Notes under the pieces: model-generated
The model's input: the letters and a program-made list of their open reading frames with translations, nothing else
Told to the model about the DNA's origin: nothing
Databases searched by the model: none
Program-made: the position numbers and the translations under genes
Part shown: positions 1 through 64,000 of the stretch, piece by piece
Layout: each line of letters begins with the position of its first letter
Numbering within the stretch: position 1 is the first letter of the stretch
NCBI RefSeq assembly: GCF_947489565.1
Contig: NZ_CANLEA010000008.1
Location: 186,001 to 250,000, forward strand
DNA: 64,000 nt
From: an uncultured Kordia sp.
GTDB lineage: Bacteria; Bacteroidota; Bacteroidia; Flavobacteriales; Flavobacteriaceae
Direction of reading: 5' to 3'

Positions 1-75
1 CTTGAAAAACGTAAATATCTTAAGAATAATGACATAGAAGTAACAGTCTAGTGAGTGAATAGGATTTTAGTTTCG

Positions 76-116
76 GCGAAATGTAGAAAAACACCGTCGA
101 AATGCATTTAACGAAA
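76..116 (+). promoter_or_regulatory. Upstream block shared by the two tandem T9SS genes
   Basis: This block begins CGAAATGTA and continues through GTC-AAATGCATT about 70-110 bases before the first giant gene. A clearly related block lies at 5997-6035, a similar distance before the second giant gene. Most of about 36 positions agree although the surrounding intergenic DNA has diverged. It may hold the promoter or an activator site; which of these cannot be told from sequence. Confidence 0.4.
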
Positions 117-185
117 GTTGAATGAAAAGATATATTTCCTAATTTAACTATGACAAAATAGCCCAACTACCAAAACCCCCGAATC

Positions 186-3100
186 ATGAGATCAACCCTA
201 TGGCTTGCATTAATTTTTGTATGTTTTTTAATTTCTGAAACCCAAGCTCAATGTAGTGGAATTAACAGAATTCAATGCTCAACAGCTGCACCTACAGTTG
301 TAGGAAATAGTATTAGTTGTACACCTCCGGCCAATCAAGGAGGACGAAGAAATTTTGAAGTCACCAATATGATTGCTGGTGCAACGTATAGACTTTCCAA
401 TTGTGGATCTGGCTTTGATACACAAATGACAGTTAGAGATGCATCAGGAACTTTTGTAGCATTCAATGATGATAATGGACCTGCTTGTACTGGAACAGCA
501 GCTTCTATTGACTTTACACCAACAACTACAGGAGATTATCGAATTCATTTGAACAGATACAACTGTGCAACGACAAATAACCTGAATGGAGATATCGTTG
601 TTACACTACTTTCAACTTCTTCAGGACCGGCAAATGACGATTGTGGAACTGCCACTTCGCTATCCGTGAGTCCAACAAGTACCTGTGTAACACTTACTGC
701 TGGAGACTCTTCAACAGCAACTGAAAGCATATCAGCAATTAGTTGTGGAGGTTTTACAGGAAATTCAGATGATGATGTTTGGTATAGTTTTGTAGCAACT
801 GCAACGAATCATGATATCACTGCACGTCCGGGAACATTAAGTGATCTCGTAGTAGATTTACGTTCAGGTGCATGTGATGGAACAAATATAGATTGTGCCG
901 ATAATACAACAGGAGCAAATGATGAAGTTATCAATGCAACTGGCTTAAGTATAGGAACCACCTATTATGTACGTGTATACAGTTATGGAGGTGCTGCAAA
1001 TGCTGGCACTTTTGATATCTGTGTCACAACACCAATAGTAATTCCATCAAACGACGATTGTGCCAATGCAATAGCATTAGGAGTAAGTCCTACAGATACG
1101 TGTGTTACGAGTGCTTCAGGAACTACCGAAAATGCAACTCAAAGTATCGCTGCTATCAATTGTGGTGGAACTACAGGAGATGCAGATGATGATGTTTGGT
1201 ATAGTTTTGTAGCAACTGCTTTTGAACACGATATTACAGTAACTCCAGGAACGTTAAGCAATGCGGTAATAGATTTACGATCTGGTGCTTGTACAGGAAC
1301 AAATATAGACTGTGCCGATATTACTGGAGGCACAAGTTCAGAAGTAATAAACGCAACAGGACTCACTTTAGGAGCTACCTACTATGTCCGCGTATATAGT
1401 AGGGGAAGCAATACTTCGCAACAAGGAACCTTTGATATCTGTGTCACAACACCTCCGCAACCACCACTAAATGACGATTGTAGTAATGCTACTGCTTTAA
1501 CGGTAAGTGGTACAACGTGTACAACCAGTGTTTCTGGAACAACGGAGTTAGCAACTCAAAGTATTGCCGCTATTAGTTGTAATGCTGCAACTGGAGATGC
1601 AAACGATGATGTTTGGTATAGTTTTACAGCAACAGCAGCAAATCATGATATTACAGTAACGTCAGGAACCTTAACAAATGCAGTAATAGATTTACGCTCT
1701 GGTGCTTGTACAGGAACAAATATTGATTGTGCAGATGCCACAACGGGTACAAATAATGAAGTGCTCAATGCCACAGGCTTAAGTATAGGAACAACCTATT
1801 ATGTGCGTGTATACAGTTTTGGAAGTACAGGAAATGAAGGTACGTTTGATATCTGTGTTACAACGCCAATAGTTCCTCCTGCAAATGATGACTGTACCAA
1901 TGCAACTTTACTAGGCGTAAGTCCAAGTAATACATGTGTAACAAGTGTCTCAGGTACTACTGTAGATGCTACTCAAAGTATAGCAGCTATAAGTTGCAAT
2001 GGTTTTACAGGAAATGCAGATGATGATGTTTGGTATAGTTTTATCGCTACAGCAACGAGTCATGATATTACCGTAACGCCAGGAACACTCTCTGATGCCG
2101 TACTCGATCTGCGCTCAGGAGCATGTAATGGAACCAATATAACTTGTGCAGACAATACAACCGGATCAAATGCTGAGGTAATTAATGCTACAGGTTTATC
2201 AATTGGAACAACCTATTATGTTCGTGTATATAGCTATGGCGGAACAGGAAACGGAACCTTTGATATCTGTGTCACAACACCTGTCATTATTCCAGGACCC
2301 TGTCAGCCAACGACAGATACGCCAGGAACGATGTATATAGATGAAGTTGCTTTTTTAGGAACTCTAGAAGATGTAACCAACGCTGGTTCAGGATTCAGTA
2401 CAGGATACCAAGATTTTACAGGATTATCTACTATTTCAAGACAGGTTGAAGGAGAAGGAATCAATGTATATGTAGAAGCACCTTTTAGATGTACTTGGAA
2501 AGCTTGGGTCGATTGGAATCAAGATGATGTATTTGATGAAACTACGGAAGAAGTTTACAATTCAAACTTTATCTCAACCACAACGACGACTTTCGGTTTT
2601 GTAATTCCACTAGGAACAACACCTGGAGATTACAGAATACGTATTAGAAACTATACAGGATTTGATTATTCGTTATTTGATTACAATAATTCATACGATT
2701 TTGATCCATGTGAAGATTTTAATGATACTGGAACTACAATTGATGAATTGGGAGAAGCTGAAGATTATCTCTTTACGGTAGAACCTTTCTGTGACGCACT
2801 TATTGATACCATTACAGATGGAGAAACCTGTGGTACAGGAACGGTTGATTTATCAGTCACAGGAACAGGAACACCATCGGTAACTGAATACAGATGGTAT
2901 GATGCAGAAACAGGCGGAAGCTTAGTAGCAACGACTCTTACAGGAGATTGGACTACGCCATCACTTTCAGCAACGACAACCTATTATGTCACAGCATATA
3001 ATGGAACTTGTGAATCTTGGGTGCGAGAACCAATAGTCGCAAAATTCAATCCAATACCAACAGTTACGATTACTCCAGATGTTTCGAATCGAGTGGTCTG

Positions 3101-5735
3101 TGGAGAAAATGACATGTTAGAGATTTCTGTTTCAGGAGATGTAGAAGATGTATTTTTAATAGACGAAGACTTTGAATCAGGTGGCTTAGGCGCATTTAGT
3201 AATGTAATTATCATAGACAATGGAGCCACCATAAACGCAAGAAGTGCATGGCAAAATCAAACCAGTACGTTTGTGCCAGCGGAAGAAGTATGGTTTCCAG
3301 CAATTTCTTCAGGTTTTGGAAGTGATCAATTTGTAATATGTAACTCGGATGTAGGTGCTGACGGATTTGGAACTTCATATATCACACACAATGCATTACA
3401 ATCAACAGCTTCATATGATACAACCGATTATGTAAACTTGACATTAAGTTTTGACTGTTATTACTCGCATTATCTAGATGATGGAACAGGAGGCGCAGAT
3501 GATTACTTTACCGTAGAAGTTTCAACAGATGGAACCAATTGGACAGCATTAACGGCAGATATCATTGCAGATGTCGGGATTGGGACAAAGTTTGACAATC
3601 TATCATATGATTTATCAACCTATATCAATGAGTTAACACTAAGCGTACGAATTCGTTTCTATGCAGTTTGGTCAGATGGTGTAGCTGTTGATAATGTTCA
3701 ACTCTTTGGAGATAAGGATGTAACAGCAGTAGATTGGACAACAACACCAGCAAATATTATCGATTTATATATTGATACAGATAATGACAACATCGGAGAT
3801 ACACCGTATGTATCCGGAAGTTATGAAACAGTATATGCAATGCCAACACTCGCACAATTAGAAGAAGCAGATTACTCTTTTACCATTGATGCAAACTTAG
3901 CCAACGGATGTGGAGCTGTAAGTTCAAACTTCAATGTAACAAACAATACACGAGTATTTGATAGTGCAGCAGATGCATGGGGAACGGCTGCCAACTGGGC
4001 ACAAAATATAGTACCAACTTCTGATGATTGTGTCATTATCAAAGACAACGGACTTATGGTGGATACACAAGCTACAGGAAATGGATTGGCAAGAAATATT
4101 ACCGTAAAAAATGGAGGTTATCTAGAACTGGCAACAGGTTCTTCCATCACTGTGACAGATTGGATCAATGTAGAAAGTGGAGGAACACTTCATGTAAGAG
4201 ATGGCGCTAATTTAATTCAAGTAACGGATGTAACTTCCAACAACAACACCGGAGAAATAGAAATGGATCGCACTGCAGTTGGAGTGAATACACTAGACTA
4301 TATTTATTGGTCTTCTCCAGTAGAAGATTTTGAAGTTACAGATGTATCGCCTGGCACAAGTCCTGGATTAATATTTCAATGGCAACCAACAGTTGCAGGA
4401 AATGGCTTAGGAAACTATGGTGAATGGCAAAGTGCTTCAGGAACTATGGGCATAGGAAACGGATATATTATTCGCGGTATTTCAGGAACAAGTATCGCCA
4501 ATACAGCAGAATTTGGTGGAGTTCCAAACAATGGAATTATCAATACCACAGTCACTAGAGGAACGTACACAGGAGTAGACTATCCAGGCGCAGGTGGAAC
4601 CAACGCAACAAATTTAGATGACAACTGGAACTTGGTAGGAAATCCATATCCATCAGCAATCTCAGCAGATGCATTTATTGCAGCGAATGCTTCCGTAATT
4701 ACCGATGATACCAATCCGTCAACAATCACAGGAACGGTATATCTTTGGAGACATTTAAGTACTCCAAGTAACGCGTATGGAGATCCTTTCTACAGTGACT
4801 ATCTATATAATTATAACGAAAATGATTATATCCAATACAATAGTACAGGATCAAATCCAGTAGGCTTCAATGGGAATATTGCTGCAGGACAAGCTTTCTT
4901 TGTACTAATGGATGATGCGGCACCAGCAAGTTCAATGATTCAGTTTAACAATAGCATGCGTGGAGTAGCATACACAAACGACCAATTCTACAGATCAAGT
5001 GATGATGAAGTTGGACAATTTGAAAACAATAGTGAAAGCACAACGACAATAGAAAAACACAGAATCTGGCTAGATATAATTTCACCAGATAATTCGGCAG
5101 CTTCTTCCTTAATAGGTTACATCACTGGAGCATCAAATGAACAAGATCGTTTGTTTGATGGAAACAATCTAAGTGATGCACCAACGCATATCTACTCGCT
5201 CATAGGAGAAGAAAAGATGGCAATTCAGGGAAGAGCAGTTCCTTTTGACCAACAAGACGAAGTTCCATTAGGTGTAAAGATCGCACAAAGCGGAAACTAT
5301 ACCATAGCAATCAATGCATTAGATGGATTGTTTGAAACTACCGATCAGAAAATCTACTTAGAAGATTTATATACCGATATGATTCACGATTTAAAACTGA
5401 CGCCGTACGATTTCTATTCAGAAGGTGGAGATTTTGAAGATCGTTTCATATTGAAATATGTAAAAACTAATGACAATACACTTGACTTAGAAGAATTTAA
5501 TTCCAATACAGGAATCGTAATTACTACCAACGAGAATCAAATCAAAGTACATGCATACAACAGTCAAATAGAAGCTATAACAATACATGATATTCTAGGG
5601 AAACGTTTGCTCGATCGTAAAAACATCAGCGAAGAAGTATATGACATTACTAATTTAAAACCGACAAACAGTACACTCATTGTGAAAGTCGTTTTAGAAA
5701 ACGGCAAACAGAAAATTCAAAAAGTCATTTACTAA
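186..5735 (+). CDS. Giant secreted multidomain protein with T9SS C-terminal sorting domain (four-module paralog)
   Basis: An 1849-residue secreted protein with an N-terminal signal peptide ending near TQAQC. Residues ~22-145 form a PPC-like (pre-peptidase C-terminal) domain. Four tandem modules of ~138-140 residues follow, each starting NDDC and carrying DDVWYSF, VIDLRSGAC and TYYVRVYS, at about residues 150, 289, 429 and 567. Next come a GEVED-type domain (~705-860, with WVDWNQDDVFD and GEAEDY), an Ig-like domain (YRWYDAETGG, ~900-985), and a MAM/choice-of-anchor-like domain opening with DEDFESG (~993-1180). A long middle region contains NGGYLELATGSSITV. The last ~80 residues (from ~1765) resemble the type C T9SS sorting signal: NQIKVHAYNSQIEAITIHD, a DILGKRLL turn and a basic KVVLENGKQKIQKVIY end. 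It is probably secreted and surface-attached or released. The ligand is unknown; adhesion is a guess. It is a tandem paralog of the next gene. Confidence 0.88.
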   Translation: MRSTLWLALIFVCFLISETQAQCSGINRIQCSTAAPTVVGNSISCTPPANQGGRRNFEVTNMIAGATYRLSNCGSGFDTQMTVRDASGTFVAFNDDNGPACTGTAASIDFTPTTTGDYRIHLNRYNCATTNNLNGDIVVTLLSTSSGPANDDCGTATSLSVSPTSTCVTLTAGDSSTATESISAISCGGFTGNSDDDVWYSFVATATNHDITARPGTLSDLVVDLRSGACDGTNIDCADNTTGANDEVINATGLSIGTTYYVRVYSYGGAANAGTFDICVTTPIVIPSNDDCANAIALGVSPTDTCVTSASGTTENATQSIAAINCGGTTGDADDDVWYSFVATAFEHDITVTPGTLSNAVIDLRSGACTGTNIDCADITGGTSSEVINATGLTLGATYYVRVYSRGSNTSQQGTFDICVTTPPQPPLNDDCSNATALTVSGTTCTTSVSGTTELATQSIAAISCNAATGDANDDVWYSFTATAANHDITVTSGTLTNAVIDLRSGACTGTNIDCADATTGTNNEVLNATGLSIGTTYYVRVYSFGSTGNEGTFDICVTTPIVPPANDDCTNATLLGVSPSNTCVTSVSGTTVDATQSIAAISCNGFTGNADDDVWYSFIATATSHDITVTPGTLSDAVLDLRSGACNGTNITCADNTTGSNAEVINATGLSIGTTYYVRVYSYGGTGNGTFDICVTTPVIIPGPCQPTTDTPGTMYIDEVAFLGTLEDVTNAGSGFSTGYQDFTGLSTISRQVEGEGINVYVEAPFRCTWKAWVDWNQDDVFDETTEEVYNSNFISTTTTTFGFVIPLGTTPGDYRIRIRNYTGFDYSLFDYNNSYDFDPCEDFNDTGTTIDELGEAEDYLFTVEPFCDALIDTITDGETCGTGTVDLSVTGTGTPSVTEYRWYDAETGGSLVATTLTGDWTTPSLSATTTYYVTAYNGTCESWVREPIVAKFNPIPTVTITPDVSNRVVCGENDMLEISVSGDVEDVFLIDEDFESGGLGAFSNVIIIDNGATINARSAWQNQTSTFVPAEEVWFPAISSGFGSDQFVICNSDVGADGFGTSYITHNALQSTASYDTTDYVNLTLSFDCYYSHYLDDGTGGADDYFTVEVSTDGTNWTALTADIIADVGIGTKFDNLSYDLSTYINELTLSVRIRFYAVWSDGVAVDNVQLFGDKDVTAVDWTTTPANIIDLYIDTDNDNIGDTPYVSGSYETVYAMPTLAQLEEADYSFTIDANLANGCGAVSSNFNVTNNTRVFDSAADAWGTAANWAQNIVPTSDDCVIIKDNGLMVDTQATGNGLARNITVKNGGYLELATGSSITVTDWINVESGGTLHVRDGANLIQVTDVTSNNNTGEIEMDRTAVGVNTLDYIYWSSPVEDFEVTDVSPGTSPGLIFQWQPTVAGNGLGNYGEWQSASGTMGIGNGYIIRGISGTSIANTAEFGGVPNNGIINTTVTRGTYTGVDYPGAGGTNATNLDDNWNLVGNPYPSAISADAFIAANASVITDDTNPSTITGTVYLWRHLSTPSNAYGDPFYSDYLYNYNENDYIQYNSTGSNPVGFNGNIAAGQAFFVLMDDAAPASSMIQFNNSMRGVAYTNDQFYRSSDDEVGQFENNSESTTTIEKHRIWLDIISPDNSAASSLIGYITGASNEQDRLFDGNNLSDAPTHIYSLIGEEKMAIQGRAVPFDQQDEVPLGVKIAQSGNYTIAINALDGLFETTDQKIYLEDLYTDMIHDLKLTPYDFYSEGGDFEDRFILKYVKTNDNTLDLEEFNSNTGIVITTNENQIKVHAYNSQIEAITIHDILGKRLLDRKNISEEVYDITNLKPTNSTLIVKVVLENGKQKIQKVIY

Positions 5736-5753
5736 TCAAAAGGAAACGTTCTC

Positions 5754-5800
5754 AAAAAAAGCACTCTTCATTTCAATATGGAGAGTGCTTTTTATTTTTT
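5754..5800 (+). terminator. Rho-independent terminator of first giant T9SS gene
   Basis: A run of A leads into GCACTCTT, then a short loop and GAGAGTGC followed by a T-rich tract. The stem has 8 pairs, one of them G-T. A near-identical hairpin follows the second paralog, so the terminator was duplicated with the gene. Confidence 0.8.
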
Positions 5801-5996
5801 ATAAGATTAAGAAGTCTAAAGAAAAATCATTTGGTAATACTAAAAACTTAATTAAAAAATGAAAGTAATTTCCAACAATAAGGCGATTTGGAAGAAATTA
5901 CGGTCATTTTTCTTTTCATAATCTATGGTTTTGTAACTCTCTTATAAATAACATAATAAGTTTGTTTTGTGAAAAAAAAAAAATGTATTAGATTTG

Positions 5997-6035
5997 ACGA
6001 AATGTAAATAAAGTACGTCAAAATACATTAATTAG
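5997..6035 (+). promoter_or_regulatory. Upstream block shared by the two tandem T9SS genes (second copy)
   Basis: CGAAATGTA...GTC-AAATACATT matches the block at 76-116. In this copy AATGTA and TACATT form a spaced inverted repeat. The remainder of 5801-6090 is A/T-rich and holds nothing else I recognise. Confidence 0.4.
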
Positions 6036-6090
6036 CCATAAATGTTCAGATGTATTTTATTTATGGTTCACCCTAAATCTTAAATAGTCT

Positions 6091-9000
6091 ATGAAACTCA
6101 CCTTTCAATTGACCTGTATACTTATGTGCTTTTGCATGTTTGAGGTAGCCGCTCAATGTGCAGGTATCAATACAAACGCATGTAGCACACCAGCTCCTAC
6201 AGTGGTAGGAAACAGTATCACTTGTACGCCACCTTCAACCCAAGGAGGAAGAAGAAATTTTGAAGTCACCAATATGATTGCTGGAGCTACGTACAGACTT
6301 TCCAATTGTGGATCTGGCTTTGATACACAAATGACAGTCAGAGATGCATCTGGAACTTCTGTCGCTTTCAACGACGATAATGGACCTGCTTGTACAGGAA
6401 CAGCAGCTTCTATTGATTTTATTCCAACAACTACAGGAGATTATCGAATTCATTTGAATAGATACAATTGTGCTACTACCAATAATCTCAATGGAGATAT
6501 TGTAGTCACGCTAATGACACCACTACCACCTTCTAATAACGATTGTGCCAACGCAATAGCGTTAACGGTAAGTAGTGGAGCAACTTGTACAACGAGTGTC
6601 TCAGGAACTACTGTAAATGCTACGCAAAGTTTAGCTGCAATTACGTGTAATGGCGGAACAGGAAATGCAGATGATGATGTATGGTATAGCTTTGTTGCTA
6701 CGGCAACAGAACATGATATTACGGTAACTACAACAATAGATGCAGTGATTGATTTACGTTCGGGAGCTTGTAATGGAACCAATATTGATTGTGAAGATTC
6801 TGTATTTGTCGGTGGTTCAGAAGTATTAAATGCTACAGGTTTAACCATAGGAACTACCTATTATGTACGTGTGTATAGCTATGGAACTGGAGCTGGAAAT
6901 GAAGGAACCTTTGATATCTGTGTCACAACACCTGTAATTATTCCAGGACCCTGTCAGCCAACGACAGATACTCCAGGAACGATGTATATAGATGAAGTTG
7001 CTTTTTTAGGAACTCTAGAAGATGTAACCAATGCAGGTTCAGGATTTAGCACAGGTTATCAGGATTTTACAGGATTAGCAACTTTGTCAAGACAGGTAGA
7101 AGGCGAAGGAATTAATGTATATGTAGAAGCACCATTTAGATGTGCTTGGAAAGCTTGGGTCGATTGGGATGAAGATGATGTATTTGATGAAACTACTGAA
7201 AAAGTATACGATTCTAATGGAATTGCCACAACGACGACGACTTTTGGATTTGTAATTCCACTAGGAACAACTGCTGGAGATTATAGAATACGCATTAGAA
7301 ACTATACTGGGTTTGACTATTCTGCATCAGATTATAACAGTTCATATGATTTTAACTCATGTGAAGATTTTAATGATACAGGATTTACAATTGATCGATT
7401 AGGAGAAGCAGAAGATTATCTCTTTAAGGTAGAACCTTTCTGTGATGCTATTATAGATACTATCACAGAAGGAGAAACGTGTGGTGATGGTACAGTAGAT
7501 TTATCTGCAAGTACAAGTATTTCTGGTTTTACAAGATTTAGATGGTACGATGCAGAAACAGGAGGAACCATGTTGGCTGAAACAAATAATGGAAATTGGA
7601 CTACACCATCAATATCAGCAACGACAACCTATTATGTAACAGTCTATAATGGAACTTGTGAATCTTGGGTGCGAGAACCTATCACAGCAAAGTTCAACCC
7701 AATACCTACAATTAATGTAACTCCAGATGTTTCGAATCGAGTAGTTTGTGGAGAAAATGACATGTTAGAAATCTCTGTTTCTGGAGATGTAGAAGATGTA
7801 TTTTTAATTGATGAAGACTTTGAATCAGGTGATTTAGGCGCATTTAGTAATGTAGTTATCATAGACAACGGAGCTACCATAAACGCAAGAAGCGCATGGC
7901 AAAATCAAACCAGTACATTTGTCCCATCAGAAGAAGTATGGTTTCCAGCAATTTCTTCAGGTTTTGGAAATGATCAATTTGTAATTTGTAATTCCGATAT
8001 GGGAGCCGATGGAGGAGGAACTTCATATATCACACACAATGCCTTACAATCAACGGCTTCATACAATACAGCAGACTATGTAAACCTAACGCTCAGTTTT
8101 GACTGTTTCTATTCTCATTATTTGAATGATGGAGTTGGTGGTGCTGACGATTATTTTACAGTAGAGGTTTCTACGGATGGAACCAACTGGACAGCGCTAA
8201 CGGCAGATATTATTGCTGATGTTGGAATTGGGACAAAGTTTGACAATTTATCATATGATTTAACAGCTTATATCAATCAACCAACGGTAAGTGTACGAAT
8301 TCGTTTCTATGCAGAATGGTCAGATGGTGTAGCTGTTGATAATGTTCAACTCTTTGGAGATAAAGATGTAACGGCAGTTGATTGGACAACTACACCATCA
8401 GGAATTATCGATTTATATATTGATACCGATAATGACAATATTGGAGATGCGCCATATGTATCCGGAAGTTATGAAACAGTATATGCAATGCCAACACTCG
8501 CACAACTAGAAGAAGCAGATTATTCTTTTACCATTGATGCAAACTTAGCCAATGGATGTGGAGCCGTAAGTTCAAACTTCAATGTAACGAACAATACGAG
8601 AATCTTCGACAGTGCTGCAGATGCATGGGGAACGGCTGCCAACTGGGCACAAAATGTAGTGCCAACGTCAAATGACTGTGTCATTATCAAAGACAACGGA
8701 CTTATGGTGGATACGCAAGCTACAGGAAATGGATTGGCAAGAAATATTACCGTAAAAAATGGAGGTTATCTAGAACTGGCAACAGGTTCTTCCATCACTG
8801 TGACAGATTGGATCAATGTAGAAACAGGTGGAACACTTCATGTAAGAGATGGTGCAAACCTAATTCAAGTAACGGATGTAACTTCCAACAACAACACCGG
8901 AGAAATAGAAATGGATCGCACTGCAGTTGGAGTGAATACACTAGACTATATTTATTGGTCTTCTCCAGTAGAAGATTTTGAAGTTACAGATGTATCGCCT

Positions 9001-10383
9001 GACACAAGTCCTGGATTAATATTTCAATGGCAACCAACGGTTGGAGGAAATGGCATAGGAAACTATGGTGAATGGCAAAGTGCTTCAGGAACTATGGGCA
9101 TAGGAAACGGATATATTATTCGTGGTATTTCAGGAACAAGTATCGCCAATACAGCAGAATTTGGCGGAGTACCGAACAATGGAATTATCAATACCACCGT
9201 CACTAGAGGAACATATACAGGAGTAGACTACCCAGGAGCAGGAGGAGTCAATGCCACGAATTTGGATGACAACTGGAACTTGGTAGGAAACCCATATCCA
9301 TCAGCAATCTCAGCAGATGCGTTTATCGCAGCGAATGCTTCCGTAATTACCGATGATACCAATCCGTCAACAATCACAGGAACGGTATATCTTTGGAGAC
9401 ATTTAAGTGCGCCAAGTGATGCGTATGGAGATCCTTTTTATAGTGATTTTGCGTACAACTACAACGAAAATGATTATATCCAATATAACAGTACAGGATC
9501 AAACCCAGTAGGCTTCAATGGAAACATTGCAGCAGGACAAGCCTTCTTTGTATTAATGGATGATGCAGCACCAGCAAGTTCAACGATTCAGTTTAACAAT
9601 AGCATGCGTGGCGTTGCCTATACCAACGATCAATTCTACAGACCAAGTGATGATGGAGTTGGACAGTTTGAAAACAACAGTGAAAGCACAACGACAATGG
9701 AGAAGCATAGAATTTGGTTAGATATCATCGCGCCAAACAACAGAGCATCTTCAGCTTTAATTGGTTACATCACTGGAGCATCAAATGAGCAGGATCGTTT
9801 GTTTGATGGAAACAATCTAAGTGATGCACCAACGCATATCTATTCGCTAATAGGAGAAGAAAAGATGGCAATTCAAGGAAGAGCAGTTCCATTTGAAGAG
9901 GAAGACGAAGTTCCATTAGGTGTAAAGATCGCGCAAAGCGGAAACTATACCATAGCAATCAATGCATTAGATGGATTATTTGAAACTACTGATCAGGACA
10001 TTTACTTAGAAGATTTATATACTGACACGATTCACGATTTAAAACTTACGCCGTACGATTTCTATTCAGAAGGTGGAGATTTCGAAGATCGTTTTGTGTT
10101 AAAATACATTGATACAGACGAAAGTAGTTTAAGTGTAGATGAATTCAATTCCAATACAGGAATCGTAATTACTACCAACGAGAATCAAATCAAAGTACAT
10201 GCATACAATAGCCAAATAGAAGCTATAACAATACATGATATTTTAGGGAAACGTTTACTCGATCGTAAAAACATCAGTGAAGAAGTATATGACATTACAA
10301 ATCTAAAACCGACAAACAGTGCACTCATTGTGAAAGTCGTTTTAGAAAACGGCAAACAAAAAATTCAAAAAGTCATTTACTAA
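6091..10383 (+). CDS. Giant secreted multidomain protein with T9SS C-terminal sorting domain (one-module paralog)
   Basis: A 1430-residue paralog of the preceding gene. It has a signal peptide (ending near EVAAQC), the same N-terminal PPC-like domain, then only one ~140-residue NNDC/DDVWYSF/VIDLRSGAC module (from nucleotide ~6538), the GEVED-type domain, an Ig-like domain, the DEDFESG domain, the long middle region and the same type C T9SS sorting domain. The length difference of 419 residues is almost exactly three modules. Outside the module block the two proteins are nearly identical, with long identical stretches, which suggests recent duplication or ongoing gene conversion. Export through T9SS is inferred from the C-terminal domain; the molecular function is unknown. 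Confidence 0.88.
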   Translation: MKLTFQLTCILMCFCMFEVAAQCAGINTNACSTPAPTVVGNSITCTPPSTQGGRRNFEVTNMIAGATYRLSNCGSGFDTQMTVRDASGTSVAFNDDNGPACTGTAASIDFIPTTTGDYRIHLNRYNCATTNNLNGDIVVTLMTPLPPSNNDCANAIALTVSSGATCTTSVSGTTVNATQSLAAITCNGGTGNADDDVWYSFVATATEHDITVTTTIDAVIDLRSGACNGTNIDCEDSVFVGGSEVLNATGLTIGTTYYVRVYSYGTGAGNEGTFDICVTTPVIIPGPCQPTTDTPGTMYIDEVAFLGTLEDVTNAGSGFSTGYQDFTGLATLSRQVEGEGINVYVEAPFRCAWKAWVDWDEDDVFDETTEKVYDSNGIATTTTTFGFVIPLGTTAGDYRIRIRNYTGFDYSASDYNSSYDFNSCEDFNDTGFTIDRLGEAEDYLFKVEPFCDAIIDTITEGETCGDGTVDLSASTSISGFTRFRWYDAETGGTMLAETNNGNWTTPSISATTTYYVTVYNGTCESWVREPITAKFNPIPTINVTPDVSNRVVCGENDMLEISVSGDVEDVFLIDEDFESGDLGAFSNVVIIDNGATINARSAWQNQTSTFVPSEEVWFPAISSGFGNDQFVICNSDMGADGGGTSYITHNALQSTASYNTADYVNLTLSFDCFYSHYLNDGVGGADDYFTVEVSTDGTNWTALTADIIADVGIGTKFDNLSYDLTAYINQPTVSVRIRFYAEWSDGVAVDNVQLFGDKDVTAVDWTTTPSGIIDLYIDTDNDNIGDAPYVSGSYETVYAMPTLAQLEEADYSFTIDANLANGCGAVSSNFNVTNNTRIFDSAADAWGTAANWAQNVVPTSNDCVIIKDNGLMVDTQATGNGLARNITVKNGGYLELATGSSITVTDWINVETGGTLHVRDGANLIQVTDVTSNNNTGEIEMDRTAVGVNTLDYIYWSSPVEDFEVTDVSPDTSPGLIFQWQPTVGGNGIGNYGEWQSASGTMGIGNGYIIRGISGTSIANTAEFGGVPNNGIINTTVTRGTYTGVDYPGAGGVNATNLDDNWNLVGNPYPSAISADAFIAANASVITDDTNPSTITGTVYLWRHLSAPSDAYGDPFYSDFAYNYNENDYIQYNSTGSNPVGFNGNIAAGQAFFVLMDDAAPASSTIQFNNSMRGVAYTNDQFYRPSDDGVGQFENNSESTTTMEKHRIWLDIIAPNNRASSALIGYITGASNEQDRLFDGNNLSDAPTHIYSLIGEEKMAIQGRAVPFEEEDEVPLGVKIAQSGNYTIAINALDGLFETTDQDIYLEDLYTDTIHDLKLTPYDFYSEGGDFEDRFVLKYIDTDESSLSVDEFNSNTGIVITTNENQIKVHAYNSQIEAITIHDILGKRLLDRKNISEEVYDITNLKPTNSALIVKVVLENGKQKIQKVIY

Positions 10384-10404
10384 AAAAGACAAGCCGCCCA
10401 AAAA

Positions 10405-10446
10405 TAAAAGCACTCTTCATTATAATATGGAGAGTGCTTTTTTTCT
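10405..10446 (+). terminator. Rho-independent terminator of second giant T9SS gene
   Basis: The stem GCACTCTT / GAGAGTGC is followed by a T tract. It is nearly the same hairpin as at 5754-5800. Confidence 0.8.
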
Positions 10447-10532
10447 TTCTATAAAATCATGTTAAGTAAGTGGAAACCGTATATAACTATTTAGAAAATC
10501 TTATAATTTGTCATCAACCAAAAAATAAAATC

Positions 10533-10727
10533 ATGTTAAAAAAAATTCAAAATCTCGAAAACACTAAAATCTTAAAAAAAGAAACGCAAAAAAACATCCA
10601 TGGAGGTATACGCTCACTATGCCCAAATCAAGGAGGCTATTGCCCTAATGATGCTGCAATGATTCCTGTTCACTGTATTTCAGCAGTGGCACTATGTTGC
10701 GTGGGGAATGTTTGGGTACAATGTTAA
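10533..10727 (+). CDS. Double-glycine leader peptide (bacteriocin-like precursor)
   Basis: A 64-residue peptide starting MLKKIQNLENTKILKKE and reaching a double glycine in NIHGG at residues ~23-27. The core of about 37 residues contains five cysteines (SLCP, GYCP, VHCIS, LCC... and the C-terminal VQC region). The ATG at 10533 is preferred to an upstream one at 10470 because it gives the typical leader of Bacteroidota GG peptides (MLKKIxNL...KxExKxIxGG). This leader differs from the KLxLxKxxIxxLN leader of the later clusters, so it probably uses a different export or maturation route. No peptidase-containing ABC transporter lies nearby. A methyltransferase-like gene follows after ~130 bases; a functional link is only positional. 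Confidence 0.7.
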   Translation: MLKKIQNLENTKILKKETQKNIHGGIRSLCPNQGGYCPNDAAMIPVHCISAVALCCVGNVWVQC

Positions 10728-10737
10728 AAAAAGGACA

Positions 10738-10757
10738 GAGCGAACTTCGGTTCGCTC
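10738..10757 (+). terminator. Perfect 8-bp hairpin with TTCG loop after the GG peptide
   Basis: GAGCGAAC-TTCG-GTTCGCTC lies about 10 bases after the stop codon. There is no T-tract behind it, so it may be an mRNA 3'-end stabiliser or a weak terminator rather than a classical one. Confidence 0.45.
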
Positions 10758-10856
10758 AACGCTCTTCAACCTAAATAACCAACTTGTCAGAAATTATCCA
10801 AAATCCAAAACACATAGAAATACGGGTTGCTAAATACAAAAGGTTCTATTACTTTT

Positions 10857-11855
10857 ATGCAAAACCAAAGAAGCATGTTACGCAATACCATCAAAGAACT
10901 CTCAACAACCATTCTCAACAATCAATCAGATTTTGATACCATAAAAAATACGATTGACGAAATTCACACACATTACTTAGAAACGACTAACATTCGTGAC
11001 TTAGGAGATGGTATGCAACATATGGCAGCTGTACCAACAGCAAGCGGAATGGCATTATCGCTCAATCACGCAGCAGCATGCTTATTAGACTATCGCAGGA
11101 CGGCAAAATTCTTAGACGGAATGGTAACGCTCATTCGCGAAAAACAACAACAACATCCAAACGAAACAATCAATATTTTCTATGCAGGTTGTGGCCCGTA
11201 CGCACCTTTTATAACTTTAGTAGCGCCATTATTTAAAGCGTCGGAAGTACAATTTTCCATATTAGAAATCAATGCATCTTCTATCAAAATGGCAGAAGAA
11301 TTGATCAATGCATTAGAACTCACAGAATATGTAACAGCATATCACAATGCCGATGCAGTAACCTTTCAAATTCCAGATGCTAAAAAATACCATATTCTCT
11401 TCAGTGAAACGCTCGATGCTTTACTGTACAGAGAATCCTATGTGCCAATTCTTTGGAATATGTTGCCACAAATCTCAGACAACTGTGCAGTCATTCCAAA
11501 CAATGTCATCGTACAAGCGAGTTTAACATATCCTCAAAAAGAAGGCGAAGACACGCGAAAAGAAAAAGAAGCAGCTGTGATTCTAGATGTACGCGAAGCA
11601 GTGAAAGTGAATGATGGTACTAAGTCGTTGCCACAATCTTTTGAGCCTATTACAATCAATCTTAGTGGAGACGAAAAATACCATACCATGATTGTCGATA
11701 CCAAAGTACACATACACAATGATATTTGGTTACACAGAAATGAATCGTCGCTCAGCATTCCACTCGAAATGGAAATCGTATATCCACTCGAAGCGCCAAA
11801 CGTAACCTTTTTCTATGAACTCAAACCTTCAGTTGAATTAAAATTACAGAACTAA
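10857..11855 (+). CDS. Probable SAM-dependent methyltransferase-like protein
   Basis: About 332 residues from the ATG at 10857; a TTG at 10827 would add ten residues but looks less likely. The central region has a Rossmann-like methyltransferase motif I (IFYAGCGPYAPFITL) followed after ~25 residues by an acidic strand end (FSILEIN) and a later FSETLDALLY segment, loosely like protein arginine methyltransferases. The C-terminal third is predicted mostly beta. No signal peptide is seen. The substrate is unknown. It sits directly downstream of a cysteine-rich GG-leader peptide, so a role in peptide modification is possible but unproven. The fold assignment is moderate and the exact activity is not recognised. 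Confidence 0.6.
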   Translation: MQNQRSMLRNTIKELSTTILNNQSDFDTIKNTIDEIHTHYLETTNIRDLGDGMQHMAAVPTASGMALSLNHAAACLLDYRRTAKFLDGMVTLIREKQQQHPNETINIFYAGCGPYAPFITLVAPLFKASEVQFSILEINASSIKMAEELINALELTEYVTAYHNADAVTFQIPDAKKYHILFSETLDALLYRESYVPILWNMLPQISDNCAVIPNNVIVQASLTYPQKEGEDTRKEKEAAVILDVREAVKVNDGTKSLPQSFEPITINLSGDEKYHTMIVDTKVHIHNDIWLHRNESSLSIPLEMEIVYPLEAPNVTFFYELKPSVELKLQN

Positions 11856-11865
11856 ACAAGAGGCA

Positions 11866-12036
11866 AGCGTCAGTTCGAGAACAACTACAATTTCTAAAGT
11901 TTAAAAGTTGATAGTTTAGAGAGTTTCTATGAACAAGCAATTCAATATTTAAAAATTTCAATTTCCCAAACGTCAGTTCGAGTGGCAAATCTGTGATTTG
12001 CTGTATCGAGAACAACTACAATTTCTATAGTTTATA
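11866..12036. repeat. Intergenic CGTCAGTTCGAG...TATCGAGAAC palindromic repeats
   Basis: Two related units. One, near 11868-11903, has GCGTCAGTTCGAGAACAAC and then a TACAATTTCTA-AGTTT tail. The second, 11969-12034, has CGTCAGTTCGAGTGGC, an internal AAATCTGTGATTT palindrome, TGTATCGAGAACAAC and the same tail. The motif recurs at 16551-16615 and 46595-46717. It behaves like a REP/MITE-type short palindromic repeat. Apart from these, 11856-12132 holds no gene that I can see. Confidence 0.65.
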
Positions 12037-12132
12037 ACAACTAAAACGTTATCGCTTAAAAATCACTGCAAAATATTTGCATCTTCTTCACGGAAGCCGT
12101 TTCTTTGTATCAAATAGTTCATATATATACTG

Positions 12133-12240
12133 TCGTTATCAAGAAAGGCTGAGGGAATAGACCCGATGAAGCCTTAGCAACCCTTTACACTTAAAGAAGG
12201 TGCTACGTTCTACTGCGCAATGCAGGTAGATAACCAAGAG
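12133..12240 (+). promoter_or_regulatory. SAM-I (S-box) riboswitch
   Basis: The core matches the SAM-I aptamer: the P1 5' strand GTTATCAAGA, then GGCTGAGGGAATAGACCCGA, TGAAGCC, GCAACC, AAGGTGCTACGTTCTAC, and a closing GATAAC at ~12229-12234. The riboswitch binds S-adenosylmethionine. It precedes two methionine synthase genes and metF, which fits feedback control of methionine synthesis. A second GATAAC at 12270-12275 could compete for the 5' P1 strand. Confidence 0.93.
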
Positions 12241-12269
12241 AAATTCACATCATTTCCTCATGCTTTTTT
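12238..12269 (+). terminator. Possible weak expression-platform terminator of the SAM riboswitch
   Basis: GAGAAAT and ATTTCCTC can pair with one bulged C across a 7-base loop, followed closely by a run of six T. The stem is weak, so the riboswitch could instead use another mechanism. Confidence 0.4.
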
Positions 12270-12278
12270 GATAACAAT

Positions 12279-12360
12279 AATTTGGGCGTTACCCTAAAGG
12301 GTCAGGCTATTCGCTGTATCTTTTTTTGTAAAAAAGGATGCCGCTACTATCCTTAACGTA
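12279..12360 (+). repeat. GGGCGTT...GGATGCCGCT intergenic repeat, compact copy
   Basis: It starts TTTGGGCGTTACCCTAAAGG and passes through GTCAGGCTATTCGCTGTATC. A T-run/A-run pair (TTTTTTTGTAAAAAA) follows, and it ends GGATGCCGCTACTATCC-TTAACG. An inverted copy at 16520-16671 and a direct copy at ~26801-26935 share both ends, each with a different insert in the middle. The rest of 12361-12610 contains short common motifs (CGAGCGTAGTCGAGATG, GAGCGAAGCCGAAGCG) but no gene. Confidence 0.7.
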
Positions 12361-12560
12361 GGATCATAGGTCGCTAAATAAACTCAAAACACCATCTCTA
12401 AAATAAGGAGAAGGTTGCTGAGCAAAGTTGAAGTGCATCCTTAACGCCAAATGTCACATCGAGCGTAGTCGAGATGCATCTGTATGTATTAAAAAAATAA
12501 AAAACAAAGCCCGCTGAGCGAAGCCGAAGCGACTTTGAAACGAAAAAGAAATATTCATAC

Positions 12561-12586
12561 TGTCATTCCTGCGCAGGCAGGAATCC
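12561..12586. repeat. GTCATTCCTGCGCAGGCAGGAAT palindrome
   Basis: ATTCCTGC-GCAG-GCAGGAAT is a perfect short hairpin just before the first methionine synthase gene. Related copies lie at 26854-26879 and 41454-41501. Confidence 0.7.
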
Positions 12587-12610
12587 AGAAGAAAAGAAAG
12601 AAGGAAACAA

Positions 12611-13612
12611 ATGAAAAACATCTGGAACGAAATAGAAAAACGAATCCTTGTCTTAGATGGCGCTATGGGAACCATGTTGCAAGCCTATAAATTCACCGAA
12701 GAAGATTTTCGCGGCGAACGCTTTAAAGACTTTAAAGTACCATTACAAGGAAACAACGATTTACTATCCATCACACAACCGCACGCCATCAAAGAAGTAC
12801 ATGCAAAATACTTCGCTGCTGGTGCCGATATTGTGGAAACCAATACATTCTCTGGGACAACCATTGCTATGGCCGATTATGAAATGGAACACCTAGTTTA
12901 CGAACTCAACTACGAATCTGCAAAAATAGCCAAAGAAGTAGCAGACGAGTTTACCGAAAAAGAACCACACAAACCACGTTTTGTCGCAGGTTCTATAGGA
13001 CCAACCAACAGAACGGCTAGTATGTCGCCAGATGTAAACGATCCAGGATATCGTGCTGTTACTTTTGACGAATTACGAATTGCCTACAAACTACAAGTGG
13101 AAGCTTTAATAGATGGAGGAGTTGATGTATTACTCGTAGAAACAGTTTTCGATACGCTCAACGCCAAAGCAGCGCTATTTGCTATTGAAGAAGTAAAGGC
13201 AGAAAGAGATATAAATGTCCCAATCATGTTAAGTGGAACCATTACAGATGCCAGCGGACGTACACTATCTGGACAAACAGCGGAAGCATTCTTAATCTCA
13301 GTATCACACATTCCATTACTCTCAGTAGGATTCAATTGCGCACTAGGTGCCAACCTATTACAACCGCACTTAGAAGCCATTGCAAACAAAACAGATTTTG
13401 CGGTTTCAGCACATCCAAATGCAGGATTGCCAAATGCTTTTGGAGAATATGACGAATCACCATCAGAAATGGCCGCGCAAATAGAAGAATATCTAAAAAA
13501 GAATCTCATCAACATCATTGGAGGTTGCTGCGGAACAACACCAGGACACATAAGTGCAATTGCAGAAGTAGCTGCAAAATACAAACCTCGTAATGTTGTT
13601 GTTAGTTGCTAG
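12611..13612 (+). CDS. metH: Methionine synthase, homocysteine-binding subunit (split MetH, N-terminal part)
   Basis: A 333-residue homocysteine S-methyltransferase domain. The N-terminal [10 protein letters not shown] and the zinc-binding cysteines in GFNC (C243) and GGCCGT (C306, C307) are all present. In E. coli this is the first module of a single ~1230-residue MetH; here it is a separate protein, and the folate, cobalamin and reactivation modules are encoded by the next gene. The two proteins would act together to transfer a methyl group from methyltetrahydrofolate via cobalamin to homocysteine, in the cytoplasm. The gene is downstream of a SAM riboswitch (end to start ~370 bases, filled with repeats). 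The two-gene arrangement is common in Flavobacteriia. Confidence 0.93.
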
Positions 13613-13804
13613 TTGATTGTTATTAGTTCTTTGTTGTTAGAAAATCAATCAAAATCAATCAAAATCAACAAATCAACAAATCAACAAATTAACAAAAAGA
13701 CAAATTGACGAATCAACAGATCAACAAAAAAGACAAATCAACAAACAACAAAAAGAGCCTAGCGACAAACCGATAACCAACAATAAGGAACAAAGAAAAA
13801 GAAG
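13613..13804. repeat. Low-complexity AATCAACAA spacer between the two metH genes
   Basis: About 190 bases made mostly of variants of AAATCAACA and GACAAATTGACGAATC. Similar strings occur at 16705-16760, 22240-22310 and 27010-27090. The array is imperfect, not a clean tandem repeat, and has no coding potential of its own. Confidence 0.6.
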
Positions 13805-16519
13805 ATGCAAGATAAAGACCCAACACCTAATACCCAACACCAAAAACCTAAGACCCAAACCAAGTTCATGCGACTTTCAGGTTTAGAACCTTTAGTTTTA
13901 AACGAAAACAGCAACTTTGTCAATGTTGGAGAACGAACGAATGTAGCAGGTTCGCGTAAATTTTTGCGACTCGTCAAAGAAGAGAAATTTGATGAAGCGT
14001 TGGCCATTGCCAGACATCAAGTGGATGGTGGTGCGCAAATCATCGATATCAATATGGACGATGGTTTGATTGATGGAAAAGAAGCGATGGTAAAATTTTT
14101 AAATCTCATTGCAGCCGAACCAGATATTTGCCGTGTGCCCATTATGATCGACAGTTCCAAATGGGATATCATTGAAGCAGGATTGCAAGTGGTGCAAGGA
14201 AAATGTGTGGTAAACTCTATCTCGCTAAAAGAAGGCGAAGAAAAATTTATCTGGGAAGCTACACAAATCAAACGCTATGGTGCTGCCGTAATTGTGATGG
14301 CATTCGATGAAGTTGGACAAGCCGATAACTATGAACGTCGATTAGAAATTGTGGCACGTTCCTATGATGTATTGGTCAATAAAGTTGGATTTGCAGAAGA
14401 AGACATCATCTTCGATTTAAATATATTTCCAGTGGCAACAGGAATGGAAGAACACCGTAAAAATGCCATCGATTTTATAGAAGCTACACGTTGGACACGC
14501 GAAACCTATCCTAACGTCAGTGTAAGTGGTGGTGTCAGTAACGTATCGTTTTCATTTAGAGGAAACAATGTTGTACGTGAAGCCATGCACTCTGTGTTTT
14601 TATATCATGCCATTCAAGCTGGAATGAACATGGGAATTGTAAATCCGACGATGTTAGAAGTCTATGACGACATTCCAAAAAACCTATTAGAACATGTAGA
14701 AGATGTAATTCTCGATAGAAGAGACGATGCTACAGAACGTTTATTAGACTTGGCGGAAACCTTCAAAGGAATTAAAAAAGCAGACACCGAAACAGTTCAA
14801 GAATGGCGTAGTTACGAATTACAAGACCGTATCACACATTCGCTTGTAAAAGGAATTGATAAATATATTGTTGAAGATGTAGAAGAAGCACGCCAACAAG
14901 CAGAAAAACCAATTGAAGTCATAGAAGGAAACCTCATGATCGGAATGAATGTCGTAGGAGATTTATTTGGTTCAGGGAAAATGTTCTTGCCGCAAGTGGT
15001 AAAATCGGCACGTGTAATGAAAAAAGCAGTGGCGTATTTAAATCCGTTCATAGAAGCTGAAAAAGGCGAACAACAACAAGCCATCGGAAAAGTGTTAATG
15101 GCAACCGTAAAAGGCGATGTGCACGATATTGGAAAAAATATTGTAAGTGTCGTATTGGGTTGTAACAACTACGAAATTGTAGATTTAGGAGTCATGGTGC
15201 CGCCAGAAAAAATCATAGAAACAGCCAAAGCAGAAAATGTAGATGTCATAGGTTTGTCAGGTTTAATTACACCTTCACTTGATGAAATGGTATACTTAGC
15301 CAAAGAAATGGAACGCCAAAACTTCAATATTCCTTTATTGATTGGTGGCGCAACAACTTCCAAAGCACATACCGCTGTAAAAATTGATCCAGAATATAAA
15401 AATGCGGTGGTGCATGTAAACGATGCATCAAGAGCAGTAACGGTAGTTGGTGATTTGCTAAACAAGAAAAAATCGAAAGACTATCGCGATAAGTTAAAAC
15501 GAGATTACGACGAATTCCGTGAAAAGTTCTTAAAGCGTAAAAAGAAAAAATCATACATCTCTTTAGATGCTGCCAGAGCAAAAAAATATAAAATTAATTG
15601 GGAAACAAGTACTATTGTCAAGCCCAAAGAGTTGGGAATTCAAAAGTTAACGCAGCTCAGTTTAAAAGAATTAGTTCCGTATATTGATTGGAGTCCGTTT
15701 TTCCGTTCGTGGGATTTGCACGGACGTTTTCCAGACATTCTTACGGATGATATTGTAGGCGAGCAAGCCACGCAATTATATTCGGATGCCAAAAAAATGA
15801 TAGAGGAAATCATTGCGAAACAGTCGCTAAAAGCCAAAGGGATTTTTGGATTGTTTGAAGCTAATACGATCAATGATGATGATATTTCAATTCAGAAAAA
15901 AGGAAAAGAAATAGGCGTTTTTAGAACGCTTCGCCAACAATTAGACAAACGTGCGGAAGTTCCAAACATTGCTTTGGCAGATTTTGTAGCGCCAAAAGAA
16001 AGTGGAAAGCAAGACTATATGGGCGCATTTTGTACGGCCATTTTTGGAGCAGACGAATTGGCAAACAGTTACAAAGAACAGCAAGATGATTACAACGCGA
16101 TTATGGCACAAGCAATTGCCGATCGTTTTGCGGAAGCATTTGCAGAATATTTACACAAGCAAGTACGTACGAAACATTGGGGATATGGTGCTAATGAAGA
16201 TTTGACTAATGAAGAACTCATCAAAGAAACCTATAAAGGAATTCGTCCAGCGCCAGGATATCCAGCATGCCCAGATCATTTGGAAAAAGAAACCATTTGG
16301 GAATTACTAGATGTCGAAAAAGTGATTGGAGTTTCATTAACGGAAAGTCTAGCCATGTGGCCAGCTGCCGCAGTTTCAGGATATTATTTTGGGAATGAAG
16401 AAGCCAAGTATTTTGGACTTGGAAAAATAACGCAGGATCAAGTGGAAGATTTTGCAAAAAGAAAAGGAATTACGATAGAAAAAGCCCAAAAATGGTTGCA
16501 TCCTGCGTTGGCAGATTAG
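13805..16519 (+). CDS. metH: Methionine synthase, folate/cobalamin/reactivation subunit (split MetH, C-terminal part)
   Basis: A 904-residue protein carrying the remaining MetH modules in order. These are the pterin-binding domain (~25-290, with [14 protein letters not shown] and [12 protein letters not shown]-like residues), the cobalamin cap (~330-425), the cobalamin-binding domain with the DVHDIGKNI signature (axial-ligand histidine H440), GGATTSKAH, and the SAM-dependent reactivation domain (~600-900, with [14 protein letters not shown]). The start is uncertain. The first ~20 residues (Gln/Thr/Pro/Lys-rich) come from the low-complexity spacer, and ATG 13868 (MRLSGLEPL) is an alternative. 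I keep 13805 because homologs usually have a few residues before LSGLEPL. It works with the preceding gene. Confidence 0.93.
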
Positions 16520-16671
16520 CCCGCGTTAGTGATAGCAGTGGCATCCTTTTACCGTCAGTTCGAGTGAATTTGTGTATTGAGCTTTGGCGAAATCACAAAT
16601 TTGTATCGAGAACAAGGTAAAAGATACAACGGATAGCACGACCGAAGTAACACGAAGGGAACACCCAAAAC
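16520..16671 (-). repeat. Inverted GGGCGTT...GGATGCC repeat with a nested CGTCAGTTCGAG palindrome
   Basis: Read on the minus strand it starts GTTTTGGGTGTTCCC, continues GGTCGTGCTATCCGTTGTATC and ends AAAAGGATGCCACTGCTATC, ACTAACGCGGG. These are the same two ends as the repeat at 12279-12360. Inserted between the T-rich and A-rich centre is a full copy of the other repeat family (CGTCAGTTCGAGTG...TGTATCGAGAAC, 16551-16615). It directly abuts the metH stop codon. The remainder to 16817 is low-complexity A-rich sequence without a gene. Confidence 0.65.
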
Positions 16672-16817
16672 GAATAGGAAATGAAGTTAAAAGTCAAGAG
16701 CAAAAAACAAATTGACAAATAACAAATCAACAGATAAAACATAGAAAAAGAAAAATACAAGAGCCGAGTAAGCAAGTCTCAATACTAACTACTCAAAACT
16801 CAATACTATAAAAAAGC

Positions 16818-17774
16818 ATGAAAGTAACAGAACATATAGCAAAATCGGAAGGGAAAACATTGTTCTCTTTTGAAATTTTACCACCGTTAAAAGGACAGCA
16901 TATCAATTCAATATTTGATAATATAGATCCATTAATGGAATACAAACCACCATTTATTGACGTAACCTATCACCGAGAAGAATATACGTTTAAAGAATTG
17001 GGGAACGGATTGCTTAAGAAACAAGTCGTAAAAAAACGTCCTGGAACTGTGGGAATTTGTGCTGCAATTCAGAACAAATATCAAGTAGATGCCATTCCGC
17101 ATATTTTATGTGGCGGATTTACGAAAGAAGACACAGAAAACTTCTTAATTGATATGGATTTTCTGGGAATTGATAATGTAGTGGCTTTGCGTGGAGATGC
17201 CGTAAAAAGCGAAACGTATTTTAGAGCAGAACCCGAAGGGCATCGCTATGCGTCCGAATTGGTAAGTCAGATACAAGACCTAAACAACGGAAAATATTTG
17301 GATGAAGAATTGTTGAACTCTTCAAAAACAGATTTCTGTATTGGTGTCGCTGGTTATCCCGAAAAACACATGGAAGCGCCAAGTTTGGACTCGGACATCC
17401 ATTTCTTAAAAAAGAAAATAAAAGCAGGAGCAGGATATATTGTGACGCAAATGTTTTTTGACAATCAGAAGTATTTTGAATTCGTTGAAAAATGCAGAAA
17501 AGAAGGCATTACTGTACCAATCATTCCAGGATTAAAACCCATAGCAACCAAAAAACAATTGAACTTAATTCCGCATCGTTTCAAAGTAGATTTACCGGAC
17601 GATTTAATTATGGAAGTGGTTCGTTGTAAAGACAACAAAGCGGTGCGTAAAGTAGGAATTGAATGGTGTACGCAGCAAAGTAAAGAATTGGTTGCTGCTG
17701 GCGTGCCAATTTTACACTACTATTCTATGGGAAGATCTAGCAATATTGAAGCAATTGCAAAAGAGGTATTTTAA
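16818..17774 (+). CDS. metF: 5,10-methylenetetrahydrofolate reductase
   Basis: A 318-residue MetF-family flavoprotein that reduces 5,10-methylene-THF to 5-methyl-THF, the methyl donor for MetH. The N-terminal FSFEILPPLKG carries the conserved catalytic glutamate. DVTYHRE, VVALRGD, HPE-like GYPEKHMEAP and VTQMFFDNQKYFEF follow in the order expected for the TIM barrel. The length is typical. It is the third gene of the methionine group beginning at the SAM riboswitch; a repeat-filled 298-base gap separates it from metH, so it may also have its own promoter. A hairpin terminator follows the stop immediately. Confidence 0.96.
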   Translation: MKVTEHIAKSEGKTLFSFEILPPLKGQHINSIFDNIDPLMEYKPPFIDVTYHREEYTFKELGNGLLKKQVVKKRPGTVGICAAIQNKYQVDAIPHILCGGFTKEDTENFLIDMDFLGIDNVVALRGDAVKSETYFRAEPEGHRYASELVSQIQDLNNGKYLDEELLNSSKTDFCIGVAGYPEKHMEAPSLDSDIHFLKKKIKAGAGYIVTQMFFDNQKYFEFVEKCRKEGITVPIIPGLKPIATKKQLNLIPHRFKVDLPDDLIMEVVRCKDNKAVRKVGIEWCTQQSKELVAAGVPILHYYSMGRSSNIEAIAKEVF

Positions 17775-17777
17775 ATG

Positions 17778-17810
17778 AAAGAGAGGAAAATTAATTCCTC
17801 TCTTTTTATT
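17778..17810. terminator. Bidirectional terminator between metF and the peptide array
   Basis: The stem AAAGAGAGGAA / TTCCTCTCTTT is followed by T on the plus strand and preceded by A, so it can serve metF (plus) and the convergent precursor peptide gene (minus). Confidence 0.85.
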
Positions 17811-17832
17811 TTGTAGTTATTTTTGTGATGAA

Positions 17833-18027
17833 TTATAGATTCCCTGAAGGATCAAATAATCCGCAATTCCAATTTCCATAACATCTAGTGACATCTATAG
17901 TAATACACAAGTCTCTAGATTCGCAAATGTATACTGAATCTCCAAATCCACCTTTGGCAGCTTTGATATTTAAAGTTGAAATAGATGCTTTTTTTAGTTT
18001 TAACTTTTTAATGGATCTTTTTTTCAT
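17833..18027 (-). CDS. Class I lanthipeptide-type precursor peptide
   Basis: 64 residues from the ATG at 18027 (an upstream ATG at 18063 gives an atypical extension). The leader MKKRSIKKLKLKKASISTLN fits the Bacteroidota pattern KxLxLxKxxIxxLN and ends at KGG. The core has four cysteines spaced Cx5Cx7Cx5C (CESRDLC, ITIDVTRC, YGNWNC) plus Thr/Ser residues that could form thioether rings. The spacing and the C-E-S/TID-T motif are shared with three other peptides in this array. No modification or export enzyme is encoded nearby, so the final structure is unknown. Confidence 0.82.
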   Translation of the reverse strand: MKKRSIKKLKLKKASISTLNIKAAKGGFGDSVYICESRDLCITIDVTRCYGNWNCGLFDPSGNL

Positions 18028-18080
18028 GATTTTGGTTTTATGATTAATTTTAAAAATATGCAAAAAGTAAAAAAAAGATA

Positions 18081-18123
18081 TTGGTTTTTACAATACTAAA
18101 AGTATGTGTTCTCTATAGTTAAC
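18081..18123 (-). promoter_or_regulatory. Conserved array element, copy a
   Basis: Plus-strand TTGGTTTTTACAATAC, then TAAAAGTATGTG and TATAGTTAAC. One of four ~42-base blocks with the consensus GGTTTTxCAxTACxxxAAGTAxGTGxxxGCTGTAxTTAAC, placed ~54 bases before the ATG of a precursor peptide. A -7-like TACTTTTTG lies between it and the gene, so it is probably an activator site or extended promoter. Confidence 0.6.
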
Positions 18124-18136
18124 GTATATGTCAAAG

Positions 18137-18166
18137 AAAAGAGAGGAATGTTAATTCCTCTCTTTT
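18137..18166 (-). terminator. Terminator of the two-gene unit (18165-18638)
   Basis: AAAAGAGAGGAAT / ATTCCTCTCTTTT is a perfect 13-bp stem with a 4-base loop, overlapping the end of the decayed precursor gene. Confidence 0.8.
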
Positions 18167-18381
18167 AATACATAATTGAATCGAAAATATCGCATTCTTC
18201 GGTTCTCGGATCAAACAAACCTTAGAGCAAACTCTATAATATCTAGTAACATCAATAGTTTGGCAAATATGATCAAATTCGCATATGTAAACTGAACTTT
18301 CATATTCACTCGGAAGCTATACATATAGATAGCTAAAGCGGATGATTTTTAATCTTAACTTAGTCATTATCTTTTTTTCAT
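18165..18381 (-). pseudogene. Decayed lanthipeptide-type precursor gene
   Basis: The minus strand starts ATG at 18381 (MKKR) but meets a stop at codon 5. In another frame TKLRLK recalls the leader, and further on SSVYICEFDHICQTIDVTR reproduces the core of the neighbour at 17833-18027 (DSVYICESRDLCITIDVTR). After another frame change, GLFDP and a stop near the terminator match that peptide's end. At least two frameshifts and an early stop make it a clear pseudogene, second in a unit with 18435-18638. Confidence 0.8.
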
Positions 18382-18434
18382 GGTTGTAATTTGTAAGTTA
18401 GATCGCTAGAAATTCAGCAAATTAAATGTTGCTT

Positions 18435-18638
18435 TTAAAAATTTTGATCTGTTGGGTACGGATAAATTTGGCAGTAATATTCACCTCTACATGCTGTATA
18501 ATCGATGGTTTCACAGAAATCCTGAGATTCGCATACAATTATTGAAAGCGTATTGTTTCCACCATGTAAAGCTTTTGCGTTTAATGTGGAAATTGAAGCT
18601 TTTTTCAACGATAACTTAGTAATTGACTTTTTCTTCAT
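18435..18638 (-). CDS. Class I lanthipeptide-type precursor peptide
   Basis: 67 residues. The leader MKKKSITKLSLKKASISTLN continues to LHGG. The core has CESQDFC, ETIDYTAC and RGEYYC (Cx5Cx7Cx5C), then a short Pro/Tyr-rich tail. It shares ETIDYTAC with the two peptides at 19134-19553. It is first in a unit with a decayed second gene (18165-18381). The maturation machinery is not in this window. Confidence 0.82.
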   Translation of the reverse strand: MKKKSITKLSLKKASISTLNAKALHGGNNTLSIIVCESQDFCETIDYTACRGEYYCQIYPYPTDQNF

Positions 18639-18689
18639 GATTTTGGTTTTGATGTGCCCGAAGGTAGAAAAAACGTCTTATAAATGACA

Positions 18690-18732
18690 TTGGTTTTCCA
18701 TTACTAGAAGTACGTGTTCGCTGTATTTAACA
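18690..18732 (-). promoter_or_regulatory. Conserved array element, copy b
   Basis: TTGGTTTTCCATTACTAGAA then GTACGTGTTCGCTGTATTTAAC, about 52 bases before the ATG at 18638. It has the same consensus as copies at 18081, 19019 and 19607. Confidence 0.6.
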
Positions 18733-18743
18733 TTTAGGCATAA

Positions 18744-18774
18744 AAAAAGAGGAATGCCTTAAATTCCTCTTTTT
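18744..18774 (-). terminator. Orphan terminator of a decayed peptide unit
   Basis: AAAAAGAGGAAT / ATTCCTCTTTTT. It is the same kind of hairpin as those ending the other units, but the DNA upstream on the minus strand (18775-19018) holds no intact peptide gene. Confidence 0.7.
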
Positions 18775-19018
18775 AACTAAACATAAAATCGATTATTTTA
18801 GAAATCAGTTTTATAAATTGCTGTAAAAGCAATGTATATCATGATATAGCGAATAGTCTATTTGGACTTTTCGGTGATTTTAAATCTTTTAAACTTAAAA
18901 CTGTATTAATTCGTAAGAATAGTGAAGCATATTGTAAAGCTCTGTATTCGCACTATGTATATTTTGTTCTGTACAATTTGGTTAATGTAAAACTACTAAA
19001 AAGCAGAAAGTTATCGTA
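18775..19018 (-). pseudogene. Probable eroded precursor-peptide unit
   Basis: About 245 bases lie between a conserved array element (19019-19056) and a matching terminator (18744-18774). That is the size of one peptide gene with its leader region. No intact reading frame with a KLxLxK leader or Cys-rich core remains. A fragment resembling the sequence just upstream of other starts (AATTTGGTTAATGT) sits near 18965. The call rests on position between flanking signals, not on residual coding sequence. Confidence 0.35.
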
Positions 19019-19056
19019 CGGGTTTTACAATACTTTAGTTACGTGATTGCTGTAAG
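19019..19056 (-). promoter_or_regulatory. Conserved array element, copy c (orphan)
   Basis: GGGTTTTACAATACTTTAGT then TACGTGATTGCTGTAAGTG. It matches the array element consensus apart from its outer TTAAC end. No intact gene follows. Confidence 0.5.
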
Positions 19057-19083
19057 TGCGAGTTTTTCAAGTGTGATATATAG

Positions 19084-19111
19084 AAAAAGGAACCTGTTAG
19101 AGTTCCTTTTT
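19084..19111 (-). terminator. Terminator of the two-peptide unit (19134-19553)
   Basis: AAAAAGGAAC / GTTCCTTTTT with an 8-base loop. Confidence 0.8.
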
Positions 19112-19133
19112 AGTTAAGTGTTTTTTGAGGAAA

Positions 19134-19325
19134 TTAGCGTTGTGGGTTATCATATATTTGACATATAAATTCTCCATTACATGCTGTATAATCGATGGTT
19201 TCGCAGAAATTTATAGAAAGACAAAATGCAGTATTTCCAATAGTTCCTCCTTTTGAAGCATTCGTATTTAAATTAGAAACGGCTGCTTTTTTTAGTTTTA
19301 ATTTTTGAATTGATCTTTTTTTCAT
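19134..19325 (-). CDS. Class I lanthipeptide-type precursor peptide
   Basis: 63 residues. The leader MKKRSIQKLKLKKAAVSNLN leads to SKGG. The core has CLSINFC, ETIDYTAC and NGEFIC (Cx5Cx7Cx5C) and a short tail. It is second in a pair, 33 bases downstream of 19359-19553 on the minus strand, so the two are almost certainly co-transcribed. The pair differ in leader and tail but share ETIDYTACNGEF. Confidence 0.82.
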   Translation of the reverse strand: MKKRSIQKLKLKKAAVSNLNTNASKGGTIGNTAFCLSINFCETIDYTACNGEFICQIYDNPQR

Positions 19326-19358
19326 GATTTCAAATATTTAGAATTAATAATTTTTTGA

Positions 19359-19553
19359 TTAACAATTTATAGTCAAATACAATTGACATCCGAACTCTCC
19401 ATTGCATGCTGTATAATCGATGGTTTCACAAATATTGACAGATTCACAAAACAGATAACCACTTTGATCTGTTCCGCCAGAAAGCGCATTCGCATTAAGT
19501 GTTGAAATAGAAGCTTTGTGCAGTTTTAATTTTTTAATAGATTTTTTTTTCAT
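19359..19553 (-). CDS. Class I lanthipeptide-type precursor peptide
   Basis: 64 residues. The leader MKKKSIKKLKLHKASISTLN leads to LSGG. The core has CESVNIC, ETIDYTAC and NGEFGC (Cx5Cx7Cx5C) and a fifth cysteine at the very end. It is first gene of its unit, preceded by array element copy d. Confidence 0.82.
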   Translation of the reverse strand: MKKKSIKKLKLHKASISTLNANALSGGTDQSGYLFCESVNICETIDYTACNGEFGCQLYLTINC

Positions 19554-19606
19554 GATATAAGTTTTTTGGTTGATATAAAAATATAGAAATGAAATAGTTA
19601 CTTGCA

Positions 19607-19650
19607 GAGGTTTTCCATTACAACAAGTAGGTGCATGCTGTAGTTAACAC
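19607..19650 (-). promoter_or_regulatory. Conserved array element, copy d
   Basis: GAGGTTTTCCATTACAACAA then GTAGGTGCATGCTGTAGTTAAC, about 53 bases before the ATG at 19553. Confidence 0.6.
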
Positions 19651-19720
19651 AGGTTCATCTAGAAATAAGACCTTTCATCAATAAAAAAGAAGGAAATAGA
19701 AGCATTTTTAAAATAAAAAC

Positions 19721-19728
19721 TACATTTG
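19721..19728 (+). promoter_or_regulatory. -7 promoter box, near-leaderless
   Basis: TACATTTG fits the Bacteroidota -7 consensus TANNTTTG and ends 8 bases before the ATG at 19737, implying a transcript with almost no 5' leader. Confidence 0.5.
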
Positions 19729-19736
19729 TTAACGCA

Positions 19737-20849
19737 ATGAAAAAGTTAGTTTACCTCATATTCCTCTATTCGTGTTTCTGTATTGCTCAAGAAACGACTT
19801 CTAAAAAAGAACAATCGCCCAAAGCAGCTACGATTGATGTCAATTATTTTAGCGGAAACATAGCACGTCATAATGACGATATTTTGCATTTAATTACGGG
19901 ACATCCAGAAGGTGTTATTGTGAGTTACAACCGAAAAACCTTTGGAAATGACGATTGGTCACAATTCTATAACTATCCAGATTATGGGGCTTCATTCAGT
20001 TATCAAGACTTAAAAAATGAATATTTAGGAAAAAATGTAGCGCTATATGCACATTATAATTTCTACTTTCTCAAACGAAATTTGATGTTGCGTATCGGAC
20101 AAGGATTGGCGTATACGAGCAATCCGTATGACAAAGTAGACAATTTTAGAAACATAGCATTTGGTTCACGATTAATGAGTAGTACCTATGTAATGTTGAA
20201 TTACAAAAAGGAAAATCTATTCAAACGATTGGGCATACAAGCAGGATTATCGCTCATACACTATTCCAATGCCAATGTAAAAGCACCAAATACAAGTATC
20301 AATACCTTGGCTTTCAATATTGGAGTCAACTATAATTTGGAAGATACTTCGTTGATGGAATTCCAAAAAAATGAAGTCGCTCAAAACTTTAAAGAACCGA
20401 TTAAATTTAATATTGTCTTACGTGCAGGAGTCAATGAAAGTGATGCTATTGGAAGCGGACAATATGGATTTACGGTAGTTTCTGCCTATGCCGATAAACG
20501 TTTGGGACGAAAAAGTGCCATACAATTAGGAACGGAAGTATTTTTCTCCAACTTTCTAAAAGAATGGATTCGCTTTCGATCTATTGCATTTCCTAATGGA
20601 GAAGTAAAAGGCGATGAAGATTTTAAACGTGTAGGTGTTTTTGTGGGACATGAATTATTTATCAATAAACTATCTGTCATCACACAACTAGGATATTACG
20701 TGTATTATCCTGTGGATTTTGAAGGACAAACCTATATTCGTATTGGAATGAAACGATACTTTAGTAAAAAATGGTTTGCAGCATTAACACTCAAATCGCA
20801 TGCAGCGAAAGCTGAAGCGGTAGAATTAGGCGTGGGAATTCGACTGTAA
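19737..20849 (+). CDS. Acyloxyacyl hydrolase / PagL-like lipid A deacylase family outer-membrane protein
   Basis: 370 residues with a signal peptide (ending near CIAQE). The middle to C-terminal part has alternating aromatic beta-strand patterning of a small barrel. Around residues 180-190, IHYSNAN resembles the PagL active-site His-Ser motif followed by an Asn-containing strand (SINTLAFNIGVNYNL). PagL enzymes remove a 3-O acyl chain from lipid A in the outer membrane. Bacterial homologs in Bacteroidota are usually annotated as acyloxyacyl hydrolase; the actual substrate here is not shown. The next two secreted proteins lie close downstream on the same strand and may be co-transcribed. Confidence 0.7.
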   Translation: MKKLVYLIFLYSCFCIAQETTSKKEQSPKAATIDVNYFSGNIARHNDDILHLITGHPEGVIVSYNRKTFGNDDWSQFYNYPDYGASFSYQDLKNEYLGKNVALYAHYNFYFLKRNLMLRIGQGLAYTSNPYDKVDNFRNIAFGSRLMSSTYVMLNYKKENLFKRLGIQAGLSLIHYSNANVKAPNTSINTLAFNIGVNYNLEDTSLMEFQKNEVAQNFKEPIKFNIVLRAGVNESDAIGSGQYGFTVVSAYADKRLGRKSAIQLGTEVFFSNFLKEWIRFRSIAFPNGEVKGDEDFKRVGVFVGHELFINKLSVITQLGYYVYYPVDFEGQTYIRIGMKRYFSKKWFAALTLKSHAAKAEAVELGVGIRL

Positions 20850-20898
20850 CAATTTTATGTAAAAAGACTCTTTAAGTTATCAATCAAAAAACAAAAAG

Positions 20899-21450
20899 AT
20901 GAAAAAAAGAGTTTTATACAGTACGTTTTTACTATTAATGTGGAGTCAGTTCGGAATAGCGCAATTAGCGCCCGAAGAGGATTATGAAAATAAAAAGAAC
21001 AAACTTGGGTTTTCGAGTGATGGTGAAAAATATCCTCCATCAAGAGGCCTAATTTTAGGAATACATGGCGCGCGTGAAACAATGTTTGAAATAGGATATT
21101 TTCACTATAAGAAGGAAGATGCAGGTTATGGTGATGCAATAAAAGGGTATACAATATCAACGGAACATTATATAAATAAAAACTATATCATAGCACCAAA
21201 AATTGCGGGATTTTCTAATCTATGGGGCATCAATTTAGGAGCTGGCGCAGTTTGGTATTTTGATATGGAAAAAAATAATAGCTTACGAATAAGACCAGAA
21301 ATTGGATATGGTTCAGAGCGTTTTAAACTAACATATGGTATCAATATGGCCATTACCAATAAAGACATGTCGAATGTTAGCAAACATATGTTTTCAGCGA
21401 CTTATTTTTTTAAGTTCAACAAAAAAACAAAAAACAGAAAGCTCAAATAG
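20899..21450 (+). CDS. Secreted beta-barrel-like hypothetical protein
   Basis: 183 residues with a signal peptide (cleavage near GIAQL). The remainder has short alternating strands such as YFHYKKEDAGYG, NLGAGAVWYFD and MFSATYFFKFN with an aromatic end, as in small outer-membrane barrels. No enzyme motif is recognised. It is 49 bases downstream of the acyloxyacyl hydrolase-like gene, and the next gene follows after 27 bases. Confidence 0.6.
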   Translation: MKKRVLYSTFLLLMWSQFGIAQLAPEEDYENKKNKLGFSSDGEKYPPSRGLILGIHGARETMFEIGYFHYKKEDAGYGDAIKGYTISTEHYINKNYIIAPKIAGFSNLWGINLGAGAVWYFDMEKNNSLRIRPEIGYGSERFKLTYGINMAITNKDMSNVSKHMFSATYFFKFNKKTKNRKLK

Positions 21451-21477
21451 TAAAAGCTTAAATAGTAAAAAAAGACA

Positions 21478-22224
21478 ATGAAAAAACTATACTTCATATT
21501 AGTACTAATGATTTGTATTTCTTGTGATAAAGAAGACGTACATGATTGTTTTCAAACCTCTGGAAGTATCATCTCAGAAACTGTAAGAGTTGCCGATTTT
21601 TCTATGATTGAAGTTGGAGAAGACATTACTTTGGTTGTTAAAGAAGGAATGAGTCAGGAAGTTATCATAGAAACAGGAATCAATCTTATCAATGATGTAG
21701 AAGCAAAAGTAGTGGGAGAAACCTTGTTTTTATCAGATAACAATAATTGTAATTATTTCCGTGACTTCGGAATTACAACAATATACATTACAGCGCCAAA
21801 TATCACTAAAATTCATAGCAAAACACAGTTCGAAATACGTTCCGACGGAATCTTGACTTTTCCAAGCTTAGAATTGATCTCTGAGAACTTTACCAATAGC
21901 AGTGCCGCTTCTGGAAACTTTAAATTGCAAATTGAAAATCAGGATTTAAAACTTGTGTTCAACAATCTCTCAAACCTATTTATTTCGGGAAGTACAGAAG
22001 AATTTGTCATCAGTTTTCCAGGAGGAAACTCTAGAGTAGAAGCTGCAGATTTTATAGCAAATAAAGTGATCATCTCCTCGAGAGGAAGCAATGATATCAT
22101 CATCAATCCGCAACAAGAACTTTCAGGAGATATCTATGGAACTGGAGATGTCATTGCAGTCAATCGTCCACCAATACTAGATTTTACAGCGCATTACACA
22201 GGAAGTTTAATCTTTCAGGATTAA
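21478..22224 (+). CDS. Lipoprotein with head-GIN (DUF2807-type) beta-solenoid domain
   Basis: 248 residues with a lipoprotein signal (MICISCDKED, lipobox cysteine at ~16). The body has the features of the Bacteroidetes head-GIN/DUF2807 family: FSMIEVGEDITLVV near the start, a VEAKVVGETLFLSDNN segment, then repeated short strands (IYITAPNITKIHS, SFPGGNSRVEA, GSNDIIINP, ELSGDIYGTGDVIAV) likely forming a solenoid. It probably sits in the periplasm or on the surface, anchored by lipid. Biochemical function is unknown. Confidence 0.75.
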   Translation: MKKLYFILVLMICISCDKEDVHDCFQTSGSIISETVRVADFSMIEVGEDITLVVKEGMSQEVIIETGINLINDVEAKVVGETLFLSDNNNCNYFRDFGITTIYITAPNITKIHSKTQFEIRSDGILTFPSLELISENFTNSSAASGNFKLQIENQDLKLVFNNLSNLFISGSTEEFVISFPGGNSRVEAADFIANKVIISSRGSNDIIINPQQELSGDIYGTGDVIAVNRPPILDFTAHYTGSLIFQD

Positions 22225-22227
22225 TTA

Positions 22228-22372
22228 AAATCAAGAGACAATCCACAAAAAACAAACAGACGAACAGTCAAATCAACAAAAAAACGAATCAACAAACAAA
22301 CAAATCCACAAAAAGTCTAAGAGCGAAGTGATCTAAGAATCCAAGAAGTCTAAGAATCTAAGAAGTCAACTC
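22228..22372. repeat. Low-complexity AATCAACAAA and AAGTCTAAGAATC spacer
   Basis: The first ~85 bases are AATCAACAAA-type strings. The next ~55 bases are repeats of AAGTCTAAGAATCTAAG, which also occur at 41503-41553. The end overlaps the last codons of gldA. Confidence 0.55.
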
Positions 22373-23251
22373 TCTAAACAAGCTCTCCAAATTTTTATTC
22401 TTCTGATTAATCTGTAAAGTCTTCAAGCTATTATCGTGTGCAAAATCAAACACAGTCGGACGCATATCTTTTGTTGTGCTAAACGTAAGTTCGTATACCA
22501 AACCACGTGTATTCACAACCTTTGTAACATGTGGAATCTGCTGAATCAATACCTCTTCAACGCGATAATCAAACTCTACTTCAATCACTTGTTCCTGATT
22601 CTTCTGAAGTTTCGCCAAAGTGGTATCAGCAACAATTTCACCTTTATTAATAATAATCACACGATCGCACAAAGCTTCCACTTCTTGCATAATATGAGTA
22701 GACAAAAAGATGGTTTTCTCCTTTCCTATAGAAGTAATCAAATTGCGAATCTCTGTCAACTGATTCGGATCTAAACCAGTAGTAGGTTCATCTAAAATCA
22801 ATACTTCCGGATCGTGTAGCAAAGCATTCGCTAAACCAACACGCTGACGATAACCTTTCGACAATTCACCAATCTTCTTTTTGGCTTCTGGCAACAATCC
22901 AGTCATTTGAATAACTTCATCAATACGCGATTTAGAAACTTTATACACATTTGCATTAAAAGCTAAATATTCGCGCACATGCATGTCCAAATACAACGGA
23001 TTGTGTTCTGGAAGATATCCAACACTCTTTTGTACGTTTCGCGCTTCTGTAGTCGTATCAAACTCGTTTACCGAAGCATTTCCAGAAGTCGCTTTCAAAT
23101 ACGTCGTCAATATTTTCATCATGGTAGACTTTCCAGCTCCATTAGGACCTAAAAAACCAACAATTTCTCCCTTAGTAACACGGAAAGAAACTGAGTTTAA
23201 GGCTTTTTGTTCACCATACGTTTTTGTGATATTTTCTACAACGATAGACAT
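22358..23251 (-). CDS. gldA: Gliding motility ABC transporter ATP-binding protein GldA
   Basis: 297 residues. It has Walker A GPNGAGKST (~35-43), the Q-loop region GYLPEHNPLY, signature LSKGYRQRVGLA (~134), Walker B VLILDEPTTGLDP, and switch His in FLSTHIMQE. The C-terminal ~80 residues match the GldA/NatA extension. GldA with GldF and GldG forms an ABC transporter linked to gliding in Flavobacterium; gldF and gldG are not in this window, so the transporter is split over the genome. gldB and gldC lie 35 kb further on. Confidence 0.88.
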   Translation of the reverse strand: MSIVVENITKTYGEQKALNSVSFRVTKGEIVGFLGPNGAGKSTMMKILTTYLKATSGNASVNEFDTTTEARNVQKSVGYLPEHNPLYLDMHVREYLAFNANVYKVSKSRIDEVIQMTGLLPEAKKKIGELSKGYRQRVGLANALLHDPEVLILDEPTTGLDPNQLTEIRNLITSIGKEKTIFLSTHIMQEVEALCDRVIIINKGEIVADTTLAKLQKNQEQVIEVEFDYRVEEVLIQQIPHVTKVVNTRGLVYELTFSTTKDMRPTVFDFAHDNSLKTLQINQKNKNLESLFRELTS

Positions 23252-23383
23252 ATTATAAGAGTTTGAAATTCAAAATTACATAAATTTTTATCAGTATTTC
23301 ACCATATTAAATCAAATAAAAACAAAAAAGAATACAGTTTATTGATAAAAACGTTTTTCTTCAAAAAATATTGGGAAACGATT

Positions 23384-23412
23384 TTGTTTATAAAAATTTA
23401 TCTATACTTTAG
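23384..23412 (+). promoter_or_regulatory. Promoter of the aromatic operon leader
   Basis: TTTTG at 23382-23386 and TACTTTAG at 23405-23412 are 18 bases apart, close to the Bacteroidota consensus TTTG / TANNTTTG. Transcription would start near 23419, about 16 bases before the leader peptide. Confidence 0.6.
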
Positions 23413-23434
23413 CTACAACAAATTGAAAGAAAAG

Positions 23435-23512
23435 ATGTTTAGTGCAAACTATTTTTGGCAAGGTTATTTTTACTTCTTCTACGGAAAGAGGTCGGAACGC
23501 TTTGTCTTATAG
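23435..23512 (+). CDS. Aromatic-residue-rich leader peptide of an attenuator
   Basis: 25 codons beginning MFSANYFWQGYFYFFYGKR. Eleven residues are aromatic (six Phe, four Tyr, one Trp), including YFYFFY in a row. It ends 29 bases before a strong terminator and 76 bases before prephenate dehydratase. This is the layout of E. coli pheL-type leaders, where ribosome stalling on scarce aminoacyl-tRNA controls termination. Bases 23492-23498 (TCGGAAC), late in the reading frame, are complementary to the 5' arm of the terminator (GTTCCGA, 23547-23553), giving an antiterminator. The peptide itself needs no further function. Confidence 0.75.
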   Translation: MFSANYFWQGYFYFFYGKRSERFVL

Positions 23513-23540
23513 TTTAGTTTAAACATAATAATATAGATAC

Positions 23541-23576
23541 AAAAAAGTTCCGAAATACATTCGGAACTTTTTTTTT
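23541..23576 (+). terminator. Attenuator terminator before the phenylalanine/tyrosine operon
   Basis: AAAAAAGTTCCGAA / TTCGGAACTTTTTT with a short loop and nine T. Placed between a Phe/Tyr-rich leader peptide and the prephenate dehydratase gene, it would stop transcription when aromatic aminoacyl-tRNA is plentiful. Confidence 0.85.
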
Positions 23577-23588
23577 GATTAAAAAACA

Positions 23589-24419
23589 ATGCAACAAACA
23601 ATAGCAATACAAGGAGTTCAAGGATCTAACCATCATAAAGTGGCGCAGCTATACTTTGGAGAAGAAGTACAGTTAGACGAATGCCTGTCTTTTGATGCGT
23701 TAGTGCATAGCTTAACACATGAAAAAAGTAGTTATGCAATCATGGCTTTGGAAAATACCATTGCAGGTTCCATAATCCCAAATTATGCACTAATTGATGC
23801 CAATAATGTTCATATCAATGGAGAATACTACTTAAACATTCATCATCATCTAATGGCGTTGCCCAATCAGACGATTGAAGATATTACCGAAGTATGTTCG
23901 CATCCAATGGCTTTATTGCAATGCAAAGAATTCTTTAAGCAATATCCGCATATCAAATTAGTAGAAGATGTAGATACGGCAGCCGTAGCCAGAAGAATTC
24001 AGGAAGAACAAAAAGAAGGAATTGCCGCAATCGCTACAAAAACAGCTGCAGAATTATTTCAGTTAAAAGTGCTTTCATCAGAAATTCAAACCATCAAAAC
24101 CAATGCGACACGTTTTGTCATTCTGCAAAAGCAAAAACCAATTGAAAATGTTGCCCAAATAGACAAAGCTTCGTTGCGATTTGAATTGGATCACAAAAGA
24201 GGAAGTCTGGCAACCATCTTAAATGTAATGAGCGATTGCAAGTTGAATCTCACCAAAATACAATCATTGCCAATTATTGAAACGCCTTGGAAATATGCCT
24301 TTTTCGTAGATGTTACATTTGAAGCCTATGAAGATTATACCAAAGCAATTGCTGTATTAGAAATAATGGCTACAAGTTTAAAAGTATTAGGAACTTACAA
24401 AAACCGACGAAACGCATGA
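23589..24419 (+). CDS. pheA: Prephenate dehydratase with ACT domain
   Basis: 276 residues, converting prephenate to phenylpyruvate. The dehydratase domain (~1-185) has GVQGSNHHKVA, MALENTIAGSI and the TRF motif (TNATRFVIL). The ACT domain (~195-270) has KRGSLATILNVMSDCKLNLTKIQS and a degenerate ESRP-type segment (LPIIETPWKY), consistent with phenylalanine feedback. There is no fused chorismate mutase; that activity is on the gene at 27118. It overlaps the next gene by 4 bases (ATGA). Confidence 0.93.
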   Translation: MQQTIAIQGVQGSNHHKVAQLYFGEEVQLDECLSFDALVHSLTHEKSSYAIMALENTIAGSIIPNYALIDANNVHINGEYYLNIHHHLMALPNQTIEDITEVCSHPMALLQCKEFFKQYPHIKLVEDVDTAAVARRIQEEQKEGIAAIATKTAAELFQLKVLSSEIQTIKTNATRFVILQKQKPIENVAQIDKASLRFELDHKRGSLATILNVMSDCKLNLTKIQSLPIIETPWKYAFFVDVTFEAYEDYTKAIAVLEIMATSLKVLGTYKNRRNA

Positions 24420-25561
24420 TTCCCGCAAAACGTATACATACCGTAGAAGAATACTATTTCTCTCGAAAATTAAGAGAAGTACGCGGCTTGGTAGCTGCCG
24501 GAAAACCCATTGTCAATCTCGGAATAGGAAGTCCAGATTTGCAACCGCCAGCAGTTGTAGTAAACGCACTAGAAGCAAGCTTGCACGATGAAACGGCACA
24601 CAAATATCAAAGCTATCAAGGAATTCCAGCCTTGCGAAAAGCAATTGCAGATTTCTATAAAAGAAACTATAATGTTGCTCTAGATGCGGATACAGAAGTA
24701 TTGCCACTTATGGGAAGTAAAGAAGGAATTATGCACATTTCTATGGCGTATTTGGATGAAGGAGATGAGGTGTTAATTGCCAATCCGAGTTATCCAACCT
24801 ATACTTCGGTAACCAAACTTTTAGGTGCTATTCCCAACTATTACAATTTAGATGCAAACAACAATTGGTTGCCAAATTTGGAAGAATTATCGAAGCGCGA
24901 TTTAACGAAAGTAAAACTCATGTGGGTAAACTATCCGCACATGCCAACGGGAGCAAAAGCGACAAGTACATTCTTTGAAAAACTCATTGCCTTTGCAAAA
25001 AAACATCAAATTCTCATCATCAATGACAATCCATATAGTTTTATTCTAAATGATGCGCCTATGAGTATACTCAGCATTGATGGCGCAAAAGAAGTGACAC
25101 TAGAACTCAATTCGCTCAGTAAATCGTTCAATATGGCAGGTTGGCGTACGGGAATGGTCATGGGAAAAGCGGAGCATATTCAACATGTATTAAAAGTAAA
25201 AAGTAATATGGATTCAGGAATGTTTTACGGAATACAAAAAGGTGCTATCAAAGCCTTAGAAAGTTCGAAAGACTGGTTTGCTGAACTCAATAAAATATAT
25301 GAAAAACGTCGTAAACTTATTTGGGAATTAGCGACAAAATTGCATTGTGAATTCGATACAGAAACCGCAGGCATGTTTGTATGGGCAAAATTACCAGCAG
25401 ACAATCAGCTTACATCAGAAGCATTCATAGACAAACTGCTCTATGAAAAAGACGTATTCATTACGCCAGGAAGCATTTTTGGAACGCAAGGCGAAGGATA
25501 TGTACGTTTCTCACTCTGTGTCACAGAAGAAAAAATAAAAGAAGTCATTCAACGAATCTGA
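24416..25561 (+). CDS. Class I/II pyridoxal-phosphate aminotransferase (aromatic operon)
   Basis: 381 residues, fold type I. It has GSPDLQPP, a YQSYQGIPALRKAIADFY segment, NPSYPTYTS, NYPHMPTGA, INDNPYSFI, and the PLP lysine K236 in SLSKSFNMAGWR. The C-terminal R in YVRFSLC is expected to bind the substrate carboxylate. By position between prephenate dehydratase and prephenate dehydrogenase it most likely converts phenylpyruvate and hydroxyphenylpyruvate to Phe and Tyr; specificity cannot be read from sequence. Confidence 0.9.
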   Translation: MIPAKRIHTVEEYYFSRKLREVRGLVAAGKPIVNLGIGSPDLQPPAVVVNALEASLHDETAHKYQSYQGIPALRKAIADFYKRNYNVALDADTEVLPLMGSKEGIMHISMAYLDEGDEVLIANPSYPTYTSVTKLLGAIPNYYNLDANNNWLPNLEELSKRDLTKVKLMWVNYPHMPTGAKATSTFFEKLIAFAKKHQILIINDNPYSFILNDAPMSILSIDGAKEVTLELNSLSKSFNMAGWRTGMVMGKAEHIQHVLKVKSNMDSGMFYGIQKGAIKALESSKDWFAELNKIYEKRRKLIWELATKLHCEFDTETAGMFVWAKLPADNQLTSEAFIDKLLYEKDVFITPGSIFGTQGEGYVRFSLCVTEEKIKEVIQRI

Positions 25562-25562
25562 T

Positions 25563-25946
25563 ATGGAAAAGCAAATAGCAATCATACAGGCATACATTGA
25601 TGCATACAACAATTTTGATATCTCAGGAATGATGCAAAATATGCAACGAGATATCATTTTTGAAAACTATGATGCTGAAAAACGAACGCTTTCTACAAAA
25701 GGAATTGAAGAATTTGAAACGCAGGCAAAAAAAGCAGCAACGTTATTTTCAATGCGGAATCAACAAATAAAAGGGATACAGAAAAATGATGCAAAAAATA
25801 CCATTGAAGTGTCCATAAAATATCAGGGGATTTTTGCAGTTGACATGACGGAAACTCTAAAAAAAGGAACTAAAATTACGCTCGAAGGGAAAAGTATTTT
25901 TTACTTCTTTGATCAAAAAATAAATAAAATAGTAGATAAAAGTTAA
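25563..25946 (+). CDS. SnoaL/NTF2-like protein inside the aromatic operon
   Basis: 127 residues with the pattern of the NTF2-like fold: an N-terminal helix pair (IIQAYIDAYNNFDISGMM), then curved-sheet strands ending in an aromatic strand (KSIFYFFDQKINKIVDKS). It starts one base after the aminotransferase stop and ends one base before the dehydrogenase start, so it is translated with them. Such small folds act as enzymes or binding domains; no catalytic residues are recognisable, and a role in aromatic metabolism is only implied by position. Confidence 0.7.
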   Translation: MEKQIAIIQAYIDAYNNFDISGMMQNMQRDIIFENYDAEKRTLSTKGIEEFETQAKKAATLFSMRNQQIKGIQKNDAKNTIEVSIKYQGIFAVDMTETLKKGTKITLEGKSIFYFFDQKINKIVDKS

Positions 25947-25947
25947 C

Positions 25948-26796
25948 ATGAACGTATACATCATAGGAATCGGACTCATAGGCGGAAGCATGTCACTGGA
26001 TATTCAATCAACATATCCAGAAGCAATGATCTATGGAGTAGATGTAAACGAAGCGCATTTGGAAGAAGCACTGCAAAGACAGTTAATTCATGAAAAAGCC
26101 ACGCTTCAAAATGTGCAAAATGCTGATATTGTGATTGTCACTATTCCTGTGCATGCTTCCATCGGAATCATTCAGGAAGTATTAGACACCATAAAAGATG
26201 ATACGTTGGTCATAGATGCAGGTTCAACGAAAGAAAAAATATGCGAAAGCATTGCAGCACATCCAAAACGACGCAACTTTTTAGCCGCGCATCCAATTGC
26301 TGGAACTGAATTTTCTGGACCTTCGGCGGCCATTAAAAGGTTATTTGATGGAAAAACAAACATCATCTGCGAAGTGGAAAAAACAGCGTTCAGTCTGCAA
26401 GAAAAAGCATTAGAACTGTTCAAAAACTTAGGCATGCGGATTCGGTATATGGATCCAAAATCACACGACAAACACATTGCATATGTATCGCATTTGTCGC
26501 ATATCAGTTCGTTTATGTTAGGAAAAACGGTCATTGAAAAAGAAAAAAACGAACGTGATATTTTCGATTTAGCAGGCAGCGGATTCGCTTCTACAGTACG
26601 TTTGGCAAAAAGCTCGCCAGCCATGTGGACGCCCATATTTGAGCAAAACAAAACCAATGTCATCGAAACACTCGATGAATATATCGCCAATTTACAGGAA
26701 TTTAAAAGCCTGATGTTGCAGGACAATTTTGAAGGAATTTATAAAGAAATGGAAAACACAAATCACATAAAAAAAATACTAAAGGGAATTGAATAA
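25948..26796 (+). CDS. tyrA: Prephenate dehydrogenase
   Basis: 282 residues. The N-terminal Rossmann motif is IIGIGLIGGSM with an acidic residue after strand 2 (GVDVNEAHLEEA). AHPIAGTEFSGPSAA and HDKHIAYVSHLSHISSF carry the catalytic and substrate-binding histidines of the family. It oxidatively decarboxylates prephenate to 4-hydroxyphenylpyruvate. It lacks an ACT domain and a fused mutase, typical for Bacteroidota. It is fourth gene after the attenuator. Confidence 0.92.
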   Translation: MNVYIIGIGLIGGSMSLDIQSTYPEAMIYGVDVNEAHLEEALQRQLIHEKATLQNVQNADIVIVTIPVHASIGIIQEVLDTIKDDTLVIDAGSTKEKICESIAAHPKRRNFLAAHPIAGTEFSGPSAAIKRLFDGKTNIICEVEKTAFSLQEKALELFKNLGMRIRYMDPKSHDKHIAYVSHLSHISSFMLGKTVIEKEKNERDIFDLAGSGFASTVRLAKSSPAMWTPIFEQNKTNVIETLDEYIANLQEFKSLMLQDNFEGIYKEMENTNHIKKILKGIE

Positions 26797-26800
26797 AAAT

Positions 26801-26935
26801 AATTTGGGCGTTTCCCTAACGGGTCGGGCTTTCGGCAGTCGCTTTTTACAAGCTGTCATTCCTGCGAAGACAGGAATCCACCTTGCAAAAGAGCTTCAAC
26901 AAAGCCTCAATCCCTAACGCGAATCAAAGATCATT
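26801..26935 (+). repeat. GGGCGTT...CCCTAACGCG repeat with nested GTCATTCCTGC palindrome
   Basis: It starts TTTGGGCGTTTCCCTAACGG and GTCGGGCTTTCGGC, runs to GCTTTTTACAAGC, and then carries a GTCATTCCTGCG...CAGGAATCC hairpin (26854-26879). It ends near GCAAAAGAGCTTCAACAAAG, CCTCAATCCCTAACGCG. This is the same family as 12279-12360 but with a different central insert. The rest to 27117 is AATCAACGAATC low-complexity DNA, and no gene is seen. Confidence 0.65.
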
Positions 26936-27117
26936 AAGTGCAGTCAAAGCAAACGCGGAACTTCACACAAAAGTGGAGAACAATCGAAAGTGAAATCAAA
27001 TGAAGAGGAAAACAAAAAACAAATTGACAAATCAACGAATCAACGAATCAACGAATCAACGAATCAACAAAATACAAAAAGACCAATTAACAAAAGATAA
27101 AAGATAAAAAGGTAATC

Positions 27118-28200
27118 ATGGAAAATAAAAAAGAACTCAGAAACTGGTTAAACGCCTTCGGATTAGAACATCCGATAGTAATCGCTGGTCCGTGTAGTGC
27201 GGAAACAGAAGATCAAGTATTAAATATTGCACATCAACTCAAAGATACGGATGCAACGGTATTGCGTGCAGGAATTTGGAAGCCACGTACACGTCCTGGA
27301 AACTTTGAAGGTGTAGGCGCATTAGGATTAAAATGGTTGCAAAAAGCCAAAGAAGAAACAGGAATGTTAACTGCAACAGAAGTTGCCAATGCAACACACG
27401 TACGTTTAGCATTAGAGCATGATATCGATGTATTATGGATTGGTGCGCGCTCTACCGTAAGTCCATTTATTGTACAAGAAATTGCAGATGCGTTGAATGG
27501 AACTGACAAAATTGTTTTGGTAAAAAATCCAGTAAATCCTGATTTAGCATTGTGGCTTGGAGCTGTAGAACGTTTGCATTCTGCTAATATTGAAAAATTA
27601 GGTGTAATTCACAGAGGATTTTCAACCTACGAAAAAACACGTTACAGAAACAATCCAGAATGGCAAATTCCAATTGAATTGCAAAACCGTTTCCCAGATT
27701 TACCATTAATACTAGATCCATCGCATATTGCAGGTCGTAGAGATATTATCTTCGATTTGTGTCAAACAGCTTTAGACTTAAGCTACGACGGACTCATGGT
27801 AGAAACACATTTTGATCCAGACAACGCATGGAGTGATGCCAAGCAGCAGATAAAACCAACGCGTTTGGTGGAAATCATGGAAGATTTAAAAATCAGAAAA
27901 GCGACCGATACAGAAGCAGAATATAGAAATGCCTTAAACACACTTCGTACACAAATTGATGTAATTGACCATCAATTAATCGAAACCTTAGGAAAACGTA
28001 TGAAAGTGGCAGACAAAATTGGAGCCTTGAAAAAAGAGAAAAACGTTGCCATCTTACAAACCAGACGTTGGAACGAAATCCTTGGAAAAATGATTCTAGA
28101 AGGTGAGCAAAATCAACTAAGTGAAGAATTTGTATTGCGTATTTTCAAAGCTATTCACCAAGAATCGATCAATCACCAAGAAAAAATAATAAATAACTAA
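27118..28200 (+). CDS. aroG: Bifunctional 3-deoxy-7-phosphoheptulonate synthase / chorismate mutase
   Basis: 360 residues. Residues ~1-265 are the KDPG-type (AroF-like) DAHP synthase: IVIAGPCSAE, RAGIWKPRTRPGNFEG, VLVKNPVNPD, HRGFS and LILDPSHIAGRR. Residues ~275-360 are an AroQ-type chorismate mutase (NTLRTQIDVIDHQLIETLGKR and a conserved ILQTRRW-type loop). It supplies the committed step of the shikimate pathway and the branch to prephenate. It follows tyrA after 321 bases of repeats, so it may be in the same operon or have its own promoter. Confidence 0.95.
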   Translation: MENKKELRNWLNAFGLEHPIVIAGPCSAETEDQVLNIAHQLKDTDATVLRAGIWKPRTRPGNFEGVGALGLKWLQKAKEETGMLTATEVANATHVRLALEHDIDVLWIGARSTVSPFIVQEIADALNGTDKIVLVKNPVNPDLALWLGAVERLHSANIEKLGVIHRGFSTYEKTRYRNNPEWQIPIELQNRFPDLPLILDPSHIAGRRDIIFDLCQTALDLSYDGLMVETHFDPDNAWSDAKQQIKPTRLVEIMEDLKIRKATDTEAEYRNALNTLRTQIDVIDHQLIETLGKRMKVADKIGALKKEKNVAILQTRRWNEILGKMILEGEQNQLSEEFVLRIFKAIHQESINHQEKIINN

Positions 28201-28265
28201 TGCTGAATTGGGTAACGTGACTAGATTTTTGTGACTTCATAATATAACATTAAAACCATTATATT

Positions 28266-28511
28266 ATGAAAAAAAAGAAGTCAATAGCTAAATTTAGTAT
28301 CACAAAAAGTAAAATAGCGAAGTTAAATTATTACAAAGCAGTTAGTGTAGTAGGAGGTGCAGTCTCAGGAACAGACTATCTGGCTTGTAATCCTCCGAAA
28401 CCAACTGGACTAGAATGTTTAAATGATTCAAGACGATGTCACGAAAGTGAAGTAATTTCTTGTTACAGCCCATGTGGTGGTACAGCAGCAACTACTGGTT
28501 GTAATCAATAA
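28266..28511 (+). CDS. Lanthipeptide-type precursor peptide, six-cysteine core
   Basis: 81 residues. The leader KKKKSIAKFSITKSKIAKLN follows the KxxIxxLN type and continues to VSVVGG. The core of ~50 residues has six cysteines (LACNPP, LECLND, RRCHES, ISCYSP, PCGG, GCNQ), many Ser/Thr and three Pro. It is the only plus-strand member of this second cluster; its leader is less regular than the others, so assignment to the class is moderate. A hairpin terminator follows. Confidence 0.7.
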   Translation: MKKKKSIAKFSITKSKIAKLNYYKAVSVVGGAVSGTDYLACNPPKPTGLECLNDSRRCHESEVISCYSPCGGTAATTGCNQ

Positions 28512-28520
28512 GTAATAAGT

Positions 28521-28550
28521 GAAAAAGCGAGTCAATTGGCTCGCTTTTTC
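28521..28550 (+). terminator. Terminator of the precursor peptide at 28266
   Basis: GAAAAAGCGAG / CTCGCTTTTTC, a perfect 11-bp stem with an 8-base loop, ten bases after the stop. Confidence 0.85.
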
Positions 28551-28568
28551 ATCTATGACTACCAAAAG

Positions 28569-28748
28569 TTAAGCGCAAGTACAATCTGTATTTTCAAACA
28601 AACCATGATAAACATCCTTCCACATACCAAGTGACTTGAGCTTCTTTACTTCTGTCAGATGGATTTTCTCCATCTATTCCTTCTTTAATTGAAAAATCTA
28701 AAAATGGACTTTTTGTTCAAGTCTAAATTCTTTAACTTCTTTTTGTAT
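28569..28748 (-). pseudogene. Decayed precursor-peptide gene
   Basis: On the minus strand KKKLKNLDLNKKSIFRFFN is clearly a leader of the NLxLNKKSI type seen at 28960 and 29220. The start codon has become ATA, a stop follows the leader, and the core-like remainder (ending ENTDCTCA and a stop at 28569) lies in other frames. This is an inactivated third gene of the minus-strand group. Confidence 0.75.
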
Positions 28749-28765
28749 AACTTTTTATTTTATAA

Positions 28766-28960
28766 TTAGCATACATTTTCACAACCAGAAAACATTCCTG
28801 TGTTTCTTGTCTTTTTAATAGGCTTTACTTGACAACAACTTGTACCTCCTTGGCAAGGTCCTTCACAAGTATTAGCCTGATGCCCTCCATTAACTGAATG
28901 ATAAAAACTGATGATTGATTTCTTATTGAGCATTAAATTTTTGATATTCTTTTTTTTCAT
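28766..28960 (-). CDS. Lanthipeptide-type precursor peptide, six-cysteine core
   Basis: 64 residues. The leader MKKKNIKNLMLNKKSIISFY runs to VNGG. The core has six cysteines including a CC pair (TCEGPC, GTSCCQ, GCENVC) and two basic stretches. It lies 56 bases downstream of 29017-29220 on the same strand and is probably co-transcribed with it. Confidence 0.78.
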   Translation of the reverse strand: MKKKNIKNLMLNKKSIISFYHSVNGGHQANTCEGPCQGGTSCCQVKPIKKTRNTGMFSGCENVC

Positions 28961-29016
28961 AATACATTTTTTTTAATAATAATTTAATAGATGATGATAT
29001 TGGATGATACTTGTTC

Positions 29017-29220
29017 CTAGCAACCATCTAAATAAACACAAGTATTTAATCCTTGGCAAGTAGCATCATTTCCTGGGCTTGAAACTGGAGCTGGTTTTTT
29101 CTCTCTACACCAAAATAAAGACCACAAAACTCCCCCATGAATTTTGTTAACTGTTTTTTTATTCAAAGTAGAAATTGACTTCTTGTTCAATTGTAAACTC
29201 TTTAAATTTCTTTTCTTCAT
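29017..29220 (-). CDS. Lanthipeptide-type precursor peptide, four-cysteine core
   Basis: 67 residues. The leader MKKRNLKSLQLNKKSISTLN continues NKIHGG. The core has a Trp pair (LWSLFWC) and Cys in FWC, TCQG, TCVY and DGC. It is first intact gene of the minus-strand group. An A-rich block upstream of it (29252-29297) resembles one upstream of the pseudogene at 29298-29389. Confidence 0.78.
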   Translation of the reverse strand: MKKRNLKSLQLNKKSISTLNKKTVNKIHGGVLWSLFWCREKKPAPVSSPGNDATCQGLNTCVYLDGC

Positions 29221-29251
29221 AATATTCTGTTTTTAAATTATTAATGCATCA

Positions 29252-29297
29252 AAGCAAAACATAAAAACAATCCGAAAAAAGTGATACCATTGATGAT
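29252..29297 (-). promoter_or_regulatory. Upstream block of second peptide cluster, copy 1
   Basis: GCAAAACATAAAAACAATCC followed by GAAAAAAGTGATACC. A second copy (ACAAAACATAAAAACAACTC then AAAAAAGAAACAC) lies at 29414-29457 before the adjacent pseudogene. The minus strand reads TTTTTATGTTTTG, near the -7 consensus. It is unrelated to the element of the first array. Confidence 0.4.
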
Positions 29298-29389
29298 TTA
29301 TGATTTATCAGCAACTCCAATTAATGGTTTGTGAAAACTTGATGCGGATTTTTTGTGAAGCTGTACGTTTTTAAATTTTGTTTTTTCAT
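29298..29389 (-). pseudogene. Truncated, frameshifted precursor-peptide gene
   Basis: It starts MKKQNLK at 29389; a single frame change then gives VQLHKKSASSFHKPLIGVAD and a stop at 29298. The leader pattern (KNLKxLxLxKKSxSxF) is evident, but no Cys core is left. Confidence 0.65.
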
Positions 29390-29413
29390 GGTTTATTAGG
29401 TTTTGAATGAATA

Positions 29414-29457
29414 CTGATTCAAAACAAAACATAAAAACAACTCAAAAAAGAAACACT
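29414..29457 (-). promoter_or_regulatory. Upstream block of second peptide cluster, copy 2
   Basis: It matches 29252-29297 over ~30 of 40 positions and precedes the decayed gene at 29298-29389. No other gene is seen between here and the rsgA promoter. Confidence 0.4.
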
Positions 29458-29580
29458 ATTAATAGTTCATTAAAACGTGAAAAATAAGTTGTTGATGATT
29501 CATAAAAGTGACATAGGAAAACTTTTGTATGTCAAAATAAATATGTAATGCCTATTTCTTTAAAAACCAACAGGTAAAGC

Positions 29581-29612
29581 TTTGTTATTTTTAAGAATAA
29601 TCTTGATCTTTG
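29581..29612 (+). promoter_or_regulatory. rsgA promoter, apparently leaderless
   Basis: TTTG at 29581-29584 and GATCTTTG at 29605-29612 are 20 bases apart. The predicted start of transcription (~29619) coincides with the ATG at 29618. Confidence 0.55.
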
Positions 29613-29617
29613 CGGCA

Positions 29618-30571
29618 ATGATAGGAACTGTTTATAAATCTACGGGAAGTTGGTATTTGGTCAAAACTGAAGCGGGAAAAGAATACGAGTGTAGAATCAA
29701 AGGAAAATTTAGACTCAAAGGGATTAAAAGTACCAATCCTATTGCGGTAGGTGATAAGGTGAATTTTACCTTGGAAACAAAAAACAACACCGAAACGGGA
29801 ATTATTGACGAAATCTTTGACCGTAAAAACTATATCATTCGTAAATCAGTCAACCTATCCAAACAAACCCATATCATTGCTTCCAATATTGATCAAGTAT
29901 TTCTATTGATTACAATTGATAATCCGCCAACATTTCCAAGTTTCATAGATCGTTTTCTAGTCACCGCAGAAGCCTATTCGATTCCCTGTGTATTAGTATT
30001 TAACAAAATTGATACCTATGCAGAAATTGAAAGACGCGCTGAGGTTATGTATCTTATGGATATTTATCAAAGTATCGGCTACGAATGCATTGAAATTTCT
30101 GCCAAAGAAGGCGCCAATGTAGAAGCAGTTAAAGAACGTATGAAAGGAACTGTGAGTATGTTTGCAGGACATTCAGGTGTTGGGAAATCTACTCTGGTGA
30201 ATGCTATTGCGCCGGAATTAAATCTGAAAACCAAAGAAATTTCCGAACAACACAAACAAGGACAACATACGACGACTTTTGCTGAAATGTTCGACTTAGA
30301 AATTGGCGCAAAAATCATTGATACGCCAGGAATCAAAGGTTTTGGAATTGTAGACATGGAAAAAGAAGAAATTGGCGATTACTTTCCAGAATTCTTCGCG
30401 TTAAAAAACGAATGCAAATTCAATAATTGTGTTCATCTAGAAGAACCAAAATGTGCGATAAAAGATGCTGTTGAAGATGGCGAAATTGCTTGGTCGCGTT
30501 ACAAAAGTTATATGCAAATCATAGAAGGTGACGAAAATAACTATCGCGTGGACGAATTTAAAGAACAGTAA
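29618..30571 (+). CDS. rsgA: Ribosome small-subunit-dependent GTPase A
   Basis: 317 residues. The N-terminal OB-fold (GTVYKSTGSWYLVKTEAG, VGDKVNF) is followed by a circularly permuted GTPase with G4 FNKID, then G1 GHSGVGKSTL and G3 DTPGIKGF. The C-terminal zinc site is C-x4-C-x-H-x5-C (CKFNNCVHLEEPKC). It matures 30S subunits. I use ATG 29618 rather than a TTG 36 bases upstream because that TTG lies inside the likely -33 promoter element and the family starts MIGTVYKS. Confidence 0.95.
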   Translation: MIGTVYKSTGSWYLVKTEAGKEYECRIKGKFRLKGIKSTNPIAVGDKVNFTLETKNNTETGIIDEIFDRKNYIIRKSVNLSKQTHIIASNIDQVFLLITIDNPPTFPSFIDRFLVTAEAYSIPCVLVFNKIDTYAEIERRAEVMYLMDIYQSIGYECIEISAKEGANVEAVKERMKGTVSMFAGHSGVGKSTLVNAIAPELNLKTKEISEQHKQGQHTTTFAEMFDLEIGAKIIDTPGIKGFGIVDMEKEEIGDYFPEFFALKNECKFNNCVHLEEPKCAIKDAVEDGEIAWSRYKSYMQIIEGDENNYRVDEFKEQ

Positions 30572-30600
30572 CTATGTATTGTAAATAATATAAATTGGAA

Positions 30601-30987
30601 ATGGACATAGATAAAATAATTTATTTTGTACAATTCATTCCTTTTATTTGGTTTTTGCTTTTAGATGAAGAAGTTTCGAATAAAAAAAGTGTTTTTCTGA
30701 AATTCATATTCATTTCAATAGCAATTTTGATTTTCGGAATTTTTTATGAATATAATTTAGCTGAAAATAATAAATCACTTATATATTATGGTTCTCAAAT
30801 GACATTGATATTTTTATTGTTGTACAAAATAGTCCAAATTCCATACTATTGGATTTTCAAACGAAAACCTGAAATATCAACAATTCCAGAAAAGAATATT
30901 GACATAATTCCATTGTTATTTGTGATTGCCGGAACAATCAGTTTACCATTTTTAATTGACATTTTTATTATCCAAAAATTAAGATAA
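30601..30987 (+). CDS. Small integral membrane protein, unknown
   Basis: About 128 residues from ATG 30601, with four hydrophobic stretches (IIYFVQFIPFIWFLLLD, FLKFIFISIAILIFGIFYEY, MTLIFLLLYKIVQIPYYWIF, IIPLLFVIAGTISLPFLID). It does not match a family I recognise. It lies between rsgA and dtd on the same strand with short gaps (29 and 15 bases). Confidence 0.6.
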   Translation: MDIDKIIYFVQFIPFIWFLLLDEEVSNKKSVFLKFIFISIAILIFGIFYEYNLAENNKSLIYYGSQMTLIFLLLYKIVQIPYYWIFKRKPEISTIPEKNIDIIPLLFVIAGTISLPFLIDIFIIQKLR

Positions 30988-31002
30988 CATATAACAACAC
31001 AC

Positions 31003-31455
31003 ATGAAAGCCGTTATACAAAGAGTTACCGAAGCAAGTGTTACCGTAGATCAAAAGAAAGTAGCAGATATTGGTCACGGATTGCTTATTTTACTTGGTGT
31101 AGAACATGAAGATACACTAGAAGATGTAACATGGCTTTCTAATAAAATAGCACGTTTACGCATCTTCAATGATGAAAATGGTGTGATGAATACATCGTTG
31201 CTCAATACTGGAGGAGAAGCCATTGTAGTAAGTCAATTTACGCTACATGCAAGTACCAAAAAAGGGAATCGCCCAAGCTATATCAAAGCTGCAAAACCAG
31301 ACATTTCCATTCCAATGTACGAAGCATTTGTGGTACAATTTGAAAAAGATCTTGGCAAAAAGGTGCAAACAGGAATCTTTGCTGCCGATATGAAAGTTGC
31401 ATTGCTTAATGACGGTCCTGTAACCATCATCATAGACACTAAAAACAAAGAATAA
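31003..31455 (+). CDS. dtd: D-aminoacyl-tRNA deacylase
   Basis: 150 residues with the family signature motifs SQFTLHA (active-site SQxTL) and the C-terminal cross-subunit motif as NDGPVTI (usual form NxGPVT). It hydrolyses D-aminoacyl-tRNAs in the cytoplasm. Length is typical for bacteria. It starts [15 protein letters not shown]. Confidence 0.95.
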
Positions 31456-31562
31456 TAGTATTTAGTAACTTTTCATAGCGCTTATTAACTTTCTTCCTCA
31501 GAATAGATTACTTTTCTTATATTCGTGAAATATTCCCCCGAATATTAAAACATAAATTACGT

Positions 31563-33473
31563 ATGCGTTTAAAAATTTTGACAATTGCTGTCATACTATG
31601 TTCTATGTATGTAGCAAAAGCTCAAGATAAGGAGCTTATAAGTTACCTTACACTTCCACAGGAACTTACAAAAAATGCAAATGCCGTTGTTCGGTTAGAT
31701 GAAACACTTGTAAAGATAGAAGCTATCGATGATATGACTGTTTCTGAAAAACGTATAGTGACGGTATTAAACGAAAAAGGATTGCGAAAAATTGGCGCTC
31801 AAGTCTATTATGATGAAAACATACGTATAAAAAATGCGGAAGTTAGAATCTATGATAAATTTGGAAAGCAACTCAAAAAAATTCGTCAGAAAGATTTTGA
31901 AGATGTAAGTGCCGTCGATGGTGCAACAATGTATACGGATGCGCGATACAAATACATAGAGTATACACCAGTATCATATCCGTTTACGGCTGTATTTACG
32001 AGTGAAATTCACACTAAAAAAACATCCAATTTACCAAGATTTTCCCCAGTTCCTTACTATACAGGAATTCAAAAAAGTAGATACAAAATTACCTATCCAT
32101 TATCGTTAACGCTCTATAAAAAAGAACATAATATTGAAGAGTATGGAGTGATAAAAGATGAAAAAGAAGGGCGTTTAATGTACATTCTTGAAAATGTTCC
32201 AGGAGTCAAACCAGAAGCCTACAGTCCAGCAGAAGCTACGATAAAACCACGTGTGCAATTTGCGCTAAGTAAATTTACGTATGAAGGTATTTCTGCGGAA
32301 GTTGATAACTGGGAAGAAGTAGGCGCATGGATACATCAAAACTTACTCAATGGTCGTGCAACGGTAGATGCTGCTACGAAAGCAAAAATTGAAAGCATGA
32401 TTGCGGGAGTTGAATCTGATCGAGAAAAAGCGCGACTCATTTATGAATTTATGCAAGGGAAAACACGGTATATCAGTGTGCAAGTTGGAATTGGAGGATA
32501 TCAACCGATCAAAGCTGATGAAGTAGACAGAATGGGCTATGGCGATTGCAAAGGGTTGACAAACTATATGATGGCACTGTTGAAGATTGCAGGTATTGAA
32601 TCGCATTATACGGTTGTGTATGGCGGATCAAAAATTTCGAGTTTCTATGAAGATTTTGCTTCCTTAGGACAAGGAAATCATGTTATCTTAAACATTCCGA
32701 ATAAAGGCGATGATATTTGGTTAGAATGTACAAGTCAAAAAGTACCTTTTGGACATATTGGCGATTTTACAGATGATAGAAATGTATTAGTAGTAACTCC
32801 GGAAGGAGGAAAATTAAAACATACCAAAAAATATGCTACCGAGGAAAATCTACAGGAAACCACAGGTTCTTATGTCTTAGATAGTAACGGAAATATCAAA
32901 GCAGATGTTACAATAAAAACAGAAGGAATTCAGTATGACAATCGTTTTTATATGGAAGACAGATCTGATGTAGAAAAGGACAAATACTATAAAAAATATT
33001 TTCAAACAGTCAACAATGTCAATGTGGATAATATCGAACTCAAAAACGATAAGAAAACTATTGAATTCACAGAAAAAGTAGCATTCAATGCAGACGCTTA
33101 TGGTGTTTCTACAGGAGATCGTATGTTGTTTGCTGTCAATGCTTTTAATAGACTTACCAGCATTCCTGATCGATACCGAAATCGTAAATTTCCATTAGAA
33201 ATTCAGCGAGGTTACTACGATGTTGATGATTACGAAATCAAATTGCCGAGCGATTATAAAATAGAAGCCATTCCAGAAGATGTGACGTATGAAACTAAGT
33301 TTGGAAGTTACACATTTAGCATCACACAAAAAGGCGATCAAACTCTACAATACAAAAGAACAATCAAAATAAAAGATGGTTTGTACCCTAAAGAAGAATA
33401 CAAAAACTATCGAAAATTTATCAAAAAAATTGTCCGATACGATGGTTCAAAAATTGTATTAGTCAAAAAATAA
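31563..33473 (+). CDS. DUF3857 and transglutaminase-like domain protein (active-site Cys present)
   Basis: 636 residues with a signal peptide (ending near VAKAQD). It has an N-terminal DUF3857 beta-sandwich (~50-260), then a transglutaminase-like cysteine-protease fold with the putative nucleophile C329 in GYGDCKG, His in GNHVIL and an acidic partner downstream (DDIWLECTS). The C-terminal ~180 residues resemble the DUF3858-type sandwich. The protein is periplasmic or outer-membrane-associated. The substrate is unknown. The next gene is a paralog that has lost the cysteine. Confidence 0.85.
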   Translation: MRLKILTIAVILCSMYVAKAQDKELISYLTLPQELTKNANAVVRLDETLVKIEAIDDMTVSEKRIVTVLNEKGLRKIGAQVYYDENIRIKNAEVRIYDKFGKQLKKIRQKDFEDVSAVDGATMYTDARYKYIEYTPVSYPFTAVFTSEIHTKKTSNLPRFSPVPYYTGIQKSRYKITYPLSLTLYKKEHNIEEYGVIKDEKEGRLMYILENVPGVKPEAYSPAEATIKPRVQFALSKFTYEGISAEVDNWEEVGAWIHQNLLNGRATVDAATKAKIESMIAGVESDREKARLIYEFMQGKTRYISVQVGIGGYQPIKADEVDRMGYGDCKGLTNYMMALLKIAGIESHYTVVYGGSKISSFYEDFASLGQGNHVILNIPNKGDDIWLECTSQKVPFGHIGDFTDDRNVLVVTPEGGKLKHTKKYATEENLQETTGSYVLDSNGNIKADVTIKTEGIQYDNRFYMEDRSDVEKDKYYKKYFQTVNNVNVDNIELKNDKKTIEFTEKVAFNADAYGVSTGDRMLFAVNAFNRLTSIPDRYRNRKFPLEIQRGYYDVDDYEIKLPSDYKIEAIPEDVTYETKFGSYTFSITQKGDQTLQYKRTIKIKDGLYPKEEYKNYRKFIKKIVRYDGSKIVLVKK

Positions 33474-33500
33474 CACCCTAACAATAACAATAATTCACAG

Positions 33501-35522
33501 ATGAAAAAACAAATGCTATTCGTATTTGCGTTGCTAAGTTTTGTAGTAATGCATGCGCAAGACTTTGAATTTGGAGAAGTGTCTAAAGCCGAATTGGAAG
33601 AAAAACAACATCCAAATGACCCAGAAGCCAGTGCAGCTATTCTTTATGAAAAAACGTACATCACACTGCGTTATATTCAAGGAGAAGGATTTCAAGTAGA
33701 AACCAATATCCAAAAACGTATCAAAATATACAAAAAAGACGGCTTGGATATGGCAAATCATACCATTCCATTATACAAAGGAAGTGGTGGCGAACGTGAA
33801 AAAGTTGCAGGATTAAAAGCTTATACTTACAACTTAATTGATGGAAAAATTGAAGATACAAAATTGCGTAAAAGCGGAATCTTTAAAGAAAAGCGTAATG
33901 AATATATAGACTTACAAAAACTAACAATGCCTAATGTAAAAGAAGGTTCTGTGGTAGAGTTTAAATACAAAATGATTTCGCCATACATCGGAAACATCAA
34001 TGAAGTGTATTTTCAATACGGAGTTCCTGTAAATCAAATTGACGTTACTTTTGAAGCACACGAATATTTTACCTATAAAAAACACTACAAAGGGTATTTT
34101 AGATTGCAACCTAAAGAAACGAGTCGCTCAGGAAAAATTACCATTACCGGAAAAACAAGAACTGGAGGAAATAGTAGGCAAGCAGTAAGTAGAACATCTT
34201 TTAGTCAAGATGCTATAGATTTCACTTACAACGTTACAAAATTCAACCTAAAAAATGTACCTGCACTCAAAGATGAAAGCTTTGTGAGTAATCTTGAAAA
34301 TTATCGAAGTGCCGTAAAATTCGAATTGGCACAAACACAAATGCCAAACGACATTCCGCAATACTTAGCGAAGTCGTGGGATGATGTGGTAAAAACAATC
34401 TACAATAACAGTAATTTTGGAGGGCAACTTACCAAAACATCGTACTTTAAAAGCGATATAGACAACCTAGTAGCAGGCGTTTCAGACGACATGAAAAAAG
34501 CGGCAATGATTTACACATATGTGCGTGATAGAGTAAAGTGGAATGGAAGATATGGTAAATATGCAGATGTTGGTGTTCGTAAAGCATACAAAGATAAAAC
34601 AGGAAACGTAGCGGATATGAATTTGATGCTAACGGCAATGTTGCGCCATGCAGGAATCAGTGCAAATCCAGTGATATTAAGTACGCGTTCGCATGGAATT
34701 ACGATGTTTCCAAGCTTAAACGGATTCAATTATGTAATTGCAGCTATTGAAGTACAAGACGCTGTTATTTTACTAGATGCTACAAATTACTACGGAGAAC
34801 CAAATGTATTGCCAATGCGCGCATTAAATTGGTCAGGACGATTGATTCGTAAAGATGGAAGTTGGAGTCAAATCAGTTTGATGCCAAAACAGACTGCTTT
34901 ACGAGCAACGATGATCAATGCAACCTTGGACGAAAATGGAGATATCACAGGAAAACAACGCACACAATATACCTCACACAATGCCTTAAACTTCCGTGAA
35001 ATGTATTCGGAAATCGATAAAGAAGAATACTTGGAAGAACTTGAAAATACGATTGAAGATATTGAAATCGCAGAACACGATGTAAAAAACATTAAAAAAT
35101 TAGGGAAACCTGTGGTAGAATCGTATTCGTTTGAAAAAGAATCGCAAGCAGAAATTATTGGTGATAAAATCTACTTTTCGCCACTTTTCTTCTTAGCAAC
35201 TTCTGAAAATGTATTCAAAGCTGAAGAGCGTGTATATCCTGTCGATTTTGGGTATCCATGGAAACGAAAAATAATGATGAACATTCAAATTCCAGAAGGC
35301 TATGAAGTAGAATCAATGCCAGAAGCAGGCGCTGTAAAAATGCCAGAAGGTTTAGGTTCGTATTCATTCAATATTTCCAAAACTCCAACAGGAATTAGTG
35401 TGGTAATGTCTAAAGAAATCAGTTCTTCTGTAATTACACCAGACAAATATGGAGCCTTGCGTGAATTCTACAAAATGCTCGTTGAAAAGGAAAAAGAAAA
35501 AGTAGTATTAAAGAAATTATAA
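33501..35522 (+). CDS. DUF3857/transglutaminase-like paralog lacking the catalytic cysteine
   Basis: 673 residues with a signal peptide (ending near MHAQDF), DUF3857-type N-terminal part, transglutaminase-like middle and C-terminal sandwich, as in the preceding gene 27 bases upstream. Where the partner has GDCKGLTNYMMALLK this protein has GNVADMNLMLTAMLR: the cysteine position is V370. His (RSHGI) and the LLDATN segment remain. It is probably a non-catalytic binding or scaffolding partner encoded with the active-site-bearing one. Confidence 0.85.
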   Translation: MKKQMLFVFALLSFVVMHAQDFEFGEVSKAELEEKQHPNDPEASAAILYEKTYITLRYIQGEGFQVETNIQKRIKIYKKDGLDMANHTIPLYKGSGGEREKVAGLKAYTYNLIDGKIEDTKLRKSGIFKEKRNEYIDLQKLTMPNVKEGSVVEFKYKMISPYIGNINEVYFQYGVPVNQIDVTFEAHEYFTYKKHYKGYFRLQPKETSRSGKITITGKTRTGGNSRQAVSRTSFSQDAIDFTYNVTKFNLKNVPALKDESFVSNLENYRSAVKFELAQTQMPNDIPQYLAKSWDDVVKTIYNNSNFGGQLTKTSYFKSDIDNLVAGVSDDMKKAAMIYTYVRDRVKWNGRYGKYADVGVRKAYKDKTGNVADMNLMLTAMLRHAGISANPVILSTRSHGITMFPSLNGFNYVIAAIEVQDAVILLDATNYYGEPNVLPMRALNWSGRLIRKDGSWSQISLMPKQTALRATMINATLDENGDITGKQRTQYTSHNALNFREMYSEIDKEEYLEELENTIEDIEIAEHDVKNIKKLGKPVVESYSFEKESQAEIIGDKIYFSPLFFLATSENVFKAEERVYPVDFGYPWKRKIMMNIQIPEGYEVESMPEAGAVKMPEGLGSYSFNISKTPTGISVVMSKEISSSVITPDKYGALREFYKMLVEKEKEKVVLKKL

Positions 35523-35590
35523 TAGAAAAAAACTATAAATCTTTCTTAAGAAACAACTCATAAAATTCGCTGAAAAGCTATATTTTTACA

Positions 35591-35625
35591 AGTGACTTTA
35601 TAACTGGTTTATAAAGTCACTTTTT
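35591..35625 (+). terminator. Terminator after the DUF3857 pair
   Basis: AGTGACTTTATAA and TTATAAAGTCACT form a 13-bp stem followed by TTTTTG, 68 bases after the stop codon. Confidence 0.8.
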
Positions 35626-35645
35626 GTATATAAAAAATAAACTTT

Positions 35646-35972
35646 ATGAATCTAAAAGATGCACAATTAGCAGTCGATACATGGATCAAAGAACACGGTG
35701 TTCGCTACTTTAATGAGTTAACCAATATGGCGCAACTTACAGAAGAAGTTGGAGAAGTAGCGCGTATTATTGCACGTCGTTATGGAGAACAAAGTGAAAA
35801 GGAAAGCGATAAAGACAAAGACTTAGGAGAAGAATTAGCTGATGTTGTTTTTGTAGTACTGTGTTTGGCAAATCAGACGGGAATTGACTTGCAAGCCGCA
35901 TTTGATAAAAAAATGGACAAAAAAACCAAACGTGATCACGATCGTCATCACAACAACGAAAAATTAAAGTAG
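35646..35972 (+). CDS. MazG-like nucleotide pyrophosphohydrolase
   Basis: 108 residues with the MazG metal-binding pattern EEVGEVARIIARR and a downstream GEELADVVFVVLCLANQTGID (EExxD...ExxD). It probably hydrolyses (d)NTPs to monophosphates as house-cleaning. There is a single MazG domain, as in the short dCTPase/MazG-like group. The C-terminus is His/Lys-rich. Confidence 0.88.
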   Translation: MNLKDAQLAVDTWIKEHGVRYFNELTNMAQLTEEVGEVARIIARRYGEQSEKESDKDKDLGEELADVVFVVLCLANQTGIDLQAAFDKKMDKKTKRDHDRHHNNEKLK

Positions 35973-36073
35973 ATAAAAGGTTTGATACGTCATTCTGAAA
36001 CCATGTGCTGAACTTGATTCAGTATTGATTCAGAACCACACAAATAGATTTTAAGAAAAGAATAAGAAAGAAT

Positions 36074-37303
36074 ATGAACATAAAGCTTCAAAAATCAACA
36101 CTTCACAAGCAATCAAATATTGCCATTACAGGTTCTAAAAGTGAATCCAATCGGTTGTTACTTTTACAAGCTTTATATCCAAACATCACCATTGCAAACA
36201 TCTCCAATTCAGACGATGCAACGTTGATGCAAAAAGCTTTAAAATCTACAGATAATATAAAAGATATTCACCATGCCGGAACAGCAATGCGCTTTTTAAC
36301 GGCATATTATGCAACTCGCGAAGGACAAGAAATCACACTCACAGGTTCTTCAAGAATGCAAGAACGTCCCATAAAAATATTAGTAGATGCATTGCGACAA
36401 TTGGGTGCAGATATTGAATACACAAAAAATGAAGGATATCCGCCGTTGCAAATAAAGGGACAAAAACTACAAGAAAGTCAAGTAACCTTAGCGGCCAATG
36501 TAAGTAGTCAATATATTTCTGCATTACTCTTAATTGCGCCAACTTTAGAACAAGGATTAACACTGACACTGGATGGGAAAATTACCTCAGTTCCTTACAT
36601 CAAAATGACGCTTTCTTTGCTAAACGATCTTGGTGTAACAACAAGTTTTGAAGGAAATACAATCACAGTTGCACGATTTAAAGCATCACAAGAAACCAAA
36701 GCGTTTACAGTAGAATCTGATTGGAGTTCGGCTTCTTATTTTTACAGTCTAATCGCGTTAAGCGAAATAGGAACAACCATAGAACTTTCAGCATACAAGC
36801 AAAACAGTCTACAAGGCGATTCTTGCTTGGCAGAAATATATACACTATTTGGTGTTGAAACTGTTTTTGGTGAAAATACCATCACGCTAACGAAAACGCA
36901 AGAAGCAACTCAAGAAACGATTAAGCTAGACTTAAAAAATGCACCAGACATTGCACAAACAATTGCTGTAACCGCATTTGGATTGCAATTATCTTGCGAA
37001 ATGATCGGACTACACACGCTAAAAATAAAAGAAACCGATCGTTTGGTGGCATTAAAAGTAGAACTTGAAAAACTAGGTGCTTCTGTAGATATTACGGATA
37101 AGTCTCTGTATTTGCACAAAGCAACAACGATCAACGAAAATATTTCCATTCATACTTACAAAGATCACCGCATGGCAATGGCATTTGCACCATTAGCATT
37201 ATGTACTCCACTATACATTGAAAAAGCAAATGTAGTGTCGAAATCCTTCCCAGATTTTTGGAAAGATTTGGAAAAGATTGGGATTGAAGTAATAGAAAAA
37301 TAA
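36074..37303 (+). CDS. aroA: 3-phosphoshikimate 1-carboxyvinyltransferase (EPSP synthase)
   Basis: 409 residues, step six of the shikimate pathway. Motifs: GSKSESNRLLLLQAL near the N-terminus, GTAMRFLTAYYA, RMQERPI, SSQYISALLL, DWSSASYFYSL, KETDRLVAL and DHRMAMAFAPLAL. It is slightly shorter than the E. coli enzyme. It is separate from the aromatic operon at 23.5-28.2 kb, and I see no attenuator in front of it. Confidence 0.95.
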   Translation: MNIKLQKSTLHKQSNIAITGSKSESNRLLLLQALYPNITIANISNSDDATLMQKALKSTDNIKDIHHAGTAMRFLTAYYATREGQEITLTGSSRMQERPIKILVDALRQLGADIEYTKNEGYPPLQIKGQKLQESQVTLAANVSSQYISALLLIAPTLEQGLTLTLDGKITSVPYIKMTLSLLNDLGVTTSFEGNTITVARFKASQETKAFTVESDWSSASYFYSLIALSEIGTTIELSAYKQNSLQGDSCLAEIYTLFGVETVFGENTITLTKTQEATQETIKLDLKNAPDIAQTIAVTAFGLQLSCEMIGLHTLKIKETDRLVALKVELEKLGASVDITDKSLYLHKATTINENISIHTYKDHRMAMAFAPLALCTPLYIEKANVVSKSFPDFWKDLEKIGIEVIEK

Positions 37304-37320
37304 AAAAACTCACTAAATAC

Positions 37321-37352
37321 TTGACAACGCCTATTTTGAGATTGTATATTTG
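37321..37352 (+). promoter_or_regulatory. queA promoter
   Basis: TTG at 37321-37323 and TATATTTG at 37345-37352 (perfect TANNTTTG) are 21 bases apart; the gene starts 29 bases later. Confidence 0.55.
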
Positions 37353-37381
37353 CGGTTCTTAAAAAATAACTTAAAAGACTT

Positions 37382-38437
37382 ATGGCAAAAAAGCTATCAC
37401 ATTTTAATTTTGATCTTCCAGTAGAATTATTAGCAGAATATCCATCAGAACATAGAGATGAAGCACGTTTAATGGTGTTAAATCGAGAAAAGCAAACTAT
37501 TGAACACAAACAGTTCAAAGATTTGGTGGATTACTTTGACGAAGGAGATGTAATGGTGTTGAACAATACGAAAGTATTTCCTGCAAGACTCTTTGGAAAT
37601 AAAGAAAAAACAGGAGCACGCATTGAAGTCTTTTTGTTAAGAGAATTAAACGAAGAACAACGTTTATGGGATGTTTTAGTAGATCCTGCAAGAAAAATTA
37701 GAATTGGAAATAAATTATACTTCGGTGAAGACGAAAGTTTAGTTGCTGAGGTCATAGATAATACAACATCAAGAGGACGTACTTTACGCTTTTTATATGA
37801 TGGTTCGTATGATGAATTCAGAGCAAAATTAGGTGAACTAGGACAAACGCCACTTCCAAAATACATCAAAAGAGATGTAGAGCCAGAAGATGAAGAGCGT
37901 TACCAAACAATTTATGCAAAAGAAGAAGGAGCTGTAGCAGCACCAACAGCAGGTTTGCATTTCTCAAAACACTTATTGAAGCGTTTGGAAATTAAAGGAA
38001 TTGACTTCTCTGAAATTACTTTACACGTAGGTTTAGGAACATTCAATCCTGTAGAAGTAGAAGATTTATCGAAGCATAAAATGGACTCTGAAGAATTGAA
38101 AATTGAGTCAAAAGCTGTAGAAACGGTAAACAGTGCTAAGACAAATAAAAGAAAAGTATGTGCTGTAGGAACTACAGTAATGCGTGCTTTAGAAAGTTCA
38201 GTTTCTTCAGAAAGAACATTGAATGAATATGAAGGTTGGACAAATAAATTTATCTTTCCTCCGTATGAATTTAGCATTGCGAATTGTATGATTACAAACT
38301 TCCACACACCAAAATCAACACTATTAATGATGGTTTCTGCCTTTGCAGGTCACGATTTCATCTTAAGAGCGTATGAAGAAGCTATCAAAGAAGGATATCA
38401 ATTCTATTCGTATGGTGACGCAATGTTGATTCTGTAA
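37382..38437 (+). CDS. queA: S-adenosylmethionine:tRNA ribosyltransferase-isomerase
   Basis: 351 residues. It transfers the ribosyl part of SAM to preQ1 in tRNA, forming epoxyqueuosine. Motifs include [12 protein letters not shown] at the N-terminus, [50 protein letters not shown] and the C-terminal [16 protein letters not shown]. Length is normal. Confidence 0.96.
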
Positions 38438-38578
38438 ATAGAAAACACATAACACATATATAAAATCCTGTCTTTGGCAGGATTTTGTTTTTTAGGTAGA
38501 TTTAAAATGTTTTAGAATCTTCACCAAATATCTTCAGAGATAAAAAATGATCGAACTACATAAAATTAAAATTTAAAA

Positions 38579-39031
38579 ATGCTTTTTACTAAAAAAAATA
38601 TAGCAACAAGTTTATCTAAAGAAGAAACTCTGAATCAGATTAAAACGATCACAAAACCAATCTCTTTAAACAATGTGTTTGATGTAAATAGTGATGAAAA
38701 CTATGAATTTGAAGGCCATTTTGATAATTTTTCATTCACACTTTTTCCGTTATTTAATTATGGATTGAATCAATTATTACGACCAAAAATTATAGGTCAA
38801 ATAGAAACTTCTAACGATCAAACAGTCATAAAGTTAGAATTTTATTTACCTAAAATGATAACGTATGTATTGTTATTACTTCTAGTGATTGCAATCCTTA
38901 TCTTAAATACGGCATCAATCGATTTCAATACATTCATGATCTATGGATTAATAACTATGTTGGGATTTTATTTTGGTTTCCTTTACAGAATAAATAAAGC
39001 AATCAACATAATCAAAGCTAGGCTGAACTAA
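38579..39031 (+). CDS. Hypothetical protein with two C-terminal membrane segments
   Basis: 150 residues. The soluble N-terminal ~95 residues contain FEGHFDNFSFTLFPLFNYG and LRPKIIGQIE. Two membrane segments follow (ITYVLLLLLVIAILILNTA and NTFMIYGLITMLGFYFGFLY) and a short basic tail. This is a pattern of small membrane proteins with a PH-like or sensing head; no family is recognised. It stands alone between queA and the next secreted protein. Confidence 0.6.
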   Translation: MLFTKKNIATSLSKEETLNQIKTITKPISLNNVFDVNSDENYEFEGHFDNFSFTLFPLFNYGLNQLLRPKIIGQIETSNDQTVIKLEFYLPKMITYVLLLLLVIAILILNTASIDFNTFMIYGLITMLGFYFGFLYRINKAINIIKARLN

Positions 39032-39252
39032 CAAATGCTATGTTATTAAATTGCACCTAATTATTAGGTTATCTACAAACAATGATGCCTATAATTTGTT
39101 GTTTGTACAAGATTATGAACGAACAATACATTCCAATTCCCATAAGGTTTGTTTTTTACTAACTTTAATACTCAGAATTTTCAACTAATTATCAAACAAG
39201 GTATTAGCTGTTGTTCTGAAAATTCAACTATAAATTTCAAATACATTCTAAA

Positions 39253-40299
39253 ATGAAAAAAAGTATACTATGTATATGTTGTTGTGTGTTTATCCTAAAT
39301 TTTAGCCAGGCACAAGACAATCATATGGGAGCGAAACATATAAAAGTTAAAGCAAATTGGACAGTTTCTGAATCAGGAACGTTGGCAGATGGTCACAAAA
39401 TAGCTGATTTATCTTGGGCAGCAAATAGTAGTGTTGCTTGTTTTCCAGCGACTCGAAATCAAAAATTCTCTGGAAATCATGTCTTCTATACCACCACGAT
39501 TCCGAAGCGTTCTGAAATGTTTATCAAAGTCATTCCAAAAAACAAAAATCAAAACTTTAGCCTGTATGCGTATGAAGTTGGAATGACAAATAATCAGCTG
39601 CCGCCAGACTTGAATAGTTGTGTAACTTGCGAAGCAGATTTTAAATGGGATTACAAACGCAGAGGAAAAACACAAGATCATACACGTGAAGTACGATTGA
39701 ATGCCATTAACAATCCGTACAAAGTAGTCATTGGAGTTGTAGGTGCAGAAGGTCTTACGGAAGGAGATTTCACCTTAGAAATAAAACTCAATGGAGGAGA
39801 AGAGATTTCGTATTCGACACCCAAAATTGAAGTTGTCAAAATAGAAACCAAAGGCGCAGTGACTGTAACCAATGGAAATTTAAATACAGGTGATGTAATC
39901 GGCGATTTATCCTGGGCTTCTAACAGTAGTGTAGCTTGTTTTCCTTCAATTCGAAATCAAAAATTTTCTGGAAATCATGTTTTGTATGAAACAACGATTC
40001 CGAAGTATTCTGAAATGTTTGTTACAGTCATCCCAAAAAATAAAAATCAAAACTTTAGCTTATATGCATACATGGTTGGTGCAACCAATGAACAATTACC
40101 GCCAAATCTAACGAGTTGTATTACCTGTGAAGCTGACTTTAAATGGGATCGTAAATGGAAAGGAAAAACACAAGATCATACACGAAAGATTCGGTTAAAT
40201 GCAATCAATCGTCCTTACAAAGTAATCATTGGTGTCACTGGAGCAGAAGGTCTTACGGAAGGCGATTTTGAAGTAAAGATTGAAATCAAAAAAAGATAG
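39253..40299 (+). CDS. Secreted protein with two tandem repeats of an unrecognised ~155-residue domain
   Basis: 348 residues with a signal peptide (ending near SQAQD). Two copies of one domain lie at ~35-180 and ~200-348. Each has IADLSWA-NSSVACFP, NQKFSGNHV, a P-K-SEMF-VIPKNKNQNFSLYAY segment, LPP-L-SC-TCEADFKWD, GKTQDHTR--RLNAIN and ending VIG-GAEGLTEGDF. Each copy has three cysteines (ACFP, SCVTC), so disulfides are likely. It recalls PPC-like beta-sandwiches but I cannot place it firmly. No T9SS signal is at the C-terminus. Function is unknown. Confidence 0.7.
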   Translation: MKKSILCICCCVFILNFSQAQDNHMGAKHIKVKANWTVSESGTLADGHKIADLSWAANSSVACFPATRNQKFSGNHVFYTTTIPKRSEMFIKVIPKNKNQNFSLYAYEVGMTNNQLPPDLNSCVTCEADFKWDYKRRGKTQDHTREVRLNAINNPYKVVIGVVGAEGLTEGDFTLEIKLNGGEEISYSTPKIEVVKIETKGAVTVTNGNLNTGDVIGDLSWASNSSVACFPSIRNQKFSGNHVLYETTIPKYSEMFVTVIPKNKNQNFSLYAYMVGATNEQLPPNLTSCITCEADFKWDRKWKGKTQDHTRKIRLNAINRPYKVIIGVTGAEGLTEGDFEVKIEIKKR

Positions 40300-40386
40300 T
40301 CGGTAGTTTTTTTATTTTTATCAACTACTTCATTTCTAAATACTACATTGATGTAGTAACAAAACTGCAAACTCACAAATTCTTAC

Positions 40387-40394
40387 TACTTTTG
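40387..40394 (+). promoter_or_regulatory. -7 box of rlmN, apparently leaderless
   Basis: TACTTTTG is a perfect TANNTTTG match ending 4 bases before the ATG, so transcription would start at or within the start codon. The -33 region is weak. Confidence 0.45.
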
Positions 40395-40398
40395 CAGC

Positions 40399-41442
40399 AT
40401 GAAGCAAGCAGTGAAGAAGGACATACGTGCATTAAGCAAAGAACAACTTCGTGATTTTTTTGTGGCAGAAGGCGATAAAGCATTTCGTGGAAATCAAGTC
40501 TATGAATGGTTGTGGCAAAAAGGCGCGCATGATTTTGACGATATGACAAATCTTTCTAAAGAGACACGTAAAATGTTGGAGGAAAACTTTGTCATCAATC
40601 ATATTCGTGTGGACAAAATGCAACGTAGCAATGATGGTACAATTAAAAATGCGGTACGCTTGCATGACGGCCTCATTGTAGAATCTGTTTTAATTCCAAC
40701 AAGTACACGTACAACGGCTTGTGTTTCAAGTCAAGTGGGTTGTAGTTTAGATTGTAAATTTTGCGCTACGGCGCGATTAAAACGCATGCGAAACCTAAAC
40801 CCTGATGAAATCTACGATCAGGTAGTTGCTATTGATCGTGAAAGCAGATTATATCATAACAGACCGTTATCTAACATTGTATTCATGGGAATGGGTGAAC
40901 CATTGATGAATTACAACAATGTGTTGAAAGCTATAGAAAAAATTACTTCGGATGAAGGTTTGGGAATGTCACCAAAACGAATCACAGTTTCAACTTCTGG
41001 TGTGCCAAAAATGATCAAAAAAATGGCAGATGATGAGGTTAAATTTAAATTGGCTGTTTCATTACATTCTGCAATTGAAGAAGTGCGAACGTCTATTATG
41101 CCATTCAACGAACACTTTCCGCTTACAGACTTAAAAGAAGCGTTGGCATATTGGTACGATAAAACCAAAAATAAAATTACTTATGAATATGTAGTTTGGG
41201 ATGGCATCAACGATCAACAAAAAGATATCAATGCACTGGTAAAATTCTGTAAAGATGTGCCAAGCAAAGTAAACTTGATCGAATACAATCCAATCGATGA
41301 TGGTCAATTCCAGCAAGCAAGTAACAAAGCAATCGATCGTTATGTAGATTCTTTAGAGCAAAATGGAATTACCGTAACCGTAAGACGTTCAAGAGGAAAA
41401 GATATAGACGCAGCTTGCGGACAACTCGCAAACAAGGAGTAG
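40399..41442 (+). CDS. rlmN: 23S rRNA/tRNA (adenine-C2) methyltransferase
   Basis: 347 residues, radical-SAM methyl synthase. The iron-sulfur cluster cysteines are C115, C119 and C122 (CSLDCKFC), FMGMGEPLMNYNNV and the conserved C-terminal cysteine C340 in AACGQL are present; the second methyl-carrying cysteine is expected near here too. It methylates A2503 of 23S rRNA and A37 of some tRNAs. Confidence 0.96.
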   Translation: MKQAVKKDIRALSKEQLRDFFVAEGDKAFRGNQVYEWLWQKGAHDFDDMTNLSKETRKMLEENFVINHIRVDKMQRSNDGTIKNAVRLHDGLIVESVLIPTSTRTTACVSSQVGCSLDCKFCATARLKRMRNLNPDEIYDQVVAIDRESRLYHNRPLSNIVFMGMGEPLMNYNNVLKAIEKITSDEGLGMSPKRITVSTSGVPKMIKKMADDEVKFKLAVSLHSAIEEVRTSIMPFNEHFPLTDLKEALAYWYDKTKNKITYEYVVWDGINDQQKDINALVKFCKDVPSKVNLIEYNPIDDGQFQQASNKAIDRYVDSLEQNGITVTVRRSRGKDIDAACGQLANKE

Positions 41443-41453
41443 TTTAAAAGAAA

Positions 41454-41501
41454 TTTACTCAGATGTCATTCCTGCCTACGCAGGAATGACATCTGAGTAA
41501 A
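41454..41501. repeat. Perfect 22-bp inverted repeat of the GTCATTCCTGC family
   Basis: TTTACTCAGATGTCATTCCT-GC, a 4-base loop CTAC, and the exact reverse complement. It contains the ATTCCTGC...GCAGGAAT core seen at 12561 and 26854 but with a longer stem. It may also stop or stabilise the rlmN transcript, although there is no T-tract. AAGTCTAAGAATCTAAG repeats follow to ~41553. Confidence 0.75.
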
Positions 41502-41624
41502 GAGTCTAATAGATCTAAGAAGTCTAAGAATCTAAGTAAGTCTAGAAATCTGTAAGCGCGAGTTTAAAACTCGTGCTTAAAAACAAACTATATTAGCCAG
41601 AGCGGGTTTCCAACTCGTACTAAA

Positions 41625-41663
41625 AAAAGCCTTCAAAGTAAAACTTAAACTTCAAAGGCTTTA
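41625..41663 (-). terminator. Terminator of the T9SS adhesin-like gene
   Basis: AAAGCCTTTGAAGT and ACTTTGAAGGCTTT pair around a short loop, with T-rich sequence following on the minus strand. Confidence 0.75.
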
Positions 41664-41684
41664 AATATTGTATAAACTATAGTG

Positions 41685-42815
41685 TTATTGTTTGACTATT
41701 TTATATGAACTTACAGAGTCTCCAATCGTAACCACCATAATATAGGTTCCTGCTCTCAACGAAGAAATGTCAATTTGTTTTGTAGATAAAACAGTTTCAT
41801 CAACGCGCATTACTTCCTGACCAAATAAATTGATCACGTTTAAATTACTAATTGGTAAGGTACTATCAAACTGTACAATTCCTGTAGTTGGATTTGGATA
41901 ATACTTAAAACTATTGGTATTTACTTCTTCTACAGATAATGGATCTGATTGTGTTGTAAAGCTCCAAATAGGTGAGTTCACTGCGTCTCCACCTACATTC
42001 TTTGCTACAATTTGCCAATAATACAATGTTGAATATTCCATTCCAGTAATATCTACAGTTGTATTTCCAAGTGTTCCTAACAAAGCAAGTGTTCCAGGAG
42101 AATCTCCTAAATACACGTCATATGCAGTAGCAGGATCGCCCGTCATTGCAGCTTCCCAAGCAAAGGTTACAGAATTATCAGGATTTCCGTCCATATTGTC
42201 ATCAGCAGGATCAATCACAACGCCAGTTGCCATATCTGCTGGTGTTGGTGTTGTTGCAGGATCTGGTGCAGTAGCATCAGCAATCATATCAACATTGTCA
42301 ATAATCCAACGGTCACCGTCATTATTTTCCAGAACAAAAGCAACATAAATAGCTTGTCCAGCATACGCAGACAAATCTACAGTGTGTTGCGCTAAAGGTC
42401 CACCAGACCAAACATCGGCTTCACTTTGTGTATCAACAATCGTAAAATCGGCATGTGTGGTTTGACTCATACCTGTAGAAACTCGAATTGTATATGTAGA
42501 ACCGTAATCAGTAGCAAAACTATCCGATTGATCAAACGAAAGGATGAAATTCGTAGCATCTACTGTAAATTGTGGAGTTACCAACCAGTCTTCGGCATTT
42601 CCGCCTGTAACAGCTTCCCAAGTAACAAAGGCAACATTATTGGTTGCTCCATCATTTACTTGCCAATCTTGAGTGGTTCCTAAACCATTCGTTCCAATAA
42701 AACTTGCCCATCCGGCAGGAATCATTGTACTAGATTCGAAGTCTTCAGATAACTGTGCAAATCCAAATTGATAAAAAGTTAATAAAAATAAAAAAGTAAT
42801 TTTTCTCATAATCAA
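41685..42815 (-). CDS. Secreted choice-of-anchor/FN3 protein with T9SS type A sorting domain
   Basis: 376 residues with a signal peptide (ending near FGFAQL). A cleaved-adhesin/MAM-like domain (~22-175) has DFESSTMIPAGW, DWLVTPQF, VSTGMSQT and WIIDNVDM. A fibronectin type III-like domain (~185-290) has YDVYLGDSP and TLYYWQIVAKN. The last ~75 residues form a T9SS type A domain (YYPNPTTGIVQFDS, NLFGQEVMR, DISSLRAGTYIMVV, YKIVKQ). It is exported through T9SS and anchored to the surface or released. A role in adhesion is inferred from domains only. Confidence 0.88.
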   Translation of the reverse strand: MIMRKITFLFLLTFYQFGFAQLSEDFESSTMIPAGWASFIGTNGLGTTQDWQVNDGATNNVAFVTWEAVTGGNAEDWLVTPQFTVDATNFILSFDQSDSFATDYGSTYTIRVSTGMSQTTHADFTIVDTQSEADVWSGGPLAQHTVDLSAYAGQAIYVAFVLENNDGDRWIIDNVDMIADATAPDPATTPTPADMATGVVIDPADDNMDGNPDNSVTFAWEAAMTGDPATAYDVYLGDSPGTLALLGTLGNTTVDITGMEYSTLYYWQIVAKNVGGDAVNSPIWSFTTQSDPLSVEEVNTNSFKYYPNPTTGIVQFDSTLPISNLNVINLFGQEVMRVDETVLSTKQIDISSLRAGTYIMVVTIGDSVSSYKIVKQ

Positions 42816-43074
42816 GGCTTTATATGTTAGTTCTCATAAAGTTATAAAAAAAACAACAACTCTGACATTTTGTATTAATTTTTATAAAATCTGTAAAAAT
42901 TAAAGGGAAAAACGTTGAATTCATTAAAAAAAGCTGAAAAATAGAAACCATATCGCCTTTAAAACATACTGAACTTCCTACAACTGTATTCCTAACAATG
43001 AAAATAAAATGATAATTTACCTTCACAACTGTTCGAATCTTGTTAAAAAGGTTACAAATCATGGAATTAGTTAA

Positions 43075-43082
43075 TATCTTTG
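43075..43082 (+). promoter_or_regulatory. -7 box of polyprenyl synthase, apparently leaderless
   Basis: TATCTTTG matches TANNTTTG and ends 7 bases before ATG 43090. I find no good -33 element. Confidence 0.4.
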
Positions 43083-43089
43083 CAGTAGA

Positions 43090-44067
43090 ATGAAAGTAGT
43101 CGCACAGATAAAACAACCCATTGTAAAAGAAATGGAACTTTTTGAAAAAAAGTTTTCCAACTCTATGACTTCCAAAGTTGCACTACTCAATCGAATCACA
43201 CATTATATTGTCAATAGGAAAGGGAAGCAAATGCGCCCTATGTTTATCTTTTTGGTGTCTAAAATGGTATCAGAAGGATTGGTGAATGAGCGTACATATC
43301 GCGGTGCTTCTGTAATTGAATTGATTCATACAGCAACACTTGTACATGATGATGTTGTAGATGATTCTAACAGACGAAGAGGTTTTTTCTCCATCAATGC
43401 GTTGTGGAAAAATAAAATTGCCGTATTGGTAGGCGATTACTTCTTGTCTAAAGGATTGCTACTATCTATTGATAATGGTGATTTTGATTTGTTGCGAATT
43501 ATCTCTGTTGCAGTTCGTGAAATGAGTGAAGGTGAATTGCTTCAAATTGAAAAAGCACGTAGACTAGATATCACAGAAGAAATCTACTATGAAATCATTC
43601 GACAAAAAACAGCAACATTAATTGCAGCGTGTTGTGCTATGGGCGCGCAGTCTGTAAATGCTTCAGAAGAAGAAGTAGAACGTATGCGCTTGTTTGGAGA
43701 ATATATCGGGATGGCATTTCAGATAAAAGATGACTTATTTGATTATGGAGAAACAAAAATCGGAAAGCCGACAGGAATCGATATCAAAGAGCAAAAAATG
43801 ACACTTCCACTTATTTATGCATTGAATCATTGTTCAAAAGAAGAAAAAAAATGGGCAATTAATTCGGTGAAAAATCATAATAAGGACAAAAAAAGAGTCA
43901 AAGAAGTCATTGCTTTCGTAAAAAAAACAGGCGGATTGGAATATGCAACCAATCAAATGAAAGCATATCAAGAAAAAGCGCTAGAGCTGCTTAAAGCCTA
44001 TCCGCAATCCACATATAAAGATTCATTAGAATTGATGGTAAATTACGTGATCGACAGAAAAAAATAA
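43090..44067 (+). CDS. Polyprenyl diphosphate synthase
   Basis: 325 residues of the trans-isoprenyl diphosphate synthase family. The first aspartate-rich motif is DDVVDD at ~87-92 with RRRG after it, and the second is FQIKDDLFDYG at ~215. The small residues before the first motif (ATLVH) suggest a medium-to-long chain product such as octaprenyl/heptaprenyl for menaquinone. The exact chain length is not certain. Confidence 0.92.
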   Translation: MKVVAQIKQPIVKEMELFEKKFSNSMTSKVALLNRITHYIVNRKGKQMRPMFIFLVSKMVSEGLVNERTYRGASVIELIHTATLVHDDVVDDSNRRRGFFSINALWKNKIAVLVGDYFLSKGLLLSIDNGDFDLLRIISVAVREMSEGELLQIEKARRLDITEEIYYEIIRQKTATLIAACCAMGAQSVNASEEEVERMRLFGEYIGMAFQIKDDLFDYGETKIGKPTGIDIKEQKMTLPLIYALNHCSKEEKKWAINSVKNHNKDKKRVKEVIAFVKKTGGLEYATNQMKAYQEKALELLKAYPQSTYKDSLELMVNYVIDRKK

Positions 44068-44111
44068 TTTTTTTTCATACGCAGGCAACCATTTGTACAA
44101 AATTTGCGTCT

Positions 44112-44699
44112 ATGTCAATAGAAAGCAATCTGATAGTGAAAGTTATTCAATTACATCTACAAGAAGCACAACTCATAAAACGAGCAAAGCGCAACGATCG
44201 AAAAGCGCAGCAAACGTTATATGCACAACATGCACCAAAAATGTTAAGTGTTTGTAGATATTATATTGCTAACGTTCATGATGCCGAAGAAACAATGCTT
44301 TCAGGATTTTTCAAAGTATTTACACAATTGAAAACCTATCAAAATAAAGGAAGTTTTGAAGGCTGGATTCGAAGAATTATGGTTCGAGAATCAATATCCT
44401 TTCTTCGAAAAAAGAATCCACTTGTTTCGGTAGAAGAAATTGAAAGCTACACAGAAATCACCGAATGTGAAGTGAATGTAAATGCAGGTGTCGAAGAAAT
44501 CCAAAAAGCAATAGATGCGTTGCCGCAAGGATATCGAATTGTATTCAACTTGTATGAAATAGAAGGATACAAACATCAAGAAATTGCTGAAATGCTCAAT
44601 ATATCTGTGAGCACATCGAAATCGCAGTTATTCAAAGCAAAAAAGACACTTCAAACACAACTACGATCAAAAAAAAACAGAGCTAATGAAATCGCATGA
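44112..44699 (+). CDS. ECF-type RNA polymerase sigma factor
   Basis: 195 residues. Region 2 includes QQTLYAQHAPKMLSVCRYYI and DAEETMLSGFFKVFTQLKTY, with GSFEGWIRRIM. Region 4 has YRIVFNLYEIEGYKHQEIAE and SVSTSKSQLFKAKKTL. It overlaps the next gene (a membrane protein) by 14 bases, which suggests the neighbour is its regulator. There is no extra C-terminal SnoaL domain. Confidence 0.92.
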   Translation: MSIESNLIVKVIQLHLQEAQLIKRAKRNDRKAQQTLYAQHAPKMLSVCRYYIANVHDAEETMLSGFFKVFTQLKTYQNKGSFEGWIRRIMVRESISFLRKKNPLVSVEEIESYTEITECEVNVNAGVEEIQKAIDALPQGYRIVFNLYEIEGYKHQEIAEMLNISVSTSKSQLFKAKKTLQTQLRSKKNRANEIA

Positions 44700-45459
44700 A
44701 ATTAAAGACATATTAGAAGAGCGCAGGATCGAAGCATCTGAAAATTCGTGGGAAAAACTCGCAGGGCAATTGGATGCAAACGACCGAAAAGGCCGTAAAA
44801 AAGGATTTTATTACATGTATGCTGCTTGTTTAGCAGTGTTAGTAAGCATGTTGGTGTTTATGTTTGCAAAATCTGTAACGAGCATTGAAGATGGAACACT
44901 TGTAAATGAAGACATCAATTCAAAATCAATCATAAAAGAAGAAAAATTACAAAAAGAACAAGAAAAAGTAGAAAAAGAAATCATAAATAATACGCAAATC
45001 GCGATTGAAGAAAAAGCTATAAATAATACTAAAGAAGAAGTCGTAGAACGACAAATAGTTCCGCAACCCAAAGAACAATTAACTGTTGAATTACGAAAAG
45101 AAATTCAATCAACAATAGCGATACAAGAAAAAGAAATCCAACCGAAAATTGAAACCATTATTGCGCAAAAAGAAGTTGTTGCTGATACAGATTCAGCACT
45201 AAAAGAATCAATAATTGCATTGTTACAAAAAGAAAAAATGGCCATTACCAATGCAGAAATTGATCAATTGCTTCTGGAAGCACAACAATCATTAAATCAA
45301 TTAGACATTAAGGAAGAAAAAGTTGACGTCTTACGATTCGCAACTGCAGACGAATTGTTAAACGACGTAGAATACGAATTAGACATGTCATTCAAACAAA
45401 AAGTATTCGAACTTATCAAACAGAAAGTCAAAAAACGAAGCATTGTAGAAGAAGATTAA
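44686..45459 (+). CDS. Single-pass membrane protein, probable anti-sigma-type partner
   Basis: 257 residues. The cytoplasmic N-terminus (IKDILEERRIEASENSWEKL) precedes one membrane span (YYMYAACLAVLVSMLVFMFA, ~42-61), followed by a long charged, Glu/Lys/Gln-rich and probably helical outer part. The arrangement and overlap with the ECF sigma gene fit an anti-sigma factor or membrane regulator, but the usual zinc anti-sigma motif is absent. Homologs are usually annotated hypothetical. Confidence 0.65.
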   Translation: MKSHEIKDILEERRIEASENSWEKLAGQLDANDRKGRKKGFYYMYAACLAVLVSMLVFMFAKSVTSIEDGTLVNEDINSKSIIKEEKLQKEQEKVEKEIINNTQIAIEEKAINNTKEEVVERQIVPQPKEQLTVELRKEIQSTIAIQEKEIQPKIETIIAQKEVVADTDSALKESIIALLQKEKMAITNAEIDQLLLEAQQSLNQLDIKEEKVDVLRFATADELLNDVEYELDMSFKQKVFELIKQKVKKRSIVEED

Positions 45460-45511
45460 GTATACAACGCTTCAAAAAAATCATCAACAAACATCATTAA
45501 AAAAAACGAAC

Positions 45512-46573
45512 ATGAAAACAAGTACTTTGTATTTATGCCTGATATTCCTATGCGTAAATTTTAGCATGCAGGCACAAAAAATTGACAGCAAAACCATCAA
45601 AAAACGACAAGATTCTACCGCTATTAAAAAGGAGCAAGAAAAAAAATATTTAGCAGAGCGACTTCGCGTTATTACACTAGAGGAGAAAGAAGCACTCAAA
45701 TATTCTGTAGAAGAAATAAATGAAAAATTTGAAAAAGGAGAAATAACCTTGCAAGAAGCTGAAAAGCAAAAAAAGAAAGCGGCAAGGCTTGCAGCCGCAA
45801 CAATTGAGTATCGTATGGCGAAAGCAAAACGAGAAATGCTTACAGATTATTATGTGCAAGAGTATGGATCTTTTATACGATTCGGAGAACTCTTTGATAC
45901 GAGAATTAGGAAAAAGAGAGCATTGCGATATGATAGACGTACGTATTCCGATATCATATTTGCATTCGGACTGAACAATGCGATTCAAGATGGGAAATCA
46001 TTGCAAGATTCGGATTATAAAGTTGGTGGATCGCGCTTCTTTGAATTTGGAATTCTATGGAGCACACGTGTCGCAAAAAATCACAACTTTGTACGTTTTC
46101 GCTACGGATTAACCTTGCAGTACAACAATTTAAAACCTACAGGAAATCGTGTCTTTGTTGATAATGGAGATGTAACAAGCTTAGAACAATTTCCAAACGA
46201 TTTACGCCGCTCAAAAATAAGAATGACCAACTTAACAATTCCATTATACTTTGAATTTGGTCCGTCTAGAAAAAAACAAACAGATAGATATGTTCGTTAT
46301 TACACAAATAACAAGTTTAAGTTTGGAATTGGAGGTTATGCCGGAGTCAATTTAGCCGTAAAACAAAAACTACGCTACAAAGAAAATGGAGAAGGAGTTG
46401 ATCAAGAAACACGAAGAAACTTCAATACAAATAACTTTGTATACGGTTTAGGAGCTTATATTGGTTGGGACGACATGAGTTTGTATTGTAAATACGACTT
46501 ATCGCCAATCTTCAAAAGTCCAAATGCAGACCAACGCAACATTTCACTTGGCGTACGATTGGATGTATTCTAA
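45512..46573 (+). CDS. Outer-membrane barrel-like protein with N-terminal coiled coil
   Basis: 353 residues with a signal peptide (ending near SMQAQK). Residues ~22-110 are strongly charged and helical (KKEQEKKYLAERL, LQEAEKQKKKAARL). From ~135 the sequence shows alternating beta-barrel strands ending SLGVRLDVF, a C-terminal aromatic as in outer-membrane proteins. It follows the sigma/membrane protein pair by 52 bases and may be their target. Confidence 0.68.
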   Translation: MKTSTLYLCLIFLCVNFSMQAQKIDSKTIKKRQDSTAIKKEQEKKYLAERLRVITLEEKEALKYSVEEINEKFEKGEITLQEAEKQKKKAARLAAATIEYRMAKAKREMLTDYYVQEYGSFIRFGELFDTRIRKKRALRYDRRTYSDIIFAFGLNNAIQDGKSLQDSDYKVGGSRFFEFGILWSTRVAKNHNFVRFRYGLTLQYNNLKPTGNRVFVDNGDVTSLEQFPNDLRRSKIRMTNLTIPLYFEFGPSRKKQTDRYVRYYTNNKFKFGIGGYAGVNLAVKQKLRYKENGEGVDQETRRNFNTNNFVYGLGAYIGWDDMSLYCKYDLSPIFKSPNADQRNISLGVRLDVF

Positions 46574-46594
46574 AAAACACTTTATAACGCTATG

Positions 46595-46717
46595 CGTCAC
46601 TTCGAGTGATTTTTCAGAATAAGGTGAAGAAAAATTGTATCGAGAAGTACTTTGAAAATAACAAGTTCTAATTAGATCTCGATACAACGAATCACAGATT
46701 CGCCACTCGATCTGACG
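46595..46717. repeat. Two facing copies of the CGTCA-TTCGAG...TATCGAGA repeat
   Basis: The left copy runs CGTCACTTCGAGTG to TGTATCGAGAAG. The right copy reads inverted: TCTCGATACAACGAATCACA then GATTCGCCACTCGATCTGACG. Facing copies could form one large hairpin. The rest of this gap has no gene. Confidence 0.65.
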
Positions 46718-46800
46718 TTTTTCTTAATAGAATTTATATAAAAATTACTTTTTACAACTGATTTTTAATAGTTGTACAGACTCTTATTGTCAAAACACAC

Positions 46801-48084
46801 ATGAAAACACTAACTACATTTATCATTATTCTTATTTCGCTTTGCGCGAATGGACAAACGTTACAGCAAGAAATTAATAAAGTAAAAACAAACCTAGATG
46901 TATCATCAACGCAAAAATTAGATATGTCTTTAGATGCGCTTGTCTCTGAAATTGGAGACAAGCGTATTATTGCGCTCGGAGAAGATACACACGGAACCAA
47001 AGAATTCTATGAACTCAGAAGCATCATCACTAAAAAATTAATTGAAGAAAAAGGATTCAATATGGTTATTTTAGAAAATCCGTATGAAGACTTAGAACGT
47101 TTATCTCAAAATCTGCAAACAGAACCGATAGATTCTTTAATGAAGAAACACCTTTTTTCCATCTATCAAACAGAGAAAATGAAAGACTTTTTACTTTGGC
47201 TAAAAAAATACAACCAATCACATACGCCAGTTCCATTCAAAGGTTGTGACGATTCGTATCGAGAAATCTTACCAGAAATGCTTTCCAAAGAATTAAAAGC
47301 AAACATGACAGCTGCAATGGAGAAGATTTTGGAAGAATTCAAATTGCGAGTGGAGTTATTTCCAAGTGAATTCTATACAAAATTCCCAGAAAAAAAACCT
47401 GCAAAAGTTGATAATTACGGATATAATCGTGAAATCTACCGTTTAATCATCAACCTTGAAAAAGAAGTCAAAAAGGAAAACATCGTCTCAAAACGATTGG
47501 AAGAATTATTAATGAATGCGAAAAACTCGTATATCAATTATGAAATGGTGTATACAGGAAGTATCATTACCAGAGATATTGTCATGGCAGAGCGTGTTGC
47601 GTTTTTTGCGAAAAACCCAACCGCAAAAATTGTAGTTTGGACGCACAATGCACACATTTCAAAAGAAGTCATTATTGATAATGAAATTGGCTTGATGGGA
47701 AGAAATCTCAAAAAAGAATTTCCAGAAGAATATGTTGCGGTCGCAATGAGTAGTTTCAGTGGAAGTTACTCGTACATGAAAAAACGCTTAATCAATGATG
47801 ATCACGACTATGGCGATCAATTATACAAAGAAGAATATCCAGCTTTACCTGAAAATACCTTTGAAGAAAAATTAGCGCAAAACACTGCAGAAGCATATTA
47901 TTTTCCAGTCAATCAAAACATAAAAAACATTTGTGCCAAACTGCCAAAACAAAAGCTCAAACTATTTGGCTACAGAATCAATACTGAAAAAGACTATTAC
48001 GAAGTCAGTCCAGGAATCATGTATGATTATGTTCTTTTTGTCAAAAACACGAATGCTACCACACCTTTGTTCAAGTATGAATAG
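46801..48084 (+). CDS. Erythromycin esterase-family protein
   Basis: 427 residues with a signal peptide (ending near CANGQT). It carries the family motif IIALGEDTHGTKEFYELR, FNMVILENPYEDLERL, GCDDSYREILPEML, and VVWTHNAHISKE with the catalytic-type histidines and glutamates. EreA/EreB hydrolyse the macrolide lactone, but most chromosomal members have unknown substrates, so resistance should not be assumed. It is secreted to the periplasm, unlike classic Ere enzymes. Confidence 0.85.
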   Translation: MKTLTTFIIILISLCANGQTLQQEINKVKTNLDVSSTQKLDMSLDALVSEIGDKRIIALGEDTHGTKEFYELRSIITKKLIEEKGFNMVILENPYEDLERLSQNLQTEPIDSLMKKHLFSIYQTEKMKDFLLWLKKYNQSHTPVPFKGCDDSYREILPEMLSKELKANMTAAMEKILEEFKLRVELFPSEFYTKFPEKKPAKVDNYGYNREIYRLIINLEKEVKKENIVSKRLEELLMNAKNSYINYEMVYTGSIITRDIVMAERVAFFAKNPTAKIVVWTHNAHISKEVIIDNEIGLMGRNLKKEFPEEYVAVAMSSFSGSYSYMKKRLINDDHDYGDQLYKEEYPALPENTFEEKLAQNTAEAYYFPVNQNIKNICAKLPKQKLKLFGYRINTEKDYYEVSPGIMYDYVLFVKNTNATTPLFKYE

Positions 48085-48153
48085 CTACGCATTTTAGAAA
48101 TTTGCAACCAAAAAGTGTCTGGATTTTCATACCTTTAAATAAACCCGATTATT

Positions 48154-49179
48154 ATGAAAATTCAGATGCTTTTAGTGCTAATTGCAAGTAGTTTTTTGAG
48201 CTCTTGTTTGATGTCTGAACCAAGTGAACATAGAGAGTTTATGTCACGATCTGATTGTTATGTATACGAATGCGAAGTTGCGTCTGAGATGTATGTTTTT
48301 GGAAAGGTTGAATATGTGAAAATGAACAATGCGGGTAAGTGTGCCAAACTTCAACTTCAAAACACATTCCTATTACATTTCAACAAAGATATTATTGAGG
48401 TATATGGTCAGCATCCGAAACACAATATCCGATCAATTATTAAAGAATATGCAAAGCATGCAAGCGACACTACAAAATTAGGGACATACTTTGCTGATGA
48501 AGATGGATATTCTGTTACTGTAAACCGACTTTGTAAGGACAAAAAAAATGTGTATTACAATCGTTTTATTCTTTGGAAGAGTCTTGATTTTGAAACAGAA
48601 AACGAGCAATCAAAATGTATAAGTCAACAAATACTCACTACTTTTCATGATTGGGATAAAAACAAAAACAGCGAAATCAATGCTTCAAATTTGATTCAGT
48701 TTCTAAAAAATCCAATCCAATTACAAGAATTCAAGAAAAAGAAAAATAGGGAATATGTAACTACGAGTGTGCAAAATGGAAAAGCATACTATTTCAATCC
48801 AAAAAATAAAGATTCTACATATTACAACTATAACTTTATCCCTGAAAATGTAGCTAGTAATGGAGTTAATAAAATAAAGGTCTTCAAACATGGAAAAAAC
48901 AAACATAGTTATGAAGATGACACGGAAACATTGATTGAATTAAATATAACGAATAAAGATGAAGCTTTAGGAGAAGCAAATCTTGTCGGACTTTCCAAAA
49001 CAGCCTTAGAAGCAAAATTTGGAAAAGCGAAGCTTATTTATAAAGGTCAAAGTATTTACAGTTACAAAAATAAAATCTTATGTGTTGATTTTGAAGATGC
49101 TGTCATAAAATCTTTTCAATATATTCACTTGAACACTACGGGAATGACGGATGCGCTGCTCGAACAAATATTTGATTAA
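48154..49179 (+). CDS. Lipoprotein, unknown function
   Basis: 341 residues. A lipoprotein signal (ASSFLSSCLMSEPSE, Cys at ~18) is followed by a mixed alpha/beta body. The C-terminal part (LGEANLVGLSKTALEAKFGK and YSYKNKILCVDFEDAVIKSF) resembles a short BamE/SmpA-like fold with the typical LxxxFG pattern. The rest is unrecognised. Confidence 0.6.
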   Translation: MKIQMLLVLIASSFLSSCLMSEPSEHREFMSRSDCYVYECEVASEMYVFGKVEYVKMNNAGKCAKLQLQNTFLLHFNKDIIEVYGQHPKHNIRSIIKEYAKHASDTTKLGTYFADEDGYSVTVNRLCKDKKNVYYNRFILWKSLDFETENEQSKCISQQILTTFHDWDKNKNSEINASNLIQFLKNPIQLQEFKKKKNREYVTTSVQNGKAYYFNPKNKDSTYYNYNFIPENVASNGVNKIKVFKHGKNKHSYEDDTETLIELNITNKDEALGEANLVGLSKTALEAKFGKAKLIYKGQSIYSYKNKILCVDFEDAVIKSFQYIHLNTTGMTDALLEQIFD

Positions 49180-49345
49180 AATGTCTTGAAACTAGCAGAT
49201 ACATAGTGTTAAAAATGTTTTTCGCATTCAAGTTGCTCTTAAAAATCGTAGTATTTCTTTTGATCTTGCGTAAGATTATTATAGTTTTAAAGGAAACTAA
49301 CCAGATTCTATGGAAACAAAGAATCTTTCCTAAAAACCATAAAAA

Positions 49346-51508
49346 ATGTCAGAACAAACAGATCCTAATCGTATTGTGAAGGCCGCCATTTATCCGCCAA
49401 TTGGAGTCATGCGTGTTGGAAACAGTAAAGAGGAGTATTTTCTCGGACCTTTGGTAGATGAGCCAGAGGTGAAAAGTGATATATACGCTTACCGAGATAA
49501 AACAGGAGCTATAAAACGTCAAGCGGCTCAATTTCGAATCTACGGATTGAATGCCGATGGAGAAGCCGTAAAGGAATTGACCATGGATAATGCAGATATT
49601 ACATGGCATTCAAATCTAGCCAATCAAAAATCTTCTTGGTATCAATTTCAAATTGCTTTAGATATTCCAGATGCTTTAGCGCCAGATATTCCACCTTCAC
49701 TATTAAGAAATATTGATGTGAAAGATCGTAGTTCGTTAATCATCAAAGGAAAACCACAAAAAATATCGAAACCCAATGTAGAAAAAGGGAAGAAGTTTAG
49801 AGGTAAATTCTTTTCAAAATCTGTGTATTTGGGAGAAATGCGAACGGACGATAAAGGACGTTTGATCATGTTAGGAGGACACGGAGTTTCTGCCAATGTT
49901 GACGGAAATATTGCGGTTACTTTTGCGAATAACGAAGGTTGGCACGACGATATGTCGGACGGACCTGTAACGGCAGAAGTTACTTATGACGGACTCAGCT
50001 TAGAAGTAGATCCAGCATGGACAATTTGTGCACCGCCAGATTATGCGCCGATGCAAAAATCAGTCAGAACCATGTGGGATTTAATGCGAAGTGTGGCTGT
50101 ACAAGCAAAAATGATGGATGCACCAGAAAAACCATCATTCACTAAAGACATACTTCCTATTTTTGAACGTATGACAAACCTACAATGGGTAAACGCAGGA
50201 TTTGCGGCTGCCTTTGGTTGGGGCGGACAATTTAATTATACAAGTTTGGAATGGGTGCAGAAATTAAACGATCCTTCCAAAGCAAATCTGGAAATGCGCC
50301 GCACGATTTCAAACAACTTCCGACGATTTGATCAATCGGGAGCAGAAGCACCACAATTGTGGCCTTGGTTGTATGGAGATGCAGTAGCGATTCCTACGCA
50401 AGGATCAGTACGACAACATTCGACACTTTCTAAACTGCAACTCACGTTCTTAGATCAATGGGTTCAGGGAGATTTTGAATCAGATTTTAAAGGCTTTAGT
50501 ACCAAAAAACGAAAAGAAATTGATGATTATCCTGTCAAAGAACAACCAGACATGCTCACAAAAGCAGCGATGGATTTCTGTTTGGCAGATGCGTTTCATC
50601 CTGGTTGCGAAATGACGTGGCCAATGCGAACTTCAGGAATGTATATGGCACCTTTCCGATTAAAACACGCACCGAAAGAACCAAAAACGGATTATTATTA
50701 CTACGGTTCCACATTGGATAGTGGCGTCTTAGGAATGTCGGCAGGTCCATTGCTTGGCGGACAAATTGCAGGTGGCGTTACCCGTTGGATGGCGGTACCT
50801 TGGCAAACAGATACAGCAAGTTGTAGAGATGGATATACAACCGCGTACGATCCGTATTTACCAACATTTTGGCCAGCGAGAGTTCCAAACAATATTCTAG
50901 GAGAAAAACAATATCAAGAAGTTTTAGATACGAGTTTGTCTGAGGACGAGCGTAGACTTGCCTTTGCAGATCGTTATTTCTGGTTAGATGACCTTCCATT
51001 AGATGGAGAACAGCCAACACAGACCAATCAAATTAATGCGATGGTAAAATATTTTGATAAACTTGCGATTGTACAACATCGAAAAGGAGTCAAAAAAGAT
51101 AAAAACTTTCCGCCAGAAATGCAGATAGGAATTGTTCCAAGTGAAGCACAAGAAAAAGTATTGTTGGAAGAAACCTTGCAAAAAATTCATGCAATTCTTA
51201 AGAGTAAAAAACTCAACAAAAAAGAAACAAGTATTCTCGATACTACAGTAAAACATTTATCGGAGAAGAACTTATTGGATGAAAAACTGCTAATGAGCAA
51301 TGCAGAAGATCAACTGTTTTCATTAATAAAACATGAACTGACAGACGAATACAAATTGATGCCAGAAATTAAAAAGCTGTTAAGTGTATTAGCGTCTAAG
51401 AAGCATAAAGAATCTGGAATGAAAATCACCGATTATTTACGTAAAGAACGTCACGAAACAGGAATTCCTGAGCAATTAATTCGTTTCCAACGTTTCATTC
51501 CAAAATAA
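49346..51508 (+). CDS. LodA/GoxA-family CTQ-dependent oxidase
   Basis: 720 residues. The N-terminus (AIYPPIGVMRVGNSKEEYFLGP) and HADDIAD-like VTAEVTYDG region match the LodA family, quinoproteins that oxidise amino acids (L-lysine, glycine or others) giving hydrogen peroxide. Candidate cofactor residues are C421 in FHPGCEMTWPMR and W486 in VPWQTDTASC. They are 65 residues apart, the same distance as C516 and W581, which form cysteine tryptophylquinone in LodA of Marinomonas. There is no signal peptide; such enzymes are often exported by unusual routes. Its partner flavoprotein follows at once. Substrate is unknown. Confidence 0.88.
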   Translation: MSEQTDPNRIVKAAIYPPIGVMRVGNSKEEYFLGPLVDEPEVKSDIYAYRDKTGAIKRQAAQFRIYGLNADGEAVKELTMDNADITWHSNLANQKSSWYQFQIALDIPDALAPDIPPSLLRNIDVKDRSSLIIKGKPQKISKPNVEKGKKFRGKFFSKSVYLGEMRTDDKGRLIMLGGHGVSANVDGNIAVTFANNEGWHDDMSDGPVTAEVTYDGLSLEVDPAWTICAPPDYAPMQKSVRTMWDLMRSVAVQAKMMDAPEKPSFTKDILPIFERMTNLQWVNAGFAAAFGWGGQFNYTSLEWVQKLNDPSKANLEMRRTISNNFRRFDQSGAEAPQLWPWLYGDAVAIPTQGSVRQHSTLSKLQLTFLDQWVQGDFESDFKGFSTKKRKEIDDYPVKEQPDMLTKAAMDFCLADAFHPGCEMTWPMRTSGMYMAPFRLKHAPKEPKTDYYYYGSTLDSGVLGMSAGPLLGGQIAGGVTRWMAVPWQTDTASCRDGYTTAYDPYLPTFWPARVPNNILGEKQYQEVLDTSLSEDERRLAFADRYFWLDDLPLDGEQPTQTNQINAMVKYFDKLAIVQHRKGVKKDKNFPPEMQIGIVPSEAQEKVLLEETLQKIHAILKSKKLNKKETSILDTTVKHLSEKNLLDEKLLMSNAEDQLFSLIKHELTDEYKLMPEIKKLLSVLASKKHKESGMKITDYLRKERHETGIPEQLIRFQRFIPK

Positions 51509-51515
51509 AATTTAC

Positions 51516-52616
51516 TTGTCAAAATTTAAAACAGACATCTTAATTATAGGTGGCGGTATTGCAGGTTGCATTGCCGCCATTGCTTTAGCAGATATATATC
51601 GAGTTACTTTGGTTGATAGATTGGCTGAGCCCAAAGAGAAAATAGGAGAATCATTAGCGCCTGCGGCAAATCGCATCTTAAAAGAACTGGATTTATTAAA
51701 TGATTTAGAGAAAAAAAATAATCAAGTCTTCCAGCAAAATTTGGGAATGCAATCGTATTGGGGAAGTTCGCAAGTGCAAATTGTAGATCACTTAAGAAAT
51801 CCGGATGGATTTGTAAAAAGTCTCGATCGAAAAGCGTTTGAAATATTTTTAAGAACAGCTGCTGAAAAACGCGGTGTAACTTGTTTTTGGGAAACGGATT
51901 TTTTGAGTAGTACTTATGAAACTACATGGAAAGTTCAGCTGCAATCTGGAAATGCAAAGGAAACGTTTCAAATAGAAGCAGATTTTGTCATCGATGCCAG
52001 TGGAAGACAATCGCGTTTTGCCAGAAATCTCGGAATCAAACGAGAAGTCGAAGACAAACTAATCGCATGTTGGATTTCGTTGCCCAATACAGCAGTAAAC
52101 ACAATGAGCACAATCAGTGCTAGCAAAAACGGTTGGTGGTACAGTGCTGTGACGCCAAACAACAAACGTGTTATTGCGTATCATACAGATGCAGACATCA
52201 TTGAGAAAAGCGAGCTAAAAACAACTGCGTCGCTTCTGGAGTTTGCCAAAGAAAACAATGAAATTTCTGCTTTATTAAATGGAGAAACAACTACAATAGA
52301 ATTTCATGGAATTGTTGCAGCAAATTCTACAAAACTATCACAAGTAGCAGGAGAAAAATGGGTAGCAATAGGTGATGCGGCTATCAGTTTTGATCCCTTA
52401 TCATCGCAAGGAATGTTCAATGCAATGGCAAGCGCCATGCAATTAAGAGCATTGATCCAGCAGTTTGGTTTTACAGATACAATTCAAAGCAGATACACAA
52501 CTCAAATAACACACATTTGGCAACATTATCTAAAACATAAAAGCATTTTTTACCAAGTAGAACAACGATGGAAAACGACTGAATTCTGGAAGCGTAGGAA
52601 TCGTGATTTTATATAA
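51516..52616 (+). CDS. LodB-like FAD-dependent maturase
   Basis: 366 residues, FAD-dependent with the N-terminal dinucleotide motif ILIIGGGIAGCIAAIALA, GESLAPAANRIL (as in tryptophan-halogenase-like flavoproteins), and the second FAD motif GEKWVAIGDAAISFDPLSSQG. In the LodA system this flavoprotein is needed to build the cysteine tryptophylquinone. It begins only 7 bases after the oxidase stop with a TTG at 51516; no ATG is available before the FAD motif. Confidence 0.88.
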   Translation: MSKFKTDILIIGGGIAGCIAAIALADIYRVTLVDRLAEPKEKIGESLAPAANRILKELDLLNDLEKKNNQVFQQNLGMQSYWGSSQVQIVDHLRNPDGFVKSLDRKAFEIFLRTAAEKRGVTCFWETDFLSSTYETTWKVQLQSGNAKETFQIEADFVIDASGRQSRFARNLGIKREVEDKLIACWISLPNTAVNTMSTISASKNGWWYSAVTPNNKRVIAYHTDADIIEKSELKTTASLLEFAKENNEISALLNGETTTIEFHGIVAANSTKLSQVAGEKWVAIGDAAISFDPLSSQGMFNAMASAMQLRALIQQFGFTDTIQSRYTTQITHIWQHYLKHKSIFYQVEQRWKTTEFWKRRNRDFI

Positions 52617-52755
52617 AAAGGAGTTTATCGCAGAACTCTTAAAGCGATAATAGCAACTTCAATATGCCAAGAAGTCGAAAAAGTTTCAAGGAGTTCATTC
52701 TATATTAGTCGAAACTTAGTATTTTTGACGTTCATTCCTAAAAATCCCGAAACCA

Positions 52756-54717
52756 TTGATCTCAAAATCAACCATAGATGCCGTATTTGATATTTCTCGT
52801 GTAGAAGAAGTCATCGGTGATTTTGTACAACTCAAAAAATCGGGAAGCAACTTCAAAGGGTTAAGTCCATTCTCGGACGAACGCACGCCATCGTTTATGG
52901 TGTCACCTGTAAAGCAAATATGGAAAGATTTCAGTTCTGGAAAAGGAGGAAACGCAGTGGCATTTTTAATGGAACACGAACATTTTACCTATCCGGAAGC
53001 CATAAAATACTTGGCAAATAAATACGGAATTGAAATTCAAGAAACCGAACGTACCGATGAAGAAAAAGCTTTAGCGAACGAAAAAGAAAGTATGTATTTG
53101 GTGTCGGAATATGCCAAAAAGTATCATCAAGAAACACTTTGGGAATCGCCACAAGGAAAAGCTATCGGACTCACATACTTCAAAGAAAGAGGTTTTACAG
53201 CCGAAACGATCAAAAAATTTGGTTTGGGATATGCTTTAGATGAATGGAGTGCCTTTACCGATGCTGCTATCAAAGAAAGTTACAATCTCACCTATCTCGA
53301 AAAAACAGGTTTAACGATTGTAAAAGGCGAAAAACGTTTCGATCGCTTCAAGGGAAGAGTCATGTTTCCTATTCATAGCATGAGCGGACGTGTTTTAGGC
53401 TTTGGTGGAAGAATCTTAACGAACGACAAAAAAGCGGCGAAATATCTCAACTCGCCCGAAAGTGATATTTACCATAAAAGTAAAGTCTTATACGGTTTAT
53501 ATTATGCAAAACAATCCATTGCCAAAGAAGACAATTGTTATTTGGTGGAAGGATATACCGATGTCATTCAGATGCATCAAGCAGGAATTCACAATGTGGT
53601 TTCTTCTTCAGGAACAGCTTTAACTGCGGAACAAATCCGTTTGATAAATCGTTTAACGAAAAATATTACCATTCTTTATGATGGAGATGCTGCGGGAATT
53701 CGTGCATCGCTTCGTGGTGTAGATTTAATTTTGGAGCAAGGTATGAATGTGCGCGTATGTACCTTTCCAGATGGTGATGATCCAGATAGTTTTACAAAAA
53801 ATAATGCCTTAGAAGATGTATTGGCATATTTTGAAAACAATGTAAAGGATTTTATCAGTTACAAAGCTTCTTTATTGATGGAAGTCGCTAAAAACGATCC
53901 GATCAAAAAAGCGGAAGTCATCAACGATATGATGTCGAGTATTTCCAAAGTATCCGATCGTATCAAACAAGAATTGTACTTGCGTGAAACATCGCGTATC
54001 ATGGACATTTCGGAAGAAGTGTTGTTTGCTACCTTGGCACAATTGATGAACAAAGACATCAAGGAAGTCAACAAACAAATCAAGCAAGAAAAAAAGGCGT
54101 TTGATGTCATTAAAACAGAGAAAAAATCTGAAAGTGTTGATGTGCAATATGTCTTGGAGCGAAAAATTATTGAAATTCTGCTGATTTACGGCAACATGGA
54201 AGCCACTTTTGAAGACTTGATTTTAAAGGAAGATGAAGATGGCGAATTGCAAATGGAACGTGAACTCTTTGAAGCAAAAGTCTTTCAAAAACTCTACTTA
54301 GATTTACAACAAGACGAAATAGACTTAGCAAACGAAAAATTCAAAACGATTTATTATCGCGCGATTGAAAAACTCAATGAAACGGGCGATTTGGAAATAG
54401 ATACTTTTGTCAATGAAATTGAGCCAGAAGTTGCCAATGAAGTCACGGACATTCTTATGAGTGAAGAACGTTACGAATTGCACAATTGGTCAGCGCAAAA
54501 CATTTTTGTAAAACCAAAGGAAGAAACCATTGCACAATTGACAAGCGAAACAATACTTTCTTTACGTTGCTTCCTAATCAATCTTAAAATAGAAGAACTC
54601 AAATTGAGTTTGACACCAGAAACAAAAGTGGAAGAATTACAAAATGTACTAGAAGAAATAAAAGATTACATCTTCCTCAAAAAATCCTTATCTGAGCAGT
54701 TGAAAAGAGTGTTATAA
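52756..54717 (+). CDS. dnaG: DNA primase
   Basis: 653 residues. It has the N-terminal CHC2-position domain (~1-100), TOPRIM domain with VEGYTDVIQMHQAG and YDGDAAGIRAS, and a C-terminal helicase-interacting region. It starts with TTG at 52756 (MISKSTIDAVF...). The N-terminal domain has no cysteine at all: the usual CPFH becomes SPFS and no CxxC-type pair follows, so the zinc site is missing. This seems a lineage feature, not damage, because the surrounding motif (DERTPSFMVSP) is intact. It makes RNA primers at the fork. Confidence 0.94.
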   Translation: MISKSTIDAVFDISRVEEVIGDFVQLKKSGSNFKGLSPFSDERTPSFMVSPVKQIWKDFSSGKGGNAVAFLMEHEHFTYPEAIKYLANKYGIEIQETERTDEEKALANEKESMYLVSEYAKKYHQETLWESPQGKAIGLTYFKERGFTAETIKKFGLGYALDEWSAFTDAAIKESYNLTYLEKTGLTIVKGEKRFDRFKGRVMFPIHSMSGRVLGFGGRILTNDKKAAKYLNSPESDIYHKSKVLYGLYYAKQSIAKEDNCYLVEGYTDVIQMHQAGIHNVVSSSGTALTAEQIRLINRLTKNITILYDGDAAGIRASLRGVDLILEQGMNVRVCTFPDGDDPDSFTKNNALEDVLAYFENNVKDFISYKASLLMEVAKNDPIKKAEVINDMMSSISKVSDRIKQELYLRETSRIMDISEEVLFATLAQLMNKDIKEVNKQIKQEKKAFDVIKTEKKSESVDVQYVLERKIIEILLIYGNMEATFEDLILKEDEDGELQMERELFEAKVFQKLYLDLQQDEIDLANEKFKTIYYRAIEKLNETGDLEIDTFVNEIEPEVANEVTDILMSEERYELHNWSAQNIFVKPKEETIAQLTSETILSLRCFLINLKIEELKLSLTPETKVEELQNVLEEIKDYIFLKKSLSEQLKRVL

Positions 54718-54748
54718 GTTTCGTATATTTAAGAAGAAGCATTTACAC

Positions 54749-55522
54749 ATGAAAAAAATAATTACGTGCATATTCTTTTTGCAGTCACTGTTTCTATGTT
54801 CTCAAAACAATAAAGAGATCGAAGCGGATTATGAAATGCAAGGATATTTTAAGAATTACCAAGAATTCAATCTTGACTCCTTACAAAAGAAAAAGTTTAC
54901 CTATATCCGTGATATTAATTCAACAAACGGAGGTTTTGAATTTGAAAGAAAATTGGATGAGGGTTTAAAACAATCAATCTACACGATTACTATTGATTAT
55001 CCTTCGGGTAAATACATGAAGTATAAAGAATATAAGGTTTATGTATTTTCAAAAAAGGACACTATCATTGGATTGATTAATTACGATACATATCGGAAAA
55101 AAACGAACTCCTATTTTGATTACGAAAAATTGAGTCTATATGTCAAGCAGCACAATGAATTTTACAAAACGACATTGGAAATTTCAGATTTTGTAGATCA
55201 ACTAAAACAAATGGAAATCTATGGATATTCATGTGGATATTCTCCTGTAGCGAATGCGCTATTAGAGCATAGAGATTTGTATTTTGATGATCTCAAAAAT
55301 GCAGAATACTTCAGAGAATGGTTGACATCATTTAACCCAGAATTACAAGCTTACGGACTAGATGCATTAGAACATTTAGAAGAAAATGAACAATTGCCAT
55401 TATCGCCTTTAGAAAAGAAAATTATCAAATATATAAAGACGCGAAATACCACATTACTACAATGTGGAGGTTGTGTAATCTTTCCAGATAAAATTTACAA
55501 AGAAATCAAAACAAAAAAATGA
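54749..55522 (+). CDS. Secreted hypothetical protein
   Basis: 257 residues with a signal peptide (FFLQSLFLCSQN). No recognised domain: the first part has several short strands and the last ~110 residues are helical. Start is 31 bases after dnaG. I cannot assign a function. Confidence 0.6.
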   Translation: MKKIITCIFFLQSLFLCSQNNKEIEADYEMQGYFKNYQEFNLDSLQKKKFTYIRDINSTNGGFEFERKLDEGLKQSIYTITIDYPSGKYMKYKEYKVYVFSKKDTIIGLINYDTYRKKTNSYFDYEKLSLYVKQHNEFYKTTLEISDFVDQLKQMEIYGYSCGYSPVANALLEHRDLYFDDLKNAEYFREWLTSFNPELQAYGLDALEHLEENEQLPLSPLEKKIIKYIKTRNTTLLQCGGCVIFPDKIYKEIKTKK

Positions 55523-55608
55523 TGATATGCACATTCTAATAAAAATACATACATATCATCATCAAAATTTTTTACTGTAGTAAAGGGAAATCTTTACAAA
55601 AAATGCAA

Positions 55609-56238
55609 TTACAGTAATTCTAATGCTTTCGCTTGTTGTAGTAAATCAACTAAGTTGTCTACGTTTAACTTACGCATTAGGCGAGCCTTGTACGTGCTCA
55701 CAGTTTTTTCATTCAGATTTAGCTCTTCAGCAACATGTTTGTTACGTTTACCAGAAGCTAAAAGTTTTAAAACTTCTACTTCTCTTGTAGACAAACGTCT
55801 GAAGAATCTGCGGGGTTTGTTTGTGCTTTCGTCAAATGCTAAACGTTGTGCTAATTCGTTGCTGATATAGATGCCTCCATTTGCAACTTTAACAATAGCG
55901 TCTTTAATAACATTTGTAGCTACGGATTTCGATAAGTAACCAGAAGCTCCAGCTCTTAATGTGCTTACTGCGTAAACATCTTCAGAGTGAGAACTAAACA
56001 TAATTACTTTTACGTCAGGGAAGTCTTTTTTAAGTCTTCTCAAAGCAGTAATTCCATTGACTTCGGGAATATCCATTTCAAGTAAAACAACGTCTACATT
56101 TTCTTGACTAATAAAGTCAAATAACTCAGAAGTAGTAGCAGCTTTTCCTACTACATCAATCTCTGTAGAGTTCTTGAATAAGGATTTAATTCCTTTTCGA
56201 ACAATGGGATGATTGTCTGCAATTAATACTTTAACCAT
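55609..56238 (-). CDS. NarL/LuxR-type response regulator with Glu in place of the phospho-Asp
   Basis: 209 residues. The receiver domain (~1-120) has KVLIADNHPIVRKGI, VIMFSSH and GYLSKS. At the phosphorylation position the sequence is VVLLEMDIPEVNG, so residue 54 is Glu instead of the usual Asp; the first acidic pair is D8-N9. The LuxR-type helix-turn-helix (~145-205) has LSTREVEVLKLLASGKRNKH and NEKTVSTYKARLMRKL. Glu can mimic phospho-Asp, so it may be constitutively active or controlled otherwise. No partner histidine kinase is nearby. Confidence 0.88.
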   Translation of the reverse strand: MVKVLIADNHPIVRKGIKSLFKNSTEIDVVGKAATTSELFDFISQENVDVVLLEMDIPEVNGITALRRLKKDFPDVKVIMFSSHSEDVYAVSTLRAGASGYLSKSVATNVIKDAIVKVANGGIYISNELAQRLAFDESTNKPRRFFRRLSTREVEVLKLLASGKRNKHVAEELNLNEKTVSTYKARLMRKLNVDNLVDLLQQAKALELL

Positions 56239-56409
56239 AATTTAGTTTTTAAAGTTATTATATAAATCAGACCATCACATAAATAAAGCCTCGTTTATAG
56301 GTATGTCATGCTAACATAAAAAACGAATCAATTTTTATTTCAGGTTTAGGGGGTCTGTAGCAACAAATTTAAACAAATTTTTATAAAAACTATTAAAAAA
56401 GGTGATTTT

Positions 56410-57198
56410 TTATGTAAGATTTTGCGGTATTATGCAGACTGGAATTGGAATCATTTTGTGTTGGTTCGCTGTATTATATCTTTTGTAAATTTTGAATACT
56501 TCTTGTTGTCTTCCAGTAAAATCCGTTGCAGTTTTTCCTGCATCATTCATGCGCATTGCCCACTCCAGCTCGTCATAGTTAGCGCCAATTTGATCTTCAT
56601 CACTTCGCGCATCTCCAAACAAGCCATCGGAAGGTGCAGCTTTCATAATAGAGCTAGGAACTTCGAGTGCTTCACCAAGCATATATACCTCACTTTTCAT
56701 CAAATCTGCAATAGGACTTAAATCAACACCGCCATCGCCGTATTTTGTGTAAAATCCTACACCAAAATCTTCTACTTTATTTCCGGTTCCAGCAACCAAT
56801 CTTCCTAATAAACCTGCGTAATAATACAGTGTAGTCATACGCAAACGCGCTCTGGTATTTGCTAAAGCCATATCAACAGTTGCTTGTGCGCCTTCGAGAG
56901 AAACTTCGGTTTTAAATTCCTCAAAAACAGGTGTTAAGTCTGTACGCGTATCTGTCACATTATCAAAGCGTTCTTTCAATTGTTTAATATGTTCTTGCGC
57001 ACGAGTTACATGACTTTTTGCTTGATGAATTGGCATTTCAATACACAAAGTCGGTAAGCCAGTTTTTGCGCATAAAGTAGAAGTCACAGCAGAATCAATT
57101 CCGCCAGAAACACCTACAACAAATCCATTTACTCTTGCGTTGGTAGCATAGTCTTTTAACCACGCTACAATATGATCTATAACCTTGTCAGTTTTCAT
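56410..57198 (-). CDS. nadE: NH3-dependent NAD+ synthase
   Basis: 262 residues. The ATP-pyrophosphatase motif VGVSGGIDSAVT is at ~28-39, with RLVAGTGNKVEDFGVGFYTKYGDGG-type residues and ADLMKSEVY. It amidates nicotinic acid adenine dinucleotide using ammonia; there is no glutaminase domain. Its start is 206 bases from divergent gldB. Confidence 0.94.
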   Translation of the reverse strand: MKTDKVIDHIVAWLKDYATNARVNGFVVGVSGGIDSAVTSTLCAKTGLPTLCIEMPIHQAKSHVTRAQEHIKQLKERFDNVTDTRTDLTPVFEEFKTEVSLEGAQATVDMALANTRARLRMTTLYYYAGLLGRLVAGTGNKVEDFGVGFYTKYGDGGVDLSPIADLMKSEVYMLGEALEVPSSIMKAAPSDGLFGDARSDEDQIGANYDELEWAMRMNDAGKTATDFTGRQQEVFKIYKRYNTANQHKMIPIPVCIIPQNLT

Positions 57199-57323
57199 CT
57201 ATTTATCTTTAATTTTTAATTATTTCTATCGGATGGAATTTGCCAATCATGTTTTTCGTTGTTTTCAACAGAAATATCATGGCGCATTTCATGTTTTTCG
57301 ATTTTTTTACAAGATAAAAAAAG

Positions 57324-57331
57324 TAACTTTG
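57324..57331 (+). promoter_or_regulatory. gldB -7 promoter box
   Basis: TAACTTTG matches TANNTTTG, 73 bases before the gldB start; no clear -33. Confidence 0.4.
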
Positions 57332-57404
57332 CACACAAAAATAGACTCGCAATAAAATTTATAATTATAGATTGCGTTTACTTATCTGATTAATAGAAGT
57401 TTTT

Positions 57405-58358
57405 ATGAAAAAAATATTGTATTTCTGCTTGCTAATTCTTGCAGTAGGATGTGCCGAAGAAAATGCACTTGAAAAAGAAATCGCTGCCATTCCAATCGAT
57501 ATGAATGTGGTTCGATTTGATCAAGTGTTTTTGGACGCAAAGCCGTCAGATTTACCAAAACTGAAAGAAGCATATCCGCTATTTTTTCCGAGTTCTGTAC
57601 CAGATTCTACATGGATTTACACAATGAACGATCCATTGCAAAAAGAATTGAAAACTCAAATTGATGAGGTATTTACGGATTTTGCGACTGTACATCAAGA
57701 TATTAAATCTTTATTGCAACATATCGAATTTTACTTTCCAGAATACGATCAGCCCCAAGTGTTTACAGTAACTTCTGAAGATTATCGCAAAAAAGTCATT
57801 TTGCATCAAGATATGATTCTAATTGCATTGAACACGTATTTAGGAGCAAATCACAAATATTATGAAGGAATTCAGAAGTATATTTCTCAAGGTTTTGAAA
57901 AGAAAATGATTGCTGTTGATGTTGCGAGTGAATTTGCATTTTCGCAAGTACAAACATCGCGTGAACGTACATTTTTAAGCAAGATGATTTATTATGGGAA
58001 AATACAATACATAAAATCACTCTTAGTGCCAAAAGCCAGTGTTGCTATGCAATTTGGGTATACAGAAAGACAAGCAGATTGGGCTGCGGCGAATGAAAAA
58101 CAAATTTGGACGTACTTTATAGAAAAAGATTTATTGTACAGTACAAACAATAAATTAGACGCTCGCTTTTTGAATTTGGCGCCTTTCTCAAAATTTTATT
58201 TAGAATTAGATAACGAATCTCCAGGCGGAATTGGTCGCTATATTGGTTATCAAATTGTAAAGGCATATATGGAAAATAATGATGTATCTTTGCAAAATCT
58301 TTTGGGAAAATCTTCCAAAAAAATATTTAACAATTCAAAGTACAAACCAAAGAAATAA
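57405..58358 (+). CDS. gldB: Gliding motility lipoprotein GldB
   Basis: 317 residues. It has a lipoprotein signal (LLILAVGCAEEN, Cys ~16) and then the GldB body: IPIDMNVVRFDQVF, FFPSSVPDSTWIYTMNDPLQKEL, and the C-terminal PGGIGRYIGYQIVKAYMENN. GldB is a cell-envelope lipoprotein needed for gliding in Flavobacterium, with no known enzyme activity. It shares one base of stop/start with gldC. Confidence 0.93.
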   Translation: MKKILYFCLLILAVGCAEENALEKEIAAIPIDMNVVRFDQVFLDAKPSDLPKLKEAYPLFFPSSVPDSTWIYTMNDPLQKELKTQIDEVFTDFATVHQDIKSLLQHIEFYFPEYDQPQVFTVTSEDYRKKVILHQDMILIALNTYLGANHKYYEGIQKYISQGFEKKMIAVDVASEFAFSQVQTSRERTFLSKMIYYGKIQYIKSLLVPKASVAMQFGYTERQADWAAANEKQIWTYFIEKDLLYSTNNKLDARFLNLAPFSKFYLELDNESPGGIGRYIGYQIVKAYMENNDVSLQNLLGKSSKKIFNNSKYKPKK

Positions 58359-58696
58359 TGGCGAAAAAAACGACGTCCGAAATAAAAGTTGCAGTAACTG
58401 TCGATGAGAATAATGTGCCAGAAACAATCAATTGGACCGCAAAAGATGGTGGTATAGAAAATGAATCTTCAAAAGCAGTAATGTTGTCTGTTTGGGATCA
58501 TAAAGCACAAGAAAGCTTGCGTATCGATTTATGGACAAAAGACATGCCTGTAGACGAAATGAAAGTATTTTACCATCAAACATTAGTCTCTATGGCACGC
58601 TCATTTCAACGTGCTACCAATGATGAAAAAATGAGCGCTACAATGATGGATTTCTGTGATTATTTTGCAGAAAAGTTAGAGATTGTTAAAAAGTAA
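58358..58696 (+). CDS. gldC: Gliding motility protein GldC
   Basis: 112 residues, matching GldC in length and motifs (PETINWTAKDGG, VMLSVWDHKAQESLRIDLWTKDMPVDEM, SMARSFQRATNDEKM). It is soluble, and in Flavobacterium it improves but is not essential for gliding. It overlaps the stop of gldB by one base. The next gene overlaps its end by 14 bases from a TTG start. Confidence 0.94.
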   Translation: MAKKTTSEIKVAVTVDENNVPETINWTAKDGGIENESSKAVMLSVWDHKAQESLRIDLWTKDMPVDEMKVFYHQTLVSMARSFQRATNDEKMSATMMDFCDYFAEKLEIVKK

Positions 58697-59144
58697 TCAA
58701 CAAAAGCTCTTGGAAATCTTAGGATATACTATATGGAAACCTCTTGTAACATGTCAAGGAATTTGCGATAAAGAACCATTTGAAACTCCCTTACTAATCT
58801 TTATTAAAAATTTTCCTGAATTGATAAATGAATTTTATGCAGGAAATGAATTTTGGATCACACCAAAAGAAGAATATGTTGATTTCTTAAAAACACTTAT
58901 ATCTGAAAGACTTGAGTTTATAACTAATAAAGGAGATTGGAGAGCTGACTTCTCAAAAGAACAATTAAAACTTTTTGAAAACTCAGAAATGATTGTTCAA
59001 TCTGCTTTTTTGGGAAAACAATATGAGATGAATATGATGGATCGATTTAATTCTATTACAGTAAGTTTAATCTCTTTTTATGATAATTTAGTTGCTGTTA
59101 AGCAAGGCTCAGGTCTCAAAGTTATTCCTAAAGTAAACGGATGA
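58683..59144 (+). CDS. Hypothetical protein overlapping gldC
   Basis: 153 residues from a TTG start inside the end of gldC. No ATG exists until late in the frame, so the start is uncertain. Sequence features: TCQGICDKEPFETPLLIFIKN and GNEFWITPKEEYVDFLKTLI. It is not part of the usual gldBC operon elsewhere. No family is recognised. Confidence 0.5.
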   Translation: MLKSNQQKLLEILGYTIWKPLVTCQGICDKEPFETPLLIFIKNFPELINEFYAGNEFWITPKEEYVDFLKTLISERLEFITNKGDWRADFSKEQLKLFENSEMIVQSAFLGKQYEMNMMDRFNSITVSLISFYDNLVAVKQGSGLKVIPKVNG

Positions 59145-59154
59145 AGATGAATGT

Positions 59155-59907
59155 CTAATCTTTCTCTAAAATCTCAATGCGTGTTTTGATAGTACCTGTT
59201 TCTTCCAGACGGATAATCTTAAACAATAGTCGAATTAAAAATCCAGGATTGATTACGATTTCAGCCTTTTTAGTAACTTTTACATCGCGTTCTTTAATTA
59301 ATGTTGGCCAATCTGTTTTGGGCGAAGAAGCTAATAGTTTAGCATATTTCCAAGCGCCATCTCTGGCAAGTTTCATGCTAAAATCAATCAAAATAGTATC
59401 AAACTTTTCGGTGACTTTTATGATCTTCGCTAAAAACGTCCAGATCAATGACAACTCTTTTTCTACGTCGTGAACTAGTTCGCTCAAAATTTCATTAATC
59501 TTATTAAAATCATCATGTAAATCGTTGATGTCTTTTCCTTTCATCACTTCAGCCGCTGCAATTCCTAAATCCAAATTAATGTGTGCATTCATGCCCAATA
59601 GCAAATGTTGTAGCACAATCAACCAATAACTATCTGCTTTTTCAAAAGCAATTTGCCAAGAAGTCGACGGTTGCGTTCCGTTTTTAAACTCAGTATATGC
59701 TTTTAGGTAACGATTCGCAAAAATAACATCTAGCTTTTCCATGCGCGGATTATCGTCAAAAAAACCGTTATCAATACCTTCCTTCACTTTGCAAGTCACT
59801 TTGTGATACAAGGCAGCAAAATATCCCATAGTGCTGGGAATTTCTTTATTCTCTTCAATGATTTGATTTAAAAATGAAATTACTTCCTTAATCGTAGTTG
59901 CTTGCAT
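59155..59907 (-). CDS. DUF5995 family protein
   Basis: 250 residues, all-helical by composition. LQHLLLGMNAHINLDLGIAAA is characteristic of the DUF5995 family. There is no signal peptide, and the function of the family is unknown. Convergent with the preceding gene. Confidence 0.7.
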   Translation of the reverse strand: MQATTIKEVISFLNQIIEENKEIPSTMGYFAALYHKVTCKVKEGIDNGFFDDNPRMEKLDVIFANRYLKAYTEFKNGTQPSTSWQIAFEKADSYWLIVLQHLLLGMNAHINLDLGIAAAEVMKGKDINDLHDDFNKINEILSELVHDVEKELSLIWTFLAKIIKVTEKFDTILIDFSMKLARDGAWKYAKLLASSPKTDWPTLIKERDVKVTKKAEIVINPGFLIRLLFKIIRLEETGTIKTRIEILEKD

Positions 59908-60099
59908 GGTTGGATTTTTTTAATCTCTTAAAAGTATAAAATTATGTGAAAGTTGAAAAGGAATCTGTCTTTAATGCGACTTATGTTTTAGTATTGAGAT
60001 ATGAGTATTTCGTATTGAGTAGCTTGATTTTGTCTTTCTATCTTTATGACAGCTAAATTCATCATGCTATTTAAAAACTGCTATTTAGAATAAAAATTA

Positions 60100-60477
60100 A
60101 TGAAAAAAATCATTTTCATATACAATGCACGATCAGGGAAACTCAATAGTTTGCTCGATGTTGCACATAAATTAATTAGTCCCAAAACCTATCAATGTAA
60201 GTTATGTACAATAACACACGATACGTTTACGGAAAATACACTTTGGAAAGAATTTAGAAAAAACACATCGCTTCCGCTGGAATTTTTTCATAGCGACGAA
60301 TTTGAAAAGCAACACAAAAATATAGAAACTAAATATCCAGTCATCTTTCTTCAAGAAGATCAAAAACTAACAGAATGGATTCCGAAAAGTGAGATAGAAA
60401 AAATAGAAACGACTCAAGAATTGATTCAGTTGATAAAATCTAAATCAAAAACTATGAATTTTTCAAATCCTCATTGA
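60100..60477 (+). CDS. Small hypothetical protein, convergent overlap with yihA
   Basis: 125 residues. [25 protein letters not shown] at the start, then [13 protein letters not shown] with a C-x-x-C pair, and FLQEDQKL. Similar proteins in Bacteroidota are hypothetical. The 26 bases at the 3' end overlap the end of yihA on the other strand. Confidence 0.55.
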
Positions 60478-61060
60478 TTTGTCCAATAAAATTCAATACT
60501 TCGTCGCGACCAATAGCTTTTGATGATGAAGTCACAAAATATTGTGGCATTTCTTCCCAAACATCTTCCAGTAATTTTGCGCGATATTTCTCGACATGCG
60601 TGTCAATTTGTGAAGGACGTAACTTATCAGCTTTGGTGAAAATAATGCAAAAAGGAATCTGATTTTCGCCCAACCATTGCATAAATTCTAAATCGACTTT
60701 TTGCGGTTCATGACGAATATCTACCAAGACAAATCCGCATACCAACTGAGTGCGTTTTCTAAAATATTCTGTAATAAATTTTTGAAAAACTTTCTTTGCA
60801 CTTTTAGAAACACGTGCATATCCATAACCTGGTAAATCGACCAAAAACCATTCATTATTAATCTTAAAATGATTAATTAATTGAGTTTTTCCGGGTCTTC
60901 CCGAAGTTTTAGCCAGACTCTTTCGTTGTGTCAACATATTGATCAATGATGACTTTCCAACGTTTGAGCGTCCGATAAAAGCATATTCAGGAATTGGATT
61001 CTTTGGACATTTTGCAACATCAGAGTTGCTCATCACGAATTCGGCAGATTTGATTTTCAT
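60452..61060 (-). CDS. yihA: Ribosome biogenesis GTP-binding protein YihA/YsxC
   Basis: 202 residues. GTPase motifs: G1 [10 protein letters not shown] (~30), G3 DLPGYG, G4 FTKADKL and G5 TSSSKAIG. It aids 50S assembly. It is six bases downstream of the hydrolase gene on the same strand and probably co-transcribed with it. Confidence 0.95.
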
Positions 61061-61066
61061 AACTGA

Positions 61067-61831
61067 CTAAAAATTACGTTTGGTCAGCCAATCTTGCAAA
61101 CATTCATTAAACTCTTGTGGATGTTCCATCATAGGAGCGTGGCCACATTTATCAATCCAGTATAAATCAGAATCTGGCAATAATTCATGAAACTCTTCAG
61201 CAACATTTGGTGGTGTTACCGTATCGTTTTTTCCCCAAATAATTCCTGTAGGAATGTTCATTTTAGGTAAATCTTTTCCCATATTATGACGAATAGCACT
61301 CTTAGCAATTGCCAAGGTTTTTATCAACTTACTACGGTCATTTACGGTCGCAAAAACTTCGTCAACAATCTCTTTTGTAGCAACAGCAGGATCGTAAAAC
61401 ACGTCTTCACTTTTCTTTTTAATAAACTCGTAATCACCACGTTTAGGGTATCCATCACCCATAGCGCTTTCATACAAACCAGAACTTCCTGTAATCACTA
61501 AACCTTTTACTAATTCAGGATACAATTTTGTAGTTAGTAATCCGATATGCCCGCCAAGTGAATTTCCAAGTAAAATGGCTTTATCGAGTTTTTTATGGAG
61601 TATAAATTCTTTGACATACTTCGCAAAATTCTTTACGGTTGTCTTTAAAAGTGGCATTGTGTAAATAGGCAACTCGGGAATTAAAATTTTATATCCTTTC
61701 GTTGAAAAATTCTCAGTAACGGCTTCAAAATTGCTCAAACCGCCCATTAAGCCATGCAAAATAACGATAGGTGTTCCTTCTCCTAATTCGAGATAATTGA
61801 ATTTCCCTTCCTTTTTAAAGCTTTCTTTCAT
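61067..61831 (-). CDS. Alpha/beta-fold hydrolase
   Basis: 254 residues. HGLMGG oxyanion region, nucleophile S91 in LLGNSLGGH, acidic residue in GKNDTVTP and the catalytic His in CGHAPMMEHP. Substrate unknown. It lies upstream of yihA and divergent from mraZ, a neighbourhood I believe is common in Flavobacteriaceae. Confidence 0.88.
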   Translation of the reverse strand: MKESFKKEGKFNYLELGEGTPIVILHGLMGGLSNFEAVTENFSTKGYKILIPELPIYTMPLLKTTVKNFAKYVKEFILHKKLDKAILLGNSLGGHIGLLTTKLYPELVKGLVITGSSGLYESAMGDGYPKRGDYEFIKKKSEDVFYDPAVATKEIVDEVFATVNDRSKLIKTLAIAKSAIRHNMGKDLPKMNIPTGIIWGKNDTVTPPNVAEEFHELLPDSDLYWIDKCGHAPMMEHPQEFNECLQDWLTKRNF

Positions 61832-62038
61832 TAATGGCTATCATTTTTAACAAGAGACAAATATAGGCATTTCGAAATTATTAAAATGCTTTTTTTTTAA
61901 TGTCTCAAAAATTAATAAAACATAACAAAAATATTCCAAAAAACGAAGGTTTTGGTTTAAAAATCCCACTTTCAACGAGTTGATTTATAGCCTATTTACG
62001 GGCTTTTTAGAAGAAAAATGGAAAAACTTATCAACAAA

Positions 62039-62068
62039 GTGGTAAAATGTGGTAAAATGTGGTAATTT
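62039..62068 (+). promoter_or_regulatory. mraZ: MraZ-type operator, three GTGGT repeats
   Basis: GTGGT occurs at 62039, 62049 and 62059, spaced exactly 10 bases (GTGGTAAAAT units). MraZ proteins bind three or four GTGGG-like repeats with 5-base spacers upstream of mraZ. The repeats cover the -33 region of the promoter at 62075, which fits autorepression. Confidence 0.78.
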
Positions 62069-62074
62069 TTTCAA

Positions 62075-62082
62075 TATATTTG
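62075..62082 (+). promoter_or_regulatory. dcw cluster -7 promoter box
   Basis: TATATTTG is a perfect TANNTTTG. Transcription would start near 62089, leaving a ~24-base leader to the mraZ GTG. Confidence 0.6.
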
Positions 62083-62112
62083 AATCTTATAATAGGTAAG
62101 CCATATTCTCAC

Positions 62113-62580
62113 GTGATAAATTTAATTGGAACATACGAATGTAAAGTCGACGCCAAAGGGCGAATGCTTGTTCCTGCTGATTTAAAAAAGCAGTTGTCTC
62201 CAGTGTTACAAGAAGGTTTCGTGATCAAAGAAGGGCTGTTTGGTTCGTGTTTAGAATTGCATCCGATGAGTGAATGGAATTTGATGACGCAAAAACTAAA
62301 CAAACTAAATCGCTTTAAAAAGAAAAATGTGGATTTCATTCGAAGATTTAACAAAGGTGTTCGAATGGTGGAAATTGATGCAGCAGGAAGATTGTTGATT
62401 CCGAAAGACTTAGTAGGTTTTGCAGGTATCAAAAAAGAAATTGTACTGTCATCAGCAATCAACATTATTGAGATTTGGGATAAAGAGCAATACGACGCGG
62501 CAACAGATGATGCAGATATTGACATAGGAGATTTGGCAGAAGAAGTAATGGGAAATGACGATGGAGATGGAATATCATAA
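62113..62580 (+). CDS. mraZ: Transcriptional regulator MraZ
   Basis: 155 residues from GTG 62113 (MINLIGTYECKVDAKGRMLVPADLKK). An upstream ATG at 62059 is inside the operator repeats and would add an unrelated 18 residues, so I reject it. It has two MraZ/SpoVT-AbrB-like halves, each with a DAKGRML or DAAGRLLIPKDL motif. It represses the division and cell-wall cluster. It overlaps the next gene. Confidence 0.93.
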   Translation: MINLIGTYECKVDAKGRMLVPADLKKQLSPVLQEGFVIKEGLFGSCLELHPMSEWNLMTQKLNKLNRFKKKNVDFIRRFNKGVRMVEIDAAGRLLIPKDLVGFAGIKKEIVLSSAINIIEIWDKEQYDAATDDADIDIGDLAEEVMGNDDGDGIS

Positions 62581-63463
62581 TCCGGTATTATTGAAAGAAA
62601 CAGTTGATGGATTAAACATCAAAGAAGATGGAATCTATGTAGATGTGACTTTTGGTGGTGGCGGACATTCAAAAGAAATTTTGAATCGATTAGGAGCACA
62701 TGGAAAACTATATGCATTCGATCAAGATCAAGATGCGCTTGACAATGCAATCGACGATCCACGGTTTACGTTGATCAGTCAAAATTTTAGACATCTTAAA
62801 AAGTTTTTGCGATTTCATGGAGTGCGAAAAGTAGATGGAATTCTAGGTGATTTTGGAGTTTCATCACATCAGTTTGATAAAGCAGAAAGAGGTTTCTCGT
62901 TACGATTTGAAGCAGATTTAGATATGCGAATGGATCAAGAAGGAGAAATTTCAGCGTATCACGTAGTGAATGAATATGAAGAAGAAGACTTGCGATCAAT
63001 CTTGTCATTATATGGTGAATTGCGAAATGCGAAAGCAATTGCAGCGCAAATAGTATTGGTAAGATCAGAACAACCTATTCGTACAACGGAAGACTTACGT
63101 GAGGCATTGCAGCGATTTTTGCCAAAACACAGAGAGCATAAAGTATTGGCGCAAATCTATCAAGCAATTCGCATTGAAGTGAATCAAGAAATAGAAGTCT
63201 TAAAAGAATTTCTATTGCAAACGCAAGAAATATTAGAAGAAGGCGGAAGAATTAGCATGATCAGTTACCATTCACTGGAAGACAGATTGGTAAAACGATT
63301 CATTCGAAATGGACTCTTTGAAGGTGAACCTGAAAAAGATTTTTATGGTAGAGTAGAAGTGCCATTCAAAAAAGTTGGAAAATTAATCATTCCATCACAC
63401 GAAGAAATAAAAACAAATAACAGAGCGCGTAGCGCAAAACTCAGAATAGCAGAACGTCTGTAA
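62555..63463 (+). CDS. rsmH: 16S rRNA (cytosine-1402-N4)-methyltransferase
   Basis: 302 residues. EYHNPVLLKETVDGL, DVTFGGGGHSKEIL (SAM motif I) and LGDFGVSSHQFD are all present, with the C-terminal MISYHSLEDRLVKRF and NNRARSAKLR. The start is uncertain among three in-frame ATG codons (62555, 62561, 62567); all overlap the end of mraZ. It modifies C1402 of 16S rRNA. Confidence 0.95.
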   Translation: MTMEMEYHNPVLLKETVDGLNIKEDGIYVDVTFGGGGHSKEILNRLGAHGKLYAFDQDQDALDNAIDDPRFTLISQNFRHLKKFLRFHGVRKVDGILGDFGVSSHQFDKAERGFSLRFEADLDMRMDQEGEISAYHVVNEYEEEDLRSILSLYGELRNAKAIAAQIVLVRSEQPIRTTEDLREALQRFLPKHREHKVLAQIYQAIRIEVNQEIEVLKEFLLQTQEILEEGGRISMISYHSLEDRLVKRFIRNGLFEGEPEKDFYGRVEVPFKKVGKLIIPSHEEIKTNNRARSAKLRIAERL

Positions 63464-63553
63464 TATGAAATGACTCAAGGCTAGTGGTAGAAATTAAACG
63501 ATATGGTTATTGACGAATTCCATCTGACATATTTATAAAAATAAAATTCACAG

Positions 63554-63874
63554 ATGAAAAAGCAGAATATATATGACATACTAAAAGGGAAGTTCCTTAT
63601 AAAAGATGACGCCATCAAAAATTGGCGTTTCATTGTGTTTGCTTCTTTTTTAGCATTGATCATGATTGCAAGTTCGCATTGGGCAGATCAAAAAGTGCAC
63701 AGAATTGCAAAACTGAATGATGAAGTGAAGGAGTTGAAAAGTGAATTTGTAGATGCGAGGACAACATTACAACAATTAAAGTTTGAATCGTACATCACAG
63801 AAAAAGTTGCCAAAAGCGGATTGGCACCATCCGAAAATCCGCCGAAAAAAATTAGAGTAAAGTCACAACAATAA
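63554..63874 (+). CDS. ftsL: Cell division protein FtsL-like
   Basis: 106 residues. A short cytoplasmic N-terminus is followed by one membrane span (FIVFASFLALIMIASSHWA, ~28-46) and a coiled-coil (HRIAKLNDEVKELKSEFVDARTTLQQLKFES). Its place between rsmH and ftsI supports FtsL; sequence alone is weakly conserved in this family. Confidence 0.85.
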   Translation: MKKQNIYDILKGKFLIKDDAIKNWRFIVFASFLALIMIASSHWADQKVHRIAKLNDEVKELKSEFVDARTTLQQLKFESYITEKVAKSGLAPSENPPKKIRVKSQQ

Positions 63875-63880
63875 TCATAA

Positions 63881-64000
63881 ATGTCAGTAACCGAAAAAAA
63901 CATATTAAATCGTTTATATTTTGTCGCAGGAGGTATGTTTCTCTTCGCGATTGCGGTTGTGGTACAATTGGTCAACGTGCAATTTGTGGAAGGTGACAAA
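63881..64000 (+). CDS. ftsI: Penicillin-binding protein FtsI (N-terminus, cut by window end)
   Basis: The first 40 residues only: MSVTEKNILNRLYFVAGGMF and then FAIAVVVQLVNVQF, i.e. a short cytoplasmic start and one membrane span, as in Bacteroidota division transpeptidases. The gene continues beyond base 64000. It starts 6 bases after ftsL. The identity is inferred from the N-terminus and dcw gene order. Confidence 0.75.
   Translation, partial: MSVTEKNILNRLYFVAGGMFLFAIAVVVQLVNVQFVEGDK

Follow-up and report, generated by a model that had tools for sequence, protein, structure and literature searches.

A candidate Phe/Tyr attenuator ahead of the pheA-tyrA operon of a Kordia species and its relatives in Bacteroidota

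The aromatic amino-acid operon described here is very probably governed by a ribosome-mediated transcription attenuator, in which the Phe and Tyr codons of a short leader peptide would be read ahead of pheA, an aminotransferase gene and tyrA, probably also ahead of a DAHP synthase gene. This reading is supported by comparison with relatives (conservation, covariation and descent) and by a ribosome footprint model, which together uphold the preliminary description of the locus as an aromatic amino-acid attenuator; from them we infer where transcription starts and that, in cells, ribosomes stall and termination occurs and is relieved. In particular, the locus combines a leader rich in codons for the products, an intrinsic terminator before the first gene, an antiterminator with compensatory changes and, in the model, the stall and stop logic of an attenuator. 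The window is the whole 64,000-nucleotide stretch of Kordia DNA that was analysed; coordinates refer to it unless a locus number is given.

The leader, the terminator and the operon

The elements and genes lie as follows:

23383..23412, + strand: putative promoter of the Bacteroidota type (TTTG at 23383-23386, 18-nt spacer, TACTTTAG at 23405-23412)
23435..23512, + strand: leader peptide frame MFSANYFWQGYFYFFYGKRSERFVL, from translation of the frame, stop codon at 23510-23512
23435..23526, + strand: alternative hairpin (1:2 type), predicted from pairs with probability >0.5, which would sequester segment 2 without a ribosome
23465..23482, + strand: putative regulatory codons YFYFFY, codons 11-16 of the leader, from translation of the frame
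23492..23498, + strand: segment 2, the predicted antiterminator strand TCGGAAC, which pairs with 23547-23553 and covaries across 60 clusters
23541..23576, + strand: intrinsic terminator (stem 23541-23554 / 23560-23573, loop 23555-23559, T run to 23576)
23547..23553, + strand: segment 3, GTTCCGA, within the terminator 5' arm, partner of segment 2
23589..24419, + strand: pheA, prephenate dehydratase, the predicted first regulated gene (PF00800, E 1.1e-53)
24416..25561, + strand: class I/II aminotransferase (PF00155, E 1.7e-62)
25563..25946, + strand: SnoaL-like protein (PF12680, 26.8 bits against a cut-off of 27)
25948..26796, + strand: tyrA, prephenate dehydrogenase (PF02153, PF20463; NF006307 above cut-off)
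27118..28200, + strand: DAHP synthase / chorismate mutase (PF00793, PF01817), 321 nt behind tyrA

Translation of the frame gives 25 residues and a stop, and 11 of the residues are Phe, Tyr or Trp; Tyr6, Phe7 and Trp8 (23450-23458) come directly ahead of the YFYFFY run. The preliminary description had read this frame from the letters, together with a strong terminator before prephenate dehydratase and the pairing of TCGGAAC with GTTCCGA; translation, the terminator search with its fold and the computed duplex bear out the three readings, and all the coordinates given for frame, terminator, dehydratase and paired segments are exact, base for base. Such a frame is rare: among 724 ATG frames of 15-45 codons on both strands of the window, a single one carries 8 aromatics within 10 codons, and it is this leader; a comparable frame turned up in 2 of the 5000 sequences obtained by dinucleotide shuffling of 23250-23588. 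By a wider rule (8 aromatics in 10, or 11 in total) 12 of 1020 window frames are equally aromatic; this control takes the longest frame per stop and allows GTG and TTG starts, whereby the real leader becomes 56 codons long and drops out. None of the 12 is followed within 120 nt by a hairpin with T run more stable than -4.5 kcal/mol.

The putative promoter scores 9/10 in the window, and on direct reading TACTTTAG agrees at 5 of 6 fixed positions with TAnnTTTG, which we take to be the consensus of Bacteroidota promoters. Over 59 clusters of relatives the mean promoter score is 8.80 versus 7.38 in shuffles, with at least 9 in 40/59. Direct reading revealed no evident Shine-Dalgarno sequence at the window leader; to our knowledge, Bacteroidota mostly work without Shine-Dalgarno initiation.

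The terminator stem has 14 pairs and a predicted fold of -15.8 kcal/mol. It is the one terminator-like site found in 23250-23650, where shuffles lead one to expect 0.1, and the fold of 23400-23600 is far more stable than that of shuffled sequences (z -5.52). Because the upstream neighbour gene (22358-23251) lies on the minus strand and runs the opposite way, the plus-strand terminator does not close it and therefore separates the promoter from the operon described here. The best duplex of segment 2 with segment 3 (2:3 below) adds 23501-23503 with 23542-23544 and reaches a dG of -11.3. Within the alternative hairpin, a feature beyond the preliminary description, the predicted pairs join, for example, 23457-23464 with 23499-23506 and 23467-23473 with 23491-23497.

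The gene content of the operon amounts to steps toward both Phe and Tyr. The pheA product shows a weak match to the ACT domain (PF01842, 21.5 bits, cut-off 27), and NF008865 stays below its own cut-off. The DAHP synthase / chorismate mutase gene is likely part of the same operon. A SnoaL-like gene is placed between the aminotransferase gene and tyrA, and its role in aromatic synthesis is not evident; the gap between tyrA and DAHP synthase (26797-27117) holds a tandem array of AATCAACG x4.9 at 27030-27068. Directly behind the operon lie three small peptides that contain Cys and resemble one another in their basic N-termini, at 28266-28511 (+), 28766-28960 (-) and 29017-29220 (-). Similarity to the class I lanthipeptide leader NF038153, though under the cut-off, was seen for the peptides at 28266 and 29017, and the one at 28766-28960 had no profile match.

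In the mechanism that we propose, transcription would begin some 15 nt upstream of the leader ATG. When Phe- or Tyr-tRNA is short, a ribosome would stall in codons 11-16, or on Tyr6, Phe7 or Trp8, break the hairpin 23435-23526 and leave 23492-23498 free; the free strand would then capture the terminator 5' arm (23547-23553), and RNA polymerase would read into pheA. With Phe and Tyr both plentiful, the ribosome would reach the stop at 23510 and cover 23492-23498, the terminator would form and transcription would end near 23576.

Conservation, covariation and descent

Sequence comparison places relatives of this switch in several groups within the phylum Bacteroidota. An aromatic leader stands upstream of 139 of the 179 scorable pheA loci (the window counted, in a set that includes the best 80 of 563 relatives): it is present in 104/104 loci with at least 60% dehydratase identity to the window, 5/5 at 50-60%, 30/37 at 39-50% and 0/33 below 39%. 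Among the loci listed, this makes 109/109 at 50% identity or more, a class that is mainly Flavobacteriaceae because the sample is drawn from the best 80 of 563 relatives. The dehydratase of the window is nearest to Kordia among the loci compared (91% identity to locus L001), and the comparison across Kordia-like genomes that the preliminary description had proposed found the leader in 8/8 Kordia loci. A terminator kept without the frame or the alternative pairing had been named there as the pattern that would speak against an attenuator; what the leader-bearing loci hold is frame, aromatic codons, pairing and terminator together.

The 179 loci comprise 80 named ones, the top-ranking of 563 confirmed relatives, automatic loci from 146 order-level and 198 phylum-level genomes, and 59 usable picked places. 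Matches occurred in 87 genomes of the order-level set and 172 of the phylum-level set, the two sets overlapping, and from these the upstream sequence was read at 42 automatic loci (L081-L122) and the 59 picked ones (one repeat). Some calls were made by hand: L003, L008 and L065 were set to 'leader', the leader lying more than 500 nt upstream and beyond the first full search, as were L107 and L109, which fall just under the threshold of 6 aromatics in 10. The candidate leader of L150 proved false, with no terminator nearby, and was set to 'none'. L055, with 150 nt of upstream sequence only, was left unscored, and L149 was dropped as the same place as L114. Probable duplicate genomes are among the 179 (for example L049/L084 and L017/L082, whose contigs are equal in length), and near-identical leaders count only once in the 60 sequence clusters, which were built from 135 leader loci once the false leader L150 had been taken out. 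The hairpin parser chose a wrong stem in L054, a locus that is not among the 60 cluster representatives.

The leader peptides of relatives vary, as examples such as MLQNVWQGFYFYFYFFSKR.., MTKQYFWNGFYFYFFFKRGTGLL, ..NWFYFFFSKRNETLYV and MKLFNTYYFGYFYYFSKSRG illustrate, and the strand complementary to the terminator starts 0-15 nt after the Phe/Tyr run in the visible rows. Every run in the 60 clusters contains both Phe and Tyr, and Trp occurs in 34/60 leaders. All 434 TTN and TAN codons of these runs end in a pyrimidine, that is, they encode Phe or Tyr and not Leu or stop, which argues that the run is kept as codons and not as U-rich RNA. Segment 2, conversely, is conserved as RNA, since the motif GAGRCTT behind the run is kept wherever it falls relative to the frame: inside it in 17 loci, at the stop codon or beyond it in 16.

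The spacing between attenuator and pheA also varies. In six Kordia loci (L001, L003, L004, L005, L007 and L008) extra sequence separates the two and leaves the attenuator intact: the leader stop lies 166 to ~480 nt from pheA, a distance that is 76 nt in the window. In Gelidibacter salicanalis (L065, ~3500-3900) an array of ~110-nt repeats, seen by eye, stands between terminator and pheA; Tenacibaculum caenipelagi (L009) has a pair of tRNA genes ahead of the attenuator (3543-3732) and a SAM-II riboswitch on the opposite strand (1931-2005).

Among the relatives, changes in the antiterminator go along with changes in the terminator. Across the 60 clusters the 2:3 pairing averages -12.1 kcal/mol with the own partner, -7.7 with swapped partners, -6.1 with a shuffled segment-2 region and -3.5 with a control before the ATG. 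The own pairing is better than the mean swap in 58/60 clusters (L091 and L120 are weaker), falls within the best 5% of shuffles in 50/60 and in 60/60 exceeds the control taken 40 nt ahead of the ATG; it falls within the best 10% of swaps in 31/60 only, a figure that probably reflects core sequences shared by related clusters. The clusters still being related, Wilcoxon p values of this test overstate independence. The uninterrupted 2:3 helices come in 54 different forms among the 60 clusters, with a median of 7 pairs and a shortest helix of 4. The pairing of the 1:2 type is less regular: it beats swapped partners in 44/60 clusters only, and in the window, as segmented in the swap test, it gives -3.3 for its own partner versus -6.9 for swapped ones, although the full fold does show the hairpin.

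A tree was built from 100 dehydratases, of which 60 have a leader and 40 lack one; all 60 leader-bearing proteins fall in one clade of 67 (SH-aLRT 99, by a quick tree method), and the leader label needs 5 changes on the tree versus 31.5 in shuffles. The seven leaderless members form four lineages and include L146 and L148, from genomes of 0.6 Mb, and the related L111-L113. Most simply, the leader arose once and was lost several times, a reading that this unrooted count suggests and does not prove.

Ribosome position, default state and other readings

In the footprint model the RNA is cut just before the terminator 3' arm and treated as covered up to 13 nt past the first base of the A-site codon. 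A modelled stall in the run makes 2:3 highly probable and a ribosome at the stop brings it to near 0 in 60/60 clusters; the stop side is in part a product of the model's design, which disregards RNA behind the leading edge. For the window the 2:3 probability is 0.99 with a stall on Tyr16 and 0.09 on Gly17, the switch thus falling at the end of the run. Within this model, the earlier proposal that a stall on YFYFFY would free the antiterminator strand and a ribosome at the stop would cover it is borne out.

With leading edges at A+10, 12, 14, 16 and 18, a mid-run stall is permissive in 60/60 clusters throughout, and a stall on the last run codon in 60, 60, 54, 35 and 15 of 60, respectively. The last permissive codon of the window shifts only from 17 to 15 over leading edges of 10-18 nt, and the stop position blocks 2:3 in 58 to 60 of 60 clusters across footprints. 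At the window stop a ribosome would cover about 23493-23522, nearly all of segment 2, if its footprint has the size that we assume. The leader stop of some relatives is as much as 31 nt beyond the start of segment 2, where a ribosome on the stop codon would not necessarily cover that segment.

Without a ribosome, the model gives a 2:3 probability of 0.00 in the window, because the hairpin 23435-23526 hides segment 2. Among the 60 clusters the same probability is at least 0.5 in 48 and below 0.5 in 12 (mean 0.74); an untranslated leader may thus leave the operon ON in most clusters, where 2:3 forms without a ribosome, and OFF in the window. The default state may therefore differ between lineages, in the model at least. 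It is conceivable, if rather unlikely, that the default is altogether reversed: many relatives would lack a protecting 1:2 hairpin, the operon would be ON unless the leader is completed, and termination would report finished translation. The 48 clusters and the modest showing of 1:2 against swapped partners suggest such a design; the window itself, with its sequestering hairpin, does not fit it, and the calculation is one of equilibrium, whereas 1:2 forms first in transcription and may be kinetically held.

A leader that controls the translation of pheA, or a constitutive terminator that merely lowers basal transcription, would be very unlikely accounts: segment 3 is an arm of the terminator and not the start region of pheA, the six Kordia loci keep the attenuator intact at their larger distances from the gene, and a constitutive terminator would have no need of a covarying antiterminator. 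Least probable of all, and by our estimate almost negligible, is a riboswitch or protein-binding leader RNA with an incidental frame: a conserved, structured 5' region with a terminator would suit it, but the Phe and Tyr codons are what is conserved while the pairings vary freely, and no Rfam family exceeded its cut-off at the scanned pheA leaders (the window and 8 + 16 loci in two scans, T-box and other riboswitches included).

Returning to the transcription attenuator read by Phe and Tyr codons, a broader but rather unlikely history can be sketched: an early Bacteroidota attenuator, inherited with one dehydratase clade, with a mixed Phe/Tyr run and a reversed default in most lineages. If this were true, the reversed-default attenuator would measure finished translation and would demonstrate tight coupling of transcription and translation in Bacteroidota.

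Known attenuators and further leaders in the genome

In E. coli, the pheL-pheA attenuator likewise couples a leader rich in product codons to prephenate dehydratase as the first gene, by way of mutually exclusive antiterminator and terminator. Of the 'pheL logic' that the preliminary description had seen here, the way of working stands; membership in the Rfam family RF01859 Phe_leader does not (19.4 bits, gathering cut-off 55), nor does a leader for Phe alone, since the run mixes Phe and Tyr in every cluster. Unlike pheL, the window leader belongs to an operon that serves both amino acids, and it has another sequence and structure, a Bacteroidota-like promoter and no evident Shine-Dalgarno sequence. 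The pheA leader element would make a new Rfam family. Vitreschak's 2004 article in FEMS Microbiol Lett reportedly mentions Bacteroidetes.

Another neighbour is Bacteroid-trp (RF01692), listed in Rfam as a Trp peptide leader of Bacteroidota (Weinberg 2010, Table 1; PMC2864571), which is also a peptide-leader RNA ahead of an aromatic amino-acid operon. Unlike the pheA leader of the window, it has Trp codons and trp genes, and RF01692 had no match at the scanned pheA leaders (the window and 8 + 16 loci in two scans). According to a 2010 survey, systems of leader-peptide control had been known, before its own case in Firmicutes, from Proteobacteria and Actinobacteria only. The transcriptome of Flavobacterium psychrophilum includes a structured 5' element ahead of pheA, the same gene in the same family, which is without an Rfam hit and occurs also in other genera of Flavobacteriaceae, and its authors report 'strong clues' that leader peptides attenuate amino-acid operons (PMC9723704). 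Neither the principle nor a pheA element in Flavobacteriaceae is thus new; the passage on them in that study does not name the leader, its codons, its pairings or a range beyond the family (PMC9723704). In the open-licence papers searched we found neither the run of Phe and Tyr codons nor the covariation of the pairings, the wider range or the common descent. By sequence comparison, the pheA attenuator is a deeply conserved, Phe-and-Tyr representative of a known attenuator type, working on a textbook principle; it would provide a precise and testable aromatic attenuator in a phylum for which leader-peptide control is only sketched in the open literature.

Other leaders were sought in the same genome. 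Seven successive TWY codons gave 22 matches there, not above the reversed-pattern control (12 and 20), and none of 20 TWY-run loci combined a short frame with a strong terminator, except for a hairpin of -10.7 behind the frame in L207. For threonine, no T-run terminator was found at the two homoserine dehydrogenase loci of the genome, and two loci of the chorismate-binding family (L184, L186) showed no terminator with a matching leader. Upstream of chosen genes, three candidates with terminators, which the preliminary description does not mention, were found: a His leader MSYTQLHHHHFHTCPQAS before hisG (L183), a Trp leader MYKNLVNTWWWNLRTSES before trpE (L185) and an Ile/Val leader MNQITSIIVIVIIIMNST before the ilv cluster (L188), whose 2:3 pairings (-7.9, -5.5 and -5.8, respectively) are weaker than that of the pheA leader. 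Classical attenuation requires a ribosome close behind RNA polymerase; with four candidate leaders (Phe/Tyr, Trp, His and Ile/Val) in one genome, transcription-translation coupling in Bacteroidota becomes directly testable. The leader region of trpE matches Rfam RF01692 Bacteroid-trp with 57.3 bits against a cut-off of 49.
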